From assembly GCF_021249345.1 (NCBI RefSeq), contig NZ_CP089588.1, forward strand, positions 1,488,001 to 1,552,000: 64,000 nucleotides of DNA. The letters are read 5' to 3'. The notes below the pieces were generated by a model. It worked only from the letters and a program-made list of their open reading frames with translations, was not told the DNA's origin and did no database searches. Below, piece by piece: positions 1 to 64,000 of the stretch; positions within the stretch are counted from its first letter, which is position 1; each line of letters begins with the position of its first letter. The DNA comes from Halobacterium wangiae. GTDB lineage: Archaea; Halobacteriota; Halobacteria; Halobacteriales; Halobacteriaceae. The translations under genes and the position numbers were made by a program.

Positions 1-193
1 ACCGGTGAATAGGACCACCTCCGCATCGCCGGAGGCTACGAACGACCCTGACCATGAATGACACGCGTACTGCATCTTGCACGTCCACGACGACCCACGG
101 AGAATCGTCAGGAATCGCGTACGAGATACGGAGACCCAATACAGACTGGGAGTCGTCCAGTGCGAGACCTCTGTTCGGCCCACTGTACCATAC

Positions 194-202
194 ATATTAT
201 AA
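194..202 (+). promoter_or_regulatory. TATA box of the STAND NTPase gene
   Basis: The AT-rich element ATATTATAA lies 27-35 bases before the ATG at 229. This is the usual distance for an archaeal TATA box serving a leaderless or very short-leader transcript. It supports the start chosen for the large gene downstream. I see no other gene in bases 1-228. Confidence 0.6.
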
Positions 203-228
203 CACTGGGGTGAAGACTTTGGATAATA

Positions 229-3200
229 ATGGGCCTCTCCCGCTTGAAGGAGGTGATCCTCGAATACACCACCTTTGGCGGGGAGCTTGATTTCCCAAGC
301 AGCGTATTCGTTCGAGGAATCGCGGCGATAGTCGCACTTACTGTCTTTCGCTTCCGCGTAATCGGTGCTCAGATATCACAGTCGGCGTGGGCCTACGTCG
401 TCCTCGGCGGCGGCTTCGTGGTTAGTATAGTACTCCTGTTGTATTTTCTCCGCGATGCCGCACGGTACACAACCGAGAAAAAACTCAGGCGTCTTACCGG
501 AATCCTCATCTCCGCAACAATATACTTCGGACTGGGAAGCATTGCGATCCTCATCCTCTACCCCGCACTGAATTCATTGCGGACGACGCCGTTAGCATAT
601 ACAACCATCGAGGCGGCGACTGGGGCCACAATCTTAAGTATCGCAACGCTTCTGACAACCATCTGGAACAGGCAAACACTAAAATCCCGCTATTCCAGCC
701 TTCAGTCCATTAGGAAACGGTTTTCCGATGAAACCGATAGCGCATTAGACCGTATCCAAACCAAGATTGACGGGATCGGTCATATCGAGAGACCAGAAGC
801 AGATCGCATCCGCGACCAGCTCGAAAGTGGGGACAATGTACCAGTGACCGGGGAAGGCGGAATTGGAAAAAGCGGTGTCCTCGCAGATGTGGCCCAAGAA
901 TGGAACGGGCACGTCCTGTTCATCGACGCCAGCACCTACTCGACGGTCCGGAACGACATCGAACTCTCGACATCCCTCGGATTCGATGAAGGAGTTGAAC
1001 GTCCCATCAACCAGGTTGCTGTCGATGACTCCGTTCTCATCATCGTCGACCAGTTAGACGATATCGACCGTAAGGCCGGGAACATCTACCGGGATTTCAT
1101 CCTGCAAACCGCAGAACTTGAGAATGTCTCTGTCGCATTTGCCTGCCGCGACCACGATCTTGATGCCCGCCCTGAATATGAAGCCCTAACCAACGTTGAA
1201 TCGTTCACTCCTCCGGTGTCTATCGGACTCCTCAAGACCTCCGACGCCCAGGCCTATATCCAGAACTTGATCGGTGAAGACCCCGATGATCTGGTCCAAC
1301 TCGGCCGAAAGATCGAAAATCTTGACATCATTTCCCAGCTTGCCCAGGATGGGGTCGACTTCAGTGGTGTCACCGGCGATGTCTCGCTCTGGGACAAATT
1401 CCGAAAACAACTCGGCCGCGAAGACCACCCAGATGATGGTACGCGCAGCGGTGATGACATCATCAAACGCCTCACTACCTATGCGGCGGAAGCGATAGAA
1501 GACCCATCAGATGGACTCAACATATTTTCCGTCGGCACCAGCGAAGACTGGATCGACAGGCGACTGATTAACAAGGGCGTCATCGAAGTCGCTACCAATC
1601 GACCAGGGAATCGAAAATACCGGTTTCGCCACCTCGACTTCCAACGCTACATCTACGCCTGGAACGCCGTTCAAGAGAACCGGACAATCCAAGACGTGAC
1701 ATCAGCACTTGATGAGCGCCTCGGCAAGGACATCTTCCGGTTCATGCTTGTGCTCTACATGCGGAGCGAAGCAACGACAACCGCCCAACTCGGTGACGTC
1801 CTTGTCAACTCCGACACCGCGGACCATGCGCAACAGTTCTTGGAAGAAATGCTTGACGAAGAGGAGGGTCTCAGCGATTATACCGCCAAAACACTTCTCG
1901 ACGAAATCAAGACCTGGGACATCTCCAGCAACGAGGAGTTCGCAAACCTCATACTGAACAACCTCCAGGACCGGGAGACGCTATACGACCGATTCTTTGA
2001 CAGCAAAACAGACGTCTCGTGGGCGGAAACCCTCCACGAGAGAGGTGACTATACAAACCCACCAAGCGTGCTATTCGGCTACCTCCGTGAACTCGCGCCC
2101 TACCACCCAGAGACCGTTGCAGAGATAATCCGGTCAATCGAGACCGAGGATCGGCACTCACGCGCCTTGGTCGTCACCGTCATCCGCGAACTTCCGTTCG
2201 ATACCGCCGCTGAACTCACAGATGTCGTGACAGCGTCCCTCACGGAATCCCAACCCGACTGGCACGATTTCCAAGCTACTGAACTTCTCCAAGAACTTAT
2301 TGAAGCTGGTGAAACCAAAGCTGGACTAGACCTACTCAACGCACTCCTTCAACCACGCCAGCCTACCTCCGAAGAGGCTAATAAAGCCCAACCAATCACC
2401 CGCCTCCATAGCCTGGAATCGGCACTAGAGGACACCCTCGAAACACTCGTACGAGCCGAAGGCGAACAAGCAATCGGCATACTGGAGGCACGCCTCCACG
2501 AAGCCGTATCGACAGAAGCCGAGATCCGGGACCAGAATACCAACGCGGTCGTCGGACCGATAACGACCAGTATCGCGGGGACAGATTTCGCCAACGAAAC
2601 TACGACCGATTTCAAAGCATTCCTCATCCAGGCCCACCGGAAAGCCCTGGAACACTGGATTGAGGAAGACCCCGAGGATGAGGCTCGTGCCGAACTGCTC
2701 ACCCGGTATCTTGACGACATCACCGTTTTCCGCCGTCTAGGGTTATACCTCCTTAACGAACACAAAGACCACTATCCCGGCCTCGTCGCTAACGAACTCC
2801 TCGATAGAACGAACTACGCCGAAGTTTGGACGAAAGAGGACTTCCTCCGCCTCCTACGCGACGGCATCGACGTACTATCTCATGACGACCGCCGACAGGT
2901 TACCGAAATCATCGCTAATGTTCCCGTGCAAGAGTCACTTGAGGACGCGGCCGCGCAGCGAAGCGAACGCACCGACGACTACACGGCCGACGAACTTGCC
3001 GAAATCGCGATCAACCGATGGCGCCGTGACCGCCTCTGGCTAATCAGGGACTGGCTAGCGGATGAACAGGAGGGTGAACTCCAGAGCCTCATCGACGAAT
3101 ATGGGGAACCGGACAACGTCCTGTCGCTTGTGAACACTAGCGGCGGATTCGTCTCCCAAGAAAGCTCGCTCTCAGAGGAGGAAATATGGCAAAAGTCCCC

Positions 3201-4728
3201 GAGCAACCTGATCGAATACTGTATCGATGAACAGTTCGAAGCCACCGGCTGGAACGAACGAGAGGGGGAAGGCCTCTCCGAGGTCAGCCCACGCGGACTC
3301 GCTGAAGCCGTCGTCCCCCGCATTCTCGAGGAATTAACAGAGTTTCGGGATGAGATCCCACGACTGCGGGACGCTTCCTCCATCTACGTAAGCGAGTTGC
3401 TTCGTGGTCTCCGAGACAAAATTGACAGCGATCCACAGTCCCTCCCAACGGACCTTCCTTGGACGCCGATCCTCGACCTCTGCGAGACAGTGGCCACCAA
3501 CCCTGACGAGTGGTCTGAGCCAGCCCGCATGAATGTCGCCCGGCTATTCCAAGAGGCATACAGTACCGACGACCTCGAATCTGTCCTCAACTACAACGAC
3601 CGCATCAAGGAGATCCTTTTCATACAGCTCGGAGACCCCAACCCTACCGATGAACGGGAACATCCACCGGAAGGCCATGCAGGATACAACAATCCCGCGC
3701 AAACCGCCATTAACTCGGTGCGGCCGCTCGCACTATCCGCTATCATCGTGTACTCGGTCCGGGTCGCGAACCGCCGTGGATACGAAGGCTACTCCGAAGA
3801 AGACGAGTCCGGGTTTGAACACGATGTCCGAGAAAAGATCGAGTGCGAAATTCAGGAGGGGTCCCTCTCCACCCGGTCAACCATCGGCCGATCGCTGAAC
3901 ACTATCTGGAACTTCGATCATGACCTCATCCTTGACAACTTCGACACGCTGTTCCCCCGGAATCAGACTATACTGGCCAAGAACCGCTTTGCCGCAGTCT
4001 GGGATGCATACCTTGCGTTCAATTCTCCACACGAGACGATGTTCCCCCATCTCCGCCCTTGCTACCACCACGGGATTGATCTGATTGCCGCGAACGAGAA
4101 CACTGCAACACGTGATGTCGAGCGTGGACTAGCACGCCACCTGCTAATTGCGTATTTCGATGACTTCGAAGACCTCAACAACCCGCAAAGTCTTCTCTCC
4201 TACTTCTACGCCAAGGAGGAGCCGGACCTGGCACGGCAGGCAGCATGGCAGATTTGGCGGTGGGGGGAAGACAACGAAGATTTGCGAGACAATTGGCCGA
4301 AAGTACGGGCACTATGGGAATGGCGGCTTGACGAGGCCGACGACCCTGAGGCGTACGCCGCCGAATTTCAGTGGTTTGTTGAGTGGCTACCCTTTATCGA
4401 AGACCGAGTCGCGTTCGACAACCTCACCTCACTCCTCATCGACACTGCTCCGTTCATCGCCCACGAGCGACGCGCATGGGAACTCGTCGAATCATACCTT
4501 GCAGACCACGCCAGAGACCACCCTATCACGGTCATAGAGGTCTATACCGAACTGATGGATCAGGAATCGCGACCGAATGGAACCTCGTTCTCGGACACTA
4601 CGGCAAGACTCCTCCAACCCGGGCTTGACGAGACCCCCGACGTGCGGCGAGCCGCGTTAGATATCGCGGAAGCCTATTTTACTGACGGAAACGATACTGC
4701 AGAACAGTTTTTAGATAAACACACATAA
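229..4728 (+). CDS. Giant membrane-anchored STAND-type P-loop NTPase
   Basis: This 1499-residue protein starts with about four hydrophobic segments (roughly residues 22-42, 55-75, 88-110 and 125-147). A P-loop NTPase module follows: Walker A GEGGIGKSG at about 208-216, Walker B-like SVLIIVDQLDD at about 268-278, and a sensor-like FACRDHD near 305. The remaining ~1000 residues are acidic and look all-helical, like the long TPR/HEAT-type sensor arms of STAND proteins. Known STAND immune proteins (Avs and NLR-like) combine an effector, the NTPase and a C-terminal sensor; membrane-spanning effectors are one known type. I infer a membrane-acting defence or signalling ATPase. The gene is followed after 42 bases by a DUF2971-like gene on the same strand. 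A transporter-regulating or housekeeping role cannot be excluded. Confidence 0.75.
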   Translation: MGLSRLKEVILEYTTFGGELDFPSSVFVRGIAAIVALTVFRFRVIGAQISQSAWAYVVLGGGFVVSIVLLLYFLRDAARYTTEKKLRRLTGILISATIYFGLGSIAILILYPALNSLRTTPLAYTTIEAATGATILSIATLLTTIWNRQTLKSRYSSLQSIRKRFSDETDSALDRIQTKIDGIGHIERPEADRIRDQLESGDNVPVTGEGGIGKSGVLADVAQEWNGHVLFIDASTYSTVRNDIELSTSLGFDEGVERPINQVAVDDSVLIIVDQLDDIDRKAGNIYRDFILQTAELENVSVAFACRDHDLDARPEYEALTNVESFTPPVSIGLLKTSDAQAYIQNLIGEDPDDLVQLGRKIENLDIISQLAQDGVDFSGVTGDVSLWDKFRKQLGREDHPDDGTRSGDDIIKRLTTYAAEAIEDPSDGLNIFSVGTSEDWIDRRLINKGVIEVATNRPGNRKYRFRHLDFQRYIYAWNAVQENRTIQDVTSALDERLGKDIFRFMLVLYMRSEATTTAQLGDVLVNSDTADHAQQFLEEMLDEEEGLSDYTAKTLLDEIKTWDISSNEEFANLILNNLQDRETLYDRFFDSKTDVSWAETLHERGDYTNPPSVLFGYLRELAPYHPETVAEIIRSIETEDRHSRALVVTVIRELPFDTAAELTDVVTASLTESQPDWHDFQATELLQELIEAGETKAGLDLLNALLQPRQPTSEEANKAQPITRLHSLESALEDTLETLVRAEGEQAIGILEARLHEAVSTEAEIRDQNTNAVVGPITTSIAGTDFANETTTDFKAFLIQAHRKALEHWIEEDPEDEARAELLTRYLDDITVFRRLGLYLLNEHKDHYPGLVANELLDRTNYAEVWTKEDFLRLLRDGIDVLSHDDRRQVTEIIANVPVQESLEDAAAQRSERTDDYTADELAEIAINRWRRDRLWLIRDWLADEQEGELQSLIDEYGEPDNVLSLVNTSGGFVSQESSLSEEEIWQKSPSNLIEYCIDEQFEATGWNEREGEGLSEVSPRGLAEAVVPRILEELTEFRDEIPRLRDASSIYVSELLRGLRDKIDSDPQSLPTDLPWTPILDLCETVATNPDEWSEPARMNVARLFQEAYSTDDLESVLNYNDRIKEILFIQLGDPNPTDEREHPPEGHAGYNNPAQTAINSVRPLALSAIIVYSVRVANRRGYEGYSEEDESGFEHDVREKIECEIQEGSLSTRSTIGRSLNTIWNFDHDLILDNFDTLFPRNQTILAKNRFAAVWDAYLAFNSPHETMFPHLRPCYHHGIDLIAANENTATRDVERGLARHLLIAYFDDFEDLNNPQSLLSYFYAKEEPDLARQAAWQIWRWGEDNEDLRDNWPKVRALWEWRLDEADDPEAYAAEFQWFVEWLPFIEDRVAFDNLTSLLIDTAPFIAHERRAWELVESYLADHARDHPITVIEVYTELMDQESRPNGTSFSDTTARLLQPGLDETPDVRRAALDIAEAYFTDGNDTAEQFLDKHT

Positions 4729-4770
4729 CCTCGCTTCTTTATTAAGTAGTGGAATTACAAGTATGGATGA

Positions 4771-5898
4771 ATGACGTCAGGAGATTCCTCACGCCGTCCA
4801 GTCACCGGAAAGAGCACCGAGTGGATGATTCCATCGGACCAGATGGTCATTCGGCGGTATAGGCCACTACGCCACTTTGCTTCAACGCTTGAAAACGGGT
4901 TTCGGGCTGGCCAAGCAGACGGGTACGAAGAGCGTGAAGGACGCGCTTCTGACCCGGCTCGCGAGCGTGAACGTCAGCGCTCGGCGCAGACTGAGTCGGT
5001 CACATTGAATAACGGCGAGGAGATGGACCTCGCTAGCGGGTTTGAACAGGCCCGTAGAGATGCCCGTGCGAACTACTACGCGAACTGCTGGCGGATCGGG
5101 ACGGATGAGGACTCGGAGATCTGGGAAGGATACGCTGATGGACGAGGTGTGGCGATCGAGACCACGTACGAGCAGATTGAGCAGTACGTTGCTCCCAATG
5201 AGGAGGACGTCCATATGGGAATCGTTCGATATCTGGATTACGAGGAGGACTTCACTCCGACTGGAATCCCTTACACGCTGTATTTCTTCAAACACCGGGA
5301 GTTCGATAGCGAGCAGGAGTTCCGGGTGGTCGTGAACCGCGGTGGTAACCCGCTACTACGGACAGACGGCCGCGAAATACCGCCCGAGGCGAGGCCTGAC
5401 AACCCGGGACATATCAATCTGTCTGCAGATATGGGCGCGCTGATCAATCGGGTAGTTCTTTCACCGGATGCTGATGATGAGGTTCGGGTTCAGGTCGAAG
5501 AGACGTTAGATGAGCACGGTGTGACTGCACCGGTAGTTCCGTCTCGGTTGACGGACCCGTCGGCCCATTCTGACACCTACGACGCTGAGCTCGGTGGGGC
5601 GGCCAATTATGAGGGAAGCGAGGCGTATCTGGACACGCTGATCGAACGCTATGTCGAGGAGACGGACTGGGACATCTGGGGCACTGTAGATGTAATCCAA
5701 CTGAACCAGCGTGAGGAGTTGCGTCCTCGTACAATGTTTGTTGAGTGCTTCCGTTACGTGGACGACCCACCCGAACGTTCGGAGTATGCCCAAGAACACC
5801 TAAACTACGAAATCCGAGCACATCGGGTCGTTGATGGTGAGTACCAAGATACCTTTCTGAACGATGCCGCCGAAGAATCGACGGCCGGGTCGGAGTGA
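4771..5898 (+). CDS. DUF2971-like protein, partner of the STAND NTPase
   Basis: This is a 375-residue soluble protein. Around residues 105-130 the stretch NCWRIGTDEDSEIWEGYAD, then GVAIETTYEQI, matches the DUF2971 pattern of a Cys/Trp strand, an 'LW..YAD' helix and a 'G..I' strand. A later REFDSEQEFRVVV strand also fits that family. DUF2971 proteins have no settled biochemical role but recur in defence neighbourhoods. The ATG is 42 bases after the NTPase stop; a weak TATA-like TTTATTAAG is at about 4737-4745, so it could be co-transcribed or have its own promoter. It ends with an acidic tail. Family assignment is by motif memory only. Confidence 0.6.
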   Translation: MTSGDSSRRPVTGKSTEWMIPSDQMVIRRYRPLRHFASTLENGFRAGQADGYEEREGRASDPARERERQRSAQTESVTLNNGEEMDLASGFEQARRDARANYYANCWRIGTDEDSEIWEGYADGRGVAIETTYEQIEQYVAPNEEDVHMGIVRYLDYEEDFTPTGIPYTLYFFKHREFDSEQEFRVVVNRGGNPLLRTDGREIPPEARPDNPGHINLSADMGALINRVVLSPDADDEVRVQVEETLDEHGVTAPVVPSRLTDPSAHSDTYDAELGGAANYEGSEAYLDTLIERYVEETDWDIWGTVDVIQLNQREELRPRTMFVECFRYVDDPPERSEYAQEHLNYEIRAHRVVDGEYQDTFLNDAAEESTAGSE

Positions 5899-6017
5899 AT
5901 ACAGTGGGGTTGAGGGATATCGGTAAATCGGCCGGTCCAGCCTGTCGCCCGGTGCTTCGGACGGTCTATATCGTCTCGGGGCTTGAATACTGAGCGGCCA
6001 CACCCGTATGGGGAGAA

Positions 6018-7118
6018 CTAATTTTCTAGGTTAGCGCCGGCACGTTTCGAATCTATTTCTAGCTCCGCACTTCGTACTTCCTCTAAATACTGGCAGTTCT
6101 CCGGAAAAATCGGCCGTCCGTCGTACTCGATCAGCAGATGTTCCAGCGTTCGGATTTCCTCCTCAGCCTTCGCGAGGATCTCGGCCGCTTCCTCTATCTG
6201 GTCGATCGGGTACTCGGACGCGATGTCGTTGATGTACCCCTTCACTATGTCTTGGACTGCGACCTTGGCCTCCGATTCGTGCTCCTGGGGTTCCATCTGC
6301 TCGGCGGACTCGAAAACGGCCGCGTATACCGCCCTGTTACGGGTGGCGGTGACCGCTGCCCGCACCCAGATTTGCGGTGCATCTGACCGTTGCTTGGTGG
6401 TCCCTCGTTCAAGCTCATCAACCATCCGGTCCTTCACCTCGTCAAAGTCCTCCAACATGTTGCGCTCGTACTTCACGAGGAACTCGAACAGCCACTCCGC
6501 GAAGTAGTCATCCGGTTCAAGCCGGTACGATCCCATCTCACGAACGGGTCCGTCGTCAAGGGTCTCTGCGAATGCCTCCCGGTAGGATACAAACCGGTCG
6601 TGGAGCTCCTCAATCGTCTCTTTCTGGTCGTTCAGGTCCTTTGCATGGTTCTCCAACAGATCTTGGAAATACCGATCGTTTGCCAAGTCATACGGGATGA
6701 CCTGAAACTCCTCTTCTGCTGAGTACACGGTCTCGCGGGGCGGTGCTGACTGGAATGAGGCGGCTTCGACGGTCGGCAGGTTCAGTCCAGTCGTATCCAG
6801 TGGGTCGTCCGGTTGCTTGCGGTCCGGGTTTCCGTGCCACCACCGTACGCGGTCCCGAAGCGTCTCCGTATGTTGTTGGCGTGCCTCCCGCTGCTGCTCT
6901 TGCCGGAGGAGTGCCCGCTGCGAATCCAGGATTTCAGTCTGCCGGAAGTATAGCACGACCAGGGCGGCTGTCAAAATCGCCGACACTACCAGGTCAAGAA
7001 TGGACAGGCCAGCCGCACCGAAGAACACGCGGACGGCAACACCGGCCATGAGAAGGACAAGACCGGCCATGAGTAGCGCAAGGAGGAGGACGTAGTGATC
7101 ATCGTCTGCCACGGCCAT
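6018..7118 (-). CDS. Two-TM membrane protein with coiled-coil cytoplasmic part
   Basis: The product is 366 residues from the ATG at 7118; an in-frame GTG 15 bases upstream is possible. Two hydrophobic segments occupy roughly residues 10-30 and 35-55. A charged, Gln/Arg-rich stretch near 60-95 (YFRQTEILDSQRALLRQEQ) is predicted coiled coil, and the rest is acidic and helical. I do not recognise the family. It precedes no gene closely: the next minus-strand gene (7174-8022), also with two N-terminal TM segments, lies 55 bases upstream, so the two may form one transcription unit. The context of defence-like genes is suggestive only. Confidence 0.6.
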   Translation of the reverse strand: MAVADDDHYVLLLALLMAGLVLLMAGVAVRVFFGAAGLSILDLVVSAILTAALVVLYFRQTEILDSQRALLRQEQQREARQQHTETLRDRVRWWHGNPDRKQPDDPLDTTGLNLPTVEAASFQSAPPRETVYSAEEEFQVIPYDLANDRYFQDLLENHAKDLNDQKETIEELHDRFVSYREAFAETLDDGPVREMGSYRLEPDDYFAEWLFEFLVKYERNMLEDFDEVKDRMVDELERGTTKQRSDAPQIWVRAAVTATRNRAVYAAVFESAEQMEPQEHESEAKVAVQDIVKGYINDIASEYPIDQIEEAAEILAKAEEEIRTLEHLLIEYDGRPIFPENCQYLEEVRSAELEIDSKRAGANLEN

Positions 7119-7173
7119 ACTGGCGGACAACACGGAGTTATCGGAAAAGTCTATACATCACTAATGCCGGACG

Positions 7174-8022
7174 TTACGACGATTGGCCGGCGCTAGCGTC
7201 CCCAACCAGGCCGACGAGACCGCGCTTGACCCGATCGGTCCAGCCTTCATCCCGCCGCAGCACATCGTACTCTTTGTCCAAGTCCGCCGCACTAAGCTCA
7301 CCCTCGAAAAACGCCGCCCCTTTCTCGGTCACCTGAATCTGGTCCTCCTCGTCTTGCACCAGCAGCCCGTAGTCGGCACACAGTACCAGCTGGTCCTCAA
7401 CCACAGGATGGTCCTCTGTGACGACCTTGCCCGTCGACAATGCCGGGATCTGCCGCTCCGTCTCATCTAACTCCTGCTGAACGGTAAGCAACGCCCGCTG
7501 ATAGCTCAACGCCAGCCGGTCAAGACCCTTCTCAATCGCGTCTTCGCGGTCGCCCTCGCCCAGGTCCTGACCCATGAAACTGGTGTCGGCCTCAATCTTT
7601 CTATCGCCGTGATAACCTAGGATCTCACCCGTAACCTCCGCTCGGCTGTAGAATTCGACGATATGCGTCACTTCCGTATCCGTGAGCAATCCGAGCGCGT
7701 CGGCGTTCCCCTCGTACACCTGCGATGGGACTGGGTCAAATACGGGGACACCTTGGCCGTCCGACGGCCAGGCGCGAACCCAGGTCATCCCCTCCAGTTC
7801 GGACCGGAGGGCCTTCCGCAATCGCCGGGTGTTATCGACACGCCGCTTCAGGTATAGGCCGTAGCTGCCGAGCACCCCGACCGTCGCCGGGATGAAAATC
7901 GCAAGGAAGGTACTCTCGTCAACTGCAAACCGGTCAAACGCTACGAGGGTGGCGATGCTCAGCCCCATGGAGAGCCCCCCTAAGGTCCAGTAGCGCTGCC
8001 ACCAGGTCCGCATCCACGCCAT
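7174..8022 (-). CDS. Membrane protein with two N-terminal TM segments
   Basis: This 282-residue protein has two hydrophobic segments (about residues 14-30 and 38-57) followed by a basic patch and an acidic cytoplasmic domain. Near the C-terminus DYGLLVQDEEDQIQVTEKG looks like a winged-helix style 'LL..D....VTEKG' strand-turn, but I cannot name a family. The ATG at 8022 is close to another in-frame ATG at 8013. A TATA-like CTATAAGG lies on the other strand around 8049-8058, so promoter placement is uncertain. It probably forms a pair with the gene at 6018-7118. Confidence 0.55.
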   Translation of the reverse strand: MAWMRTWWQRYWTLGGLSMGLSIATLVAFDRFAVDESTFLAIFIPATVGVLGSYGLYLKRRVDNTRRLRKALRSELEGMTWVRAWPSDGQGVPVFDPVPSQVYEGNADALGLLTDTEVTHIVEFYSRAEVTGEILGYHGDRKIEADTSFMGQDLGEGDREDAIEKGLDRLALSYQRALLTVQQELDETERQIPALSTGKVVTEDHPVVEDQLVLCADYGLLVQDEEDQIQVTEKGAAFFEGELSAADLDKEYDVLRRDEGWTDRVKRGLVGLVGDASAGQSS

Positions 8023-8715
8023 AGGTTGTTTGCCGTTCGTAGCTGGCTGCCTATAAGGTTCCGCAACCGGGGTGAAACTATACTTGGGAGCAGATAGCCG
8101 TCCGAACGCGACGACAGTCAGAAGATGACGCCGCCGCGATGTACGCCCCTCTGAAATCTATCTGAGCCCGGCCCAACCTAGCTGTGGTACTGCTGGACGT
8201 ACGAGAGGAAGATGAAGCTCTGCTGTAAACTCGCCGACTAGTCGAATGCGGTCGTGCAAAACCGCAACGACCTGTTGGGGTAGACGGCTGAGAAGCTCGT
8301 TACGGTAGTGTTCTGCTTGACGAAAACGCCTACCTTCTCGTCAGACTGTCGAAAAGGATAGGGGCGATTAGTACACACCATGGGTGACAGAATGAGTTAA
8401 AGGAACGTTCCAATCCGTGCAGTGGACCGCCGCTTGTAATCGGGTATGATTGGAGGCTCAATAGTGGGTGAAGGGGTGTACGAGAACGATCGTTGTTTAT
8501 GTGTGGCTTCCCCTGGACGTGTCTCCTTCCACTATCAGACCAGTTGAACGGGGTTACGGGGTAGATGAGTAGTAGTGCAATGGGTCCCCTAGTTTTAACG
8601 TGGTTACAATTCACTACCAAGATATCTGCCAAAAGCACCGGAACTTGACACCACCAAACGCGGTTATTCACCGCATTGGAAAATGGGTTACCTCCGGCCG
8701 GGCAGCCGTGAAAGC
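8023..8715. other. Gene-poor stretch, possible decayed sequence
   Basis: No convincing gene in about 690 bases. Reading frames on both strands are short or have non-haloarchaeal composition. Fragments such as YERKMKL in the plus frame near 8200 are interrupted by stops, consistent with a decayed gene or insertion element, but I cannot identify the parent. Confidence 0.4.
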
Positions 8716-9201
8716 ATGATAGGAGGCGTCTCCGATCACGAAGTTGTACAGGCAATCGAACAGTGGATACCGAGCCAAGAGTACGACCACGAACGGAAGT
8801 TCCAGAGCGAATTGCAGGACTATCTTGACGAGGCCCTCAATAGTAGCGGCACGCTTCTCGGTGGTGGTGGCGGTGGTGTGGAGGTGTCCACCGAACGTGG
8901 AATGTCGCGGGCCGATCTTGCGATTAACGATCAGATTGGAATCGAGATGAAACGGAACCTCTCAAACAGTCAAACAAAAAAGCTCAAGGGTCAGATCGAC
9001 GATCAGCGTGAGGAGTATGAGTCGGTCATTGTCGTGGCTTGCGGGATTGACGATATGGATGGTTGGCGCCGGGTCCAAAACAAAATCCAGCGTGACTCGA
9101 TAGGCCTGCAGTCCCCCGTCCACTTCATCTACAAACCGCGCGAGAAGTACGGGAGTGACCCGAGTCGGCAGAACTCGAGTGGGGGGATGTTCGATTTCTG
9201 A
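8716..9201 (+). CDS. Small restriction-endonuclease-fold protein
   Basis: From the ATG at 8716 the product is 161 residues; an in-frame ATG at 8683 would add 11. A glycine run (GTLLGGGGGGVEVST) is followed by MSRADLAINDQIGIEMKRN, a D-(9)-E-x-K arrangement typical of the PD-(D/E)XK nuclease core. The next strand and helix (SVIVVACG, then DDMDGWRRVQNKIQ) fit the same fold. Known members include restriction enzymes, archaeal nucleases and defence effectors. No methyltransferase or specificity gene adjoins it, so it is not a classical restriction system as seen here. Its substrate is unknown. Confidence 0.55.
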   Translation: MIGGVSDHEVVQAIEQWIPSQEYDHERKFQSELQDYLDEALNSSGTLLGGGGGGVEVSTERGMSRADLAINDQIGIEMKRNLSNSQTKKLKGQIDDQREEYESVIVVACGIDDMDGWRRVQNKIQRDSIGLQSPVHFIYKPREKYGSDPSRQNSSGGMFDF

Positions 9202-9291
9202 TGGGCCTTATTGGCGAGGCCCCTGCAATCCTATTTGATGTCCCTATCCCCGTTTGATCTACTTCCTATGTTAGGGCGGTCCCACTGGTCT

Positions 9292-10671
9292 ATGCCAACC
9301 GGCCGTTCTTGGAAAAGTCTGTACGCTCCGCTCATTCGAACTACGATAGTTCTCCTTCTACTGATCTCAACGGCCTCCGCCCCCGCTAGGGCTTTAGATG
9401 CCACCGATTCGGATTCCTGTGTGACTACCTCGGGGCTTTCGGAACCAAAACCCGAGAACCTGATCAATGCCTCCGTCGAAAGAGTGGGGAACAAGAACCG
9501 TGTTCAGATCACCTACCATTTGACAGACCTCTCTGACGCTCCCTTCGAAGTGTCTCTGCCGCCGGACACGACCTTGGTCTCGAAAACTGGGTTCTCGAAC
9601 CAAACCGAGTATGACTACGATCTCTCCTGGGATCATTCGACACGACGGCCATCGATCACGTTTGCGTTCAACGAAACCAGTCCGCCACCGGGGAAATCAA
9701 ACGTGAACGAGCCAGCCGACTACGGCTATTCGGACACGTGGGCGCTTGCGCCGCTCCCAGAGCATTTCCAGCCCCACGTCAATCCCCAGCCGGCGGATGA
9801 AGGGGTCGCCGGGCAGAATGTGGTCTTCCTCGGTGAAGTGACCGTCCACGAGAGGGCTACCGAATGCCACCAGATTCGCCTCGTTATCCCGGAGGCAGCC
9901 AGCCTCTCCTTGCCACCGGAGGATCTCCTCGAATTGCTCGCCGGTACCGCCCAGGAATTAGACGTAGGATACCGGCATACCGTGGTCACAGCAATCGCCT
10001 CTCCGAACGAGATGTCCCGTGGCGGATTCGCTGTGGGACCAGATATGGTAGTTGATGATGATGCCTCCGTCGAGAGCGCGTCCTCCGGCAGCATGTGGAT
10101 CCATGAGTACGTTCACACACGACAGGGGATGGCGCTCGATCCGGAGATGGAGTGGTTCACCGAAGCGAGCGCAATGTACTACCAATACCGCCTGCTCTAC
10201 GAGCAGAATCGGATTTCGAGGGCGGAGTATGAGCGGTTCCTGGTCGACGCAAGCCGGGCTGCGAGGGATGACGTAGTACTGGCGAACAACACTTCCTGGC
10301 ACGACAACAGCGAGTACGTAAATGGGGCATTGGTTCTTGCAGCCCTCGACTACCGGGTTCGTGGAGCGACGGATGGTAACAATTCTCTGGCGGACGTATT
10401 CCGATTGATGAACCAGTATCGCGGTATCGGTCAGAACGACACTGTGACGTACTCAACGTTCGCCGACACGGTGGCCAATGTCAGTGGCCAGCACATGGAT
10501 CCATGGCTAGCGGGGCACGTTCGGGGTTCGGAAATTCCGCGGCCAGGGGAGGATGTCGCTGTTACGACGTTGGAGGGCAAGGTATATCGAATATCGGATA
10601 GCCCCGTATTGCTCTGGCTTGGACTGTTCGTATTGGTGGCAGTTCTGGTAATCGTCTCCCGAGAGGAATGA
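9292..10671 (+). CDS. Secreted, membrane-anchored HExxH metalloprotease
   Basis: The product is 459 residues from the ATG at 9292. I chose this start because it places a compact signal peptide (basic MPTGRSWK, then a hydrophobic core ending APARA) at the N-terminus; ATG 9238 and TTG 9211 are alternatives. The catalytic motif HEYVH is followed about 14 residues later by EWFTEASAMYYQY, the zinc-binding helix layout of gluzincins such as M1/M61. The C-terminus has one TM segment (SPVLLWLGLFVLVAVLVIV) before a short basic/acidic tail. It would sit on the outer face of the cell and cut peptides there. Many N-glycosylation-type Asn sites fit a surface protein. Confidence 0.7.
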   Translation: MPTGRSWKSLYAPLIRTTIVLLLLISTASAPARALDATDSDSCVTTSGLSEPKPENLINASVERVGNKNRVQITYHLTDLSDAPFEVSLPPDTTLVSKTGFSNQTEYDYDLSWDHSTRRPSITFAFNETSPPPGKSNVNEPADYGYSDTWALAPLPEHFQPHVNPQPADEGVAGQNVVFLGEVTVHERATECHQIRLVIPEAASLSLPPEDLLELLAGTAQELDVGYRHTVVTAIASPNEMSRGGFAVGPDMVVDDDASVESASSGSMWIHEYVHTRQGMALDPEMEWFTEASAMYYQYRLLYEQNRISRAEYERFLVDASRAARDDVVLANNTSWHDNSEYVNGALVLAALDYRVRGATDGNNSLADVFRLMNQYRGIGQNDTVTYSTFADTVANVSGQHMDPWLAGHVRGSEIPRPGEDVAVTTLEGKVYRISDSPVLLWLGLFVLVAVLVIVSREE

Positions 10672-10722
10672 TTCCGCGACGACCAGTGGGTTAATTATAC
10701 GTTGATAACTATTGGCTGACAA

Positions 10723-11502
10723 ATGGCGCTCCCCTTAGGAATCACTATACCGCAAGCTGCGGCCGGTGGCGCAGTACTTGTAGCGGTAAAGTATTTTGGC
10801 CCGCGCGTTGCCGATTGGTTCCATCAGCGGCGGGTGGCTCGGATGGAACGGGTTCGGGAGTGGCACCGAGAGGTACAGGACCTATTGACCGAGGTTCGGT
10901 CGACGGGCGTGAGCGTACAAAGTTCGCGGAGGATTGATCTGGACGAAATAGAGGCCCTGAAACCAGACACAGTCGATTTGCAGAAAAAGGTTGACCCGTT
11001 TCCGTTGTCAGTCCGGCGGATGGTTGACGGCGAGACGCTCGGAACAACCCGGGTGGCTGCCGGGCTCGCGTTCCACCTCACGCATCTTCCGACACCCCCC
11101 AAGGAGGACGAGGTCCCAGTGGCCAGATTGATCCGGCATCAGTATGAGATCGTCCAGCGACTTGGCCAGAACTCCGACGTGACGGTGGAAGAAGTAATGG
11201 CGGTTCTGGACGAAATCGAGGATTTGGACGGGGATGAGTTGAGCGTGTCCCCAGAAGAGGCTGAAGAGATCATGGCGGAGTTCGAGCAGAAAGCAAGGGC
11301 CCAAATCGAAGATTTAGGCGAGTTCACTGTGGACGAACTGATGGAGCTTCCGTGGGAGATGATTGACGATGTGATTGACGAGGAGGCACGCCGAGATATT
11401 GTTCGGCATGCCGTCACCCAATATTACCAGAAGGCGTTGATCGACAAGCCCCAGCAGGCAAAACGGATGCTGGAGGTGTCTGAGGAAGAGCTGCTTGGGT
11501 GA
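10723..11502 (+). CDS. Haloarchaeal protein of unknown function, N-terminal hydrophobic segment
   Basis: This 259-residue protein begins with a hydrophobic, glycine/alanine-rich stretch (about residues 3-28) that could anchor it, then basic helices (HQRRVARMERVREWHREVQ) and a long acidic helical domain. I do not recognise a family. It stands 51 bases after the protease gene on the same strand, with TTAATTATACG-like AT-rich sequence between, suggesting its own promoter. The N-terminal helix next to an amphipathic charged region is similar in style to the membrane proteins at 6-8 kb. Confidence 0.55.
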   Translation: MALPLGITIPQAAAGGAVLVAVKYFGPRVADWFHQRRVARMERVREWHREVQDLLTEVRSTGVSVQSSRRIDLDEIEALKPDTVDLQKKVDPFPLSVRRMVDGETLGTTRVAAGLAFHLTHLPTPPKEDEVPVARLIRHQYEIVQRLGQNSDVTVEEVMAVLDEIEDLDGDELSVSPEEAEEIMAEFEQKARAQIEDLGEFTVDELMELPWEMIDDVIDEEARRDIVRHAVTQYYQKALIDKPQQAKRMLEVSEEELLG

Positions 11503-11955
11503 CCAAACGGAATTGGCGACTCCGCAAGGTTAGGCGTGCTCGAGGACCACCATGCCGTCGTCCGTTAGCCCGTAGAGGACATGGTGAGGACGATCTCGGC
11601 CGGGTCTCGGTTGGTCACGATGCTACCAATAGGGAGATGGATTGTAAGGGTTCGGCTAGGATCGGGCCCTTGGCTTTCAGCGATACCAGAGACGACAGCG
11701 ACCGCTACGCTGTTGACTCGAGAACGCACCGCAGAGAAACTCTAACAGCGACGCCCGCGTAGCGACAGCGCACCGACCACTCCCCGGTCTGCCCCTCGCT
11801 CCACGATCTCCCCGAGATACATCACTGTCAGCGGCCAGCAGTTCCCCGACTTCAGGGAGTGAGCAATTCACCCGGTTCTCCCCACCCCCGTCCGTCCAGC
11901 GAACCAGCCAACAGGCTAAGTCGCTGTTGGCCGTACTAGGACTCGAGGCGGAACG
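11503..11955. other. Island-to-core junction with a winged-helix remnant
   Basis: No intact gene. On the minus strand near 11535-11620 an open stretch reads PRPGRDRPHHVLYGLTDDG followed by MVVLEHA and stop, which resembles the last helix and wing of a haloarchaeal winged-helix regulator. An in-frame TAG just upstream shows it is only a fragment. Around 11680-11780 a second minus-strand stretch ends in VRVSLRCVLESTA and looks like the tail of a lost gene. GC content rises sharply after this stretch, so it is probably the edge of the accessory region. Confidence 0.35.
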
Positions 11956-12762
11956 ATGACTGACAACACACAGGCGACGTTCCGCGTTGTAACGGCCCAC
12001 GACCAAATCCGGAAGCTGGCGGACGACCACGGTGTGAGCCCGCGGGTCGTCGAGCGACCAGACGACACCACCGAACTCCGCATCGAGACGCCGCCGGGGG
12101 CGGGGGACGCCACCTCGTGGGACGCGTTCTTCGAGCGCTTCGACGACGCCGAGCAGGTGGTCCTCTACCGGCCACCGGAGCCGAGAGAACGGGAGAACCC
12201 GGTCTTCGACGTCGTCGGCCGTGACGTAGTCGGGATCGGTCGTGACGACGAGCCACCCGACGAACCGTCCGGCGGGGACACCGAGCCGGTGGCGACCGGC
12301 GACACCGGCGACCACGAACCGGTCGCGTACGACCACGCGGGGAGCGAGGCCGGACGCGAGACCGACGAACCGGAAGACGCGTCGGTCTCATCGGCGGCCG
12401 ACACCGAACACGGGCCGACGGACGCGACGGAAGGCCTCGTGCTCGACGAGATCCACGGCACCGAGCCGGGAACCGGCCGGGACCTCGACGACGAGTACCT
12501 GGTCTTCGAGAACGACGGCGGCGAGCGCCTCGACCTCTCCGGGTGGACCGTCCACAACGACGAGGGGCGGTCCTACCGGTTCCCCGAGGGAACTACGCTC
12601 GCGCCCGGGGAGCAGGTCACGCTCCACAGCGGGAGCGGGCGGGACACGGCGGACCACCGGTACTGGGACGCCGACGACGCCGTCTGGGGCGGCCTCCGGG
12701 ACACGGTGACTGTCGAGACGCCGACCGGCGAGCGCGTTCTGCGCGTCTCCTACGAGGGCTGA
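11956..12762 (+). CDS. Acidic protein with C-terminal lamin-tail domain
   Basis: This is a 268-residue, strongly acidic protein. Residues ~1-85 form a small domain, ~90-155 are a low-complexity Asp/Glu/Pro/Thr linker, and ~157-262 match the lamin-tail (LTD) immunoglobulin-like fold: a 'GLVLDEIHGTEPG' strand, 'EYLVFENDGGERLDLSGW' and 'YRFPEGTTLAPGEQVTLHSG'. LTD domains in archaea are often found with nucleases or surface proteins. There is no signal peptide or TM segment, so it is probably cytoplasmic. The high GC content matches the core-like region downstream. Confidence 0.7.
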   Translation: MTDNTQATFRVVTAHDQIRKLADDHGVSPRVVERPDDTTELRIETPPGAGDATSWDAFFERFDDAEQVVLYRPPEPRERENPVFDVVGRDVVGIGRDDEPPDEPSGGDTEPVATGDTGDHEPVAYDHAGSEAGRETDEPEDASVSSAADTEHGPTDATEGLVLDEIHGTEPGTGRDLDDEYLVFENDGGERLDLSGWTVHNDEGRSYRFPEGTTLAPGEQVTLHSGSGRDTADHRYWDADDAVWGGLRDTVTVETPTGERVLRVSYEG

Positions 12763-12860
12763 CCAGCGACGGCGCGCTGCCGCGGCGCCCCGGACGCCCG
12801 CCGTCGGTCGCTCGGACGCGGAAAGTAACGATTATACGCCGCCCTCTACACGCTTCCAGT

Positions 12861-13661
12861 ATGCAACGACGTGCTGCAGCGGTGTCCGTCGCTCTCCTCG
12901 TTCTGCTGGCGGCCGGTTCGTTCGCCTTCATCGGCGCCGCCCAGCAGCCGGAGGTGTCGCTGGACGACCCGGACTACACGGTCGCATCGAACGAGCCGCG
13001 GACTATCGGGGGGACGGAGTACGCGTTCGGCGAGGTCACCGAGAGCTCGGCGGCCGCGAACTGGACGAACGAGTCGGCCCAGTACACGGAGACCTGGAGC
13101 GCGGAAGACACGGTCGCCTACCAGGGCGCCAACTACACGGTCGTGATCCCGAACGAGTCCGACCCGTCGACGTTCAGGCTCGAGGAGGCACAGGAGGTCG
13201 ACCGTGAGACCATCGAGCAGAACGGGACGACGTACGTGGTCATCGAGGACGGCGAGAACCGCACGCTCGTGCCCCGCGACCAGTACCTCCCCGAGCCGAC
13301 GGTCCACGAGTTCAGCGAGGGTGACGCCATCGACTACGAGGGCAACGACAACGAGACCTCGGTGGCGTCCGTCGCCCAGGGCGAGGTGACCATCGAGTGG
13401 TTCGCACCGATGACGAACGAGCTCACGTTCAGCGAGGGCGAGAACACCTCCATCGGTGACACCGACTACCGGGCCCACTTCGCCCAGCAGGACGGCACCC
13501 CGGTCCTCCAGTTGACGACGGACTACGAGGACTACGACGAGGACGTGGACGCCCAGACGTACTTCAACGAGCGCATCAACGGCCTCTGGGGCATCGTCAT
13601 CCTGGCGTCTTCCGCGGCGGCGCTGCTGGTGATGCTCGCGTTCATGCCCTCGCGGTACTGA
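12861..13661 (+). CDS. Exported membrane-anchored protein
   Basis: The ATG at 12861 opens a 266-residue protein with a clear signal peptide (MQRRAAAVSVALLVLLAAG, then FAFIGAAQQP) and a single C-terminal TM helix (GIVILASSAAALLVMLAFM) followed by the short basic tail PSRY. The outer domain is acidic and rich in Asn-x-Ser/Thr sites, consistent with N-glycosylation in haloarchaea. This is a type I topology surface protein of unknown function. A longer reading frame starting at 12543 is an artefact that overlaps the lamin-tail gene. Confidence 0.75.
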   Translation: MQRRAAAVSVALLVLLAAGSFAFIGAAQQPEVSLDDPDYTVASNEPRTIGGTEYAFGEVTESSAAANWTNESAQYTETWSAEDTVAYQGANYTVVIPNESDPSTFRLEEAQEVDRETIEQNGTTYVVIEDGENRTLVPRDQYLPEPTVHEFSEGDAIDYEGNDNETSVASVAQGEVTIEWFAPMTNELTFSEGENTSIGDTDYRAHFAQQDGTPVLQLTTDYEDYDEDVDAQTYFNERINGLWGIVILASSAAALLVMLAFMPSRY

Positions 13662-13715
13662 CCCGGGGACTCCGTTTTCGTCAGCGTTAACGTGTTCCGT
13701 GGCGACGCCTCCTGC

Positions 13716-13916
13716 ATGCAACAGCTGTTCGCGGACAGACTGGACGTCTTCGGCGTTCTCGTCGGTGCGTTCGTCGCGCTGGTCGGTCTCGGCACGCTCG
13801 TCGGCATGCCGTGGCAGTACGGCGCCGGTGGCGCAGTGACCGTACTCCAGATTCTCGGCGCGCTAGCGGCAGTCGCGCTCGGTGTCGGTCTCGCCTGGCT
13901 CACGCACACGCAGTAG
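13716..13916 (+). CDS. Small two-TM membrane protein
   Basis: The ATG at 13716 gives 66 residues: a short MQQLFADRLDVFG head and two hydrophobic helices (VLVGAFVALVGLGTLVG and AVTVLQILGALAAVALGVGLAWL). An upstream GTG at 13692 is possible but adds a poor N-terminus. I recall similar small membrane proteins in haloarchaea but no assigned role. The gene is 54 bases after the surface-protein gene. Confidence 0.6.
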   Translation: MQQLFADRLDVFGVLVGAFVALVGLGTLVGMPWQYGAGGAVTVLQILGALAAVALGVGLAWLTHTQ

Positions 13917-14201
13917 CCCTGCCAGTTCTCCGCGAAACTCCCACGCGACGACCAGCGAGCAGTTGGCCCGTCGTCCCCCACGTCCGATAGCGCCTGTAGG
14001 GCATGGTAAAGGAAATGAAACGTAGGTGGGGCGGCGAGGGCGTTTCGCACTCCGTCTGTCAATTACGCTTACCGTAGGATGTCGGGGGTTCGTTCCGCTG
14101 TGGGGGATTCTTTCAGGGGATTCCACCTAGATTTTCCAGGCCGTTATCAGATGTGAACCTGTCGGGACAACGTATTTACAACATTCCTGTCACCGGGTAC
14201 C

Positions 14202-15125
14202 ATGGCCGAGAGCCATACCACGAACATCGAGGACGATATCGACGACGATGTCGTCGCCGACGTCGACGAAGACGCAGACGAAGAGATCATCGAGATACAG
14301 GAATCGCTGGCGGAACTGCACAAGTCCTCCGTCGAGATCGCCAGCTCGATCGACGAAATCACCGAACTGTCCGACGGACAGGCGGAGAACATGGCGGAGG
14401 TCTCCAGCGAAGTGTCGGAGCTGAGCGCTGCCATCGAGGAGGTCGCGGCCTCCGCCGACCAGGTGTCGTCCGCCGGCGAGGAAGCCCGCGCGAGTGCGGA
14501 GTCGGGCCAGGAGTCCGCCGACGAAGTGATCGACGCCATGGAGAGCATCCAGAGCGCCTCCGACACCGTCGCCGAGGACGTCCGGACGATCCAGCGCGGC
14601 GTCGAGAAGATCGACGAGATCACCGAGGTCATCAACGACATCGCCGACCAGACGAACCTGCTGGCGCTCAACGCCAGCATCGAGGCCGCACGCGCCGGCG
14701 AGGCGGGCAGCGGCTTCGCGGTCGTCGCCGACGAGATCAAGGAACTCGCCAGCGACTCACAGGACCAGGCCGCCGAGATCGAGGACATGGTCTCGGAGAT
14801 CCAGACGGACGCCGAGAACGCCGTCGAGAACCTCGAGACGAACACCGACGAAGTGGAGGACGGTCTCGAGAAGGTCGAGGAGGCGATGCACACGCTGAAC
14901 GAGATCTCGGAGGCCGTCGACGAGGTCTCCCACGGCATCGAGGAGGTCGCCAGCGCAAGCGACCAGCAGGCCGCCAGCGCGGAGGAGGTGTCCGCGATGG
15001 TCCGGGAGACCTCGGACCACGCGGCCGACGTCAGCGACGAGACGCGGGACATCGCCGCCGCCGTCGAGGAACAGACCGCGATGGTGAAGGACATCGACGA
15101 CGCCGTCAACAACCTGACCGAGTGA
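14202..15125 (+). CDS. Soluble methyl-accepting chemotaxis-type protein
   Basis: The product is 307 residues with no TM segment, no HAMP and no recognisable sensory domain. An acidic N-terminal leader of ~30 residues runs straight into a long coiled-coil hairpin. The highly conserved tip (DQTNLLALNASIEAARAGEA, then GFAVVADEIKELA) lies around residues 145-185 and binds CheW/CheA. Flanking Gln/Glu-rich heptads could carry methylation sites. It is followed two bases after the stop by cheW, so the pair probably form one signalling unit. A cytoplasmic transducer that senses through its coiled coil or a partner is the best guess. The start is the ATG closest to the TATA-like ATTTACAAC upstream. Confidence 0.85.
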   Translation: MAESHTTNIEDDIDDDVVADVDEDADEEIIEIQESLAELHKSSVEIASSIDEITELSDGQAENMAEVSSEVSELSAAIEEVAASADQVSSAGEEARASAESGQESADEVIDAMESIQSASDTVAEDVRTIQRGVEKIDEITEVINDIADQTNLLALNASIEAARAGEAGSGFAVVADEIKELASDSQDQAAEIEDMVSEIQTDAENAVENLETNTDEVEDGLEKVEEAMHTLNEISEAVDEVSHGIEEVASASDQQAASAEEVSAMVRETSDHAADVSDETRDIAAAVEEQTAMVKDIDDAVNNLTE

Positions 15126-15127
15126 CG

Positions 15128-15550
15128 ATGTCCGTCACCACTACGCAGGGGGACGAGCAAGTGCTGACGTTCCAGCTGGACGGCCAGGAGTACTGCGTGT
15201 CGATCACGGCGGTGGACGAGATCGTGGACTACGACCAGACGGTCACCGCACTCCCGGAGACGGACTCCCACGTCGCGGGCGTCATGGACCTGCGCGGTCG
15301 CACGACCACGGTCGTCGACCCGAAGGAGGTACTCGACACCGACGGCGACGGCGACGGTGACCACGTCGTCGTCTTCGACAGCGAGAGCGACGACGCCAAC
15401 CCCGTCGGCTGGATCGTCGACTCCGTCAGCCAGGTCATCGGGTTCGACCTCGACGAGATCAACGAGGACGTCGAGAGCTCGCTCGCCCGCGGCGTCGTCC
15501 GCAACGACGACGACCGCTTCATCGTCTGGCTCGACCCCTCGGCGTTCTGA
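15128..15550 (+). CDS. cheW: CheW-type chemotaxis adaptor
   Basis: This 140-residue protein matches CheW along its length: the EQVLTFQLDGQEYCVSI strand, 'AVDEIVDY' helix, 'HVAGVMDLRGRTTTVVDPKE' core and 'GWIVDSVSQVIGF' helix. CheW couples transducers to the CheA kinase. The ATG at 15128 follows the transducer stop by two bases, so translation is likely coupled. No CheA or receptor-methylation gene is visible here, so the pair must dock onto signalling proteins encoded elsewhere. Confidence 0.85.
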   Translation: MSVTTTQGDEQVLTFQLDGQEYCVSITAVDEIVDYDQTVTALPETDSHVAGVMDLRGRTTTVVDPKEVLDTDGDGDGDHVVVFDSESDDANPVGWIVDSVSQVIGFDLDEINEDVESSLARGVVRNDDDRFIVWLDPSAF

Positions 15551-15585
15551 GGGGGCCGCTTCGCTCTTCGTCGCGGGTCACTGAA

Positions 15586-15609
15586 AAGCGGGCCGGGCGC
15601 GATTTGAAC
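15586..15609. repeat. Second copy of the tRNA-Lys 3' end (att-like)
   Basis: These 24 bases are identical to 15724-15747, which covers the T-stem/acceptor 3' part of tRNA-Lys. The two copies are directly repeated with an offset of 138 bases. Integrases of archaeal mobile elements often use tRNA 3' ends as attachment sites and leave such duplications. Only 114 bases lie between the copies, so any element is now lost or was very small. Just after this copy, an inverted CTTCAAATCGC can pair with GCGATTTGAA, which would also suit a leftover tRNA-like piece. Confidence 0.6.
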
Positions 15610-15726
15610 CGTCGGAACTTCGCTCCCGCTGGTCGCTCGTTCCGTACTTCAAATCGCTGCCCGCGACACGACCACGAAACGACGCGAGCGACACGGCGGT
15701 CGCTCGCGGTCGTCGTCAGAGAGAAG

Positions 15727-15800
<74 letters not shown>

Positions 15801-15892
15801 TCGTTTCCACGTCTCTTGGCGCGACGTTAAACGTTTACCATCGCCGGAACTCGCCCGGAAGGCTTAGGCGCCCGTCGGTGGACGCCTCTCCC

Positions 15893-17128
15893 ATGGACGA
15901 CCTCCAGGAGTTCGCGTCGCGGCTGGTCGGATTCGCGTCCACGACCGGCGACGAGGCCGACGCCGCGGCGTGGTTCCGGTCGCGACTCGACGAACTCGGC
16001 TTCGAGACGTGCGTGTGGGAACCGGACGCCGCCCGCCTGGCTGCCCACCCGTCGTTCCCGGACGACCCCCGCGAAATCGACACCGAGGACCGCCCGAGCG
16101 TCGGCGGCGTCCTCGAGTTCGGCGACCCGGACGCGGGGCCGACGGTCGTACTGAACGGCCACCTCGACGTGGTGCCGGCGGACCGCGCAGTCTGGTCGTC
16201 GGACCCGTTCGAGCCGACGTGGAACGGGACGGAACTGACGGGGCGCGGCGCCGCGGACATGAAGTCCGGGCTGACCGCGTGCGTGTTCGCGGCGAAACGA
16301 CTCGCCGCGGGCGGGCGACCGGACCGCGACCTGGATGGCCGCGTGGTCGTCGAGGGCGTCGCTGGCGAGGAGGAGGGCGGCGTCGGGGCGGCGGCCGCGG
16401 CGCTCGACAACCCCTACCCCTTCGAGCGCGACGCCGCGGTGATCGCGGAGCCGACGGACCTCACGCCCGTGGTCGCCTCGGAGGGGAGCCTGATGAAGCG
16501 CCTCCGAGTCACTGGGCGGTCCGCGCACGCGGCGACGCCGTGGCGCGGCGAGTCCGTGCTCCCCCACTTCGAGGCTATCGAGGCGGCCTTCGAGGACCTC
16601 GCGGCCGAGCGCGAGGCACGGGTCACGCACCCGCTGTACGAGTCGTTCCCGACGAAGTGGCCGGTGGTCTGTGGCACCGTCGACGCGGGCGACTGGGCGT
16701 CGACCGTGCCGGCGTCGCTGACCGCGGAGTGGCGCATCGGCGTCGCGCCCGGCGAGACGGTCGCCGAGGTGGAGGCCGAGTTCGACGCCGCGCTCGCCGA
16801 CGTCGTCGCGGAGCGCGAGTGGCTCCGCGAGCACCCGCCAGTGTTCGAGCGGTTCTCCGTCCAGTTCGAACCCTCCGAGGTCGACCCGGACGAACCCGTC
16901 GTGCGAGCGGTCCAGAGCGCGATGGCGGACAACGGCCTCGACGACACCGAGGCCCGGGGCGTGACCTACGGCGCTGACGCCCGCCACTACGTCGACACCG
17001 GCATCCCGACGGTGCTCTTCGGTCCGGGGAGCATCGAGCAGGCGCACTTCCCGGACGAAACGGTCGACTTCCGGGAGGTGGAGGTGGCCGTCGACGTGCT
17101 CGCGGACGCGCTGCGTCGCCTACTCTGA
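15893..17128 (+). CDS. M20-family metallopeptidase/deacylase (ArgE/DapE-like)
   Basis: From the ATG at 15893 the product is 411 residues, the normal size of the family. The metal-binding signatures are present: VVLNGHLDVVPAD, then GRGAADMKSGL, then AGEEEGGVGA with the catalytic Glu pair. A dimerisation 'lid' domain (about residues 175-290, with 'GRSAHAATPW') and a final HYVDTGIPTVLFGPG strand complete the fold. Members remove acyl or succinyl groups or cut small peptides with two zinc or cobalt ions; the substrate cannot be told from this sequence. The gene converges on, and overlaps by 9 bases, the gene at 17120-17782. Confidence 0.85.
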   Translation: MDDLQEFASRLVGFASTTGDEADAAAWFRSRLDELGFETCVWEPDAARLAAHPSFPDDPREIDTEDRPSVGGVLEFGDPDAGPTVVLNGHLDVVPADRAVWSSDPFEPTWNGTELTGRGAADMKSGLTACVFAAKRLAAGGRPDRDLDGRVVVEGVAGEEEGGVGAAAAALDNPYPFERDAAVIAEPTDLTPVVASEGSLMKRLRVTGRSAHAATPWRGESVLPHFEAIEAAFEDLAAEREARVTHPLYESFPTKWPVVCGTVDAGDWASTVPASLTAEWRIGVAPGETVAEVEAEFDAALADVVAEREWLREHPPVFERFSVQFEPSEVDPDEPVVRAVQSAMADNGLDDTEARGVTYGADARHYVDTGIPTVLFGPGSIEQAHFPDETVDFREVEVAVDVLADALRRLL

Positions 17129-17782
17129 GAAGTACTCCCGGAGCGCGTCGGCCACGACGTCGTCGGGGTCGCGGTCCAGGTCGCTGGCGTGGCGCCGGAG
17201 GTCGCGGTACACCGTCGGCGGGAGCGTGAGGCGGAGTTCGCCGGGCGTCACGCCGAGGTCCTCGAGGACGTGCTCGACGTCGCGGCCGTCGTTGACGTCG
17301 CTGGCGGCCGCCCGGACGTCCCGGACCGTGAGGTCGGTGTCGACGACGGCCCACGCGAGCAGGTAGCGGTCGTCGCCGTCGACGCGCGCGATGTGTTTCG
17401 CGGCGGAGGGCGGGATGGCACCGCGGGCGACGTGTTCGCGGACCGCCCGCGGCAGGTCGTGGACGCGCGCCCACTTCCGGATGAACGAGACGCCGACGCC
17501 CTCGCCGGCGCGTTCGGCGGCGGCCTTGTAGGAACCTTCAGCGCGCACGAGCGCGGCGCAGGCCGCGGCGCCCCGGAGCACGTGGAGGTGGCTGTCCGCG
17601 AGTTCGTTCCGCGCGAAGGCGGCGACGGTCTCTGCGGCCTCGACGACGCTGTCGGGGTCGTCGGGGTCGAACGCGACGGCGTCCCTGGCGTGGTCGCCGG
17701 TGACCCGCTCGTCGCCGCGCACGACGGGTTCGCCGACGGGTGACTCGCGGTCCGTCGGTGGTCGTCCGGCGTCCTCAGTCAT
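17120..17782 (-). CDS. Putative DNA-binding protein with ParB-like helix-turn-helix
   Basis: This 220-residue protein has an acidic disordered head (~1-45), then a helical domain whose SYKAAAERAGEGVGVSFIRK and 'ARGAIPPSAAKHIARV' resemble the helix-turn-helix and following helices of ParB/KorB-type proteins. The C-terminus (LRLTLPPTVYRDLRRHASD, then DVVADALREYFSE) looks like a ribbon-helix-helix. I infer a DNA-binding role; no partner ParA is nearby. Haloarchaea have conserved proteins of this type without assigned function. The last bases overlap the convergent M20 gene. Confidence 0.55.
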   Translation of the reverse strand: MTEDAGRPPTDRESPVGEPVVRGDERVTGDHARDAVAFDPDDPDSVVEAAETVAAFARNELADSHLHVLRGAAACAALVRAEGSYKAAAERAGEGVGVSFIRKWARVHDLPRAVREHVARGAIPPSAAKHIARVDGDDRYLLAWAVVDTDLTVRDVRAAASDVNDGRDVEHVLEDLGVTPGELRLTLPPTVYRDLRRHASDLDRDPDDVVADALREYFSE

Positions 17783-17832
17783 GGCACTCAGTAACAGTGG
17801 CGCGCGTAAAACCCCTGTTCCTCCTCGCGGCG

Positions 17833-17946
17833 CTACTCCTCACGCTCCTCGCGGCGCTCGGAGAGGTACTCCCAGATCTCCGTGCAGCCGGCGCCTGTCT
17901 CGACGTCCGCGAGGTGGTCGTCGTCGCGGTCGGTGCGGTCGCTCAC
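17833..17946 (-). CDS. Very small acidic protein (37 residues)
   Basis: The GTG at 17944-17946 opens a 37-codon frame ending in TGAGCTEIWEYLSERREE. I recall this 'GCTEIWE.LSE' pattern in short haloarchaeal proteins of unknown function. It overlaps the stop of the upstream tiny frame (17943-18032) by four bases, the arrangement of translational coupling. It has one Cys and no TM segment. Overlap with a longer spurious antisense frame that covers the reductase gene explains why it is easily missed. Confidence 0.5.
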   Translation of the reverse strand: MSDRTDRDDDHLADVETGAGCTEIWEYLSERREEREE

Positions 17947-18032
17947 TCGTCGTCCCCCTCCGTCGGGACGAACAGCTCCGGGGCGACGTCGGCGGACGCG
18001 TGCTGGCGGCGGCCGCGCGGTCGTTCTGGCAT
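17943..18032 (-). CDS. Very small basic/acidic protein (29 residues)
   Basis: The ATG at 18030-18032 starts a 29-codon frame beginning MPERPRGRRQHASADVAPEL and ending EGDDE. Its stop overlaps the GTG of the next tiny frame (ATGA-type coupling). The split into a basic head and an acidic tail is unlike random frames in this GC-rich DNA, but the evidence is weak. A role as a leader that couples translation of the next frame is possible. Confidence 0.3.
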   Translation of the reverse strand: MPERPRGRRQHASADVAPELFVPTEGDDE

Positions 18033-18186
18033 GCACCCCGCTACGGTGGGGTCGCGCATAACAGTCGCTTCCCCCGCAACGCCCGCCAGTGCTGTCCGGT
18101 ACCGGCGAGCCCTGACGGTGTCGGTGACGACTGGCAGGCGTTGCCCGCGCCGACGAGGGGAGGGGGACGCCACCCCGAGTGGTGGT

Positions 18187-18516
18187 ATGGCGACGCGACT
18201 GCGACTGCTCGACGACGCCGCGTGGGTGAGCGTGAACGACCACCGCGCGGCGGGCGCCAGCGAGGTGTGGCCGGTCGCGGACTCGTTCTGTGCGTGCCCG
18301 CTGGCGTGGCTGGCGGTCGAAGCGTTCGTGGACGTCGGTGCGGACGGCCGCCGCGTGGACGCTCGCGTGACCGGGCACTGCGTGAGCTGCGGCGAGGCCG
18401 GGACGACGCCGTGGCTCCCGGTCGGGCGCGTCACCGACGACGGCTTCGCGGTCACGACGGGCGTCCGGCGGTCGCGGCGAACTTCGCCGCGGTCGCCCTG
18501 CCGCGGGGAACCTTGA
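18187..18516 (+). CDS. Small Cys-containing protein of unknown function
   Basis: The ATG at 18187 gives 109 residues. Two Cys pairs (FCACPLAW and HCVSCGEA) could bind one metal ion. The rest is hydrophobic/acidic, ending in a basic tail that reads through GC-rich sequence. It ends 42 bases before the siroheme reductase gene on the same strand, so it may be its upstream partner. I do not recognise the family. Confidence 0.5.
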   Translation: MATRLRLLDDAAWVSVNDHRAAGASEVWPVADSFCACPLAWLAVEAFVDVGADGRRVDARVTGHCVSCGEAGTTPWLPVGRVTDDGFAVTTGVRRSRRTSPRSPCRGEP

Positions 18517-18558
18517 CACCAAACGCGGCTTGGTAAGGGTGAGAACCGACTGGACGGT

Positions 18559-20319
18559 ATGGCCACGGACGTCGAGCGCTGGAAGGACGAGATCTACGGC
18601 AACGAGATCCGCGAACACCTGTTCAGGTTCGCGGAGGAGGGGTGGGACGCCATCCCCGAGGACGAACACGACGAGTGGTTCGAGCGGTTCAAGTGGTGGG
18701 GACTGTACCACCAGCGGAAGGGCCAGGAGTCGTACTTCATGCTGCGCATCGGGACGCCCAACGGCGTCCTCGAACCGGGCCAGCTGCGTACCGTCGCGGA
18801 GGTGGCCGACGAGTACGCCCGCGGCCCCGTCGACAATCCCGAATTCGGGGCGGCCTACTGCGACTGGACGACTCGCCAGTCCATCCAGCTCCACTGGATC
18901 AAACTGGAGGACGTCCCGGACATCTTCGAGAAACTGGAGGCCGACGGCCTCTCCGCCCAGCAGGCGTGTGGCGACTCCTGGCGCAACATCGTCGGCTGCC
19001 CGGTCGCCGGGAAAGACACCCACGAGCACCTCGACGCGTGGCCGGTCGCCGAGGAACTCCACGAGACGTTCAAGGGCAGCGACGACCACTCGAACCTCCC
19101 GCGGAAGTGGAAGGTGTCGGTCACCGGCTGCGACCAGGGCTGCGGCCAGGGCGACATCAACGACCTCGCGTTCGAACCCGCACGCAAGGACGGCGAACTC
19201 GGCTTCAACGTCCGCATCGGCGGCGGCCTCGCGCGCAAGGAACCGCGGTTCGCCCGCGACGTCGACATCTGGGTGCCCGAGGAGCGGGTCGTCGACATCG
19301 CGGACGCGGCGACGCGGCTGTTCCACGACCACGGCGACCGCGACAACCGCTTCAACGCCCGCATCAAGTTCCTCGTCGACGAGTGGGGCGCCGAGAAGGT
19401 GCGCCGCGTGCTCGACGAGGAGTACGCCGACTGGGACCTCGAGACAGCGGGCGAGGACCTCCGCGAGCAGTACACGTACAACGCCGGCGGCGACGAGCAC
19501 GGCGACCACGTCGGCGTCCACGAGCAACCGGACGGCAACTACTACGTCGGGCTGAACGTCCTCGTCGGCCGGCAGGGCGTCGACGACGTCTTCGAACTCG
19601 CGGACCTCGCCGACGAGTACGGCTCCGGAGAGGTCCGGCTGACCCAGCGCCAGAACGTCATCGTCACCGACGTCCCCGAGGACGACCTCGACGACTTCCT
19701 CGCGGAGGACCTGCTCGAGCACTACTCGCCGGACCCCCACCCGTTCATGCGCGGCTCGATCGCCTGCACGGGGACGGAGTTCTGCTCGCTGTCCATCGTG
19801 GAGACGAAGAACCGCCAGGTGCGCTACGCGCGCTGGCTGAAGGAGCACGTCGACGTCCCCGACGGCGTGACGGACTTCCACATCCACCTCTCGGGCTGCA
19901 CGGCCTCCTGCGCCCAGCCCCAGATCGCGGACGTCAGCCTCCGCGGGATGAAAACCCGCAAGGACGGCGAACCCGTCGAGGCCCTCGACGTCGGTCTCGG
20001 CGGCGGCCTCGGCGAACACCCGCAGTTCGCGGACTGGGTGGAGCTGCGCGTGGCCGCCGACGAGGTGCCGGGGTACATCCAGAACCTGCTCGCCGCGTTC
20101 GAGGCCGAACGCGACGGCGGGGAGACGTTCCGGGAGTTCGTCGCGCGCCACGACGAGGACGCGCTCGGTGACCTCGCGGACCCCGCGGAGACGGACTACG
20201 AGGACCCCTACATGCACAACACGAAGCTGACCTGGTACCCGTACGCCGACGAGGACGACCTGGACGCGAGTCCCGCACCGACCGACGGCGACGGGAACAC
20301 CATCTCGGCGGACGACTGA
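18559..20319 (+). CDS. Ferredoxin-type nitrite/sulfite reductase (siroheme, 4Fe-4S)
   Basis: This 586-residue protein shows the full two-repeat architecture of assimilatory nitrite/sulfite reductases. The siroheme/cluster ligands are C403-x5-C409 (ACTGTEFC) and C447-x3-C451 (GCTASC). The first repeat has VTGCDQGCGQGDINDLAF. The enzyme makes six-electron reductions (nitrite to ammonia or sulfite to sulfide) using ferredoxin in the cytoplasm. Sequence alone does not tell nitrite from sulfite; no nitrate reductase or transporter gene adjoins it, which slightly favours sulfite. A DUF6360-type gene starts two bases after the stop and is probably co-translated. Confidence 0.88.
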   Translation: MATDVERWKDEIYGNEIREHLFRFAEEGWDAIPEDEHDEWFERFKWWGLYHQRKGQESYFMLRIGTPNGVLEPGQLRTVAEVADEYARGPVDNPEFGAAYCDWTTRQSIQLHWIKLEDVPDIFEKLEADGLSAQQACGDSWRNIVGCPVAGKDTHEHLDAWPVAEELHETFKGSDDHSNLPRKWKVSVTGCDQGCGQGDINDLAFEPARKDGELGFNVRIGGGLARKEPRFARDVDIWVPEERVVDIADAATRLFHDHGDRDNRFNARIKFLVDEWGAEKVRRVLDEEYADWDLETAGEDLREQYTYNAGGDEHGDHVGVHEQPDGNYYVGLNVLVGRQGVDDVFELADLADEYGSGEVRLTQRQNVIVTDVPEDDLDDFLAEDLLEHYSPDPHPFMRGSIACTGTEFCSLSIVETKNRQVRYARWLKEHVDVPDGVTDFHIHLSGCTASCAQPQIADVSLRGMKTRKDGEPVEALDVGLGGGLGEHPQFADWVELRVAADEVPGYIQNLLAAFEAERDGGETFREFVARHDEDALGDLADPAETDYEDPYMHNTKLTWYPYADEDDLDASPAPTDGDGNTISADD

Positions 20320-20321
20320 CG

Positions 20322-20585
20322 ATGGCCGACCGCGTCCTCAAGGTCAACGCGTACACGACGTTCACGCTACTCGACGGCGACGTCGAGGGCCACGGCTGGC
20401 GATCAGACGCACCCGCCGTCCTGAACGTGACGACGGACGACGGCGACGTACTCCTCGAACTCGAACTCGACAACACCGAGATAGCGGCGGTCCCGTCCCA
20501 CGCCGACCGCGCCCGCCTCTCGCCCGACGAGGCGCGCGAACTCGCCACGGAACTGTCGTCCTACGCCGACCGCGCCGAAGAGTAA
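20322..20585 (+). CDS. DUF6360-like small protein
   Basis: This 87-residue protein starts MADRVLKVNAYTTFTLLDG and contains 'LELELDNTEIAAVPSHADR' and 'LSPDEARELATELSSYADR'. The pattern matches what I recall of the haloarchaeal DUF6360 family, small α+β proteins of unknown function. It follows the reductase gene by two bases, so a supporting role in that enzyme's function or regulation is likely but unproven. Confidence 0.7.
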   Translation: MADRVLKVNAYTTFTLLDGDVEGHGWRSDAPAVLNVTTDDGDVLLELELDNTEIAAVPSHADRARLSPDEARELATELSSYADRAEE

Positions 20586-20622
20586 CTGTTCTCGCGGCGC
20601 TCCCCGACGGAGCGCACAGCCG

Positions 20623-21015
20623 TCACTCGGTGTCCTCGCCCCAGCCCGCGCGCTCGCGCCACTCGCGCTGCTGACGGCGCTCGGTGACGTGTTCCTCGCC
20701 ACCAGCCAGCGAGTCGCGGACGCCGGTCTCGAACTCGCTGACGTCCGCGAGCAGGCCGTGACGGAACGCCTCGACGAGCTCGTAGCTCCACTTGTCGCCG
20801 ACGGCGCCCGCCGGCAAGTGCTCGTCGCGCAGCGCGTTCGCGAACTCCTCGTGGCCGGTCTCGCGGAGCAGCCGCTCGGCGGCGTCGAGGTGGTCGACGC
20901 CGCGGCCGAGGCTGTGGTGGAACCCGAGGAGCCGACCGTACGCGCGGTAGACGTGTTCGACGCCCAGCTGGAGTTCGTGGAGCGCCTCGCGCTCCGCGGG
21001 GGTGAGGTCGTCCAT
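20623..21015 (-). CDS. Helical haloarchaeal protein of unknown function
   Basis: From the ATG at 21015 the product is 130 residues and mostly helical: LTPAEREALHELQLGVEHVY, GFHHSLGRGVDHLDAAERLL, LVEAFRHGLLADVSEFE. Several His and Glu residues on the helices could suggest a four-helix bundle, but no metal motif is clear. It is divergent from the membrane protein at 21113 with about 97 bases between, enough for two promoters. Confidence 0.6.
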   Translation of the reverse strand: MDDLTPAEREALHELQLGVEHVYRAYGRLLGFHHSLGRGVDHLDAAERLLRETGHEEFANALRDEHLPAGAVGDKWSYELVEAFRHGLLADVSEFETGVRDSLAGGEEHVTERRQQREWRERAGWGEDTE

Positions 21016-21112
21016 ACCCGTTCGTTGGACCGCGACCCGGTTATTCGTGCTGGCACCGCCGGCCGAACGGCTCCGGCAGTGGCTTTTTGGCGCGCTCGCG
21101 CGACCACCCCGT

Positions 21113-22300
21113 ATGTCGGCTGCGTCGGCGTCACGCGGCTCCCGGTGGTTCGTCGCCGCCGGCGTCGGCTTCCTGGTCGCGTTCCAGGCCGCCGCACTCG
21201 CGGGCCTCCCCCGAACCGCGCTCGCCGTCCTCGGCGTCCACGGCTTCGTCGTCCACGTGCTCCTAGGGAAGGCGAACGCGCTCGTCCCGACGTACTTCGA
21301 CCGCGACCTCGCGTTCCCCCGCGCGGCGTTCCTCGCGCTCCCGTCGACCACTCTCGGAGCGGCCGCCCTCTCCCTGTGGGCCGCGGGGTTCGCAGCCACC
21401 GCCGCCGTCGGCGCGGCGCTCTGGGCGGCGGGCGTCGCGGTCTCGCTCGCGACGCTGGCCTGGACGATCCGCGGCAACCTCTCGGGCGCGGCGACCGCCA
21501 CCGGCGAGCACAACGCCCACCGCCGACAGGTCGACCGCGCCGCCAACGCCGCCGTCCCCGTCGCCCTCGCCTACCTCGCCGCCGGCACGTACGAGACGGT
21601 CGCCGCGGTCACGTCGCTCCCCACGCTCGCGGCCGCCGGCCTCCCGGGCGCGGTCCACCTGGTCGCCGCGGGCGGCGCGCTCGTCCTGCTATTCGCCGTC
21701 GGCTTCCGCCTGCTCCCGCGGTTCCTCGTCGCGTCGCCGCCCCGGGCCCTCGTCGCCGTCGTCCTCCCGACCGGCGCGCTCGCCCCCGCGCTCCTGGTCG
21801 CAGGGTTCGGTGGCGGCCCGCTGTTCCACGCGGGCGCCGCCCTCGAAGCGGTCGCCGTCGCGGGGTTCGCGGGCGCCTACGTCGCGCTGTACGCCCGCAG
21901 CGACCGCTCGCGCGTCGGCTTCCACGGCGTGCTGGCTGGCGTCCTCAGCGGCGTGGTCGGCGTCCTCCTCGGCCTCGGGTTCGCGACTGGCATGCTCGCG
22001 CCGACCGCTGGCCGCGTGCTCGCCCACCTCCGGTTGAACGTGCTCGGCCTGCTCGGCCTCAGTATCGTCGGCGTCACCTACCAGTTCTACCCGCCCACGG
22101 TCGGCGTGTTCCCCGGGAGCGACGACCGCACCGCGCTCGCGTCGATTCTCCTGCTCGCCGGCGGCCTCTGGGTGGAAGCCGGAGGTCGACTCACGGAAAC
22201 CGGGGGCGTCGCTCGTCTGGGCGTCGCTCTGGGGCTGGTCGGTGCGCTGGCGTACGCCTACCTCGTCGCGAGCGCGTTCCGCGCGCGGGCGACGAAGTGA
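21113..22300 (+). CDS. NnrS-like / heme-copper-like polytopic membrane protein
   Basis: The ATG at 21113 gives 395 residues with about 11-12 TM helices. Conserved His in GVHGFVVHVLLGKANALVPTY, in AVHLVAAGGALVLLFAVGF, and in LFHAGAALEAVAVAG, plus a late VTYQFYPPTVGVF segment, recall NnrS proteins and distant heme-copper oxidase subunit I relatives. Such proteins are linked to nitrogen-oxide stress. I infer a heme-binding membrane protein, not proven. The stop codon ends directly at a 145-bp repeat (22301-22445). Confidence 0.6.
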   Translation: MSAASASRGSRWFVAAGVGFLVAFQAAALAGLPRTALAVLGVHGFVVHVLLGKANALVPTYFDRDLAFPRAAFLALPSTTLGAAALSLWAAGFAATAAVGAALWAAGVAVSLATLAWTIRGNLSGAATATGEHNAHRRQVDRAANAAVPVALAYLAAGTYETVAAVTSLPTLAAAGLPGAVHLVAAGGALVLLFAVGFRLLPRFLVASPPRALVAVVLPTGALAPALLVAGFGGGPLFHAGAALEAVAVAGFAGAYVALYARSDRSRVGFHGVLAGVLSGVVGVLLGLGFATGMLAPTAGRVLAHLRLNVLGLLGLSIVGVTYQFYPPTVGVFPGSDDRTALASILLLAGGLWVEAGGRLTETGGVARLGVALGLVGALAYAYLVASAFRARATK

Positions 22301-22445
22301 TCAGACAGTGAGTCGCTCGCCGAGTTCGGGCGCGCTCGCCGCGAAGCCGTCCTCGCGCAACTCTTCACGATAGACGACACGAGCAGAGAATCGCTTTCCG
22401 GACCTCTCGACAGTATCCTCCGCCTCGGTTGATTCTTACACTCGG
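22301..22445 (-). repeat. First copy of a 145-bp direct repeat encoding a lost C-terminus
   Basis: On the minus strand this stretch reads ESTEAEDTVERSGKRFSA, RVVYREELREDGFAAS and APELGERLTV before a stop. The second copy (25000-25144) reads ESTEAGDTVERSGKRFCV, then a similar tail to LGERLTV and stop. Both have an in-frame stop just before the shared part (TAA and TGA). Identity is roughly 80%. They look like two relics of the same gene end, bounding a 2.7-kb block of regulators. I could not identify the parent protein. Confidence 0.6.
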
Positions 22446-22691
22446 CCGTCGTGGACATCAGATACACTCTGGAGGTGGCGATGCCACTATCCGCTGGATA
22501 GTACCCAATTAGCTGCGCCTCTCATGCCGTCACCGTCGGCGCTTATGGAACGAGGCGGTGTCTCTCCGGTATGACCGATTCGAGGAGTTTCGTGAAGGGA
22601 ACCCGGACGAGTGGAAAGAGACGGACCGATGAATTCGTCCTCTGTAGTGATCACTCTGTTCGTGCAGTCTGGCCTGGGAACCGCTGACCGG
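22446..22691. other. Non-coding sequence downstream of the TrmB gene
   Basis: I see no supported gene here. Short frames on both strands have ordinary shadow composition. The stretch separates the 145-bp repeat from the 3' end of the TrmB-family gene. Confidence 0.4.
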
Positions 22692-23510
22692 CTACCTCAC
22701 CGGGTCCGCCACAGGGAGCAGACCCGAGGAGATTATCCGGCGAAGGAGGACGACGATACCGTTCTCCAGGCCGTTGGCGAAGACCGCCTGCTCGTGTGAT
22801 CCGTCGTGGTCGTCGTCCGGGTAGAAGGAACTGACCAACAACGTAGTGCGGTCGACCAATAGCAGGCGGCTGATGGCGATCTCGTCGTCGATCGCGGGCC
22901 CCAGGAGCCAGTCCAGTTCGGTTTCGAACACCTTCACGGACGGCATCTCGGTATCGAGTTTGGCGATGATCGCGTCCGTTTCGCCACCGATGATCACGTC
23001 GACGCCGCGGTCGACCGCGTCGTGGAGGCGCTCGTACAACGCCTCCGTCAGAAGTTCCTCCTCGACGACCAGCAGGACGATCTCCGATTCGGCGTCCGCC
23101 AGCAGATTGTGTGTCCGGGCCTCGATGCCATCGTGGCCGGACAGCGCCCATACCTCCTGTATTCGGTCGCCATCGTCGACCTCGGGTTGGTGATCGAGTG
23201 CTTCGAGGTGTGACTGGAGGGTGTCGATCCGCGTATCGTACTGCTGACGCAGGATCGCGGTTGCCTCCTCGACGCTGACCGCGCGGAACTGCTGGGGGTT
23301 CGAGTGCTGCACTTCGACCAGCCCCTTCGACTCCAGCACTCGGACGGCGTCGTACACACGGGTCCGGGGAACCTCCGAGATCTCGCTGATTTCCTTGGCG
23401 GTCCCCGTCGAGAGTTGGGTCAGTGCCAGGAAAATCCGCGCCTCGTACTCCTTCAGCCCGAGGTCCTGCAACAGACTCACCGTCTCGGCTTTACGTTCCT
23501 CAGCTGTCAT
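22692..23510 (-). CDS. TrmB-family transcription regulator
   Basis: This 272-residue protein opens with a winged helix (LLQDLGLKEYEARIFLALTQ, then AKEISEISEVPRTRVYDAVR, then LESKGLVEV), the TrmB DNA-binding domain. A coiled-coil dimer helix (~75-110) and a C-terminal ligand/effector domain resembling a phospholipase-D-like fold (SEIVLLVVEEELLTEALYER, 'RTTLLVSSF') follow. Family members bind sugars or other metabolites and repress or activate nearby genes. Its target here is unknown; it may control the small regulators upstream. It ends close to an unassigned stretch before 22691. Confidence 0.8.
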   Translation of the reverse strand: MTAEERKAETVSLLQDLGLKEYEARIFLALTQLSTGTAKEISEISEVPRTRVYDAVRVLESKGLVEVQHSNPQQFRAVSVEEATAILRQQYDTRIDTLQSHLEALDHQPEVDDGDRIQEVWALSGHDGIEARTHNLLADAESEIVLLVVEEELLTEALYERLHDAVDRGVDVIIGGETDAIIAKLDTEMPSVKVFETELDWLLGPAIDDEIAISRLLLVDRTTLLVSSFYPDDDHDGSHEQAVFANGLENGIVVLLRRIISSGLLPVADPVR

Positions 23511-23522
23511 TAGGTGGTCCTG

Positions 23523-23752
23523 TCATGTCCTACTGGTTGAGAGGGCTAGTTCACGCTCGGTCGGAATCTGGGTGACTGACCCTCCACACTCCGAGCAGGC
23601 GTCCATCTCCTCACTGATGTACGTCGTCTCACAGGCAGGGCATGAATACGAGCCGTGGTGGCTTCACTCTCGGAATCGTGACGAGAGGTCGGTGGCTCGG
23701 CCTGTGTGCGCTCACCGAGTCGGGACAGCCACGTGTGGAAACGTCGGCTCAT
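23523..23752 (-). pseudogene. Frameshifted zinc-ribbon protein
   Basis: An ATG at 23752 starts MSRRFHTWLSRLGERTQAEP in one frame. A second frame then reads GSYSCPACETTYISEEMD and ACSECGGSVTQIPTERELAL, with stop at 23523, a classic two-CxxC zinc ribbon common in haloarchaea. The two frames join only if one base is added or two are removed near 23660. Either the gene is broken by a frameshift or there is an error in the sequence. Intact relatives are small zinc proteins of unknown role. Confidence 0.6.
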
Positions 23753-23756
23753 AGGG

Positions 23757-24113
23757 TTACGGCCATACCGCGGGCAGTTCGTCTTCGTAGTCGGCCATCA
23801 ACCGGGCCAACGGCGCGTTCTCGTCGAAGTTGGGTCCCCGCCGGATCGTGTGGGTGTCCGCATCCCGCACGATGTAGCCTGCCTCGGCGAATATGGGCAG
23901 GTGCACGTGATACAGGGCCGTGCGCATCTCTGCGAGGGTAGCATCGTCGACGGCGTCCGGGTCGCTGTCGGTGTGCCAGGCGGCAACCTGCTTGGCGAGG
24001 GGCTCGAAGGTGACAGGATCATCCTGCTCGGCGAGGTAGTACAGGACAGACCGACGAACGGGGTCTGCCAAAGCGCTGAAGGTGTTGGTTACCGCCTTGG
24101 TTGATCCAGCCAT
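23757..24113 (-). CDS. DUF7344-type winged-helix protein
   Basis: The ATG at 24113 opens a 118-residue protein: FSALADPVRRSVLYYLAEQD, then a 'LYHVHLPIFAEAGYIVRDAD' helix-wing. This is the haloarchaeal DUF7344 winged-helix pattern, where 'HHTHLP.L...G.I..D' is the signature. These proteins are thought to be DNA-binding regulators. An in-frame ATG at 24185 is upstream but would add an unlike N-terminus. A possible operator is the pair of TTTGAAATAT direct repeats at about 24170-24260, near its promoter. Confidence 0.75.
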   Translation of the reverse strand: MAGSTKAVTNTFSALADPVRRSVLYYLAEQDDPVTFEPLAKQVAAWHTDSDPDAVDDATLAEMRTALYHVHLPIFAEAGYIVRDADTHTIRRGPNFDENAPLARLMADYEDELPAVWP

Positions 24114-24276
24114 ACTCTGGCAAGGGCGTACTAACGAATAACCTCTTCTTTCAGGATAATCAACGCATTTGAAATATCCAACCATACTCGAATATGAGTA
24201 GATATATTGAAATCTAGATGCGGCCAGTGGCGTAGTCGAGGCGGCTTAAATTTGAAATATTCAAGCGATTCCCCTG

Positions 24277-24798
24277 CTATCCTTTATCAGTGACCGACCC
24301 GTCGTCGGTGTCGTCGTCTTCCGCGGCGTCGGGGCCCGTCCGTGGATAGAAGTGGTCCCACGACTGGACCTGCGTCTCGGAGATGATCTCGGAGCTGTTG
24401 ATGGTCAGGCCCAAGCCCGCCAGTTCGTTGCGGATCTCTTCGATCTCCCTGACCGTGCCGGCGACGATCTCGACGTGAACGTTCCGTTCGCCCCCGAGCA
24501 ACTCCCGGGTGGTCACCACTCCCTGAACGTCGAGGATCTGTTCGGTCAGCGATTCCAGCTCGTTCGGATCAATCGTGCAGACGAACATGACGTGGAGTGG
24601 GTAGCCCGCTTGCTCGTAGTTGACCTCGGGGTAGTAGCCCCGGATCACGCCCTCGTCTTCGAGTGTGTCGAGGCGATTCCGGACTGTCGTGGAGGTCACG
24701 TCCACCTTCTCGGCGATCTCCGTATCGGTCTGTCGGGCGTTGAGCTGGAGTTGGTGCAGGATGCTCCGGTCCACGTCGTCAATCGGCCTATCGTCCAT
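24277..24798 (-). CDS. Lrp/AsnC-family transcription regulator
   Basis: From the ATG at 24798 the product is 173 residues. The N-terminal helix-turn-helix is DVDRSILHQLQLNARQTDTE, then VTSTTVRNRLDTLEDEGVIR; the C-terminal αβ sandwich has LHVMFVCTIDPNE and GVVTTRELLGGERNVHVEIV, as in Lrp/AsnC. Such proteins respond to amino acids or other small metabolites. The acidic tail ends DDDTDDGSVTDKG. A 31-bp tandem repeat lies 89-155 bases upstream of the start and may be an operator. Confidence 0.85.
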   Translation of the reverse strand: MDDRPIDDVDRSILHQLQLNARQTDTEIAEKVDVTSTTVRNRLDTLEDEGVIRGYYPEVNYEQAGYPLHVMFVCTIDPNELESLTEQILDVQGVVTTRELLGGERNVHVEIVAGTVREIEEIRNELAGLGLTINSSEIISETQVQSWDHFYPRTGPDAAEDDDTDDGSVTDKG

Positions 24799-24886
24799 AC
24801 CATGCCTTTGGAGGGCGAGAATGAAAAGGTCGCGTGGCCCCTTCACATCGGAGTATTCGCCCTGCCGAGGGCGTTCAGGACAACGA

Positions 24887-24953
24887 AAACCTGTTTCACT
24901 CCCAACGCTGAACACGGAAACCTGTTTCACTCCCAACGCTGAACACGGAAACC
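24887..24953. repeat. 31-bp tandem repeat upstream of the Lrp gene
   Basis: Two exact copies of a 31-base unit (24887-24917 and 24918-24948), then the first few bases of a third. The unit contains CTGTTTCACTCC and CGCTGAACACGG. It lies upstream of the Lrp/AsnC gene on the minus strand, so it may be a binding site or a slippage product. No CRISPR spacers are involved. Confidence 0.7.
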
Positions 24954-24999
24954 GTCTTGGCAACGACCGCCTGTGAGTGCTTTCGGTAGGACTCACAGA

Positions 25000-25144
25000 T
25001 TAGACAGTGAGGCGCTCACCGAGATCGGGTGCCCGGGCATCGTATCCATCCCCGCGGAGTTCCACACGATTGACGACACGAACACAGAATCGCTTTCCAG
25101 ACCTCTCGACAGTATCCCCCGCCTCGGTTGATTCTCACACTCGG
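25000..25144 (-). repeat. Second copy of the 145-bp direct repeat
   Basis: This is the partner of 22301-22445. The minus-strand reading ends YDARAPDLGERLTV with a TAA stop. The shared part again starts right after an in-frame stop (TGA), so no longer gene is intact. Together the copies bracket the TrmB, zinc-ribbon, DUF7344 and Lrp genes. Confidence 0.6.
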
Positions 25145-25654
25145 CGTTATCGGCCGCAAGAAGGCGTAATACTGTTGTTTCGTTTTGGTTGTGGGGTTGT
25201 GTGTTTGTGTTCTGCGTGGGCGTTGATTTGTTGTGGGTTGGGTGGTGTGGGGGTTTTCTGGTTGATTTGGGCTTGTTATTGGTTGTGGTCAGGGGGTGTC
25301 TGGTGGTTTTTCTGTGTTTGGTGGGTTTTCACAGGCCGCTTCCGTCATGTGGTTTTCCGGATTCTCTTGAGGGGGGTTTGTTCGCGTATCTTCTTTGGTT
25401 TGGGTATTGGGTTCAATTCACCTGGGTTGGGGTGATAGACGGTCTGTATTTGTTGATCGTGGGTTGTATTCGCGTTCTCTCTTGTGGGGGCGGGGGGTTC
25501 ACGTATCGAATTGGATTTGTTGTCTATGGTTTTCTTGCGGTCTGTGGAGTCGAGTGTGAGATTGATCGAGTCGGTGAGGGCCATCGAGAGGGGTGCTTGT
25601 TGGCGGAGAGGAGGTCGGTCCGTGTGTGTGGGTTTTGGTTCGCGAGTGCAGGGG
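25145..25654. other. G+T-rich strand-asymmetric patch without a credible gene
   Basis: Over about 500 bases the plus strand is strikingly rich in G and T (runs such as TGGTTGTGGGGTTGTGTG) and poor in A and C. The open frames on this strand translate into Val/Leu/Trp/Gly-rich nonsense unlike haloarchaeal proteins; the minus-strand frame gives Pro/Thr/Asn-rich sequence. No RBS-start pairing stands out. A non-coding transcript or unusual mobile-element DNA are open options. Confidence 0.5.
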
Positions 25655-25739
25655 TCTGCAGCTTGGGTCAGGGAGTGTTGGAGGATCACTGATTGTTCGA
25701 CAGGGCTATTCTTCTGGGATAGCTGGTTCGCAGAGTTGC
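25655..25739 (+). repeat. R85 repeat, copy D
   Basis: This is an 85-base copy of the R85 family: a left end TCTGCAGCTTGG, the core GATTGTTCGACAGGGCTA and a right end GCAGAGTTGC. It lies just downstream of the G+T-rich patch and next to the 3' end of the membrane-protein gene at 25744-26400. Confidence 0.65.
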
Positions 25740-25743
25740 GCAC

Positions 25744-26400
25744 TTAGGACCGAAGTGTTCCATAAATCGACCATACGCCGGCCGCTGGGAGGTACGTACA
25801 GAGCGCCCCGACAACGAAGAGGGCCAGGAAGGTGTTGAGCGCCCACCAGCCCGTCGTAGCGTACACAGCAATGAAGGACGCAACTCCGCTCAGGTGTGCG
25901 AGCAGGGCGGGGGTCGTCGACTCGAGTTCGAAACTCCCCCAGACCCCGAAGAGGGCTCCGAGGACGACGAACACGTACCCGAGTAGCCCACCGAGTGCGT
26001 CAGCATTCATCGGTTGTCGGATCGTGAACTCGTAGTAGTTCTCCTGGTAGTCCACGTAGTAGCGCCCGTATCCCGGGGGTGCGGAGGTGTCAGCTGCGCT
26101 CGGTAACTCTGTGACCTGATGTTCCATTCCTCGAATCGTGGTTCTGTTGGCTGGGGCTTCGAACGCCCGTAGAAAGGCTTCTTGTGCAGCTGCTGGGAGT
26201 TCAGTAAACTGGTAGACGACGTCGACTCCGGGTTCTGCCGAGTGGGCGGCGTCGGTTGCCGCGGCCTGCGTCGTCGCCTCCACACTATACGTGAACTCGG
26301 TTAAACTAACGAAATGCGTGGCTTGCCCGCCGAAGACCACCATCCCAAGGCCGATGCCGACTACCAGAATCGGCCAGCGCTGAGCGGGAATCCCGGACAC
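25744..26400 (-). CDS. Four-TM membrane protein (DUF7979-like)
   Basis: This 218-residue protein has an N-terminal TM segment (ILVVGIGLGMVVFGGQATHF), an external domain with 'YVDYQENYYEFTIRQ', then three more TM segments (about 130-215). The layout and external motif match what I recall of the haloarchaeal DUF7979 membrane family. Function unknown. Its stop abuts R85 copy D. Confidence 0.55.
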   Translation of the reverse strand: MSGIPAQRWPILVVGIGLGMVVFGGQATHFVSLTEFTYSVEATTQAAATDAAHSAEPGVDVVYQFTELPAAAQEAFLRAFEAPANRTTIRGMEHQVTELPSAADTSAPPGYGRYYVDYQENYYEFTIRQPMNADALGGLLGYVFVVLGALFGVWGSFELESTTPALLAHLSGVASFIAVYATTGWWALNTFLALFVVGALCTYLPAAGVWSIYGTLRS

Positions 26401-27204
26401 TGTTAGTCAGCCTTCACATCACACCGGAAAATGCTTTGTCTGCAGTAAGCCATAAGGGGGGACTCTCTATTTCTCGGAGAACTGCCATCCAGGTTTCGTC
26501 ACGGGGTATGACGAGTGCCCTTCGCGCCCGCTGGCTTTCACCGGTCAAGAATCGCCGGGTGGCGGCGATTTCCAGGGTGCTTGGTGAATGAGTCCGTGTA
26601 TGAGTTTCGTCATGCAGTGTGACAAACGCGGCTTGACCATCAGTTCACGAAGTCGCTAAGCCTGGACAACCCATCGGTTGGTGATCGGACGTTGCGATTG
26701 GATCGCTCGATGCAGAGCGTGACGGGTGTCACTGTGATAGGCCACTCGCGGTTTTTGTTGTGTACTGTGAGTTATCTAGTGCCGTATGGTCGTGCTCAAT
26801 CGACACATATTTGAAATCGACAAGTGTCTCCTCACTCAGTTCCGTCTTATGACCCACTTGGCTGCACGTCCGTTCATTCCTCTCGTTGCAGTCGTCGCGA
26901 CCGCATAGCGACGGCCGGATAGCAGCAGCACTCGGGTTGCCTCACTTCACTACGGATTCCGTAGTCGCACGTACTCAACATGAACCCTAACACAAATGCA
27001 GACCGCCACCGGGTCTTTGGTCGCCTACGATCAGGCCCTCTCTGGACGCCGAATCGATTCGCCTCACGAGGTAGCAACAGTCGATAGACTATCAGTAGTT
27101 CTCTGTCCTGCTGCCCGGACTCACAGTGATAATCCCTGCAGCGGTGGAGATTCGCCCACGTTTGCTGGTGAACAACTGGCGTATTTCTCGGTGGGGCGGT
27201 GGCT
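26401..27204. other. 800-base gene-poor stretch with a hairpin element
   Basis: No intact gene. A perfect 8-bp stem (AATCGCCG/CGGCGATT, 26550-26570) sits in a ~55-base element (26512-26572). A related element is at 32243-32297: both have CCTTC(G/A)CGCCCGC, then CCGGTCA and a GC-rich hairpin. A 44-base segment at 26467-26510 is weakly repeated at 28698-28741, on the other side of the MFS gene. A relic of one or more insertion elements is likely. Confidence 0.4.
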
Positions 27205-28518
27205 ATGAGCCAGCAACAGGACGCAGTGGCTACTGTCGACGCAGATAGATCGTCTCCCTGGAATAACCGGGATTTTCTCCGTCTGTTGTTCGGGCGGTTC
27301 GTCACGAACGCGGGTGACAGCCTCTACACGATTGCTGGCACATGGCTTGTATATGACCTCACGGGGTCGAGTTTCTATACAGGTCTTGCCGGAGCGTTGC
27401 TTCTCTTGCCACCAGCGCTTCAGTTCGTCTCTGGACCCCTTGTCGACCGATGGCCGCTTATCCGGACCCTCGTCTGGACACAGCTAATCCAGGCAGTGCT
27501 CATCCTGTCGATCCCTGTTGCGGCCTACTTCAATCGCCTCACTGTCGAGGTGGTTCTGCTGACGATTCCTCTCCTCTCGTTTCTGAATCAGTTCGTGTAT
27601 CCCGCTCAGAACGCGGCACTCCCTCGAATCGTCGATGAGAGCCAGCTGACCAGTGCCAACTCCGCGTTCTCGTTCGCCAATCAGGGAACGAACATGGTGT
27701 TCGATGCACTCGGTGGTGTACTCATTGCTCTGATTGGAGCTGTCTCGCTGTTCGTTCTCGATTCTATTACGTTCGTTATCGCGGTTCTCTCGTTCGTCGG
27801 TGTTACTGTTCCCGAGCGGTCCGAGACGATCGATGAACGGCCTGCAATCGACGTCTCCGGGTATCTATCCGACCTCCGAGATGGCGTGCAGTGGCTTCGA
27901 GGGACGGTTTTCACCGAAATGATGCTCACCACAGCGGTCACCAACTTCGGCACTGGTGTGATGCTCGCTGTTCTCCCAGGGTTCGCAGCTGCTCGTGGTG
28001 GCTCGATACTCTATGGAGCCTTACTCGGGGCGATCGGGGCGGGGGGGCTCACCGGCGCGCTGGTTGCTTCCCGGTTGATCCACATCAGGTATGGCTCGAT
28101 CCGAATCTTCGGACTCGGGATCGGATTTGTCATGTGGCTTGTCGCGGTCTACTCACCTTGGACAGCACTGACGGTCGTTCTGTTTGGTCTGACAGGAGTC
28201 CCGATGGGTGTCACGAACGTGATGGGTCAGACGCTTATACAGACGGTCACCCCTGAGGATCTTCTTGGCAGGGTCACGTCTGTTGACGCGAGCGTCGGAA
28301 CTCTCACGGTGCCGTTCGGGTCGCTCCTCGGTGGTGTTGCAGGGAGTACCGTCGGGGTCGTACCGACGATGGCAGTCGCTGCGTTCAGCTTTGCGTTCGT
28401 CAGCCTCTACTTCAGCCTTCGACCTCGCTTACGCCGTCTGCCAGCAGTCGACAATATCGAAGAAGAGGCGTTCGTTCTCCGCGAGACGGCTCAATCGCCA
28501 GCGAATAGCGCCGAGTAG
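27205..28518 (+). CDS. MFS transporter
   Basis: From the ATG at 27205 the product is 437 residues with about 12 TM helices. The N-terminal FLRLLFGRFVTNAGDSLYTI and 'GPLVDRWPLIRTL' match the MFS_3/DHA3-like drug exporter branch, with the loop-2 'G..DR' motif. The protein probably exports toxic compounds by proton antiport across the membrane. A GTG six bases upstream is an alternative. The gene stands alone between gene-poor stretches, which suggests transfer. Confidence 0.8.
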   Translation: MSQQQDAVATVDADRSSPWNNRDFLRLLFGRFVTNAGDSLYTIAGTWLVYDLTGSSFYTGLAGALLLLPPALQFVSGPLVDRWPLIRTLVWTQLIQAVLILSIPVAAYFNRLTVEVVLLTIPLLSFLNQFVYPAQNAALPRIVDESQLTSANSAFSFANQGTNMVFDALGGVLIALIGAVSLFVLDSITFVIAVLSFVGVTVPERSETIDERPAIDVSGYLSDLRDGVQWLRGTVFTEMMLTTAVTNFGTGVMLAVLPGFAAARGGSILYGALLGAIGAGGLTGALVASRLIHIRYGSIRIFGLGIGFVMWLVAVYSPWTALTVVLFGLTGVPMGVTNVMGQTLIQTVTPEDLLGRVTSVDASVGTLTVPFGSLLGGVAGSTVGVVPTMAVAAFSFAFVSLYFSLRPRLRRLPAVDNIEEEAFVLRETAQSPANSAE

Positions 28519-28716
28519 GATAGTGAGCATTCGATTCTCTTCGTTGGTTCGAGAAGGGGCTCTATCGATAGGTATTGGCCAGGCGTATGACGATTGACCG
28601 GGAATGATTCTCGGCGAAGGACATCGAAGAGGGAGAGTGGAGCCTGAAGATACGTAGCTCGACGAACGATACCGGTACTGAGCGATAGGAGTCTCTTTCT
28701 ATCTCCCGTAGGGACG

Positions 28717-29121
28717 GTGTCCGGGTTTCGTCACAGGGTATTACTGGTTTCTTCAGGTCCGTCTCTGATAGCGGGGTTTCGACAGATTGCGTCAGGTCGG
28801 GCTGTCGAAGGCCCGGAGTACGTCCTTTCATTCGAGGGGGGTCGTGTCGATTGGCTTTGGGTCCTGTTCGAGGACGTGACCGAGTGCCAGCTAGCGGCGC
28901 TCCGACTCGCACTCGAGCGCGCCTACTACGAACAATCCCGGCGGACGTCACTCCGCGACTTGGCCGAGCAGACTGCCGCTGCACGCTCGACCTACGAGGA
29001 ACACCTCCGGAAAGCGGAGAACAAACTGCTGACGAACGCGGGGCAGTTCCTGCGGCTGGTCACCGCAGCGTCCCCGGCTGATCCACTGGGAGTCTCGGAG
29101 ACCAGAGGGGCTGCCGACTAG
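28717..29121 (+). pseudogene. Truncated bat-type HTH_10 regulator
   Basis: Only the C-terminal DNA-binding part is recognisable: VTECQLAALRLALERAYYEQ, then SRRTSLRDLAEQTAAARSTY and EEHLRKAENKLLTNAGQFLR, the HTH_10 domain of bacterio-opsin-activator-like proteins. The frame before it (about 45 residues) lacks the expected N-terminal sensing domain and opens with a GTG in front of sequence like that around 26480. I read it as a 5'-truncated remnant; a small free-standing HTH protein is the alternative. Confidence 0.5.
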
Positions 29122-29186
29122 GCCACCTGTAGTTCCGGGAAGCCCTGGTCACCCTATTGGTTCGCGAACTTGCTCGCTTGTTCGTC

Positions 29187-29444
29187 TTATTGCTGGTTGG
29201 GGGGTGATTCCTCCCCAATTTTCAGACGCCGAAGAATATACTGGAAGGGCTCGATTTCTTCGTGGTCGACGACAAGTTCGGCAATTGCTGCGAATGGTAT
29301 CGCGACCAGTACGACGACGACGACCATTTCCAGGGTGAACGGTTCGTCCGTAGTGAGCCCGATGGCGAGGAGATCCTCGATAACACCCATTAGTATCCCG
29401 ATGACGAGGAACTCGAGGAAGCGGGCGATATGCCTGCGTTTCAT
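29187..29444 (-). CDS. Small two-TM membrane protein
   Basis: This 85-residue protein starts MKRRHIARFLEFLVIGILMG, a basic head and TM helix, and has a second TM (MVVVVVLVAIPFAAIAELVV) before an acidic tail. It resembles small haloarchaeal membrane proteins of unknown function. It is followed upstream (in its orientation) by R85 copy C at 29505-29588, 60 bases before the ATG. Confidence 0.65.
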   Translation of the reverse strand: MKRRHIARFLEFLVIGILMGVIEDLLAIGLTTDEPFTLEMVVVVVLVAIPFAAIAELVVDHEEIEPFQYILRRLKIGEESPPNQQ

Positions 29445-29504
29445 ACGAAGCCCTTGGGCTCGATTCCGTACAACTTCACCGGGTAGAATTTCCTGAATTC
29501 ACCT

Positions 29505-29588
29505 TCTGCACTACGCAACAATAAGTATCGTAGACCTGGGTTATTCGATAGGGATAGTTTCGAGAACTAGCCGGTAAGCAGGAGTGTG
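29505..29588 (+). repeat. R85 repeat, copy C
   Basis: This copy is diverged but complete: TCTGCACTACGCAAC on the left, GGTTATTCGATAGGG in the core and GCCGGTAAGCAGGAGTGTG on the right. It lies in the intergenic region between the small membrane protein and the histidine kinase hybrid. Confidence 0.6.
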
Positions 29589-29687
29589 AGTACGTTGATT
29601 CGATCGGCCTTGTTGGTACCCTCGAAGCGAGGATGAGTTCAAGTCAGCGTGCTGAATATGGGGTGGACAGTCACTTCTTCCTACGGG

Positions 29688-31076
29688 TTAGCGATCGATT
29701 CCCGTGAGTTCGAAGCGCGCACCGCCTTCATCGCTCTCGGTGATTTTGATCTCCCAGTTATGGTTTTCAGCGATCCCTTTCACGATTGAGAGCCCGTAGC
29801 CTGGACTCCCCTCGTCTGTTGAGTATCCCGACTCGAACACCGTTTTGCGCTCCGTCGGGGGAATCCCTGGGCCGTCATCCTCGATGAAGGCGCCATCATC
29901 GAGCAGGCCGACTCGAATCGTTGACGCGTTCCCGTGGTCGATGGCGTTCCAAAAGAGGTTCTCGAAGAGCCGTTGTAACTGTGATTCGTGCGCTCGTATC
30001 TCCGCGTCCGCGTCAACGATTAGCTCTGTTGATTCCGAGGAGACCGTCTCCCATGCTTGCTCAGCGATCTCCCCGATTGATACCACTGTGAGTGCTAACT
30101 CCTCTCCGCGAGCCAATCGAAGCAGCTCGTCGATGAGGTTCCGCATCCGATTGTGTGCTTTTGCGACTTCGTCAAGGTGCTCGAAATCACCCGTCTCTTG
30201 TGCCAATTGGAGTTTCCCTTCAGCCACGTTGAGGGGGTTTCGAAGGTCGTGCGAAACCGTGTTTGCAAACGATTCGAGGATGTGATTTCGCCGCTCCATT
30301 TCCTGCTCGCGCTCTCGGTTCTGGGTGATGTCCCGGGAGTGTACGAAGAGGCCATCCTCGACGGGATACGCTCGGACTTCAGCCCAGTACCCGAGGGGTT
30401 CGTAATAGGTTTCGAACTCAGTCGGGTCGCCAGCGGCCATCGCATTCTGGAAGCAGTCATACGTCTCAGTCTCAGTGGCATCAGGGAACACGTCCCAGAA
30501 GGTCTCATTGAGGGCATCGTCAGCCGATAAGCCTGTTCTGTTTGCAATCGTTTGATTCCAGTAGATGATTCGCCACTCTGAATTGAGGATGTAGAACCCG
30601 TCGGTTTGCTCGTAGAGAGCAAGCAGCCGATCTTGTGCGATTCGCGCTCGTCGCTCGGATCGGCGCCGACTGACCGCGTTCTGAATAGAGTTTGCGAGTT
30701 GGTCGTACACTTCGGTTCCGCCTTTCTGGACGTAGGATGTTACGCCTGCATCTATGGCTTCGGAGGCGACCTCTTCGCTTCCCTTCCCCGTGAACAGGAT
30801 GAACGGCAGATTGGGATACTCCTCGCGAACGGCGCTGAGTAACTTGATTCCGTCCATTTCGGGCATCTGGTAATCGCTGATGACGCAGTCGATAGGCTCC
30901 GCAGATAACTGGCCTAGTACTTCGCGTGGATTGGTTTCCGTACGCACGTTGAAGCTGTCGGATATTCGTTCCAGGAACTCTGCGGTCAACTCAGACGTTT
31001 GTTCATCATCATCGATGTGGAGAACGAGGATTTGGTCATCCATTGAGGCATCGTCCTGCGTGATTGTCGTGTCCAT
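29688..31076 (-). CDS. Response-regulator/PAS/histidine-kinase hybrid
   Basis: From the ATG at 31076 the product is 462 residues; an in-frame ATG at 31043 gives 451. Order: a receiver domain (VLHIDDDEQTSE with the acidic pair, phosphoacceptor in CVISDYQMPEMDG, and VTSYVQKGG), a PAS domain (~155-260), then HisKA with NTVSHDLRNPLN (His phosphorylation site) and an HATPase with NLFWNAIDHG and DDGPGIPPTER. It is a membrane-free sensor that probably senses a cytoplasmic signal and passes phosphate within a larger network. No output gene adjoins it. Confidence 0.85.
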   Translation of the reverse strand: MDTTITQDDASMDDQILVLHIDDDEQTSELTAEFLERISDSFNVRTETNPREVLGQLSAEPIDCVISDYQMPEMDGIKLLSAVREEYPNLPFILFTGKGSEEVASEAIDAGVTSYVQKGGTEVYDQLANSIQNAVSRRRSERRARIAQDRLLALYEQTDGFYILNSEWRIIYWNQTIANRTGLSADDALNETFWDVFPDATETETYDCFQNAMAAGDPTEFETYYEPLGYWAEVRAYPVEDGLFVHSRDITQNREREQEMERRNHILESFANTVSHDLRNPLNVAEGKLQLAQETGDFEHLDEVAKAHNRMRNLIDELLRLARGEELALTVVSIGEIAEQAWETVSSESTELIVDADAEIRAHESQLQRLFENLFWNAIDHGNASTIRVGLLDDGAFIEDDGPGIPPTERKTVFESGYSTDEGSPGYGLSIVKGIAENHNWEIKITESDEGGARFELTGIDR

Positions 31077-31471
31077 GTTCGTAGCTCTCAGAACAGAACC
31101 GTCCGAGGCTAGCAAACCACGCTAAAAACGCGGATGGAGTTCCTATGGTGTCCATTGCCCGCCTTACAGTGTAAGGAAACGGGCGCCACCTAAGCACACG
31201 CTGTTCCTACTCGGACAATCCCACTGATTGATATTAAACTATTTGGTATATGCAACATCATATCAGATAAGCCCACATTCGGGGATGCGGACTCAACAGC
31301 CATCAACCAGGCCCTCACGGGGCCACTAACGGCCGTATTCCTCGCATAGGGCCGTGTGAGATTGTTCGACCTCGTAAACGACACATTTGATGGCGGGAAA
31401 ATGATAATACTGCTGCCAGACACGTAATCGGGCGAACAGTCAAGTTCATCCTCTATTGGTCACTTCGTCAC

Positions 31472-31515
31472 CTGTACTTAGCAATCTAGGAGGACGTCAG
31501 AGAATACCGATAGTA
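31472..31515 (+). repeat. R85 repeat, partial copy A
   Basis: Only the left half is recognisable: CTGTACTTAGCAATCTAGG, then GTCAGAGAATACCGAT. The right half is diverged. With copy B it brackets the DUF7522-like gene at 31561-31941. Confidence 0.5.
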
Positions 31516-31560
31516 ACTCCAAACGTACGCTTATCCCACTCGCTATCAAATCCGCTTATC

Positions 31561-31941
31561 ATGGTCGAAGAGACGGCAGAACTGCTCGCAGAGTACGTGT
31601 ATGACCTCGTTGGCGACGGTCTCCGGACCGTGGTCATCGTCAGCAATGACGATCACGAGGTCTACTATCTCAACGACGACCTTCAACAGGAATACACGAG
31701 AGAAACCTACGCGGAGGTCGTCGACACCTTCCGGCTCGAAGACCCGTTTCTCTCGCCTGAACTTGCAGGCAAACCGGTCGGCGAACGACGCGCCCTCATC
31801 GATTATCACGAGAAGGCGTGTGTCATCCAGCTCCCGTATTCAGACTCAGAAACGATTCTCATCAGCGTTTCGCGAGACGCCGGTCGAGACTTGATCGAAT
31901 TCGTCGAGTCGTGTCGAGAAATCGTACGAGAGCAAGCCTAG
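31561..31941 (+). CDS. DUF7522-like protein, bracketed by R85 repeats
   Basis: From the ATG at 31561 the product is 126 residues: 'LLAEYVYDLVGDGLRTVVIV', then 'DDHEVYYLNDDLQQEYTRE', then 'EKACVIQLPYSDSETILISV'. This matches a haloarchaeal family of small proteins (DUF7522 as I recall it) also seen at 45139-45528. Function unknown. R85 copies A (31472) and B (31978) lie on either side, so this gene resembles a one-gene cassette like those in the array at 50.6-55.1 kb. Confidence 0.6.
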   Translation: MVEETAELLAEYVYDLVGDGLRTVVIVSNDDHEVYYLNDDLQQEYTRETYAEVVDTFRLEDPFLSPELAGKPVGERRALIDYHEKACVIQLPYSDSETILISVSRDAGRDLIEFVESCREIVREQA

Positions 31942-31977
31942 GAACCGACAACACGATTTTGAGCGGTTCGGCCTCGT

Positions 31978-32060
31978 TCTGTACTTCTCACTGCGCCACA
32001 CCTAGGAACAACGAGTGCCGGAGAAGACCGGATTATTCGACAGGGCTAGTTTCGAGAACT
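31978..32060 (+). repeat. R85 repeat, copy B (partial right end)
   Basis: The left end TCTGTACTTCTCACTGCGCC is followed by a longer middle and the shared core GATTATTCGACAGGGCTAG TTTCGAGAACT. The right end then diverges. It begins 37 bases after the DUF7522-like stop codon. Confidence 0.55.
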
Positions 32061-32377
32061 GTGACACGGCCGCTTCGCTTTACCTCCTCGTATCATCAGC
32101 AACGGGTGAATCTCTGATTTCACGCAGTCTCGGTCCGGCGTTTTCCCACGGGTAGCTACCGTCTCCGGAATGCGTGTCTCTTGCCACCGATTTCGGCCGC
32201 TTCCCCCCGTAAACGACAATTCGTTCGTGGGTCGAACGAACGTCCTTCACGCCCGCACCCCATTTCCCGGTCAGAACCGCCCGAAGGCGGTGGGGTGATA
32301 GGACGATGAACGCACTGTTCGTACTTTCGTTCGATTGTCCTGATTATTAGGAACCCTACAGGGATCCACGTGCGTCC
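32061..32377. other. Gene-poor stretch with nested hairpin
   Basis: No gene. At 32256-32297 a nested stem pairs CACCCC with GGGGTG and, inside, ACCGCC with GGCGGT around the loop CGAA. The layout recalls IS200/IS605-type ends and repeats the element at 26512-26572. Confidence 0.45.
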
Positions 32378-33286
32378 TTATTGATGGTCTGCTTGTGCAC
32401 GTGTGTCGACGACGTCGAGATTATCGTCGAGCTCTGCAACGAATTCGTCGTCTGCAAGCGGTATGCGAACGATGAAACTCCACGGATCGGTTTCACGTAT
32501 CTCAGTTGTGTCGTCGGTAACTGCCCATCGGAGTTTCCACTTCGGGATTTCGGTCAGGTCTTTCCCGTGATCGTGGTAGAAAGCCATTGTTGCCGGGTGA
32601 TACAGGAGGACCTGTGAGACGGGAAGGTAGTGGAATCCAGTGCAGTTAGTACATCGGTAGATTGCGTAGACGTCGAGGTCTCGGGTGTCGTGAAGCGAGG
32701 GCAACGTTCCTTCGCCGGAGCGAATTTCGACTGCGACCTCGTTCGCACACCACGGACACTGACCAGCAGTCATGGCACTCAGGACAGTTCGACTCCGTCG
32801 ATGGACCGTTCTGAGTTTCTCACCGGGAGTCTTCCCGACTAAGCCCTGGGTTGGGACATAGATGTCCGTGTAGTTCGCGTCACAGGACCAGCACCGAACG
32901 CGGAACAGTGTCTCGTAGAGATGGGCTTCGACAGGTTCGCCGCAGCGATGACAGTCGGTACCGACAGAAAAGCGATCGATAGAGAGGTCGGCCTGGCTTG
33001 TGAGAAGACCGGCGACGAGCGCGCGGTACAACACCATACCGGGCCACCGAAGTCGGTAGCCGGACTCCTCTTTGGCGACGTAGTTTCCGAGCAGTTTCTG
33101 TAAGTGATAGTTGAATCGGCCCGAATCCCGGACGTTCATACGCGACTTTAGATCCACATACGAAAGACGCGGGATGCCTGTATCGGGCGAGACGGTCGCG
33201 TTCCCGAGTTCTTTGATGATTCGAACTCGGGTCTCGTCCGCGAGAAGTGAAAACGCGGTCTCCTGATCGAACCCTCCGTCGGTCAT
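32378..33286 (-). CDS. ArsR-like regulator with zinc-ribbon tail (DUF7351-like)
   Basis: This 302-residue protein starts with a winged helix (ETAFSLLADETRVRIIKELG, then 'YVDLKSRMNVRDSGRFNYHL' and 'YRLRWPGMVLYRALVAGLL'). Four Cys pairs follow (CHRC, CWSC, CPWC, CTNC), as in DUF7351-type haloarchaeal proteins that fuse an ArsR-like domain to zinc ribbons. A transcriptional regulator is the likely role. The gene reads away from the TIM-barrel gene downstream; 51 bases separate the two. Confidence 0.75.
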   Translation of the reverse strand: MTDGGFDQETAFSLLADETRVRIIKELGNATVSPDTGIPRLSYVDLKSRMNVRDSGRFNYHLQKLLGNYVAKEESGYRLRWPGMVLYRALVAGLLTSQADLSIDRFSVGTDCHRCGEPVEAHLYETLFRVRCWSCDANYTDIYVPTQGLVGKTPGEKLRTVHRRSRTVLSAMTAGQCPWCANEVAVEIRSGEGTLPSLHDTRDLDVYAIYRCTNCTGFHYLPVSQVLLYHPATMAFYHDHGKDLTEIPKWKLRWAVTDDTTEIRETDPWSFIVRIPLADDEFVAELDDNLDVVDTRAQADHQ

Positions 33287-33337
33287 CGTGAGGTGATGGT
33301 ATGCATCACGGGATGTCTCATCCGGTTTGGTATCGCT

Positions 33338-34129
33338 TCAATCACGGCATTGCGTGGAGTACGTTGAAAGTCTGTCGAGGCTCTGTTCGAGCGATGGCCG
33401 GTCGCCGGTAATCACCTCAGCACAGAGACGGCCGGTCCACTCCGGGCCGAGTGCGGCTATGAGCGAGTCGAAGTCGATTGTCCCCGCTCCGAGCGGCAAG
33501 TGTTCGTCGCTCGGGCCGCGCGTATCGTTGAGGTGCACATGCTCAATTCGCTCACGGTATTCGGCGACGAACTTCGTGAGTTTCTCGCTTCCGTCTCCCG
33601 ATACCCGGGCGTGTCCTGTATCGACTACCAGACCGGCAGGTGTCTCCTCGACAACGTGTGTGAGTCCGTCGAGCGTGAACGGCCCGGCTTGAATGTTCTC
33701 GACGCATACCTCGACACCGAGTTGGTCGCCGTAGGCAATTAGTTCGGTCAGTGAGTCGATGACCCCCTCGGTGATCGCTGGCTCGTCGTAAGCGTCTCCC
33801 ATGGCGGCGTGGGACGGGTGTACGACCGCTGCTTCGGCGTTGAGGGTGGCGGCTGCATCGAGACAGTCTCTGTGTGTTTCCAGGACTCCGTGCCGTTGCC
33901 CGCTGAATGGGGACCAGACCGGCACGGTGAATGGGAGGTGTGCGACCAGTCCGACGCTCGGCGCGTCATCGAGCGCGGGGCCGAGTGTCGTTTCGACATG
34001 ATCCGGGTGCGCACGGCCGTCGAATAGGACTTCGACGAAATCGCAGTCCGCTTGGGACACCATTTCGACCGCGTCACTGAACGCCACGCCGTATCCTTCC
34101 GGCACGCTGAGACCAGTTTGAATACTCAT
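33338..34129 (-). CDS. Xylose-isomerase-like TIM-barrel protein
   Basis: The ATG at 34129 gives 263 residues. The signature residues of sugar-phosphate isomerase/epimerase-type TIM barrels are present: 'VGLVAHLPF', 'EAAVVHPSHA', 'VCVENIQAG', 'LVVDTGHARVSG' and 'IEHVHLNDTRGPSDEHLPLG', giving a Glu/Asp/His metal site. The substrate is unknown. It starts only two bases after the purA-like stop codon, so the two products are likely to act in one pathway. Endonuclease IV-type DNA repair is an alternative for this fold. Confidence 0.75.
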   Translation of the reverse strand: MSIQTGLSVPEGYGVAFSDAVEMVSQADCDFVEVLFDGRAHPDHVETTLGPALDDAPSVGLVAHLPFTVPVWSPFSGQRHGVLETHRDCLDAAATLNAEAAVVHPSHAAMGDAYDEPAITEGVIDSLTELIAYGDQLGVEVCVENIQAGPFTLDGLTHVVEETPAGLVVDTGHARVSGDGSEKLTKFVAEYRERIEHVHLNDTRGPSDEHLPLGAGTIDFDSLIAALGPEWTGRLCAEVITGDRPSLEQSLDRLSTYSTQCRD

Positions 34130-34130
34130 C

Positions 34131-35465
34131 TCAGGTCTCCCGCTTAGGCGTTCGTCGCTGCGTGAGCGGATTCTCTTGGATGATCGTCGCCTCCCGACCA
34201 GGACCAACGCCGAGAGCGTATATCGGCACCCCGAGTTCATTACTGACGTACTCCGCGTACGCTCTGACTTCCTCGGGTAGCGCCTCGTAGCCGTCCTCGG
34301 CCAATGCGAGCCAGTCGTGGTCGCCCCACGTCTCGAACTCCTCGTACTGGGGTTCACACTGACTCCACTCATCTGGTGAAGTGGGGGCCGTATCGATGCA
34401 TTCTCCATCTAACTCGTACGCGTCACAGACTCGCAGCTCGTCAAGGCCCGCTAACACATCGAGGTGGCTGAGTGTGATTGCCGTGAACCCATTGACGCGG
34501 GTCGCATACCGCAACAGTGGAAGGTCCAGCCAGCCGGTGCGTCGCGGCCGCCCGGTCACAGTGCCGAACTCGCCTGCTTGCTCGCGGAAATCCGCGGCGT
34601 CCTCCTCATCGAACTCGGTCGGCATCGGTCCGCTTCCAACCCGCGAGAGATACGCCTTCACGACACCGATAATTTCGCCGTCGGAGACAGTCTGCGGTGA
34701 AACCCCCGTACCGACGATTGCACCGCCGGCGGTCGGGTTCGATGATGTCACGAACGGATATATCCCGTGGTCGAGATCGAGCTGCGTCCCTTGTGCGCCC
34801 TCGAAGACAATGGCGGCGTCCTCACGCTGAGCGAGGAATGAGCTCACGTCTACAACAATGTCTTCGCGTTTGAGTCTCTGACTGTAAGTCCGAAACCTCT
34901 CGAATAGTGTTTCTACGTCGAACTCATCACCGGTCTCAATATCGAAGACTGCCTCCGCGACCGCCCGCTTCTGCGGGACGACATGTTCAAGACGCGTTCG
35001 CAATGTTTCTGGGTCAAGTAACTCGCCGATTCGGATTCCACGACGACTGGTTTTGTCCGCGTACGCGGGTCCGATACCGTTGCCCGTTGTTCCGACTGCG
35101 GTCGCGTCGTCGTCTTTTGCAGTCTCCTCTGCTTGGTCGAGTACGCGATGGTACGGGAAGACGACATGGGACCGCTTAGAGACGTATATTTCGGGGTTCA
35201 GTCCCCGATCACGGAGGCTATCGAGTTCAGTGAACAGTGTTTCGAGGTTCACAACACAGCCGTTGCCGAGGACGCCTGTCTTCCCTCGGACAACGCCGCT
35301 TGGAACGAGGCGGAGCGCGTACTCCTCACCGTCGACAGTAATCGTGTGGCCTGCGTTGTTCCCGCCCTGAAAGCGAACGACAATGTCTGCACCAGCACTG
35401 AAAATATCGGTCATCCTCCCTTTTCCTTCGTCCCCGAACCCCGACCCGATTAGTGTCGCATTCAC
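34131..35465 (-). CDS. purA: Divergent adenylosuccinate synthetase
   Basis: This 444-residue protein has all main PurA elements: GFGDEGKGRMTD with the catalytic Asp12, GGNNAGHT with the catalytic His40, GTTGNGIGPAYADK, VFEGAQGTQLDLDHG, and the C-terminal GDHDWLALAEDGYEALP. It differs from the usual haloarchaeal form as I recall it: GTTGNGIGP instead of GTTGRGIGP, and SGFGDEGKG instead of SQLGDEGKG. The enzyme joins IMP and aspartate using GTP. Position in an accessory area and fusion-like coupling with a TIM-barrel gene suggest a second copy rather than the housekeeping gene, though I cannot see the rest of the genome. Confidence 0.8.
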   Translation of the reverse strand: MNATLIGSGFGDEGKGRMTDIFSAGADIVVRFQGGNNAGHTITVDGEEYALRLVPSGVVRGKTGVLGNGCVVNLETLFTELDSLRDRGLNPEIYVSKRSHVVFPYHRVLDQAEETAKDDDATAVGTTGNGIGPAYADKTSRRGIRIGELLDPETLRTRLEHVVPQKRAVAEAVFDIETGDEFDVETLFERFRTYSQRLKREDIVVDVSSFLAQREDAAIVFEGAQGTQLDLDHGIYPFVTSSNPTAGGAIVGTGVSPQTVSDGEIIGVVKAYLSRVGSGPMPTEFDEEDAADFREQAGEFGTVTGRPRRTGWLDLPLLRYATRVNGFTAITLSHLDVLAGLDELRVCDAYELDGECIDTAPTSPDEWSQCEPQYEEFETWGDHDWLALAEDGYEALPEEVRAYAEYVSNELGVPIYALGVGPGREATIIQENPLTQRRTPKRET

Positions 35466-35822
35466 GAGATAGTCATCTGGGGGATACTCATTAACCGTTC
35501 TGTGAAGCGCGATTCACAGCGGCCCGAGTGGGACCAAACTCCCATATAGCTGAGCTGCCAGCTGATCTCTTTACCGGGGGTTGTAACGCAAATTCATCTA
35601 GAAGGGGGGCCAGAGTAGTCGGTTCCGAGACGGGCGATCTCAACTGTCGGGACAACACGAAGGGGAAGCTGAGTTGCTACGTATAGGGTGCATATTCATC
35701 AAGAAGTTACTGAGATTCGTGTACGGCCAGACTCACTGGATATTCTGGGAGAATTGAACCATGGCCTTCGAACGACTTGAGGGGGGTTTCACTGTGCGAA
35801 ACCTATCAGAATTATATATCGG
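35466..35822. other. Intergenic region before the CPBP protease
   Basis: I see no supported gene in about 360 bases. It should contain the purA promoter on the minus side and leads into the CPBP promoter on the plus side. Confidence 0.4.
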
Positions 35823-35830
35823 GCTTATAA
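35823..35830 (+). promoter_or_regulatory. TATA box that decides the CPBP protease start
   Basis: CTTATAAT lies 21-28 bases before the ATG at 35851. It falls inside the longer reading frame that opens at 35761, so the true start is more likely the ATG at 35851 with a near-leaderless transcript. Confidence 0.55.
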
Positions 35831-35850
35831 TCTCTCTCGGTACGAGTCGT

Positions 35851-36687
35851 ATGTTCCCTAATCTGGCTGTGTTCCGATCACGCATCGAACGACACCGGAT
35901 TCCGGCCTTCTTGCTTGTCGTCTTCGCCTGGACGTGGGTGTGGGACGCGGTGTACTATGCGTTCGGCTGGTGGGACTTCCTCCCGGTCTACATTAACTCC
36001 TTCCCGCGACAGTGGGGGCTCCCAATCGGCGCAGTACTCGTCGTCTGGGCGAGTGACGTCCCGCTTCGGGAGTGGCTCGGCCGCGTGTTCCAGTGGCGGC
36101 TCAATCCGTGGTATTACATCGGAGCAATCCTTCTCCCGTTGATCATCGGGAACGTCCAGCAGGTACTTCTCGCCCTCGGCGGTGGGTCGGTGAGCTACTC
36201 GCCGCCAGCCCCGCTTCACCTGCTATTCGTATTCTTCTTACTCAATGTCTTCCTCCTCGGTGGCGTCGAGGAATTCGGGTGGCGCGGATTCCTCCAACCA
36301 CAGTTCCAAGAACGGATGTCGGTGTTAACGGCGAGTCTCGCGGTCGGAGTGCTGTGGTGGGCATGGCATCTTCCTCTGTTTTTCGGTCATCCAAATTTCA
36401 CACCTGACGCGCTGTTCTTAGTGGAGTATACGACGTTTGTCCTCGGCGCCTCTACTGTCCTCGGTGCGCTCGTCAATATCACAAAAGGCGCAGTCATCCC
36501 GGCTGTGTTTATGCACGCCGCAATCAACGTCGGGAGCATTCTAGTGGGCTCCGGTGGCAAGCTAGACGGGTTACTGTCGGTTTCACTGGTCGTTGGCTCG
36601 GGTGCGTGGTGGCTAATCGCCGCCGTTCTGGTAGGGCTGTACGGGCGCTCGATGACCCCCGAATCCCCAATTGAGCCGCTCTCGTAG
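35851..36687 (+). CDS. CPBP-family intramembrane metalloprotease
   Basis: From the ATG at 35851 the product is 278 residues with about 7-8 TM helices. The active-site motifs are clear: GGVEEFGWRGFLQP (EExxxR), then WAWHLPLFF and VFMHAAINVGS carrying the His residues. The family (Rce1/Abi) cuts substrates inside the membrane and includes proteases used in bacteriocin immunity and defence. The N-terminal helix LVVFAWTWVWDAVYYAFG is also typical. It stands alone between gene-poor stretches. Confidence 0.85.
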   Translation: MFPNLAVFRSRIERHRIPAFLLVVFAWTWVWDAVYYAFGWWDFLPVYINSFPRQWGLPIGAVLVVWASDVPLREWLGRVFQWRLNPWYYIGAILLPLIIGNVQQVLLALGGGSVSYSPPAPLHLLFVFFLLNVFLLGGVEEFGWRGFLQPQFQERMSVLTASLAVGVLWWAWHLPLFFGHPNFTPDALFLVEYTTFVLGASTVLGALVNITKGAVIPAVFMHAAINVGSILVGSGGKLDGLLSVSLVVGSGAWWLIAAVLVGLYGRSMTPESPIEPLS

Positions 36688-37002
36688 CCACCGTTCACCA
36701 CCCGGGCTTAGAGAGCCATAGCCAACATGACCTAGCTAAGAAAGCAAATGGATGGGTATGATGGGTAGCTGTCGTTCGAGGTCTCTGGTGGTGGAGCTGT
36801 AGCTGCAGTGCTCCTCTGATTCGCTGATTCGGATGTCCGTCGGAATTGAGGAGGCTGAAGATTTTCTCGCAAACCTAGCACATGGCCTCGAGTAGGCCTG
36901 AAATGTTCCTCTACAGTTGTTTCTATTCGTGTTCTTGATGGCGAGAGGGAGCTGGAGTGGCCAGGTCGAATGACACCGTTGGCTGGCTTGTCTACGGTGG
37001 CC
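36688..37002. other. Intergenic region, nothing identified
   Basis: About 300 bases without a supported gene. A minus-strand frame across 36732-37181 overlaps the ArsR gene and has low-quality composition; it may be decayed transposon sequence but I cannot identify it. Confidence 0.3.
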
Positions 37003-37010
37003 TTATAATT
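37003..37010 (+). promoter_or_regulatory. TATA box of the first ArsR gene
   Basis: TTATAATT is 22-29 bases upstream of the ATG at 37032, fitting a leaderless archaeal transcript. Confidence 0.5.
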
Positions 37011-37031
37011 TGTCAGCGCTTGGTTTTGGCT

Positions 37032-37421
37032 ATGAGCGAGTCGCAGTCTGAGACCCCGGGGAACGTTGATCGAGGCCAACTGGAGCGGCTCTACGATCAG
37101 AATCCAGATGATACAATTCAGGAGCTGCTCGAATTCCGGGAGGATTCGGCAGTCATCGAAGACGAGTATACGATTTTTCAAGCTCTTGCGAACGAAGATC
37201 GAATTCGTCTCCTTGAGGCCCTCCGCGAGGGGGAGTTTTGTGGTTGTGAGCTGATGGTCATTCTCGATGCTCCGCAGTCAACCGTTGCCACTCACCTCCG
37301 GAAACTCCGGCAAGCCGGGCTCGTAAAGTGTCGTAAGAAGGGTAAGTGGAACTACTACCGGATTGCTGATACCGCAGTCATCGAACTGCTGGACCTTGCA
37401 AAAGCGATCGAAGTCGACTGA
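37032..37421 (+). CDS. ArsR-family metal(loid) sensor repressor
   Basis: The ATG at 37032 gives 129 residues: DEYTIFQALANEDRIRLLEA, then EGEFCGCELMVILD and APQSTVATHLRKLRQAGLVK with a C-terminal YRIADTAVIELLD. This is the ArsR winged helix. The FCGCEL Cys pair occupies the α3 position used by arsenic or antimony sensors. A reading frame to 36957 would add a spurious head. Together with the second ArsR gene 540 bases on and the permease, it points to metal(loid) export. Confidence 0.85.
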   Translation: MSESQSETPGNVDRGQLERLYDQNPDDTIQELLEFREDSAVIEDEYTIFQALANEDRIRLLEALREGEFCGCELMVILDAPQSTVATHLRKLRQAGLVKCRKKGKWNYYRIADTAVIELLDLAKAIEVD

Positions 37422-37745
37422 CCTAGTTCTCGGACTACGTATCCAGTGCCATTGATACTGCCGTTACTCGACAGTACCGTAGTGGCTTCAGGTTGGAACG
37501 TTCCCCGCGCGTAAGATTGGTGGCGAATGAGGCGCCGATAATCGTGGCTTGGTTCTACAATCCTTCCTCTGGGGTGTGCATGTGGGGGTTGAAGTTAGAA
37601 TCGATGATCTGCGTGTGTCCTATAGGCTCAGGAACCAGCTAAGTGCTGCGTATGGCTCTGTTTCCGGGCGGGGTCCCTGTTTGTGCCGGCAGATGCGTAC
37701 TCGTGGTGCCGGGGGAACGTATTGTGCTGTCGCGATTCTAGTGGT
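37422..37745. other. Intergenic region before the metal operon
   Basis: I see no credible gene. The stretch ends in a strong TATA sequence serving the small Cys protein. Confidence 0.4.
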
Positions 37746-37754
37746 TTTATATGA
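37746..37754 (+). promoter_or_regulatory. TATA box of the metal(loid) operon
   Basis: TTTATATGA lies 25-33 bases before the ATG at 37779, consistent with a leaderless operon transcript running through 39304 or 39539. Confidence 0.55.
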
Positions 37755-37778
37755 ATCGGGAATACACAATACGAAGTG

Positions 37779-37943
37779 ATGGCTAGAAGTGTCCTCCATC
37801 GACTGTGGAACCGGCTCGAATCCCGCTACAAAACTAACGACTCCTGTGGCTGTAGCCCCGAAGAAAACGAAGACACCACCACCGGATCAGACGAGAAATC
37901 CATCTCAGAGACAGAGCAAACCAGCCCCGATAGTGGCTGCTAA
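37779..37943 (+). CDS. Small Cys-rich protein opening the metal operon
   Basis: This 54-residue frame begins MARSVLHRLWNRLESRYKTN, contains NDSCGCSPEEN and ends SPDSGC. The pair of Cys residues in CGC and the final Cys give possible soft-metal ligands. It precedes the second ArsR gene by 21 bases. Small proteins of this kind accompany ArsR/permease operons in haloarchaea in my recollection; a metallochaperone role is inference. Confidence 0.6.
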   Translation: MARSVLHRLWNRLESRYKTNDSCGCSPEENEDTTTGSDEKSISETEQTSPDSGC

Positions 37944-37964
37944 TCACGAACTCCTCCATACATC

Positions 37965-38351
37965 ATGACAAAAACAGAATCCCCTGACCCAGATCTCTGC
38001 AGTAGTCTAGGACAGATATACGAAGATCCAGTAGCTCGAGTCGAAGTACTCCGAGAGGACTCTCCACCTCGGGAAGAAGCCACTCAGAAAGAACGTATTT
38101 TCAAGGCCTTAGCCAACACGGACAGGGTCCGAATTCTCGACACTCTTCGGGAATCAGCCTGTTGTACTTGCGAACTTCAGGCTGCGTTGGACGCCCCCCA
38201 ATCTACAATCGCTACTCACCTCCAGAACCTCAAACGTGCCGGGCTCGTGCAATCCGAAAAGGACGGCCGTTGGACGTACTACCGCATCGAAGACGACGCT
38301 GTACGCGAGGTCCTCGATGCCGCCTCGACCATTCAGGAGGGATCTGAATGA
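37965..38351 (+). CDS. Second ArsR-family regulator
   Basis: This 128-residue protein has IFKALANTDRVRILDTLRES, then ACCTCELQAALDAPQSTIAT and HLQNLKRAGLVQSEKDG, a winged helix similar to the first ArsR. The CCTCEL cluster supplies three Cys residues near α3. The last codon overlaps the permease start (ATGA), so translation is coupled. It probably represses the operon until metal or metalloid binds. Confidence 0.88.
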   Translation: MTKTESPDPDLCSSLGQIYEDPVARVEVLREDSPPREEATQKERIFKALANTDRVRILDTLRESACCTCELQAALDAPQSTIATHLQNLKRAGLVQSEKDGRWTYYRIEDDAVREVLDAASTIQEGSE

Positions 38352-39304
38352 TCTCACCGGAGCTCTCCGCATCCTTAGTGGAGTCCTGGAACTTCTTCAT
38401 CCATCTAGCAATCACCCTTGTTCCTCTGTTCATCGGTGCATCCTTCCTCGTAGGGCTTGCCCAAGAGTACTTCCCGCCAGAAAAAGTCGAACGGAAACTC
38501 CAGGGGTATAATGAGGGAACTGGAAACGTCGCCGCCGCAGGGTTCGGTGCAATCACCCCATTCTGTTCGTGTTCGACCGTCCCTGTGTTGAGTGGGCTCC
38601 TCCAAGCAGGTGCTCCGCTCGGGCTGGCGTTCTCGTTCCTACTCGCCTCACCGCTGGTCAACGAGATTGCAGTCCTCCTTCTCCTCGGAGCCTTCGGTCT
38701 CAAAGTAACGATCTGGTACATCGCAACCACGATCACTGCGGCAATCATCGGCGGTATCATCATCGGCCGGCTAGGGCTCATTGAGGACGTCAAAGACATT
38801 GAATTGAACAGCGACAGGGATCAATCCGTGGCTACTGACGGAGGAACAGTCGAATGTTGTGCCTCCTCGCCAGACACCCGGGTAACCCACCGCGAACACT
38901 TCGAAAAAGCCGCTCGTGAAGCAGGGACCTTCTTCAAAGAGACCCTTCCGTACCTCCTCCTCGGTATGACTATTGGTGCTCTTGTCCACAACGTCGTTCC
39001 CGCTGAAATCCTGCAGGCCGTTCTGGGGTCGCAGAATCCGGTCGCAGTTCCACTTGCTGCCCTCTTCGGAGCACCAATTTACGTCAGTATGAGTGGGATG
39101 CTCCCTACTGCGGTGGTGCTGCATGAACAGGGTATCGCCATTGGCACTGTCCTGGCATTTGTGATCGGTGGTGCTGGCGTTAGCATTCCGAACCTGATTC
39201 TGCTGAACAAGCTGTTCAAGCGCCGACTGCTTCTGGCCTACGCCGGAACGGTCGTAGTAATTGGTGTTCTCGTCGGCGTGAGCTTCAACGCATTCCTTAT
39301 CTAA
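38348..39304 (+). CDS. Permease of the ArsP/DUF318 type
   Basis: This 318-residue protein has 8-10 TM helices and the family signature ITPFCSCSTVPVLSGLLQAG, with the essential Cys pair. A central cytoplasmic loop (about residues 155-205) contains a VECCASS Cys pair, and the second half repeats the fold with 'GAPIYVSMSGMLPTAVV'. Members export organoarsenicals or other metal(loid)s. It overlaps the ArsR stop by four bases. It is 25 bases upstream of the small zinc protein. Confidence 0.85.
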   Translation: MISPELSASLVESWNFFIHLAITLVPLFIGASFLVGLAQEYFPPEKVERKLQGYNEGTGNVAAAGFGAITPFCSCSTVPVLSGLLQAGAPLGLAFSFLLASPLVNEIAVLLLLGAFGLKVTIWYIATTITAAIIGGIIIGRLGLIEDVKDIELNSDRDQSVATDGGTVECCASSPDTRVTHREHFEKAAREAGTFFKETLPYLLLGMTIGALVHNVVPAEILQAVLGSQNPVAVPLAALFGAPIYVSMSGMLPTAVVLHEQGIAIGTVLAFVIGGAGVSIPNLILLNKLFKRRLLLAYAGTVVVIGVLVGVSFNAFLI

Positions 39305-39329
39305 ACACATCCAACCAGAGGCCATTACA

Positions 39330-39539
39330 ATGACAGAATCCAACAACGGGGATTGCCCCCTATGTAACACATCGTCGGAAACGAAAGAAAAGATTGCAAC
39401 TGCCAAACTTGCAGAGCATATCAAGGAGAAAGCTCGCCGAGACTCAGCCCACAATGAGTGGGTGGAAGAACATACAGCCAACGGGAAATTATCGGAGATT
39501 CGCGCTGCATTGGTAGAGAACGATAGTCCCCGGACCTAG
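39330..39539 (+). CDS. Small Cys-pair protein following the permease
   Basis: The product is 69 residues: GDCPLCNTSSETKEKIATAK, then a helical basic/acidic stretch ending in SEIRAALVENDSP. Only one CxxC pair is present, so it may be half of a metal site or bind as a dimer. It is 25 bases after the permease stop and is probably part of the operon. Function unknown. Confidence 0.6.
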   Translation: MTESNNGDCPLCNTSSETKEKIATAKLAEHIKEKARRDSAHNEWVEEHTANGKLSEIRAALVENDSPRT

Positions 39540-39676
39540 CAACCTGGGGGCGGATACGTCGCTGAAATCGCGGACGCGCATAGCGGGGGAATCTCGGCTT
39601 AGGGGTTCTGCAGGGGGCGCACGCTTGGAGGTATTAGGGTGTCGGAGCAGTTAGCAGGAGTTCCACGGAGAGGGAG

Positions 39677-40054
39677 TCATGACTCTCTCGCGAGCCAGTT
39701 GAGGGCGGCCTGTTTGGTCTCGAAGACGCCGGTTTCGATGCCGATGACGTGGTCCGGAAATGAGTCGGCATCAGAGAAGTTATCGGTGACGACGGCCCAG
39801 CGTTGGACGCCAAGCGAGTAGCCAGCCACAGCCGCGTCCTCGACATGCTTGAATCCCGGGTTTGAAAGCGATACGCCTGGTTCGAGGATGGTCAAAGCAC
39901 CGGTGATGTCCTCAGAGCGGATGGTGTGCATGAACTCCTGGTTGATGGCGCGCGCGGCTTGCCTATCAATATTGACGCCAGAAGGGAGGGTGACGACGAC
40001 GGCATTTTGTTCGACGGTGACGGTGACTCCAGGGGCGGCCTCAAACTCCGACAT
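39677..40054 (-). CDS. SpoIIAA/STAS-like protein
   Basis: This 125-residue protein has strands and helices (VTVTVEQNAVVVTLPSG, 'RWAVVTDNF', 'ETKQAALNWLARE') fitting the SpoIIAA-like/STAS-SEC14 fold of small cytoplasmic proteins. It converges on the metal operon with 137 bases between. Its promoter lies in the AT-rich 40055-40120. Function unknown. Confidence 0.55.
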   Translation of the reverse strand: MSEFEAAPGVTVTVEQNAVVVTLPSGVNIDRQAARAINQEFMHTIRSEDITGALTILEPGVSLSNPGFKHVEDAAVAGYSLGVQRWAVVTDNFSDADSFPDHVIGIETGVFETKQAALNWLARES

Positions 40055-40612
40055 TAGCTTGATGATATATAATCAATATAATAAACCCTTGCAGAACTAT
40101 ACATATTCTGTCAACCTAAATGTCTAAACATTGTATATTCTTCTCGTCATTAGTCCGGTTTTGGATCTCAATAGCCAACAATAACACAGCCGAAACCAGA
40201 TAATAGGCCTCCTCAATCCGTGGATTAACGCCTTCGTGAAACAAGCCTGACTCTCAGAATCTAAGATCCCTTTCCACGTCTCCAAAAACGAAGTATCCCA
40301 GTTTGAATTGCTAACAACAAAATACTCGACAACAGGACACCAACATCCCCCATCCTCTTGGCAGCCCTCTAGTCACCAGCATCCCTTATACCCACTCGCG
40401 TGAGACTCTCATCGATCCCATTGGTGGCCTGCTTCGAATCAAGAGCACTCGAATGACGACCCCCATTTGTCTCGAGCAAACCAACGGGGAACGCCACTCC
40501 CCGAAACCACACCCAGTATAGCACCGTCTACACCAGCTTCACGCCCGGCTTTTTTCTATCACGCCCCCAGGGGTGCGGGCGCCCACATAGTGGGTGGCCC
40601 GAGTCAATTCGA
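40055..40612. other. AT-rich intergenic region with hairpin
   Basis: No gene in about 560 bases. It is richer in A+T than its surroundings. Just before the SWIM gene a stem (GGGCGCCCAC with GTGGGTGGCCC, 40577-40600) could be a terminator or an operator. Confidence 0.45.
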
Positions 40613-41095
40613 ATGCATCCAGTAACACAACTCAACTTTAGCACGCGCGTCATCAAACGAGCCCAGTACGAAGCCCTCGAATTCTCCATTCACCCCGAGG
40701 CAAGGGGTGTGCTCGTTCGCAATGAAAGTCATGCTGACCCGGAAAACCACGAATACCACGTAACAGTCCTGAATGGAGTACCCAGTAATTGTGAGTGCCC
40801 AGCTAACGCGAAGTACAGTGGCGCCTGCAAACACCGCGTCGGGGTCGCGATACAGCCCATGATTCTTGAGGTACTCGCACGCTGCAAGCCCGACCCGTTA
40901 GGATTGATTGCTGATGGTGGCACTCCACAACCGGAGTCCACAGACCCGAGTCCAGAGGTGACTACTGGTGAAGCATGCGAGGACGAGTGTGCGTGTGCGG
41001 ACCTCCCTGGGGAGTTTCCGTGCTGGGAGTGCTACCGAAGTGGTCATCGAGAATTCCCAGACGACGATCGTGAGGCCCGGAGAACACAGACGTAA
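40613..41095 (+). CDS. SWIM zinc-finger protein
   Basis: This 160-residue protein has a C-x-C-x(n)-C-x-H SWIM motif (NCECPANAKYSGACKHRV) at about residues 61-78. A second Cys-rich patch (GEACEDECACADL, then CWECYR) near the C-terminus gives another possible metal site. SWIM domains bind DNA or protein partners and occur near haloarchaeal recombination and transposition genes. The gene is followed by an inverted R85 copy. Confidence 0.75.
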   Translation: MHPVTQLNFSTRVIKRAQYEALEFSIHPEARGVLVRNESHADPENHEYHVTVLNGVPSNCECPANAKYSGACKHRVGVAIQPMILEVLARCKPDPLGLIADGGTPQPESTDPSPEVTTGEACEDECACADLPGEFPCWECYRSGHREFPDDDREARRTQT

Positions 41096-41163
41096 CACCC
41101 CAAATCCATCCGAGTGACACTGGAGAGTTGTGGGCTCGATCGGTAGTCTAGGGGAATCCAGGC

Positions 41164-41255
41164 CTTCTCGAGGTCACGGCTACTCCCGGAATCGTCCTGA
41201 TCGACTAATCGGTGATTCTCCAAGAGTGGCACTGGGGGGACTCGCTCAGTATAGG
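41164..41255 (-). repeat. R85 repeat, copy M (inverted)
   Basis: Read on the minus strand this matches R85: CCTATACTGAGC at the left, then GGAGAATCACCGATTAGTCG and TTCCGGGAGTAGCCGTGACC at the right. It is the only copy found in the opposite orientation. It lies 69 bases after the SWIM gene. Confidence 0.55.
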
Positions 41256-41360
41256 CATTCCACTACTCAGAAGCCGAGCTATTGACTCGAACGGAGTGTC
41301 CTGACACGAGGTAAGTATATTGGAGGTAGAATTACCTGGCTAGAAATTATTGTCTGACGC

Positions 41361-41696
41361 ATGGCGCACAGTGAATGCTATCCGGATAAGGCCCCGAGAG
41401 TCAACACCCTCCTCGAGACCCTGTCCAGTCCTCACCGACGGGAGCTCATTCACTACTTCGAATCATCCCCTCAGACCGATGGTGATTCGCTTGATGCACT
41501 CGTCTCCCATCTCGATACTCGGATGCCGTCGACGACCCCCACCAACCTAGAAACAGTCCTCCACCACACCCACCTCCCCAAACTCGAAGAAGAGGGATGG
41601 ATAGAGTACGACCCCCGAGAGGAGTGGATACAGTATCATGGAAACGAAGACGTCGAATCAATACTCATCGAGCTCGCTAGGGTATTCTCTGAGTAG
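41361..41696 (+). CDS. DUF7344-type winged-helix protein
   Basis: This 111-residue protein has LLETLSSPHRRELIHYFESS, then NLETVLHHTHLPKLEEEGWI and EYDPREEWIQYHG, matching the DUF7344 winged helix. Length and layout are usual. Such proteins probably bind DNA. It is one of four in this window, all small. The start is the ATG at 41361. Confidence 0.78.
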   Translation: MAHSECYPDKAPRVNTLLETLSSPHRRELIHYFESSPQTDGDSLDALVSHLDTRMPSTTPTNLETVLHHTHLPKLEEEGWIEYDPREEWIQYHGNEDVESILIELARVFSE

Positions 41697-42038
41697 CAGC
41701 GTACAATCCATATTCGGCGCTAACAGTGGTCTGTACAGGAAATTACGTAGATCCAAGCGACCCAGAGCACGAGCAAGTAGATAGGCCAAGGGTGAATGAG
41801 AGTCACTGCGCTCAAACACTATGTCAATTCCGTTTACAGAACACGAATGGACAAACTCACTAGTAGAGTAGTATCCCCGGGTAAAGCTCGGAAACGCGAC
41901 CACCAACTCACACCCGTTCTGAATCGAGATAACTCGCTGAATGGACCCACTCCTCTTCAGTTCCTGAAGAATTTTATCGCGCTAGATCCGTAAAATAAGC
42001 TTGGAACTGGAGCTAACCTTCCTGGATACGCTCGGCTC
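41697..42038. other. Intergenic region, nothing identified
   Basis: About 340 bases between convergent DUF7344 genes. Small open frames are present but lack credible composition. Confidence 0.35.
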
Positions 42039-42446
42039 TCACTCGTGGACGTCGTCCTGCTCGACCAACGTCAGGAGATCTTGTTCCAGTTCAGCGCCAA
42101 CAAACCGGACGTGCCCCGTTTCAGCCTCGTAGTCGATTATCCGAGCCTCCTCCAGTTTTGGAAGATGAGTATGGTGAAGTGCGATTCGGACGCGTTGTTG
42201 GTGTTCGTCTAACTCCCGTCTCGGGTCTTCGTTCCGAACCCGGTCTGCAACGCAATCTACGAGCACATCGTATTCCAGTGTCTTCTCAGAAGCGTTGTCC
42301 AACGCGTTGAGGGTAGCGCGTCGGTGTTCGTTCGCTACTGCCGACAGAACCGTATCGGGGGATATCGATCTCTCACGGCCCGAAGAACCGGAGCCCTCAT
42401 CAATTGACTGTATATCAGGTGTCCCCAGCTCTCGACTCTCATCCAT
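42039..42446 (-). CDS. DUF7344-type winged-helix protein
   Basis: The ATG at 42446 gives 135 residues with VLSAVANEHRRATLNALDNA, then RVRIALHHTHLPKLEEARII and DYEAETGHVRFVG. In-frame ATGs at 42467 and 42569 would lengthen the N-terminus. It lies 58 bases downstream of the bat-type gene on the same strand, so it may be co-transcribed. Confidence 0.75.
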   Translation of the reverse strand: MDESRELGTPDIQSIDEGSGSSGRERSISPDTVLSAVANEHRRATLNALDNASEKTLEYDVLVDCVADRVRNEDPRRELDEHQQRVRIALHHTHLPKLEEARIIDYEAETGHVRFVGAELEQDLLTLVEQDDVHE

Positions 42447-42504
42447 ACTCACATAGCGTAGTCCCATCTGCCTGGCTCTGCCCCATGGTGCATAATGGAA
42501 ACAG

Positions 42505-43170
42505 TCAGTCCATCTCTGCTGCTGACTCGGGCGTGAGGAGTGCGTACCTCCCGAACGTCCCAATGGCACGACGCAGTCGCTCCGTCACTGCTTGATCGGA
42601 AATCCCGAGTTCGTCAGCTAACTCTGTGGTCGTACACCCTCGTGGAATGTCGTAGTATCCCCTTCGAATAGCGAGCGCCAACGCTTCTCGCTGGGGCTCA
42701 CTCAGGCCGTACCACGGACCGGCCTCAGGGTCCGTCGGATTATATATGCGGGTTAGCTCCAGAGAGATGTGCGCGGCCTCACAGCAGTCCTGGCACTGAC
42801 TCAATGCCTCGCGGTCTGAGAACCGTATCTCGAAATTCCACCCTTCCGACGATCCAGTCGCACCCAGTATCTGCCCGTCGTGTTCCAAGATGCACTGAAA
42901 AAGGTGGTCCTGGCTCGCATCCCAATCGAGCCTGATTAGCGTCCTGTCGTCGAACACGTCCACCTCTGTGACGCTGTTGACAGTTGGATAGCGTTCGACG
43001 GCCTCGAGAAAGCCGTTTTCGACCGGTTCGTAGACCCAGAAGAGCGGCACGGTCACGTCCCCACTCGGGACGAGCGTTTCCAGTTCGATGGCCGAGGCTT
43101 GCTCCAGACTGAGGATTTGCCCGAGTTCAAAATCATCGGATGGGATGCGAACCTCCGTTATCACACTCAT
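42505..43170 (-). CDS. bat-type HTH_10 transcription regulator (minus)
   Basis: The ATG at 43170 gives 221 residues. An N-terminal sensing domain (FELGQILSLEQASAIELETL, 'VPLFWVYE') is followed by the HTH_10 domain (LSEPQREALALAIRRGYYDI, then ELADELGISDQAVTERLRRA). Such proteins regulate genes in response to light, oxygen or other signals in haloarchaea. It is divergent from its plus-strand paralogue at 43362 with a palindrome between them. Confidence 0.85.
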   Translation of the reverse strand: MSVITEVRIPSDDFELGQILSLEQASAIELETLVPSGDVTVPLFWVYEPVENGFLEAVERYPTVNSVTEVDVFDDRTLIRLDWDASQDHLFQCILEHDGQILGATGSSEGWNFEIRFSDREALSQCQDCCEAAHISLELTRIYNPTDPEAGPWYGLSEPQREALALAIRRGYYDIPRGCTTTELADELGISDQAVTERLRRAIGTFGRYALLTPESAAEMD

Positions 43171-43215
43171 ACTCGCTTGTAAGACTAGATTGTCCGGTTG
43201 CACAAAAGGAGGCGA

Positions 43216-43229
43216 CATGGTACACCATG
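43216..43229. promoter_or_regulatory. Palindrome between divergent bat-type genes
   Basis: CATGGT-AC-ACCATG is a 6-bp inverted repeat with a 2-bp centre. It lies 46 bases upstream of the minus-strand gene and 133 bases upstream of the plus-strand gene. A dimeric HTH protein could bind it, giving shared control. Confidence 0.4.
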
Positions 43230-43361
43230 GCCATCCGGGTGCCAGAGGTACACCCCGCTCGCAGCGCACACCATCTCGGCCAGCAACGGTGCGTCGACTC
43301 GTCTCGAAGCCATGATACACCACCCATGCCGGTTATTCGTCTGCCAGACGAAGGCTTCCGA

Positions 43362-44006
43362 ATGGCGACTGTGATGGAATTTACGAGTCCGGTAGCGGAG
43401 TTTCCGCTGGGAAGTGTGTTCGAGAACCTGCCGGGTGTGACCGTTGAACTGGAGCGATTGATTCCACACGAGACGCTGATTATCCCGTACTTCTGGGTGC
43501 GTGATGTAGAAACGGAGGATATCGAAGCTGCGTTCGAGGCACATTCCGGCGTGAAAAACATTCGAGTGGTCGATCGCGTCGAAGACGAGTATCTCATGCG
43601 TGCCGAGTGGGAGTCAGAGTACTTCGGCATCCTGAGTGCGCTTGCCAAGGCCAACGTCGTCGTGCTTTCCGGGATTGGAACGAAAGAGGACTGGCGGTTC
43701 GAGGTACGCGGTGAGAGTCAGGAGACGCTCGCTGAGTTCCGAGAATACTGCCAGGAAAACGACATTCCGATAGCGATCACCGCCGTCCACGCCATGCTTC
43801 CGATCCAGGGAGAGGGCTACGAGTTGACCGAGACCCAACGCGAGGCACTGGTACTAGCCTACGAACGGGGCTACTTCGACACCCCACGCGAGTCGTCGCT
43901 CGAAGAGATCGCCGAAGAGCTCGGCATCACCCAGCAATCGCTCTCGTCACGCCTTCGACGCGGGCATCGACGCCTCATTGCAGCAACACTCAGTAGTTCG
44001 GTGTGA
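43362..44006 (+). CDS. bat-type HTH_10 transcription regulator (plus)
   Basis: The ATG at 43362 gives 214 residues: MATVMEFTSPVAEFPLGSVF, then an IPYFWVRD strand and a C-terminal HTH_10 (LTETQREALVLAYERGYFDT, then EIAEELGITQQSLSSRLRRG). The N-terminal half aligns in pattern with its divergent neighbour, so the two are likely paralogues. An earlier ATG at 43326 adds 12 residues that are not typical. Confidence 0.85.
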   Translation: MATVMEFTSPVAEFPLGSVFENLPGVTVELERLIPHETLIIPYFWVRDVETEDIEAAFEAHSGVKNIRVVDRVEDEYLMRAEWESEYFGILSALAKANVVVLSGIGTKEDWRFEVRGESQETLAEFREYCQENDIPIAITAVHAMLPIQGEGYELTETQREALVLAYERGYFDTPRESSLEEIAEELGITQQSLSSRLRRGHRRLIAATLSSSV

Positions 44007-44090
44007 CCGTTCGGATAGGCCCCCTGCATTAAACCCTCTGTATAATCAGTGTACTTATTGAACCGACTCAGACGGCTAGAATCAGGCTAG

Positions 44091-44447
44091 ATGGACGCAA
44101 CGGTATCTGGGGTTGGAGTCGAAGCAGTCGAGTACTCTCCGGAATCTGGGACTGTTCGCACGCAGTTTGATCAGGAGAAGACACCCGCGAGCATGGCTGT
44201 TGTCGCAACGCTGGCGGACGTAATGGATACTGATCCTGTAGAACTCGACCCGCTCCATTCCACTGTTGACGCCGACGGATTGGATGCGCTCGTCCGCGTT
44301 CGCAACGGGACGAACGGAGATGTCCACGTTGCATTCACGCACGAGGGGCACGCAATAACCGTACACAGCTACGGTGTGATCACTATCACGCCAGAACACG
44401 AACTCACAGTGGAGGAACACGAAAGGGGGCGGGAAGATGACGTCTGA
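44091..44447 (+). CDS. HalOD1 output-domain protein
   Basis: This 118-residue protein has SMAVVATLADVMDTDPVELD and PLHSTVDADGLDALVRVRNG, then AITVHSYGVITITPE, the HalOD1 pattern. HalOD1 is a haloarchaeal output domain found alone or fused to receiver domains, with an unknown partner. The next gene overlaps its end by 11 bases on the same strand, so they are co-translated. The start is the ATG at 44091. Confidence 0.85.
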   Translation: MDATVSGVGVEAVEYSPESGTVRTQFDQEKTPASMAVVATLADVMDTDPVELDPLHSTVDADGLDALVRVRNGTNGDVHVAFTHEGHAITVHSYGVITITPEHELTVEEHERGREDDV

Positions 44448-44622
44448 GGAGACCTCGCTTGCGTCGAAGGAAGAATTAAACGTGGAGCTGAAGGCCCTCC
44501 TTCGCAGGGCCTACGAGAGTGGAATCGATGTGGAAGGCGGATTCGAATGTCGGAATGGGGTCGAACATCCTGACTGGGACGTGATCGTCACTGAAGTCGA
44601 AAAGAACGGGCATTCGGAGTGA
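44437..44622 (+). CDS. Small partner of the HalOD1 protein
   Basis: The product is 61 residues: EELNVELKALLRRAYESGID, then VEGGFECRNGVEHPDWDVIV. This pattern commonly follows a HalOD1 gene in haloarchaea in my recollection. The ATG lies inside the upstream gene (11-base overlap), indicating coupled translation. Function unknown. Confidence 0.7.
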   Translation: MTSEETSLASKEELNVELKALLRRAYESGIDVEGGFECRNGVEHPDWDVIVTEVEKNGHSE

Positions 44623-44664
44623 ACGACTTCGAGCGTGGCCGGATCGGTTGCAACTACTTGACCT

Positions 44665-44967
44665 GTGAGTGACGAACGCTGTAACCAAGATCGCATCAAA
44701 CGGGTACTCTCAGCGCAACAACGGCGAGTATTACGTGCGCTCCTCGACGAGAGTTCGATATCTGCTGACCCGATTCTTCGTAAGGGAGAGACTCTCAACT
44801 CCGGGGAGTACCTCACGATTTGTTACGAACTCCATCACGTCCTACTTCCCGAATTATCGGATGAGGGATTCGTCGAGTTCGACAGGTTCGAAGACAAGGT
44901 ACGGCGAGGAATAAAATTCGACGAGGTACGTCGGTTTCTTGAACAGAACGCTGACGACCATGACTAG
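44665..44967 (+). CDS. Winged-helix protein (DUF7344-like)
   Basis: The GTG at 44665 gives 100 residues: RIKRVLSAQQRRVLRALLDE, then YELHHVLLPELSDEGFVEFD. The layout matches DUF7344 although the helix motif is altered (HHVLLPEL instead of HHTHLPKL). It follows the HalOD1 pair by 42 bases, so it may be in the same transcription unit. It would be a small DNA-binding regulator. Confidence 0.6.
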   Translation: MSDERCNQDRIKRVLSAQQRRVLRALLDESSISADPILRKGETLNSGEYLTICYELHHVLLPELSDEGFVEFDRFEDKVRRGIKFDEVRRFLEQNADDHD

Positions 44968-45138
44968 GGCCTGTAACTGATTCGTCGCTGAATATTTCGA
45001 GGCGACCAGCGGGAGGAGGAGATGATTGGGCGCATCCCCTACCGGTGTAATAAGCACGCAACCCGACCCACCGCTTATTCCACAACAAATGATAGTCTAA
45101 TCAATAAGGAACCAACAGGGCCGGAGTTACGGAGTCCC

Positions 45139-45528
45139 CTAGGCGCGTTCTTCGACGACGATATCACGGGCTTCCGAGACAAGGCCATCGTCGTCATCCA
45201 GTGCTTCGACGTCAAGCGCAACAGCAGCACCAATTCCGTCCTCGAGTGCGAAGTTCATCTCCACGACGTTCTCGAAGCAATTGACTATGCACTCAAGCTC
45301 ACCGTGGCCCTCAGAGTACGCTCGTTCGTAGAGCGAAGTAGACAATGACTGCATACGGGACTCATCGATTGCATCCAGGAGCTCCGCCTCGGAGTACTGC
45401 TCAGCGACATCATTCCGGAGGTAGACGATGTCCATGCCCTCGTGGTCGTACTTGACGATACTCCTGAGGGCACCACTGGTCTGTTCCTCGAAGAACTCCT
45501 CGAGGCGAGACGCCATCTGGACTGCCAT
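45139..45528 (-). CDS. DUF7522-like protein
   Basis: This 129-residue protein has SRLEEFFEEQTSGALRSIVK, then DHEGMDIVYLRNDVAEQYSE and GELECIVNCFENVVEMNFAL. It matches the protein at 31561-31941 in layout and key positions, so the window carries two members of this family. The family role is unknown. The gene converges on the cluster of small regulators upstream. Confidence 0.7.
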   Translation of the reverse strand: MAVQMASRLEEFFEEQTSGALRSIVKYDHEGMDIVYLRNDVAEQYSEAELLDAIDESRMQSLSTSLYERAYSEGHGELECIVNCFENVVEMNFALEDGIGAAVALDVEALDDDDGLVSEARDIVVEERA

Positions 45529-45747
45529 ACCCCCGAATAGTACTCCCGGACCAAAGAACTAGTGTAGGATTTACTTGACGTAAGGAGATTATTGCCGGGA
45601 AAAACAAGCGAGAACCGCCGATAATAGGGATTAGGACAAGAGAATATACACTCCCCTCAGCCAGCAACGACCCGCGTCGGCCACCCACGGGCGTACCTAG
45701 TCGCGGGTCCAACAGCAACAACGCGCACCCAACACTCTCCCTAGAAA

Positions 45748-46098
45748 TTATTCGATGACGCCTGAACCCATTGACGCATACATCACGAAATCCTCGCCAG
45801 AGTAGCGCTCCTGTAGCCACTCCAGCAACGCATCGGCACAATCCCCAAACTCACCCCTCCCTGCACCCCCTACGGACTTGAGGACGCTCACAGACACCCA
45901 CTCACCCAAACCCGGGTCAAACCCTGATAGATGCGCGCCACCACCAAACCCAAGATACACCCCAATCACTTCCATCCGCCCACTACTCTCTGATTTGAGA
46001 CCAATGAGTGGGGCCGTATGATCGAACACCTCCACGTGATCCCGTAACCCCAGAACTTCCTCTACTGAGAGCGGCCGCGAAGGAAAATCCGGGGACAT
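45748..46098 (-). CDS. Acidic protein of unknown function
   Basis: From the ATG at 46098 the product is 116 residues; ATG 46146 would add 16. Visible features are PSRPLSVEEVLGLRDHVEVF, GVYLGFGGGAHLSGFDPG and CADALLEWLQERYSGEDFVM. I do not recognise a family. It ends about 100 bases from the 46201 inverted repeat and is oriented away from it. Confidence 0.5.
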   Translation of the reverse strand: MSPDFPSRPLSVEEVLGLRDHVEVFDHTAPLIGLKSESSGRMEVIGVYLGFGGGAHLSGFDPGLGEWVSVSVLKSVGGAGRGEFGDCADALLEWLQERYSGEDFVMYASMGSGVIE

Positions 46099-46200
46099 AC
46101 CCCCTCCAGAGAAGCCACCCACGATAACCATACCTTCGAGATACACACCAACTCAAGCACTCTTACTGGCATCCACCACCCAGGGGGTGAGATACTAGCT

Positions 46201-47194
46201 TACCAGTAGTTGCCAATACGGTTTCTTTATTCAGAGTGAAAGGTGAAACAGCCGTTGAGTACAGCGGACTCACGTAGCGAGCAATCCGTCGAACCCCCAT
46301 TATTTGTCAAGAATGAGTCGAGAGATACGAGGGGGCGAGTTGGTTAGGCGACATTCCGGGCCTCAGGGTTATGTGCCTCAGATTCGATCTACGACTTCCT
46401 TGCGAAGACTTCTGTACCACTATCTGAGACACAAAGCGCGATTTGAGCGTTTGAAAGAGTTTTAGACGAATGCGCCGACCTACAGACGTGAACCGACGCA
46501 CGTTCCTCGCAACAAGCTCCGTAGGAATCGCCGTCGGAGTCGCCGGCTGTCTAGACCTACTCAACCAAAGTGTCGATTCGGAGCAACCGGAGACCACGCC
46601 GACGAACGACGGTGCTGAAGACACAACCAACGGCTTACGCATCGTTGGAGTCTACGCTGACGACATCGAGCGCGAGTTTCTCGACGGGGAGTATCTCCTT
46701 ATGAAGAATACCGGTGCGGACTCGCTTGATGTCTCGGGATACATCGTTGAGTACCCGACAGGCTACTCCCACCAGATAACGGATCTCGTGCTCGAAGCGG
46801 GCGCACAGTTCGCCCTGATGAGCCGGGATGGGGAGGACTCGGTGTTCCAAATGAGCCCGCCTCTCTATCTCCGGTATCTGGCGGCTGATACGGCACCACT
46901 ACTCGGCAAGAAAGGGACCGTGCGTGTCCAAGACACGGAAGACAACCTCGTCGCCGCGGTCTCCTACGAGGATTTCGGATGTGACGGCGGACCTGAGACC
47001 GGCGACGAGATGGCGTGTCCCCACTCAAGTAGTTCGGAGAATTGAGGACAGCATCTACCCACGCAATCGCAGCGTGTACGTGGGCACGCCAGTGTTTTCC
47101 CAGACGTACGGTCAATTCCCTCCCTACACCAATTCAGATACCCCAGTTCCAGTACCCGTTCTGAATAAAGAAACCGCACTAGCAACTACTGGTA
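46201..47194. mobile_element. Unit bounded by 35-bp inverted repeats, carrying one lipoprotein gene
   Basis: The left end (46201-46235) and the right end (47160-47194) are inverted copies with 32 of 35 bases matching: TCTGAATAAAGAAACCG, five variable bases, then GCAACTACTGGTA. Between them is only the lipoprotein gene 46470-47045 and no transposase. This is the layout of a mobile insertion cassette (a passenger gene between insertion-sequence ends). I see no clear target-site duplication. Confidence 0.6.
46470..47045 (+). CDS. Tat-exported lipoprotein with lamin-tail-like domain
   Basis: This 191-residue protein has a twin-arginine signal (DVNRRTFLATSSVGIAVGVA) ending in a lipobox GC, then a Glu/Thr-rich linker. 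The rest (about 75-190) is LTD-like: 'DGEYLLMKNTGADSLDVSGY', 'VLEAGAQFALMSRDG' and 'VRVQDTEDNLVAAVSYEDFG'. It would be exported folded and anchored to the membrane. It is the only gene inside the 35-bp inverted repeats, and its role is unknown. Confidence 0.75.
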   Translation: MRRPTDVNRRTFLATSSVGIAVGVAGCLDLLNQSVDSEQPETTPTNDGAEDTTNGLRIVGVYADDIEREFLDGEYLLMKNTGADSLDVSGYIVEYPTGYSHQITDLVLEAGAQFALMSRDGEDSVFQMSPPLYLRYLAADTAPLLGKKGTVRVQDTEDNLVAAVSYEDFGCDGGPETGDEMACPHSSSSEN

Positions 47195-47536
47195 CTGCTT
47201 CGAAAGCCCTCAACCGCTCGCGGCCGCTCGCGGACATCCCTCACATTCGTTCAAGAGTGGTCCACGACCACCCGCGAACCGGTTTCGCCCTTTCGGAGTC
47301 CACCAGGACACCGTTGTGCAGGCTTCCTATTCGTGTGTTTGTGTGGGCCACTGGTGGGTTCGGTGCGCTCGCCCTTTTCGAGTAGTCCGCATCACGAACA
47401 GCGACCACTACTGTTCGTTCCTCGCTCGCCCTTTCGGGACGCCAGCATCAAGTGCAGTATCGGTCCCGGGGACCGAGTACTGACTTGAAGCTGGACGCTC
47501 AGGCGGACTACCCAGGGCGCGCGCACCTGGTTGACT
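47195..47536. other. Intergenic region, nothing identified
   Basis: No gene supported. Repeated CGCTCGCGG-type steps and GC palindromes occur towards the right. Confidence 0.3.
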
Positions 47537-47611
47537 CCACCATCGAGCGCGCCGCTCGCCCCCACATGGGGGCGAGCGAAGGCGCGAGCGGCGCGCAGAC
47601 GAGTCTGGTGG
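47537..47611. promoter_or_regulatory. Large nested palindrome upstream of the OB-fold gene
   Basis: Two overlapping perfect stems are possible: 13 bp between 47547-47559 and 47584-47596, or 11 bp between 47553-47563 and 47568-47578 with the loop ACAT. An outer CCACCA/TGGTGG pair extends the first. They cannot form fully at the same time, so the DNA or RNA could switch. Candidate roles are autoregulation by the OB-fold protein, or a replication or transfer origin of a former mobile element. Confidence 0.5.
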
Positions 47612-47693
47612 TAGTTGGTTGTCGTAGAAAACCACGACTAGGGATCGTGGTTGTCGGGCGTCGGTCGAACGCCTTCGGAACCAGTGAGTTCCA

Positions 47694-48590
47694 ATGTCAA
47701 GTAAGCAAGCGCGTAGCAAGGTCGTTTCGGTCGAAGAACAATCGTTTGAGAAAACGGGCGAGCAGTCGGTTGATGAGGATGGATTCGAACTCGTCGATGA
47801 GACCCCGGAGCTCCGAGCGACGGTGGAGCTGGAAATCCAGGCGAAAGTGGACGCGAACCAACCTAGTAGAGTAGTCAGTACTCGTGGTGAGCGGATTCGT
47901 GGAGCAACCCTCGAAGAAGAGGAGCGGATTCGGGGCCGGGAGGCGGAGTTAGAGCGCATTCGAGGGCGCGCAAGGATCGGACGGAAGAATGGGCGAGCAG
48001 GGCGGTCACGGACGGTTGTGGCAGACCAGAGCAGGGAGCGACGTCTCGAGTTCGAGAAGCGTGCTAGGAGTGTGGACCCGTGGGTGGACCCGGAGCGCGG
48101 TGATCCCCGTGAGGAACTCACTCGGGAGGAGTTAGGAGCGGTGAACACGGAGTCGGTGCGGTTGGCCGAGGCACTGGATGGGTGGTCGCGAGCAGCAATC
48201 AGCCGACGACTCGCAGAACTCGTAGCCAACGGAACGGACGTGACGAGTGCAGTCCTCGGAGTGTTCGAACAATTACAGACCGCGCCCGGGCACGTGATTC
48301 CAATCGGGAAGCTCGAGGACATCAATCGCAAGGAGGTGAGTATCGAGGGTCGAGTCGAGGTCTTGTGGAATCCTTCGCATCCGAGCATCGCCCAGGTCGG
48401 GTTGATTGCGGACGAGAGTGGACAGACCCGTGTGACAATCTGGGAGGCCTCAAACGCCCCCTGGATTAGGGAGGGTGAGCGTGTGCGGATTCGGGGGGCT
48501 GCACGGAACTGGTACGAGGGACGCGTCTCACTCGCCGTCACTGGCTGGAGCACTCTATCCTTCCCTGAGCGCGGTCGGTGGTGGGAATAG
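47694..48590 (+). CDS. OB-fold nucleic-acid-binding protein (RPA-like)
   Basis: This 298-residue protein has a charged head (GERIRGATLEEEERIRG and many Arg/Glu), then a helical 'LAEALDGWSRAAISRRLAEL' region and a C-terminal OB fold: 'IEGRVEVLWNPSHPSIAQVG', 'TRVTIWEAS' and 'EGERVRIRGAARNWYEGRVS'. It matches single-strand-DNA-binding RPA-like proteins seen on haloarchaeal mobile elements. A zinc-finger protein gene follows 274 bases later. The large palindrome upstream may be its regulatory site. Confidence 0.75.
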   Translation: MSSKQARSKVVSVEEQSFEKTGEQSVDEDGFELVDETPELRATVELEIQAKVDANQPSRVVSTRGERIRGATLEEEERIRGREAELERIRGRARIGRKNGRAGRSRTVVADQSRERRLEFEKRARSVDPWVDPERGDPREELTREELGAVNTESVRLAEALDGWSRAAISRRLAELVANGTDVTSAVLGVFEQLQTAPGHVIPIGKLEDINRKEVSIEGRVEVLWNPSHPSIAQVGLIADESGQTRVTIWEASNAPWIREGERVRIRGAARNWYEGRVSLAVTGWSTLSFPERGRWWE

Positions 48591-48863
48591 CCAATCGTCG
48601 CAGCTCTCTTTTTGGTGTGTGCCGGACCAGCCCTGGCCCCGCCTCCCCACCCACCGCTCCGTGCTCGCTTGCTCACGGCCTTCGCCGTTCGCATCGAGGC
48701 GCTCCCACAGGGGTCGCGCCTCGCGTTCGCTGCGCGCGCAGCCACAACCTCAATCACGGCTAAGAGGGGCGCGATGAGGCGGCGTACTGGTTTTGAGAGC
48801 CGAGCCGTGTTTGTCTGCCCCCACAGGGGCGGAGGGCACACAAGAACGCGCCCTCACGCAACG

Positions 48864-49082
48864 ATGACCAACGAACCTACTCTCACAGCCCGTGAACGCC
48901 TCCAAATACACCTCCGCGAAGCCCACCAAACAACCCGTTCCCCACTCGTCAAAGCACACCTCAACGCCGCACTAGAAGCCTGGAACGACTTACCGCCGAC
49001 ACCCCTCCAAGAGTGCCCGGTCTGTGGGAAAATTGGATTACCTGAGCGGATACAGCACCACGAATGTAGAGCCGAACGATAG
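48864..49082 (+). CDS. Small zinc-finger protein
   Basis: The ATG at 48864 gives 72 residues with TARERLQIHLREAHQTTRSP and QECPVCGKIGLPERIQHHEC, a C2HC-like zinc finger. Similar small proteins commonly follow OB-fold genes on haloarchaeal plasmids and islands in my recollection. It is probably DNA-associated. Confidence 0.65.
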   Translation: MTNEPTLTARERLQIHLREAHQTTRSPLVKAHLNAALEAWNDLPPTPLQECPVCGKIGLPERIQHHECRAER

Positions 49083-49231
49083 TCCACGACGAACCATTAA
49101 CGGCACATCTCTACTGTGCTCCACCAGTCAGTCTGTGTCAAACGCCGCTTCGATTGCGTTCGACCACGAACCGAAATGCCGGACGTACGTCGTATGACTA
49201 TGTGAGCCATGATTAAGCCGTATCGAGAGGG

Positions 49232-50431
49232 TCAGTTGCCGCCGGCTGTCGTTTCTCTCGCTCGTTCACGGCTCTCGTCACTCGTTACCAACCAGTAGAA
49301 GAACGGCTCGTGCGTCCCGGCGACGCTGGCGGTCACGAAGGTGTACTCCCCGCGTGTAGGGTCGTCGTGAAGCGTCACCGACTTCGAATTCTCGTCGACG
49401 CTCGCAGTCACGTAGACAGCATCCCCGGGTTCAAGTGGCGCGTCCGTCGTAACGGTCCCGAACTTGTCGCCGAAGCTGACATGGTCCAACGCATACTCGT
49501 TACTTGCGCTGACCCTGAACGACGCGTTCGCCGGGAGAGTGACCCCGCCAGTGTTCCTGATTTCGAACGCGTGGCCGTCCTCGACGATCGACAGCGAGAG
49601 CTGTGGGACGTCGCCGATCCACGACGGCGGGCCGGACCAGTCGATACCCGTTTCCAGTGTGATCGAGGAGTTGACGCGTCTGGTGGTGTCGTCGCGGTCC
49701 TGAACGAAGGACTTCTCGGTGTTGTAGACGACGCCGTCGGGCGTGACGAGCGCGGTTCCCTCGTAGGAGGTTAGGGACGTGCCCCAAGAGGTTGGCGAGG
49801 GCTCGTCGGCGGTGAGTTGAACGAACGTCCGACCGCCGCGCTCGACGGTGCCGTTGACGCTGTAGTTCCCACTTATGAAGGCGTTCTCGAGGGCGTGCTG
49901 TGGGCCGAACGTGTCGTCACGCGTCCAGGCTCTGGCGATGGCGGTGTCATTCTGCAGGACTTGGTACCCCGTTCTGTTGGGGATGGTCACCCGGGAGTAG
50001 CCGTGCGAGCCCGTCGAGTAGAACTGCTCCGCGGTTCGTATTCCGTCGGTCGTCCGGTTGAACGTGCTGTAGTACGGCGTTGGGCTCGCACCGCGCGCGT
50101 AGGTGCGGACGTAGGTATCGTTCGAAACCTCCCACTGTTGGGTGAACACCATCGGTTCGTTCGCCGTCGCCTCGAAGTGCGCGTCGGCGAGGGCCGAGGC
50201 GTTCGTGAGTGTACCGTTGTCTGCGACGCCCGGCGGGTACTGCTCGACGGAGGCATTCGGTGACCAGGTACTGGTCGGGGTGGTCGTGTCGCTCGTGGTC
50301 GTGTCGCTCGTGGTCGTGTCGCTCGTGGTGGTGTCGGTGCTGGTGGGGGGTGTCCCGGTGGTACAGCCGGCGGTGACGAGGAGGAGGGCGACGCAGACGG
50401 CGAGTGCCGCGCGTCGTGTCGGGGGCTTCAT
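49232..50431 (-). CDS. Lipoprotein of the DUF7537 type
   Basis: The ATG at 50431 gives 399 residues with a signal peptide and lipobox (MKPPTRRAALAVCVALLLVT, then AGC). A low-complexity Asp/Thr/Ser linker follows, coded by a 15-bp tandem repeat. The rest is a large surface domain (about 75-390), rich in N-glycosylation-type Asn sites and with 'QQWEVSNDTYVRTYARG' typical of DUF7537. Function unknown; location outside the membrane. Confidence 0.75.
   Translation of the reverse strand: MKPPTRRAALAVCVALLLVTAGCTTGTPPTSTDTTTSDTTTSDTTTSDTTTPTSTWSPNASVEQYPPGVADNGTLTNASALADAHFEATANEPMVFTQQWEVSNDTYVRTYARGASPTPYYSTFNRTTDGIRTAEQFYSTGSHGYSRVTIPNRTGYQVLQNDTAIARAWTRDDTFGPQHALENAFISGNYSVNGTVERGGRTFVQLTADEPSPTSWGTSLTSYEGTALVTPDGVVYNTEKSFVQDRDDTTRRVNSSITLETGIDWSGPPSWIGDVPQLSLSIVEDGHAFEIRNTGGVTLPANASFRVSASNEYALDHVSFGDKFGTVTTDAPLEPGDAVYVTASVDENSKSVTLHDDPTRGEYTFVTASVAGTHEPFFYWLVTSDESRERARETTAGGN
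50281..50340. repeat. 15-bp tandem repeat in the lipoprotein gene
   Basis: Three exact copies of TGGTCGTGTCGCTCG and a fourth degenerate copy (TGGTGGTGTCGGTGC). On the minus strand they encode the Asp-Thr-Thr-Thr-Ser linker after the lipobox. Being in frame, gain or loss of units only changes linker length. Confidence 0.75.
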
Positions 50432-50626
50432 GGGATGAACCAATAATGTGGTGGTGTAAAAACAACGTGGTCGATGGACCGCTTTCGACACATTGTCTCT
50501 TGGTCCTCTACGGCTGTGGTGGGACTTTCGACGAGGGGCGACAGATTGCTTTCCTGTACGACGCGGATGCTGGACTGCTCACGCGGTGGTGTTTTCGACT
50601 CTCCTGCCCGTTCGTTTGGTGTAGTA

Positions 50627-50712
50627 TCTGTACTTAGCAATCTAGCGGAATGTCGGAGAATCACCGATTAGTCGACAGCGCCCTTTCCCGAAACGACCAG
50701 TAACAAAATTGC
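50627..50712 (+). repeat. R85 repeat, copy E (array start)
   Basis: 86 bases: left end TCTGTACTTAGCAATCTAGC, core TGTCGGAGAATCACCGAT and right end AGTAACAAAATTGC. It lies 4 bases from the stop of the minus-strand HalOD1 gene, so its relation to that gene differs from the plus-strand members. Confidence 0.75.
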
Positions 50713-50716
50713 ATAC

Positions 50717-50986
50717 CTAGCGGTGCGATTCGATTTTGATGATTGGGTTACCGTTTTTGTCAGCAATGATCGTCGCGGTCGTCGTATCCGCTTCAAACTG
50801 GAGGGTCATCTTGAGATTGTGGTCTTGGAAGAGGGCGTCGAGTGCGTCAGTGTTAATATCGTCACTGATGCGCCATTCCTGATCGATTATCTCCTCGTCG
50901 TGAGCCGCTGCAATCGCCGATACGACCGCTACGCTTAACGTGTCGCCCGCTTCTGGCTCGTAGTAGAATTCTTCAGTATGTCCCAC
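50717..50986 (-). CDS. HalOD1 protein, first gene of the R85 array
   Basis: This 89-residue protein has TLSVAVVSAIAAAHDEEIID and INTDALDALFQDHNLKMTLQ, then TATIIADKNGNPIIKIE, a HalOD1 output domain. It is on the minus strand, reading toward copy E. It is one of the two minus-strand genes in the array. HalOD1 proteins are thought to act as output partners in two-component signalling. Confidence 0.8.
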   Translation of the reverse strand: MGHTEEFYYEPEAGDTLSVAVVSAIAAAHDEEIIDQEWRISDDINTDALDALFQDHNLKMTLQFEADTTTATIIADKNGNPIIKIESHR

Positions 50987-51073
50987 ACCGCTATTTGGAG
51001 GGTCAACGGGAAACCCGCTATTGCCATTATAAGTCCCGGTAGTTGCCTCCCCCTCGCCAGGTCAAACTGATTC

Positions 51074-51157
51074 TCTGTACTTAGCGACAGTGAGTGTCAG
51101 AGAATCACCGATTATTCGACACGGCTAGTTCCCGAAATGACCGGTAAGCAGAGTTGC
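51074..51157 (+). repeat. R85 repeat, copy F
   Basis: 84 bases: TCTGTACTTAGCGACAGTG, core GATTATTCGACACGGCTAG, and AATGACCGGTAAGCAGAGTTG at the right end. It precedes the zinc-protein gene start by 64 bases. Confidence 0.8.
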
Positions 51158-51220
51158 GAAGAAACCGAGGCCTTGTCACAATCCGAATACATATATCTGG
51201 TGGCAATCTTTCCGGGTTTC

Positions 51221-51373
51221 ATGGGATGTGCTCAGTGTGGCAAAAGCGATGCCGCTCTAACGAAGGTTGAATACAAGGTTGAAGAGGGCGAAACAATTCC
51301 CTTGTGTGCCGATTGTCGGGACGAATTCAAAGATGGCGGGCTCGTTAAGGCGGTTTCTCTGGTTGACCAGTAG
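51221..51373 (+). CDS. Small zinc-ribbon protein in the R85 array
   Basis: The ATG at 51221 gives 50 residues: MGCAQCGKSDAALTKVEYKV, then PLCADCRDEFKDGGLV, two CxxC pairs that could hold one zinc. The TATA-like ACATATATC at about 51189-51197 is about 25-32 bases upstream and supports this start over the longer frame at 51137. Copy G begins four bases after the stop codon. Confidence 0.7.
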   Translation: MGCAQCGKSDAALTKVEYKVEEGETIPLCADCRDEFKDGGLVKAVSLVDQ

Positions 51374-51377
51374 GTCA

Positions 51378-51465
51378 TCTGTACTGAGCAATCCAGCGGG
51401 CTGTCGGAGAAGACCGGATTGTTCGACAGGGCAATTTCTATAAGTAGTCAGCAAGCAGAATTATG
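51378..51465 (+). repeat. R85 repeat, copy G
   Basis: 88 bases: TCTGTACTGAGCAATCCAGC, core GATTGTTCGACAGGGCAAT, right end AGCAAGCAGAATTATG. It begins 4 bases after the stop of the zinc-ribbon gene. Confidence 0.8.
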
Positions 51466-51617
51466 AACGGATTGCTGAAGTCCACAGTTCGTATCAGAGG
51501 GTACCCTCTCATGAGGACACTCTACTGGTTCATTTGTAAGAGGGGTCTTGGACTATTCGCTTAGAAGGGGGAATGACCGGATGATACAAAGGACCTGTCT
51601 GTGTTGGAGATATTATT

Positions 51618-52049
51618 ATGGACGTGGGTGAGACGGTAGAAGTTGAGATTGGTGAACGCCATGACGGTTATCTCAAGGCTGAGCGGGATGGAAGTCGGTT
51701 TAGCATAGCAGGCGAAGGCTCGATTGGAGATACGCGAAAAATTCGGATTGTGAAGAACCAAGGAGGCCCCTTCATCGCAGTCACTGAAGGTGCGACGCTC
51801 CGCCTCAGGATCGACGAAGTCGTCGATGAGTCGACTGTCAGGGCCGACCCCTCGTATGGTCCTGTATTAATCGAAGCTTCGCTGTCTCCGGGTGATTGGT
51901 GGCAATGTGTTGTAACTGGTGTTCAGGAAAGCCATGTCACTGCAAAACCTAGGAAGTACATCCCTCGAAATAGCGACATCCCACGAGGTGACCTGCCTGA
52001 TGATTCAACGCAATCTCTTAATCACTTACTTAGTGGGCGAAAGCTCTGA
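51618..52049 (+). CDS. TRAM-like small protein in the R85 array
   Basis: This 143-residue protein starts MDVGETVEVEIGERHDGYLK and continues with 'GDTRKIRIVKNQGGPFIAV', a β-barrel pattern like TRAM or an OB-like RNA-binding domain. The remainder is unassigned, with TAKPRKYIPRNSDIP near its end. It may bind RNA. It is preceded by about 150 bases after copy G and followed by copy H after 41 bases. Confidence 0.5.
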   Translation: MDVGETVEVEIGERHDGYLKAERDGSRFSIAGEGSIGDTRKIRIVKNQGGPFIAVTEGATLRLRIDEVVDESTVRADPSYGPVLIEASLSPGDWWQCVVTGVQESHVTAKPRKYIPRNSDIPRGDLPDDSTQSLNHLLSGRKL

Positions 52050-52090
52050 CGCAGTAATACGAATGCAGAGTTAATGGACGAGGATCATTC

Positions 52091-52177
52091 TCTGCAGCAA
52101 GCGATAGTCCCGGTCCGTGTCGCAGAATGGATTCTTCGACAGTGCTATCTCTCGAAATAGCCGGTAAACAGAATTGC
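52091..52177 (+). repeat. R85 repeat, copy H
   Basis: 87 bases: TCTGCAGCAAGCGATAGTCC, core GATTCTTCGACAGTGCTAT, right end GCCGGTAAACAGAATTGC. It lies 41 bases after the TRAM-like gene stop. Confidence 0.75.
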
Positions 52178-52274
52178 GGATTCACCGGCAACTGTCCGTG
52201 GCAGTCATTGGTGAGGAAGTGACTATGTTCATATCGGGGGAAGATACAACTGGGCGGGTCGGGTTGTGTTGTCC

Positions 52275-52841
52275 ATGCGTCGTCGAGCCCTCCTCACCAG
52301 TCTCGTTGGCAGTACTGCACTCCTCGCCGGATGCATCGCTGATGCGCCGACAGGTAACTCCGAAGATACGCCCTCAACGGACTCCAGTACTGCGTCTCCA
52401 AGGGAGGTGTTTAATCCGACTGGGCGGGCGACGATTCGCCCACTTGACGAGCCGCTCATCCAGCACGGGCTAACCGCGGACTCCGAGCAGTATCTATACG
52501 GTCGATTGTTCTCTCCCGATGATACCGTCCCCGTCACTGATAGCGCGGATGCAAAATGGCTCGCTGAACGGGTTGACGAACTGTCCAGCGATCAGTTCGC
52601 GGTTTTGACGAACCTTCGGACTGCAGGCGCTTCCCCCGCTCATTTCTGGCCAACGCCAACTGGTGCCACGTGGGACGACGAAGGCCTTCACATCCAACTG
52701 GAACGCCAAACAATTTCAACCACCGTCGAAAGTGACGAGGCCGTCGGCGTTGCACTCACCGTCTACCAGTATACTGGCAAGCAACCGACGGATGTGAGGC
52801 TCGTCTTCCCGAGTGGAGCAACTCTCCCAATCGGGACGTGA
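52275..52841 (+). CDS. Exported lipoprotein in the R85 array
   Basis: The ATG at 52275 gives 188 residues, starting MRRRALLTSLVGSTALLAGC, a signal with lipobox. A Ser/Thr/Asp linker follows, then a globular domain with 'PLDEPLIQHGLTADSEQYLY' and 'TTVESDEAVGVALTVYQYTG'. It would be anchored outside the cell membrane. I do not recognise the family. Copy I starts 19 bases after the stop. Confidence 0.7.
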   Translation: MRRRALLTSLVGSTALLAGCIADAPTGNSEDTPSTDSSTASPREVFNPTGRATIRPLDEPLIQHGLTADSEQYLYGRLFSPDDTVPVTDSADAKWLAERVDELSSDQFAVLTNLRTAGASPAHFWPTPTGATWDDEGLHIQLERQTISTTVESDEAVGVALTVYQYTGKQPTDVRLVFPSGATLPIGT

Positions 52842-52860
52842 GACTTCGAGAACTGTACGC

Positions 52861-52953
52861 TCTGTACTGAGCGAAAGGTCCCTGTATCTATGTCGGAGAA
52901 TCACCGATTATTCGACACGTCTAGTTCCCGAAATGGCCGTTAAGAAGAGTTGC
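52861..52953 (+). repeat. R85 repeat, copy I
   Basis: 93 bases: TCTGTACTGAGCGAAAGGTC, core GATTATTCGACACGTCTAG, right end GGCCGTTAAGAAGAGTTGC. It lies 19 bases after the lipoprotein stop. Confidence 0.8.
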
Positions 52954-53149
52954 GTATCTCCCAGGGAACAGGGCGCGATTGTGCAGTGGGAGCAATAGAT
53001 ACCGGTATAGATCGAATCTGAGCGAGTCTCGTGTATAAACGACTGACGGTTCGGTGTTTGGACTTGGGTATCGAGTTAGGGTTGCAGGAGGTGTGATTCC
53101 AAGGGTGCGAGTCAGCGGAACTAAATATCCTTCAGACGGGAGTATAGAC

Positions 53150-53596
53150 GTGAAGCGGCGTAATCTCCTCGCCCTCCTTGGGGCGAGTACAATCGCCGGT
53201 GGTTCCGCTGTATTGAGTGTCCTCGGAGATGACAAACACACGAAGCTCAACGACATTATGGTTCAGAACCGGGCTGACAAGCCCCAGCAAGTAGTCGTTC
53301 AGGTTTTCGGCGGTGACACGATTGTCACAGATGAGACGTTTTCACTCGCAAAAGACGATATGTCCGGGTCAAAAGCTATGGTGCCCTGTGAATGGCGAGA
53401 CGCATCAGGGCCTCTCTCCGTCCGTGTTCGACTTGTTGAATCATCTGACTGGGACACGCGGCATCTCGATGAGGCAACCGATTCGTCTGCGGTAGTGGAA
53501 TATATTGTGGTGATCGGGGGGGAGGAAACGCCGTCCGGGATCGACTTCTATATCTCACAGAACTCAGAATACTCCCCGTGTTCTGATATAAAATGA
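53150..53596 (+). CDS. Tat-type exported protein in the R85 array
   Basis: The GTG at 53150 gives 148 residues, with a short twin-arginine-like signal (MKRRNLLALLGASTIAGG) and no lipobox Cys. The domain after it includes 'DIMVQNRADKPQQVVVQVFG', 'ETFSLAKDDMSGSK' and 'EETPSGIDFYISQ'. An AT-rich ACTAAATATCC about 25-30 bases upstream supports this start over the ORF beginning at 53054. It appears to be exported and soluble or surface-bound; function unknown. Confidence 0.6.
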   Translation: MKRRNLLALLGASTIAGGSAVLSVLGDDKHTKLNDIMVQNRADKPQQVVVQVFGGDTIVTDETFSLAKDDMSGSKAMVPCEWRDASGPLSVRVRLVESSDWDTRHLDEATDSSAVVEYIVVIGGEETPSGIDFYISQNSEYSPCSDIK

Positions 53597-53737
53597 CACC
53601 AGCTGCGACGAACTCACGATAGACGTGAACCGCCTCGGGATCAAGCCTCGAGGCACTCGGCCTGTTCCGCCTGTAGATATGCTTATTTATAGAAGTGTTT
53701 ATTCACAAGAGTTTATTTGTGGATTGTAGGCTCTCCA

Positions 53738-53902
53738 ATGCCTCTCATCAACAGCGATAAAACTCGGAGAGATGCATACCTCGCCGTCGCATTCTTCTGT
53801 ATAATCTCGGTGATTGCCCTCCCGATTGGCGCGTTCTTAGCCTATCGAGCGTGGAAGATTCATCGGAAGATCTCCAACCCTCAGGACACCTTATCAGGGT
53901 AA
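53738..53902 (+). CDS. Small membrane peptide in the R85 array
   Basis: The ATG at 53738 gives 54 residues: MPLINSDKTRRDAYLAVAFF, then CIISVIALPIGAFLAYRAW, one or two TM segments and a basic tail. An in-frame TTG at 53717 is less likely. AT-rich TATA-like sequence lies upstream (about 53680-53715). It shares one interval with the exported-protein gene at 53150, since no R85 copy separates them. Confidence 0.55.
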   Translation: MPLINSDKTRRDAYLAVAFFCIISVIALPIGAFLAYRAWKIHRKISNPQDTLSG

Positions 53903-54009
53903 TCGGGTGACTGTTCACTCGGTTGGACGGGGCCGTTGAACTCCTGATCTACTATCCGAAATCGATGATTTCAGAGTCGGACGGAAGAATCAACTACACC
54001 ATTGTACGA

Positions 54010-54127
54010 CTGTACTTCGCAATCCAGCGGGCTGTCGGAGAACACTGGAATCGACGACAACCGCCGTCGTACTTTCGCTGATTGTTCGACAGGCCCATTC
54101 CCTGAAATGGCCGGTAAACAGAATTGC
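54010..54127 (+). repeat. R85 repeat, copy J (with 33-bp insert)
   Basis: 118 bases: left end CTGTACTTCGCAATCC, core CTGTCGGAGAACACTGGAAT, then an insert TCGACGACAACCGCCGTCGT and the usual right end GCCGGTAAACAGAATTGC. The insert can form its own stem (ACGAC with GTCGT). Confidence 0.8.
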
Positions 54128-54186
54128 CTATTGATTGTTTTTTGGCTCGCGAAAAGCATTATACTTGGAAGAACAACACGGTTGAT

Positions 54187-54399
54187 ATGGTCATCTCAAC
54201 GAAGTCGGTATGGGACGAAGTGGCGGACGAGCTTTCGGACGGCTCGGTAATTGAGTACGAAAACGCGACGGTTTACGGCGATTTTGAACAGGAACAGGTT
54301 CTTCACCAAGGCAACGTCCGTATTCTCCCGAATAGTTGGATTGCTTTACCAACCGGTCGTCTCCTTTCTCCCGAAGCAGTACATCATATTGACCCATAG
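54187..54399 (+). CDS. Small protein of unknown function in the R85 array
   Basis: The ATG at 54187 gives 70 residues: MVISTKSVWDEVADELSDGS, then EQEQVLHQGNVRILPNSWIA and LSPEAVHHIDP. The TATA-like GCATTATACTT (about 54155-54165) is about 25-30 bases upstream. Copy J ends 59 bases before the start and copy K begins 4 bases after the stop. I do not recognise the family. Confidence 0.6.
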   Translation: MVISTKSVWDEVADELSDGSVIEYENATVYGDFEQEQVLHQGNVRILPNSWIALPTGRLLSPEAVHHIDP

Positions 54400-54403
54400 A
54401 ACC

Positions 54404-54528
54404 TCTGTACTGAGCGAACGGTCCCTGTATCTATGTCGTAGAAGAGGGGAATCGACGACAACCGCCGTCGTACTTTCACTGATTATTCGACATAGCTAGT
54501 TCCCAAAATGGCAGTTAAGCAGAATTGT
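54404..54528 (+). repeat. R85 repeat, copy K (with 33-bp insert)
   Basis: 125 bases: TCTGTACTGAGCGAACGGTC, then the same GGAATCGACGACAACCGCC insert as copy J, core GATTATTCGACATAGCTAG, and right end AGTTAAGCAGAATTGTG. It begins 4 bases after the stop of the gene at 54187-54399. Confidence 0.8.
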
Positions 54529-54546
54529 GTATTTACAGTCGGTAGA

Positions 54547-55023
54547 TTAGGGGATATTGATGGGTTCTCCCGCGTCGTTGAGGTTGACCCAGATGTCTCC
54601 AGTGTGTTTCACGACGACCTCGAACTGGGACTTCGTCTCGTCTTGGCTTGTCAGGGAGTTGAACGAGACGACTTCATGGTTTGCGTGTTGTTTTGAAGCG
54701 GCGGTCAGACTGTAGATGCCGGCTCCTGTTTCGAGGGATTGCCCAACAGTAATGGGTTTGCCATCGGCCGGTGCCTCGAACGTACTCCAGATGGGGCGTT
54801 CAGTATGTCCCTCCGGAGGACCATACACCAGCGTCAACCGGACGCGTTCCTTCTCGCCGGTGTCGCTTCGAACGAGAATTTGCTCGATGGGCGACTCAAC
54901 GGCTTCCGGGGACGTGGATTCGTCACTGGGAGAGGTGGTAGAACAGCCAGCAAGCCCACTGAAGGTTACTGCACTCCCAGCGAGGAAGGCTCTCCGAGAA
55001 ATGACCGAGGACCAATCGACCAT
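54547..55023 (-). CDS. Exported lipoprotein in the R85 array
   Basis: The ATG at 55023 gives 158 residues with SVISRRAFLAGSAVTFSGLA, then GC, a twin-arginine signal with lipobox. The mature part has 'RVRLTLVYGPPEGHTERPI', 'VGQSLETGAGIYSLTAASKQ' and 'SQFEVVVKHTGDIWVNLNDA', a β-rich domain. It is on the minus strand, reading toward copy K. Exported function is unknown. Confidence 0.7.
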   Translation of the reverse strand: MVDWSSVISRRAFLAGSAVTFSGLAGCSTTSPSDESTSPEAVESPIEQILVRSDTGEKERVRLTLVYGPPEGHTERPIWSTFEAPADGKPITVGQSLETGAGIYSLTAASKQHANHEVVSFNSLTSQDETKSQFEVVVKHTGDIWVNLNDAGEPINIP

Positions 55024-55055
55024 AGCATTCCTCTCGGTCTAAGGGGGAAATATCT

Positions 55056-55107
55056 TCTGTACTTAGCAATCCAGCGGGCTGTCGGAGAATACTGGGATCT
55101 CCGACAG
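55056..55107 (+). repeat. R85 repeat, copy L (truncated)
   Basis: The left half is TCTGTACTTAGCAATCCAGC. It then forms a perfect 9-bp stem, CTGTCGGAG with CTCCGACAG, and the family right end is missing. It is the last copy before the recombinase fragment. Confidence 0.7.
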
Positions 55108-55195
55108 AAACTCTCCGTTTCACCCTCGAATCGACCCGGTTGAGGGAACGATTCCAGAATTTCCGTCGCACCTCTCGAGATAGGTGACAGCGACG

Positions 55196-55366
55196 ATGCA
55201 GATGAGGGATTACGACGACCAAGACGGTCGCAAAATCTGGCTGAACAAAGAAGAAGCAATGGAGTTCCTGAACACGGTCGCGGACACCGAGAAGTGTATC
55301 GCATTCACCCTAGAGGTGCGCTGTGGGATGCGCTGCAAAGAGATCGTGGATTACGCCGAGTTCGGT
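55196..55366 (+). pseudogene. Truncated tyrosine recombinase (integrase)
   Basis: The frame from the ATG at 55196 reads MQMRDYDDQDGRKIWLNKEE, then AMEFLNTVADTEKCIAFTLE and VRCGMRCKEIVDYAE. This is the start of a phage-type integrase, with the first Arg-containing box 'VRCGMR..EI'. The similarity stops at about 55366, where the minus-strand histidine kinase gene ends at 55369. The catalytic His/Arg/Tyr parts are absent, so the gene was cut off. It lies at the end of the R85 array. Confidence 0.65.
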
Positions 55367-55368
55367 TC

Positions 55369-57231
55369 TCAGTCCTGCCCTTGTTCGTCTCCGCCAGCAT
55401 CAGGCAACGTGAACGAAAACGTCGTCCCCTCGCCTGGTTCGGATTCGACCCAGATATCGCCGCCGTGGCGCTCGATGATGCGTTCACAGAGTGCCAGACC
55501 GAGTCCTGTCCCAGGGTGTTCGTCGCGACTGTGTAGGCGCTGGAACACCTCGAAGACGCGTTCCTGGTTCTTCGTGTCAATGCCGATTCCTTCGTCACTG
55601 ATCGAGATGGCCCACTCGTCGCCGTCGCGTTCTGCCGCCACGTGAATTCGCGGTGGGGCATCACCGCTGTACTCGATGGCGTTGTCCAGGAGGTTCTGGA
55701 ACACTTGGCGCAACTGGCTGGCGTCCCCTGCCACCGTGGGGAGGTCTTCGATGGTGATGTCGGCGTCGCGTTCCTCGATTTTCACCCCGAGGTCCTCGCA
55801 GATGTCGGCGACGATGGTGTCTAGGTCGACGGGTTCGAACGGGTTGCCCTGGGTCTCGACTCGCGAGTACGCCAGGAGCCCCTGTATCATGTCCCGCATC
55901 CGCTCGGCGCCGTCGACCGCGAACTCGACGAACTCCTGACCGTCCCCTTCGAGATCCTCGGTGTAGCGGTCCTCCAGCAACTGGAGGTAGCTGGAGATCA
56001 TCCGGAGCGGTTCCTGAAGGTCGTGGGATGCCGCGTACGCGAACTGCTCGAGGCGCTCGTTCGACTCCTCGAGTCTGCGCTGGTACTCCTTCTGGTCCGT
56101 GATGTCCTGCACCACTACCATCCCCGCGTATATCTCGCCGGCAGCGTTCCGTACTGGGAGCGTGTGCGCCAGCAGGTCCCGGTCTGGCAGGTCGACCTCG
56201 AACGTACTCGACTCACCCTCGAAGACCGCGTGGAAGTTCGGCTCGATGTCCGTGACGAGGTCGTCGGGATACCGGGCGTAGATGTTGGTGCCGACGACAT
56301 CCGCTGAATCAATCCCGAGGTCCTCTAGGAGTTCGCCACCGACGATATCGTAGGTGAGGTTCTCGTTGAACAGCCCGACGGAGCCGCCAGGGAAGTTGTC
56401 GACGAGCGTCCGGTAGCGGCGTTCGCTCTCCTTGAGTTCGCGTTCGCGATTTCTCTGCTCGGTGACGTCCTGTGACACCCCGAGGGCAACGAACACGTGA
56501 CCGTCATCGTCAAAGACCGGAACAATCCGGATTCTGTAAATACGGTCGTTGGACTCCACTTGGAACGTGCTCGACTCCCCATCGAAGGCGGCCTCGTAGC
56601 GGGGGACGAGTTCGTCGGCCAATTCTCGAGGGACGGCTTCGCTAACCTGTTTCCCCTCGATATCCTCTGCGGGGGCGCCGGCCTCTTCGAGGGGTTCGCC
56701 GCCGACGGTCTGGTAGGTAAGGTCCTCGTCGACGAGAGCCACGGCCCCGTTGGGGAAGTTGTCGACGAGCGTCCGGTAGCGGCGTTCGCTCTCCTCGACT
56801 TCGCGCTCGCGCTTCCTGCGCTCAGTGACTTCCTTGAACGTGAAGATAGCGCGTTCCAGCTCGCCGTCCTCGTTCCACTGGGGAGCACCGTTGACTGACA
56901 CCCAGACGCGTTCTCCGGACGGGCGGTGGAGGCCGATAATCTGGTCGTGTATCTCCGTTTCCTCCGCTACAATGCGGTCGAACGGTGCCTCGCCCGCTTC
57001 GAGGGGCTGGCCGTGTTCGCCGACGAGCCCCCACCGCGAGTCGTCGTGCGTGAACTCGTTTATTTCCTCGCGAGAGCGGCCGTAGATCTCCTCCGCACGT
57101 TCGTTCGCGAACGCCAGCGTGCCGTCGCCGTCGACGACCGTGATACCGACCGGGCTCGTCTGGACGATTCCCTCGACGACATCCCGGTTCCCTAGGAAAT
57201 CCTCCTCAGTTGTGCCCCCGGGATCTCTCAT
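55369..57231 (-). CDS. PAS-PAS-PAS histidine kinase
   Basis: The ATG at 57231 gives 620 residues with three PAS domains (about 15-130, 145-260 and 270-385). HisKA follows, with AASHDLQEPLRMI containing His403, then an HATPase with NLLDNAIEYSG, DEGIGIDTKN and GTGLGLALCERII. There is no TM segment, so it senses a cytoplasmic signal (redox, small molecule or light). The kinase core is very similar to the kinase at 57950-59962. An upstream GTG at 57252 is possible. Confidence 0.88.
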   Translation of the reverse strand: MRDPGGTTEEDFLGNRDVVEGIVQTSPVGITVVDGDGTLAFANERAEEIYGRSREEINEFTHDDSRWGLVGEHGQPLEAGEAPFDRIVAEETEIHDQIIGLHRPSGERVWVSVNGAPQWNEDGELERAIFTFKEVTERRKREREVEESERRYRTLVDNFPNGAVALVDEDLTYQTVGGEPLEEAGAPAEDIEGKQVSEAVPRELADELVPRYEAAFDGESSTFQVESNDRIYRIRIVPVFDDDGHVFVALGVSQDVTEQRNRERELKESERRYRTLVDNFPGGSVGLFNENLTYDIVGGELLEDLGIDSADVVGTNIYARYPDDLVTDIEPNFHAVFEGESSTFEVDLPDRDLLAHTLPVRNAAGEIYAGMVVVQDITDQKEYQRRLEESNERLEQFAYAASHDLQEPLRMISSYLQLLEDRYTEDLEGDGQEFVEFAVDGAERMRDMIQGLLAYSRVETQGNPFEPVDLDTIVADICEDLGVKIEERDADITIEDLPTVAGDASQLRQVFQNLLDNAIEYSGDAPPRIHVAAERDGDEWAISISDEGIGIDTKNQERVFEVFQRLHSRDEHPGTGLGLALCERIIERHGGDIWVESEPGEGTTFSFTLPDAGGDEQGQD

Positions 57232-57498
57232 ACACACTGTCAAGGGCTGCACCGTGTAGAACCCTACGCCCGTATCCCCGTCACGTGTGGCGATTGATAG
57301 TTGCTGTCCTTCGTAGACCGAATCCCACAGGAATCGTTCCGAACCGTGGTCAGTTTCTTCTTATCCCTCGTCGGACTCCTGCTCCTAATTGGACCGTGAG
57401 CGACCGGACGCCCACTGAGCGAGTCCCTCCCTTCAAGACAACCTACGGGCAGAGCGACTGCGGGACACTCCGTTGTAGCCTCCGAGGTACACGGTGTC

Positions 57499-57750
57499 TC
57501 AGTCGGCCGCACAGGCACACTCGCCGGTACACCCGCAGCTCTTCGCTCCGAGGAGGCCAGGGACCTTGACGTACATGACGACACCTACAATCACTCCCGT
57601 GCCTGCTAGGAGGACACCGGGGAGCGTTCCGAGGGCGTTGATTGCGGCTGGGTCCGGGGGAAGCACTGCACCGATACTGAAACCGATAACCACGGCCGCG
57701 AGGATGCGCACCAGCTTTGGCGTAATGAGATTGCTTTGGCGGATGTTCAT
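57499..57750 (-). CDS. Small membrane protein with Cys-rich tail
   Basis: This 83-residue protein has two TM helices (LVRILAAVVIGFSIGAVLPP and LPGVLLAGTGVIVGVVMYV) and a C-terminal CGCTGECACAAD with four Cys residues that could hold a metal or disulfide. It lies between two sensor kinases that point away from each other. Function unknown. Confidence 0.65.
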   Translation of the reverse strand: MNIRQSNLITPKLVRILAAVVIGFSIGAVLPPDPAAINALGTLPGVLLAGTGVIVGVVMYVKVPGLLGAKSCGCTGECACAAD

Positions 57751-57949
57751 GGCCTATCCACTGAAGGACTGATGATAGAATACTTAACAGTTACTCCTGC
57801 CTGAAGGGTGTTTTCTCCTTGTATCTAGACTCTCTACGAGCGTGAGCCACCAGGTCACCACGGCCCTGGTTTGTATTCACGGGCGAAGATGACCGTTCCG
57901 TAAGGCGATCGGCAGAATCGCTTTACGCCTCGCTGGCCCTAGGTCGGGT

Positions 57950-59962
57950 ATGTCGTCATCGGGCCCCTCCAGGGATGACTATGGTGAAACGCTCGCCCTC
58001 TTTGACCAGCGCGATGACCCAACTGAACCCCTCACGACACCAGAAATCGCAGACTCGCTCGAAACGGCCCGAGAAACCGTCTACAAACGCCTCGAAAACC
58101 TGGTGAGCCGTGGTAAGCTAAAGTCAAAGGACATCAGTGCCGATGCCCGTGTCTGGTGGCGACCACACACGGACAGCAAGTCCGTCGGAGTGTCTGAGGC
58201 CGAGATTACTGAATCAATTGTTCGCCAGCTATTCGAGAACGCCCCTAACCCCTATCTGATTGTACAACCGGACGAGTACGAAATCGTGGCCGTCAGCGAC
58301 ACATACTTAGAGGCGACCATGACCGAGCGTGAAACGATCCTCGGCCAGACACTATTCGAGGTCTTCCCAGCGGACCCTGAGGACCCCGACCCAGAAGGCG
58401 CCCCTCGGCTGCGACGCTCGCTTGACCGGGTCACCGAGCAGCGCGAGGAAGACGTCATGCCAGTGACGCACTATCCTGTTCCAGACCGCGACGCCACAAA
58501 TAACCAGTTTGAGGATCGCTGGTGGAGCCCGGTCAATACTCCCCTATTCGATGCGAGGGGGAAGCTCTTGTATATCATCCACCACGTTCAGGACGTCACG
58601 CCACTCGTTGAAACCTCCCCGGGAGAAGATGGAGTGGATCTAAGCGACGAACTAGAAGTGGAGAAGTCTCACCTCACGGCGGATATGCTTCTGAAGAGTC
58701 GGAAACTCTACGAAGCCCGAGAGGAGGCGTACGAGCGGGAAAAGCAGCAACAAGCCGTTGCCGACCTCGGGCAGGTCACCCTCGAATCAAGCGACCTCGA
58801 CGCTCTCATGAACGAGGCTGCCCGTACGGTCGCCGACGCCCTTGACGCCGAGTACAGCGCCGTCTTCGACCTCGAAACCAACGCCGAGGCACTCCTACTC
58901 CGGCAGGGAGCCGGCTGGGACGAGGGAGTCGTCGGGAACACGAGGATGGAGGCTGTCGAAGCGGAGTCTCAAGCCGCGTACACCCTGGAGAACGACTATC
59001 CCATCGTCGTTGAGGACTTACACACGGAAACACGATTCAGTGGGCAGGCCTTGCTGACGAACCACGACGTCCGGAGTGGCATCAATACGGTTATCGGGCC
59101 GTGCGAGGACCCATGGGGAATCCTCAGTGTGCACGATCCAGAGCCCCGGGAATTCAGTGAGGACGATGTCTCTTTTGTGGTGAGTGTGGCGAACATTCTC
59201 GCGGAGGCGATCGAACGCGAGCAATACGAGACCCGGTTGGAACGCTTGATCCGGAAACTGGAGGAGTCAAACGAGCGCCTCGAGCAGTTCGCGTACGCGG
59301 CGTCCCACGACCTTCAGGAGCCACTGCGGATGGTTACCAGCTACCTCAAGTTAGTAGAGTCCCGGTACTCCGACGAGCTCGACGAGGACGGCGAGGAGTT
59401 CATCAAGTTCGCGGTCGACGGAGCTGAGCGGATGCGGGCGATGATCAATAGTCTGTTAGCGTACTCACGGGTCGAAACGCAGGGCGACCCGTTCGAGACC
59501 GTGGACCTCGACGTCGTGGTCAAAGATGCTCTGGCTGATCTCCAGTTTAGAATTGATCGACACGACGCCGAAGTTGTCGTGGGAGAGTTGCCCGTAGTCC
59601 GAGGAGACGGGGGGCAACTGCGGCAGGTATTCCAGAACCTGCTCGACAATGCAATCGAATACAGTGGAGAGAAGACGCCCTCTGTCGAGGTTTCGGCCGA
59701 ACGCGACGGCAACGAGTGGGTGATCTCGGTGGCCGATGAGGGTATCGGTATCGATGAGGACGATGCAGAACGTGTCTTCGAGGTGTTCCAGCGCCTCCAC
59801 TCGCGTGAGGCCCACTCGGGAACGGGGATTGGGCTAGCGCTTTGTGACCGGATTATCGAGCGCCATAACGGCGACATCTGGATTGAATCTGAATCTAGTG
59901 AGGGCGCCACATTCTCGATGTCGCTCCCCCCAGTACCGGAGTCGGAGAGCGAACCACGGTAA
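57950..59962 (+). CDS. HTH-PAS-GAF histidine kinase
   Basis: This 670-residue protein begins with a winged helix (TTPEIADSLETARETVYKRL, then NLVSRGKLKSKD), which is unusual for a kinase. A PAS domain (about 85-200) and a GAF domain (about 270-425, 'AEYSAVFDLE', 'VIGPCEDPWGILSVHD') follow. The C-terminal half has AASHDLQEPLRMV with His453, then NLLDNAIEYSG and GTGIGLALCDRII. No TM segment is present. The HTH head suggests it could bind DNA or a partner directly. It shares most of its core with the kinase at 55369. Confidence 0.85.
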   Translation: MSSSGPSRDDYGETLALFDQRDDPTEPLTTPEIADSLETARETVYKRLENLVSRGKLKSKDISADARVWWRPHTDSKSVGVSEAEITESIVRQLFENAPNPYLIVQPDEYEIVAVSDTYLEATMTERETILGQTLFEVFPADPEDPDPEGAPRLRRSLDRVTEQREEDVMPVTHYPVPDRDATNNQFEDRWWSPVNTPLFDARGKLLYIIHHVQDVTPLVETSPGEDGVDLSDELEVEKSHLTADMLLKSRKLYEAREEAYEREKQQQAVADLGQVTLESSDLDALMNEAARTVADALDAEYSAVFDLETNAEALLLRQGAGWDEGVVGNTRMEAVEAESQAAYTLENDYPIVVEDLHTETRFSGQALLTNHDVRSGINTVIGPCEDPWGILSVHDPEPREFSEDDVSFVVSVANILAEAIEREQYETRLERLIRKLEESNERLEQFAYAASHDLQEPLRMVTSYLKLVESRYSDELDEDGEEFIKFAVDGAERMRAMINSLLAYSRVETQGDPFETVDLDVVVKDALADLQFRIDRHDAEVVVGELPVVRGDGGQLRQVFQNLLDNAIEYSGEKTPSVEVSAERDGNEWVISVADEGIGIDEDDAERVFEVFQRLHSREAHSGTGIGLALCDRIIERHNGDIWIESESSEGATFSMSLPPVPESESEPR

Positions 59963-59998
59963 TCGGGCTCGCCCGCTGGGAGTCGAAAATACGGTCCA

Positions 59999-62900
59999 CT
60001 AGTCTTGGAGTTCTTTTTGGAGGTAGCTGATTGGGTAGATACTGGTTGCACCGGGGGCGTTGAGTCGGAATTGTTGTGGGGGCGTGTTCCGACTATACGT
60101 CTTATCCACCCGGGGCTTGCCCGTACTGGGATTGTAGAGTGTTTCGAGTACTTCGTGGGCGTCTTCTCGATTCAGCACGACCCAGATCGCCTCCACTGGG
60201 TCACACGACGCCATCTTATCGTAATCATTCACGATGGCTTCCGCGCGGTCGTGATTGATGCGTTCGGCCTCAACCACGACCACAATCTCCCCATTCGCGT
60301 CCAGGCCCGCACAATCGAGGCGATGCCCATCTCCTAGTTCGTAGTATGTCTGGACCTCGACCACCTCCGAATCCGGGTCTTCCTGGAATTCTTGGACGAG
60401 GAATCGTCGGGCGGCCTCGTTCAAACAGACGTGCTGGGCGGACTCCTCAAGGTCACCAGCACCATGGCCGTAGTCGATTCCCTCGCGATAGGCTTCACCA
60501 ATGACCGAACGTCCCTCCGGTGGAACCGAGTATAATCGGTGTGGGTGGTCGCCATCGCGTCGCAGCACACCAGCCTCAATCAACTCCTCGAGCTCCCCCG
60601 CTTCGATTCCGACGTACTCCTGTAATCGGAGCATGCTGTCCCCGACGATATCGTACTCCAGTCGGTCGTACCGGAGTTGCTGGGCATTATACACCGCCTG
60701 CAAGAACAATAACTGAGGAATCGACCACGGAGAGTCAGTGATTTCACTCGGGGCGAGTTTGAGGTTGAACTCACACACCGGAATGTTGTCCCGCTTCACA
60801 TCGCCCATTGAGTAGCAGCACTCGATGGCGCGACGCAATCCCTCGATGGAGGGGTCGTACCGGTTCTGGCACCGACTACACCTGAGCGCGTGCGCCTGCT
60901 CATCATACGCCACCACCCTCGGGAGGCGCTTCGTATACGGTAAGAGCGAATCAACACGCGTAACCGACTGTGTACTCACGGACTCTTCGTCCTCAACCTC
61001 GTCTCCGTCTTCCTCTTTGGTGTCCGATTCGTCGTCCACTTCCTCATCAGGGTTGGTTTGTGGGAGACCAGCTTCTCGTAGCGTCCGTGATTCTGCGTTT
61101 TCGAGTGCAGCCTGGAACCGGGCTTCCTCACTCTCCGAAAGTGGGGCGTCGCTTGCGGGGTGGCCGTTTGGTGCGGGGAGTGATTCCGTGAGGAATGGCC
61201 TGGGTGTCGCTTCGTCGAACCCCGAGCCCGGTCGCACCAACCAATTCCCACGCCTTAGTGCGCTCAGACGCCGCGCCACCGCCTCCGGCGGCATTCCCTC
61301 CGTCGCCAGGACCTCTGCGAGGTCGTCCCTGACGGAGACGTTCCCAACGATGAACGTGGCCGTCTCATTGAGCGCTTCAAGATACGTCTCATTCTCTGGG
61401 TCAGGCGAATCGAGTTGCCGGGGAAACTGCACGCCAAGCGTCATCGACAACTCGAATGAGCGACCCTGGGAGAGGAGGGTGTCGACGAGTGAGGTATCAG
61501 CAACGTCGGCGGCCTCCTCGAGATACACATTCACCAACGCGACCTCGGACTCAGGAGTGTTCTGTGAGCGGGCTTTGAGCGCACTCCAGAGATTCGAGAG
61601 CAACGCAAGTGTCAGCGTACGCTTCACCCCCGCCTCCATGCCACCGAAGTCGAAGACAATGACCGAATCCTCACTGATGCACTCAGAAAAATCAAAACGA
61701 GCCCCCTCCCCGTTCTCGGCGGTGTGTTCGAATAGTGGGCCGAGTCGGCCGTCTGTGGCGATGCTGTCTGCCCGGCCGATCGCGCCGGTCATGACCTTCT
61801 GGAAAATATCGCGGTCGCGCTCAAGCAAACTCTCAAAATACGTAGCGAGGCGGTCATCAGAAACCGGGGGTGTCGCACGTTGTTCTTGAGTGCGACGCAA
61901 CGCCGCATACAAATCCGCATGCGAGAACGAATCCTCACCGTGAATCGGGTCGAAGAGGGCTTTAACGTGATTCCGGAGGACTTTCACGGATTCCTGGGCC
62001 TGCCCGTACTGCTCTGCACCCATCACGCCTTGGAGGAGTTCTTCGTAGTGGCTTGCCTTTCGTGAGCGTGCTTCCTCGTGGGGGACACCCGCCTCGAGGA
62101 GACGGGTGATATCGAAGAACGTGAGCGCAGGCAACACCCGAGTGAAATCAAAGTAGTGGACGTCCTCGAGGTCGCCGTAGGCCGCGAAATGCGCTCGGAG
62201 GTATTCTAGTGCGGTGCCCCCGCCTTTCGTATCGAAGACGATCGCCGGGCCATCCGTCGCGATTGTATTCGTGAGCATCGCGGTACACTGCAGGACGGAT
62301 TTACCCGACCCAGTGTCACCAACCACGAGGACGTGGCGAGTCTGCTGGGCGGGCGGCAGTATGAGTGGGTGGCCGTAGGGCTGGCGGTCGCGCGTAAGCG
62401 GCATACCAAGTGCCATACCCGGCCCGCGATACCTGCCTAGAAGTTCTGGGGGTGGCAATGGAATCCCGATTCGCTCCGGGGACCGCGTTGCCAGCGCGCG
62501 TCGACCACTGGGAGTGAGGCCAGCACCCCCAAGGAGGCAGAAACCCGGGAGCTCCTCGGGGGCGACGATGAACCCCGTGCTTTCGTGTGGAACCCACGGC
62601 AGGTAGCTTCGCTTCGCATCATAGGATACTCGCCCGACGAGACGGTCACAGACTGCTTCGAAGATCTGGGTTCCCGGTGGATACCCTGGTCCAGCGTAGA
62701 GTTCGTCGTCAGTAGTCACCCTACCCGTGATGGTGTGGGTCTCACCGCCTATTGATGCGAAGACGCTCCGGAGTCGTTTTGCTGCACTATCGGCATCGGT
62801 CGGTGACTCGTGGGTGAGTGCCACCGCGCGTGCACTCATTCGGAAGGTGCGCCGGAGCGTCCGCCCTCGAATACCTTCGATTCGGTGTTGATCAGCTCTT

Positions 62901-63802
62901 GGGGGCGTGTAGGATGCTTCGGTCTCGTCGTCTCTCGGAACGATGGCTTCGAGAACGCGATCTTGGACCGTCCCGAGTCCACGCTCTAGGTCGTAGATTG
63001 TACTATCGGCCTGAGTCGTCCAGTCACCACCAGGACAACAGACGGCCTGATAGATGACCGGGACGTCGACGTCCTGCATCGTCTCGACTAGTGTGGCCAA
63101 TGGAATCCGCCGAGACTCCGCTTGTGTGGGGTGCCCGCGTGACTGGGTGTGTCGCTTCGATGGCGTACGAGGTTCGTTGGCGTTCGTGAAGTCCTCGAAT
63201 GACCTCAGGGGTGTCTGCCAGTCGTCCCGGCGTACAGTACGGCCGCGGTAGGTGACGCCCGCAACGTAGGGGGGACCTCGCGTACCCGCGGAATGCGTAG
63301 CACTGGTGTTGGTGGTTGAGTTGTCTGGTCGTGTTTGTGGGAGTGAACGTGGGAGGTGTTCTTCGATGTGCCGGGGGTGCCATTGGGCTTCTCGTAGCTC
63401 GTAGGTGTTGGGCAACGCAGTCCGCAGAACGCTCTTGAGTTGAGAGAATAGGTCTGCGTGTGTCGTCCCGGCGAGATAGCGGATGGTCGTATCTGGTCGC
63501 CCGTCAGAGACGAGGACCCATTCTATGAGTGGTGTTTGTGATGAACGACCCAGGACCGCGCGAATCCCGGTTTTCGTCTCGCTGTCGAGGAGTGCGTGCA
63601 GGGAGTCCATCGCACGCCCAATCGTTCGTGCGTCGAGTGGAGTCTCGGACGGACGAATCTCGAGGTATGTACGAGGGGTCACCGACTCAGGCGGTGCTTC
63701 GAGTTCGGAGTAATGTTTGAGTGGGAGCGCTGACTCGGCTTCTTCGACGATATCTGGGTGGGCGGTATCGGGTTCAGTATTAGGAGTATTTGGGGTCGAC
63801 AT
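59999..63802 (-). CDS. Conjugation-type ATPase with C-terminal nuclease-like domain
   Basis: The ATG at 63802 gives 1267 residues. The ATPase core (Walker A GDTGSGKSVLQ near 494-504, Walker B VYLEEAADV near 755-763, and 'FDFGGMEAGVKRTLTLALLS') resembles HerA/VirB4/TraG-type DNA-pumping ATPases. After an acidic linker with many Glu/Asp and two Cys pairs (RCSRC, ECC) comes a C-terminal region with HRLDCAGLDANGEIVVVVEA, an E-x-E variant of the PD-(D/E)XK nuclease core. It suggests a DNA transfer or processing machine of a conjugative or integrated element. The longer frame from 63895 is less likely. Confidence 0.75.
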   Translation of the reverse strand: MSTPNTPNTEPDTAHPDIVEEAESALPLKHYSELEAPPESVTPRTYLEIRPSETPLDARTIGRAMDSLHALLDSETKTGIRAVLGRSSQTPLIEWVLVSDGRPDTTIRYLAGTTHADLFSQLKSVLRTALPNTYELREAQWHPRHIEEHLPRSLPQTRPDNSTTNTSATHSAGTRGPPYVAGVTYRGRTVRRDDWQTPLRSFEDFTNANEPRTPSKRHTQSRGHPTQAESRRIPLATLVETMQDVDVPVIYQAVCCPGGDWTTQADSTIYDLERGLGTVQDRVLEAIVPRDDETEASYTPPRADQHRIEGIRGRTLRRTFRMSARAVALTHESPTDADSAAKRLRSVFASIGGETHTITGRVTTDDELYAGPGYPPGTQIFEAVCDRLVGRVSYDAKRSYLPWVPHESTGFIVAPEELPGFCLLGGAGLTPSGRRALATRSPERIGIPLPPPELLGRYRGPGMALGMPLTRDRQPYGHPLILPPAQQTRHVLVVGDTGSGKSVLQCTAMLTNTIATDGPAIVFDTKGGGTALEYLRAHFAAYGDLEDVHYFDFTRVLPALTFFDITRLLEAGVPHEEARSRKASHYEELLQGVMGAEQYGQAQESVKVLRNHVKALFDPIHGEDSFSHADLYAALRRTQEQRATPPVSDDRLATYFESLLERDRDIFQKVMTGAIGRADSIATDGRLGPLFEHTAENGEGARFDFSECISEDSVIVFDFGGMEAGVKRTLTLALLSNLWSALKARSQNTPESEVALVNVYLEEAADVADTSLVDTLLSQGRSFELSMTLGVQFPRQLDSPDPENETYLEALNETATFIVGNVSVRDDLAEVLATEGMPPEAVARRLSALRRGNWLVRPGSGFDEATPRPFLTESLPAPNGHPASDAPLSESEEARFQAALENAESRTLREAGLPQTNPDEEVDDESDTKEEDGDEVEDEESVSTQSVTRVDSLLPYTKRLPRVVAYDEQAHALRCSRCQNRYDPSIEGLRRAIECCYSMGDVKRDNIPVCEFNLKLAPSEITDSPWSIPQLLFLQAVYNAQQLRYDRLEYDIVGDSMLRLQEYVGIEAGELEELIEAGVLRRDGDHPHRLYSVPPEGRSVIGEAYREGIDYGHGAGDLEESAQHVCLNEAARRFLVQEFQEDPDSEVVEVQTYYELGDGHRLDCAGLDANGEIVVVVEAERINHDRAEAIVNDYDKMASCDPVEAIWVVLNREDAHEVLETLYNPSTGKPRVDKTYSRNTPPQQFRLNAPGATSIYPISYLQKELQD

Positions 63803-64000
63803 ATACGGGGGCCATCTGGGCTGATTTTCGGGGTAGCGAGTCAGCCCACTCACTAGGGGGTAATTAGTTGCATTTCTGTTGAACAGGACAGTCAACGCCC
63901 GTGAACACTCCGCTCGCGCGGATTATCCCACTCTCAGTGGTTTCCTGGCTCGGGTGAAACCCGACGCGCATGTCTTTCTGGGTGACAGGGCCAGCGCGCA
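63803..64000. other. Window edge, nothing identified
   Basis: Upstream of the ATPase gene; it should contain its promoter on the minus side. No gene is supported before the window ends. Confidence 0.35.

What the first reader, a model, noticed from the sequence alone, without database searches (positions are those of the whole stretch)
46201..47194. Lipoprotein gene bounded by 35-bp inverted repeats and no transposase
Ends at 46201-46235 and 47160-47194 are inverted copies, 32 of 35 bases alike, enclosing only a Tat lipoprotein gene. This fits a mobile insertion cassette, where a passenger gene is moved by a transposase encoded elsewhere. Exported lipoproteins as passengers are notable, since similar products appear in the R85 array.
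Basis: seen in the sequence. Interest (0 to 1): 0.65.

Follow-up and report, generated by a model that had tools for sequence, protein, structure and literature searches.

The report
Mobile lipoprotein cassette of haloarchaeal transposon
A lipoprotein gene in this salt-loving archaeon sits in a small jumping cassette that lacks its own transposase; similar cassettes, mostly carrying surface-protein genes, occur across haloarchaea, and larger related transposons encode a transposase and sometimes a CRISPR-derived gene cluster.

Summary
A second island in the same genome carries the matching empty site. The ~70-bp left and right ends recur across haloarchaea. Of 54 convergent end pairs chosen without looking at flanks, 31 have identical 4-bp flanks, all NTAN, against 0-1 at any other offset; 12 more, including the window copy, differ by one base. 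Short cassettes carry a membrane or lipoprotein gene in 30 of 43 cases (11 of 57 neighbouring small genes). Elements of 4.9-10.9 kb with related ends and the same NTAN duplication encode a DDE transposase, distantly ISH3-like. Twelve of 35 loci of one HRAMP clade (a CRISPR derivative without array) lie inside such elements; 0 of 20 of a second clade do. The window's own assembly has no close transposase, so mobilisation in trans is inferred, and an intact element with exactly the window's end sequences was not found.

The parts
46200..46203 (.). left 4-bp target copy, TTAC
   Evidence: empty site in L009
46204..46267 (+). left end (L type): CAGTAGTTGCCAATACGGTTTCTTTATTCAG... with conserved subterminal sequence
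   Evidence: matches of up to 77 bp in relatives starting at the boundary; profile score 74.8 bits
46470..47045 (+). passenger gene: Tat lipoprotein, 191 aa, weak Lamin Tail Domain match
47128..47191 (-). right end (R type): CAGTAGTTGCTAGTGCGGTTTCTTTATTCAGA... read inward on the minus strand
   Evidence: matches of up to 68 bp in relatives; profile score 63.7 bits
47192..47195 (.). right 4-bp target copy, GTAC (3 of 4 bases equal to the left copy)
45748..46146 (-). left flanking gene of the host island (132 aa), paralogous to a gene left of the L009 cassette
47694..48590 (+). right flanking gene of the host island (298 aa, OB fold), paralogous to the gene right of the L009 cassette

Best explanation
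46204-47191 is a non-autonomous transposon (mobile insertion cassette). A DDE transposase, made by a larger transposon of the same kind, binds the L and R ends, cuts at CAG...CTG and inserts the cassette at an NTAN tetranucleotide, duplicating those 4 bp. Everything between the ~70-bp ends is free to change, so the ends carry host genes, with membrane and lipoprotein genes favoured. Shown: ends, duplications, empty site, relatives with varied cargo, transposase-bearing elements with related ends. Inferred: that the transposase of those larger elements, or an unsampled close relative, moved this cassette; the cutting chemistry; and any benefit of the lipoprotein.
For: Ends repeated in the genome and across haloarchaea. 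31 of 54 blind-chosen pairs have identical 4-mers at the predicted boundary, all with TA in the centre, against 0-1 at eleven other offsets; one L and one R end in 49 of 54 pairs. Empty site for the window copy in L009: GATACTAACCTACTGCTTCG against GATACTAGCTTAC[cassette]GTACTGCTTCG. Sister cassette L010: both flanks found in all 12 congeners and no cassette match at the site; five junctions read show the flanks joined. Transposase-bearing elements with matching NTAN copies: Natrinema pellirubrum 6569 bp ATAC, H. salinarum 4917 bp TTAT and 6008 bp GTAA, H. hubeiense 10933 bp ATAT, Salarchaeum 10091 bp TTAA. The R end next to the Halomicrobium transposase gene matches the cassette R-end profile over 58 positions, 38.7 bits.
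Against: No transposase closer than 29% identity in the window's assembly (none at E 1e-40); the held assembly is one contig and may lack plasmids. The exact subfamily ends (TTGCCAATACGG / TTGCTAGYGCGG) were not seen beside an intact transposase of this clade. The window copies match in 3 of 4 bases, so this insertion is not recent. No transposition was observed.
Confidence: 0.9

Rival explanations
1. The repeats are a regulatory RNA stem or paired transcription signals around the lipoprotein gene.
For: The arms could pair in a transcript spanning the gene.
Against: Such ends enclose unrelated genes on either strand, in elements from ~250 bp to several kb; the host sequence exists without them; 4-bp flanks are duplicated. 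No covariation test was run.
Confidence: 0.01
2. A cassette of a tyrosine or serine recombinase (integron-like or Tn916-like), not of a DDE transposase.
For: No recombinase gene inside; single-gene cassettes recall integrons.
Against: Ends are inverted, not direct; 4-bp target duplications; elements with related ends encode a DDE_Tnp_1 protein (Pfam 3e-11), in several cases right beside the R end.
Confidence: 0.03
3. A relic (compatible with the best explanation on origin): the cassette was moved long ago, no functional transposase now reaches it, and the lipoprotein is kept, if at all, for the host.
For: No close transposase in the genome; one base of the target copies has changed; L011 in the same genome has decayed ends.
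Against: Perfect duplications in many relatives and 110-bp forms 94-98% alike in Halospeciosus show activity in the group; plasmids may be missing from the assembly.
Confidence: 0.4

Closest known systems
Mobile insertion cassettes (MICs) of bacteria
   Same: terminal inverted repeats, passenger gene, no transposase, target duplication
   Different: archaeal, asymmetric ~70-bp ends, NTAN duplication, cargo enriched in membrane and lipoprotein genes. The MIC description rests on my own knowledge; papers were located, not read
ISH2 and other haloarchaeal MITEs
   Same: transposase-free, mobilised in trans by an element with similar ends (PMC3119063, PMC10264941)
   Different: ISH2 has termini related to ISH8 and is moved by the ISH8 transposase; among Haloquadratum MITEs only the ISH2 type was reported with a likely gene
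ISH3 family insertion sequences
   Same: the transposases score best against the ISH3 model
   Different: 115-119 bits against a cutoff of 225; the elements are 4.9-10.9 kb and multi-gene
HRAMP, array-less CRISPR derivative of haloarchaea (PMC8730458; the original 2019 paper is not held)
   Same: conserved Cas5-like and Cas7-like genes with a third conserved gene (applies to the larger relatives, not to the window cassette)
   Different: here one clade lies inside transposons with target duplications in 12 of 35 loci; the passages read in the two held papers that mention HRAMP and transposons gave no such link

Membership tests
Mobile insertion cassette / non-autonomous transposon | inverted ends shared with other copies in different places | tested here: met
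Mobile insertion cassette / non-autonomous transposon | target duplication | tested here: met
   family: 31/54 exact NTAN, 12 one base off; window copy 3/4
Mobile insertion cassette / non-autonomous transposon | empty site | tested here: met
   window copy; L010 copy:
Mobile insertion cassette / non-autonomous transposon | passenger gene but no transposase inside | tested here: met
Mobile insertion cassette / non-autonomous transposon | transposase on an element with the same ends | tested here: inconclusive
   related ends and same type of duplication, not the identical subfamily ends
Mobile insertion cassette / non-autonomous transposon | movement observed | not testable with these tools
   needs a bench assay
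ISH3 family (the larger elements) | transposase above the curated ISH3 cutoff | tested here: not met
   115.0 and 119.3 bits against 225
MITE | short and non-coding | tested here: not met
   988 bp with a 191-aa gene; 110-bp forms in Halospeciosus do fit
HRAMP (larger relatives only) | Cas7-like and Cas5-like proteins | tested here: met
   PADLOC Csm3 2.4e-4 and Cmr3 1.9e-7; Pfam RAMPs below cutoff; no match to solved structures; no structure predicted

The most novel reading that the evidence does not exclude
The cassettes and the HRAMP-bearing transposons form one gene-exchange system: the HRAMP complex, carried beside the transposase, steers or protects transposition (as CRISPR effectors do in Tn7-like transposons), while the small cassettes spread surface proteins among haloarchaea.
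Probability: 0.07. Interest if true: 0.92.

Novelty: new variant of a known kind. Interest (0 to 1): 0.62.

Why it matters
It defines a haloarchaea-wide family of gene-carrying cassettes by end sequence and target duplication; none of the papers found here describes it. It offers a testable route for lateral spread of membrane and lipoprotein genes, and gives a CRISPR-derived system of unknown function (HRAMP) a mobile context that may help to explain it.

Tried and rejected
First guesses at the duplication (8 bp, 2-bp TA) were dropped once several copies were compared; 4 bp NTAN fits. Own-genome DDE_Tnp_1 genes: a fragment and a 575-aa ORF without these ends. The Halomicrobium element 15503-22130 has non-matching flanks (CTAT/TTAA) and is not counted as intact. 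Phage and viral collections: no match. PDB profile search for the Cas-like proteins: none. The 2019 HRAMP paper is not held. The first cargo control, random flank segments (15%), is biased low because such segments often hold no whole gene; I added annotated small neighbouring genes (11/57, Fisher P 5e-7), a convenience sample from plasmids. The ORF picker favours hydrophobic and lipobox ORFs, while the control does not use it, so the enrichment is probably overstated. No structure was predicted and no covariation test was run.

Full report
Observation. The inverted repeats are real (32/35) and enclose one lipoprotein gene, 46470-47045.

Same genome. A search of the window's genome (one contig, 3.11 Mb) found further ends. 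Three more two-ended cassettes occur: L009 (696 bp, another Tat lipoprotein), L010 (682 bp, a lipoprotein) and L011 (625 bp, a small membrane protein, ends decayed). L009 and the window cassette lie between paralogous island genes, in opposite orientation.

Empty sites. L009's island holds, some 45 bases from its own cassette, GATACTAACCTACTGCTTCGAAAGCC; the window has GATACTAGCTTAC, cassette, GTACTGCTTCGAAAGCC. The alignment printed was made with a boundary one base off; the reading given here is mine from the printed sequences. For L010, both flanks were found in all 12 congeners, with no cassette match at the site. I read the joined flanks in five congeners (L092, L094, L097, L100, L101); for the other seven, one search printed a stretch that did not cover the junction.

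Family. End sequences match in 16 of 26 genomes of the family searched, in 48 (L) and 51 (R) plasmid records, and as 61 stretches in a scan of species genomes. Nearly all of these are haloarchaea; one comes from a bin labelled Paceibacterota (L163) and was not examined. No match in phages or viral contigs.

Target duplication. Pairs were taken as neighbouring convergent ends with no look at flanks: 54 unique. Identical 4-mers: 31 at the predicted boundary, 0-1 at each of eleven other offsets; all 31 have TA in the middle. Of the 23 others, 12 differ by one base, the window among them. 49 of 54 pairs have one L and one R end. The loci were gathered by their ends and overlap in ancestry, so the 54 are not fully independent events.

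Cargo. Short cassettes (250-1300 bp, 43) yield a membrane or lipoprotein ORF in 30; annotated small genes nearby in 11 of 57. The picker used for cassettes favours such ORFs, so the size of the difference is uncertain. Longer elements carry, by sequence resemblance read by eye, Trk-type potassium uptake genes (L084) and regulators (L126). One 1970-bp element in Haloglomus holds the C-terminal part of a transposase within a 309-aa ORF; this led to the larger elements.

Transposase-bearing elements. Relatives of that fragment at 35-48% identity on plasmids led to elements with related ends and matching NTAN flanks: L206 6569 bp, L207 (same as L231) 4917 bp, L208 10933 bp, L229 10091 bp, L230 6008 bp. 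Their transposases are about 470-630 aa where read in full; Pfam DDE_Tnp_1 (two tested), below the ISH3 cutoff. In several, the R end follows the transposase gene closely; in Halomicrobium it matches the cassette R-end profile over 58 positions.

HRAMP. L205, L206, L208 and L229 carry Csm3/Cas7-like and Cmr3/Cas5-like genes. Among 292 genomes of the class, 78 have the Cas7-like gene. I fetched 33 loci of the higher-scoring group plus L208 and L229, and 20 of the lower-scoring group. End pairs with an identical xTAy copy bracket the gene in 12 of 35 against 0 of 20; a reversed-motif control gave none; a transposase hit is present in 15 of 35 against 0 of 20. The two groups were split by score, not by a tree. 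Some transposase hits are short remnants.

Conclusion. The window feature is a mobile insertion cassette of a haloarchaeal transposon family whose larger members encode a DDE transposase. Its own mover is not identified, and whether it can still move is open.

Noticed in passing
L205, L206, L208, L229; loci: HRAMP genes (Cas5-like, Cas7-like and a third gene) lie inside transposons with these ends; in one score group 12 of 35 do, in the other 0 of 20.
   Followed up: partly
window 24968, minus strand: A decayed L-type end (25.9 bits) without a partner found in the window.
   Followed up: no
window 50651-54529, with further copies near 25.7, 31.5, 32.0 and 55.1 kb: The R85 direct repeats are spaced 300-1200 bp apart; they do not match the cassette ends and may be a separate cassette-like array.
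   Followed up: partly
Halospeciosus flavus: L068, L080, L159, L165, L191: 110-bp forms with these ends and NTAN copies. Haloquadratum SMR-A elements (PMC3119063) are also about 110 bp but reported without duplications; a palindromic TTAA or CTAG target could be mistaken for part of the ends.
   Followed up: no
L009 3178 (G000:C1:2078178), plus strand: A single R-type end several kb from the L009 cassette, partner not found.
   Followed up: no
L075 5070-6854 and L127 8671-9219 (pNRC200): A type IV pilin gene with nearly the same N-terminus occurs as cassette cargo in H. noricense and near an end on pNRC200.
   Followed up: no
L163: One end match in a bin labelled Candidatus Paceibacterota; could be a mis-binned haloarchaeal contig.
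   Followed up: no

Follow-up and report, generated by a model that had tools for sequence, protein, structure and literature searches.

Integrons are a textbook route of rapid gene gain in bacteria, and recombination of their attC sites occurs at the outer R box. Haloarchaeal MITEs and palindrome-associated elements are short hairpin repeats without genes. Among archaea, integrons have been described in 75 metagenome-assembled genomes from nine phyla (Ghaly et al. 2022, PMC9668308), and neither "halobact" nor "haloarch" occurs in that paper's main text. Some families of archaeal tyrosine recombinases, the HSTV2-like one among them, have Phage_integrase as their sole domain (PMC8371274); the word "cassette" has 0 occurrences in that main text. 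Among the papers listed in searches of an open-access library, there was no haloarchaeal precedent for the locus presented here. The window (the whole 64,000-nt stretch of Halobacterium wangiae DNA that was analysed) very probably contains an array of gene cassettes belonging to a haloarchaeal system that resembles integrons, with a probability of roughly 0.87. Salt-loving archaea appear to collect single genes by means of a small recombinase and matching sites, much as integrons do in bacteria, though the parts differ.

Organisation of the array in H. wangiae

The array consists of seven complete copies of an attC-like site and one right-end copy (L), alternating with genes (Table 1). All eight copies, E to L, that the initial annotation had listed between genes were found, every one on the plus strand. 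Its statement that each complete copy keeps both ends holds except for the left end of H and the right end of G. The stop codons of the plus-strand genes precede the next copy by 4, 41, 19, 106 and 4 nt, in agreement with the earlier distances apart from the fourth, which had been given as 107. Of the gene names proposed, only HalOD1 was supported above the Pfam cut-off; the TRAM-like and zinc-ribbon-like matches stayed below theirs. Copies J and K carry a nearly identical additional 32 nt within the core, which brings the spacer to 39 nt against the normal 7. The K-L gene has 75% identical DNA elsewhere in the same genome, at 2097802-2098281.

Table 1. Positions of attC-like sites, putative cassette genes and the recombinase fragment in the window
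Feature	Position	Strand	Remarks
Outlying attC-like copy	25655..25739	+	R1 E=1.2e-7
Outlying attC-like copy	29505..29587	+	R1 E=6.3e-8
Outlying attC-like copy	31995..32078	+	R1 E=7.4e-4
attC-like site E	50627..50712	+	core 50651-50677
Cassette E-F gene, HalOD1 domain protein, 89 aa	50717..50986	-	Pfam PF18545 37.9 bits, cut-off 26.3
attC-like site F	51074..51157	+	core 51095-51121
Cassette F-G gene, 50-aa CxxC protein	51221..51373	+	weak DUF7685, below cut-off
attC-like site G	51378..51464	+	core 51402-51428; diverged right end (AGAATTAT)
Cassette G-H gene, 143 aa, TRAM-like	51618..52049	+	below Pfam cut-off
attC-like site H	52091..52177	+	core 52118-52141, 4-nt spacer, diverged left arm (TCTGCAGCAAGC)
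Cassette H-I gene, lipoprotein-like, 188 aa	52275..52841	+	lipobox by eye
attC-like site I	52861..52953	+	core 52891-52917
Cassette I-J gene 1, exported protein, up to 180 aa, start uncertain	53054..53596	+	no Pfam match
Cassette I-J gene 2, 54-aa membrane peptide	53738..53902	+	
attC-like site J	54009..54127	+	core 54033-54091, 39-nt spacer
Cassette J-K gene, 70 aa, unknown	54187..54399	+	
attC-like site K	54404..54528	+	core 54434-54492, 39-nt spacer
Cassette K-L gene, lipoprotein-like, 158 aa	54547..55023	-	
Site L	55056..55107	+	cassette K-L left arm joined to attI-like core 55080-55106, without right outer arm
Small tyrosine recombinase gene, 5' fragment	55196..55369	+	61% identity to intact integrase

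The array does end at a truncated tyrosine recombinase, as had been noted, but L is not the ordinary repeat copy it was taken for. Without a right outer arm, it is better read as an attI-like site, different in kind from E-K and not a broken repeat; a core of the same kind lies upstream of intact integrases in other genomes. The truncated recombinase is a member of the platform's integrase family; the intact integrase that matches it is a 194-aa protein of Halobacterium sp. TGN-42-S1. With only a truncated integrase next to L, where the E-K array ends, the array is probably frozen, unless an integrase acts on it in trans.

Applied to the 3.11-Mb H. wangiae genome, a covariance model (R1) trained on copies E-K detected at least 18 matches at E<=0.012, of which 11 were additional to the 7 training copies, and at least 20 at E<=1, with L among them (150 of 237 candidates scored). 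Window-type repeats are present in 6 of 13 Halobacterium genomes, all six without an integrase at E<=1e-35. The Halobacterium genomes G022 and G245, and more distantly G126 and G353, possess the integrase and lack window-type repeats; in a repeat search around the G022 and G245 integrases, none of the 20 largest families listed was att-like. When the site was sought as an exact pattern, no match was found in the fetched loci. A contig scan confirmed 1 of 25 pattern matches as a locus, probably owing to the exactness of its own patterns. RNA-structure covariation was uninformative on the seven window copies and modest on 24 copies, whose alignment had been fitted to the structure.

The integrase family and its adjoining site

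Relatives of the integrase were found in 107 of 391 sampled haloarchaeal genomes, representing 41 of 86 genera (E<=1e-35), and intact loci with integrase, attI and array are known from other haloarchaeal genera in the sample. Natrinema sp. SYSU A 869 is one strain with an intact integrase and an array, which lies on a plasmid (L211). The protein is 193-226 aa long, counted from the aligned start codon, and in the members scanned it is a lone catalytic domain. In all four integrases scanned the best NCBIfam profile match was XerA (28.9-45.1 bits, cut-off 220), with an alignment from position 86-95 to 247 of the 263 in the profile, and the IntI profile TIGR02249 reached only 16.7-37.2 bits against a cut-off of 265. 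On sequence grounds the recombinase is not IntI. The AlphaFold model is poor (mean pLDDT 56.7). Two longer tyrosine recombinases near other H. wangiae arrays (L034, 7529-8653; L041, 3207-4259) were set aside as the engine of the system, because there are indications that they have an N-terminal SAM-like domain, and no att site was linked to them.

Arrays were sought solely around the 82 integrase loci examined. At attI, 10-bp inverted arms flank a spacer of 7-8 nt; the site is situated upstream of the integrase start codon at a distance of about 110 bp, and in 72 of the 82 loci the best core is found 109-115 bp from the ATG. The attI score was passed in 79 of 82 loci, against 5.6 expected by shuffling and 7/82 and 5/82 in control windows. 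A primary site adjoining the integrase gene, one of the criteria for an integron, is present in these 79 loci. Further upstream, 46 cores on the same strand were detected in 32 of the 79 loci (1.8 expected by shuffling), or 44 distinct cores in 30 loci; the other 47 showed no second core at the threshold used. Matched 1.4-kb windows contained 28 cores upstream of the integrase and 1 downstream.

Outer arms (10 of 13) were detected on the left side of 7 of the 44 attC (0.17 expected) and on the right side of 5 (0.23 expected), but on the right side of none of 79 attI; the wrong-side controls gave 0/44 and 1/44. The motif had been picked from one of the tested sites, and recognisable outer arms are missing in most of the 44. 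As regards the integron criterion of an attC with classical R/L boxes and recombination in R', nested inverted pairs are present in attC-like sites, but the boundaries of shared cassettes fall in the inner core (no attC detector was used). A further integron criterion, a tandem array in one orientation of mostly single-gene cassettes with one site each, is met in the window and, with an intact integrase, in L163 and L155.

Gene content of the intervals and units shared between genomes

The 38 core-to-core intervals have a median length of 717 bp. In 76% of them 60% or more of the interval is taken up by its longest complete ORF; the corresponding share is 19% for random windows of the same length from the same 5 kb, and for shuffles it is 2%. 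The longest ORF lies on one strand relative to the site in 21 intervals and on the other in 17, so the criterion that integron cassette genes share mostly one orientation is not met; that both strands are used, unlike in a normal integron, had been pointed out for the window.

Clean junctions at both cassette ends were seen in two pairs only. A response-regulator cassette of the H. wangiae array L034 is 83% identical over 582 bp to one in the Halobacterium genome G003 (L036), and the homology spans core centre to core centre. A 749-bp unit (96.4% identity) is third from attI in genome G117 (L155), whereas in G290 (L166) it is the first; the flanks of the two copies are unrelated, and the junctions fall at the core. 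In a further pair (L132/L174) the junction is clear at the right side only. The HalOD1 cassette occurs in two H. wangiae arrays, the window's and L034 (79.6% identical), and HalOD1 copies without a detected site occur in L086 and L088. Of 103 ends of high-scoring pairs, 5 fell near a core in one sequence or both (about 4 expected) and 3 did so in both (about 0.04 expected); for two of these three the starting point is an attI-like segment from a different subfamily and not a cassette. The pairs L153/L170 and L163/L166, which start at attI-like segments belonging to another integrase subfamily, were accordingly dropped as shared cassettes. L168/L172 was rejected as a cassette indel, its breakpoints not being at cores.

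The explanation that survives best after a cassette system, though it remains unlikely, is tandem accretion, in which larger integrative elements or viruses inserted serially at one att site and the single genes are remnants of decay. Integrase and core are indeed present on two contigs classed as viral and also on plasmids, and one array lies at the tRNA-Pro locus, the place of a 26-kb island in the H. wangiae genome. Intervals with a median of 717 bp that are largely filled by one complete ORF are not what random decay should leave, nor does accretion fit the 96% identical unit, which is shared whole, over its full length.

The initial annotation had left the choice between a cassette system and a MITE family. 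The former is favoured: units of gene plus site recur in different places and genomes, with boundaries at the site. A non-coding MITE-like repeat, inserted repeatedly between ordinary genes with a preference for their 3' ends, would account for a short, hairpin-forming, multi-copy repeat of which some copies are solitary. It is very improbable given the single orientation of all eight copies, the boundaries of shared DNA at cores with the gene included, and the placement of cores upstream and hardly downstream of a dedicated integrase. The pattern that would have decided for it, orthologous genes in place with the repeats alone missing, did not appear when 12 other Halobacterium genomes were searched at the DNA level with 23 candidates scored in each, nor did an empty site turn up at which a target duplication could be looked for. 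A role of the sites as expressed RNA elements, or as terminators that were copied together with genes, might be suggested by hairpin shape and nearby stop codons. It can practically be dismissed, since relative to the site the main ORFs occur on either strand, no Rfam match reached the gathering score, and the same core is found ahead of the integrase gene at a near-constant distance.

The proposed system and its relation to known integrons

In the proposed cassette system, a small tyrosine recombinase is encoded beside its own attachment site, attI, and each mobile, mostly single-gene cassette carries an attC-like site with the same core, surrounded where intact by an outer inverted pair (CTGTACTTACCGC / GCGGTAAGTACAG). 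One cassette would extend from core to next core, with the clearest junction directly after the left arm (TGTCCGAGAA). Cassettes would enter at attI or between cores, so that arrays would extend on the upstream side of attI, all sites pointing the same way and genes lying in either direction. What is observed is the anatomy of the sites, their orientation and where they stand relative to the integrase, together with the gene content and the cassettes shared between genomes. Recombination is inferred, neither it nor circles having been observed, and the circular intermediates, the strand exchange chemistry and the use of single-stranded folded sites are inferences too.

With somewhat better than even odds, this is an independently evolved integron that has spread among haloarchaea and whose recombinase lacks the usual DNA-clamping domain and tolerates spacers differing in sequence. 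If so, recombination would not need homologous spacers and might take place on folded single strands, and genes taken up in either orientation would have to come with promoters of their own. Such a second platform, with a different recombinase at its base, could explain part of haloarchaeal gene exchange, and its cassettes could supply a reservoir of unknown single-gene functions. It would also let the required features of integrons be told from accidents of history.

Compared with haloarchaeal MITEs, the mobile unit of this system includes a gene. Archaeal XerA provides the best profile for the integrase, which lacks the N-terminal part of XerA. The HSTV2-like families likewise have a single PF00589 domain, and the HSTV2 family is restricted to Halobacteria (PMC8371274). 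The archaeal integrons of Ghaly et al. (2022, PMC9668308) also form cassette arrays in archaea, but they have IntI with its own extra domain, classical attC and genes generally in one orientation. The bacterial integrons (IntI, attI, attC) share with the haloarchaeal system an integrase gene with an adjoining primary site, mostly single-gene cassettes with one bounding site each, sites in one orientation and sites with two nested inverted pairs, and among them arrays without an intact integrase also exist. The haloarchaeal system differs from them in that its integrase has no N-terminal domain, its cassette genes occur in both orientations and its crossover apparently takes place in the inner core rather than at the outer R box.

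Small integrases and their attI

A family of small tyrosine recombinases (integrases) was detected in 107 of 391 haloarchaeal genomes and 41 of 86 genera (E<=1e-35). Regions were fetched around 80 further integrases, not all of those listed, and 82 integrase loci were parsed from 83 regions, with at least two pairs being duplicates. Measured from the aligned start codon the proteins are 193-226 aa long; longer N-termini were not excluded individually. In the one member scanned, PF00589 was the only Pfam match above cut-off. Met1, Arg46, Lys73, His139, Arg142, Trp165, and Tyr175 are invariant in an alignment of 11 proteins, and all of these except Met1 are presumably catalytic.

Upstream of the gene lies the attI core, approximately TGTCCGAGAA-n7/8-GAGTCGGACA. 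At 70-150 bp from the start codon it scored at least 15 in 79 of 82 loci, versus 5.6 in shuffles, 7/82 in a window 550-630 bp upstream, and 5/82 in a downstream window. At a score of 18 the count was 56 of 82, versus 0.2, 3, and 0, respectively. In 72/82 loci the best core precedes the start codon by 109-115 bp. The sequence to its left varies from locus to locus.

Two IMG/VR sequences classed as viral (L208, L209) each carry a small integrase and an upstream core; a third match (L210) is partial and weak. In L212 (the 18-kb plasmid of Haloarcula marina) and L146/L185, the integrase and one upstream core are on a small plasmid together with a gene for a second site-specific integrase. Upstream of a more distant family member on Halorubrum lacusprofundi pHLAC01 (L214), a restriction enzyme of the MvaI/BcnI type is encoded along with a DNA methyltransferase. 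Near four integrase loci there are attI-like segments of a second subfamily (core TGTCCGCGAA..TTCGAGGACA; see table), and no second integrase gene was found near them in the fetched regions.

Probable cassette arrays beside intact integrases, and shared units

Further cores were sought with the arms of each locus itself, requiring 16 or more of 20 matches. In the 5 kb upstream of attI (386 kb), 46 same-strand cores were found in 32 of 79 loci, versus 1.8 expected from mononucleotide shuffles; downstream (236 kb) there was one per strand. Of 13 opposite-strand upstream matches, 9 coincide with same-strand ones because the core is palindromic. Matched 1.4-kb windows contained 28 cores upstream versus 1 downstream. 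Removal of duplicates left 44 upstream cores in 30 loci.

Core-to-core intervals under 2 kb (n=38) have a median length of 717 bp and a median longest ORF of 164 aa, with longest ORFs divided 21 vs 17 by strand. In 76% of the intervals, the longest complete ORF takes up at least 60% of the length, versus 19% for random windows of equal length drawn from the same 5 kb and 2% for shuffles. The mere presence of an ORF of 70 aa (33/38 intervals, or 87%, versus 63% and 32%) is less telling. One locus (L163) has five successive intervals with one main ORF apiece, one encoding a CBS-domain protein. A Natrinema plasmid, in a named record, also carries an array.

In L153, the outer pair of one attC (CTGTACTTACCGC and GCGGTAAGTACAG) is perfect over 13 bp and resembles TCTGTACTTAGC and GGTAAGCAGA of the window. 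At 10 or more of 13 matches, the left motif was present in 7/44 attC (0.17 expected) and the right in 5/44 (0.23 expected), versus 0/44 and 1/44 in wrong-side controls; on the right side of attI it was found in 0/79. One match per side arises by construction, since the motif was derived from a tested site, and at this threshold the motif is missing from most of the 44 attC.

In other genera, a 749-bp unit common to loci L155 and L166 is 96.4% identical and has unrelated flanks on either side. Its right junction falls directly after TGTCCGAGAA, and its left spacer, TTGCGGTA, is identical in both loci. In genome G280 two loci have a unit in common (92.75% over 400 bp), with its right end at the same point and a decayed left end.

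Coordinates of features in the window, the H. wangiae genome, and fetched loci
Feature	Sequence	Position
Eight repeat copies (E-L)	window	50627-55107
Match to HalOD1 cassette of L034	window	50685-51060
Gene with relative beside array L041	window	45139-45528
15-bp tandem repeat	window	50280-50339
Short dispersed repeat	window	53623-53684
tRNA-Pro (TGG) locus	H. wangiae genome (L092, L041)	1122.7-1149.0 kb
749-bp unit	L155	cores -1706 and -975
749-bp unit	L166	core -732 and attI
Second-subfamily attI-like segment	L163	about -4466 from attI
Second-subfamily attI-like segment	L166	-1749 from attI
Second-subfamily attI-like segment	L170	about -1750 from attI
Second-subfamily attI-like segment	L160	-3526 from attI

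The window array and its relatives in Halobacterium

The initial annotation described eight repeat copies, an array either of cassettes or of MITEs, and all eight are present in the same orientation. A covariance model trained on E-K, the attC-like sites, detected at least 11 more copies in several clusters of the H. wangiae genome (3.11 Mb, single contig; E<=0.012; 150 of 237 candidates scored). Run across the haloarchaea, as had been proposed, and under stricter filters, the same model matched 5 of 391 genomes of the class, all Halobacterium and including H. wangiae. For a second model 24 copies were used, several of them from those genomes. It found window-type repeats in 6/13 genomes of the genus (E<=0.05) and 6/26 of the family (E<=0.01); neither count is independent of the copies used for training.

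Site L, at the right end of the array, is attI-like. The truncated recombinase reported there is borne out: the gene starts beside L and is broken off after about 55 codons. The genome has three such 5' fragments, two of them in array L034, the first after a clear core and the second after a decayed one. Intact relatives (193-194 aa), each with a core upstream of its start, occur in two Halobacterium genomes (G022, G245) where window-type repeats were not found. At E<=1e-35 no integrase was detected in H. wangiae or in the other five genomes with window-type repeats.

The HalOD1 cassette of L034 is 79.6% identical to the window; the match runs from within the right half of the site to a point short of the next one. 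L034 and Halobacterium G003 (L036) have a response-regulator cassette in common (83% over 582 bp); at either end the match breaks off midway through the inner palindrome, and 5/7 left-spacer bases recur to the right of the cassette. Loci L086 and L088 contain HalOD1 genes without a detected site, and the L086 match begins at the right-hand end of site E. A DNA search with window 49900-56000 (13 genomes, 23 candidates scored per genome) found no two neighbouring cassette genes of the array together in any of the 12 other Halobacterium genomes.

At the tRNA-Pro (TGG) locus, H. wangiae has about 26 kb of additional DNA; in G003 (L036), between matching flanks, the insert amounts to about 2 kb and includes a cassette array. 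One gene of the window may be another mobile gene, since a 79% identical relative adjoins the L041 array of the same genome. The tandem repeat lies within the reading frame of a lipoprotein-like gene left of the array. The dispersed repeat, perhaps a terminus of an insertion element or of a MITE, is located between the two genes of cassette I-J and has matches of 79-95% in 10/12 other Halobacterium genomes.

Proposed mechanism and comparison with integrons

Spacers vary in sequence between sites, and those of the window also in length (4, 7, or 39 nt). Variable spacers are unusual for a tyrosine recombinase working on paired DNA. With such variation, a route through folded single strands, or one that needs no homology, stays possible, which is an inference. 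Most likely, again by inference, cassettes would excise and insert via core-core recombination, with attI as the founder site.

Searches of an open-access library showed no precedent for a haloarchaeal cassette system; bioRxiv and most subscription journals were outside its scope. Portions of PMC9668308, PMC8371274, PMC6563490, and PMC8138268 served for comparison. The haloarchaeal system appears to work like an integron. However, its integrase fails the IntI test (TIGR02249, 16.7-37.2 bits versus a cut-off of 265 in 4/4 scanned) and the orientation of its cassette genes differs, and it is therefore not classed as a member of the integrons.
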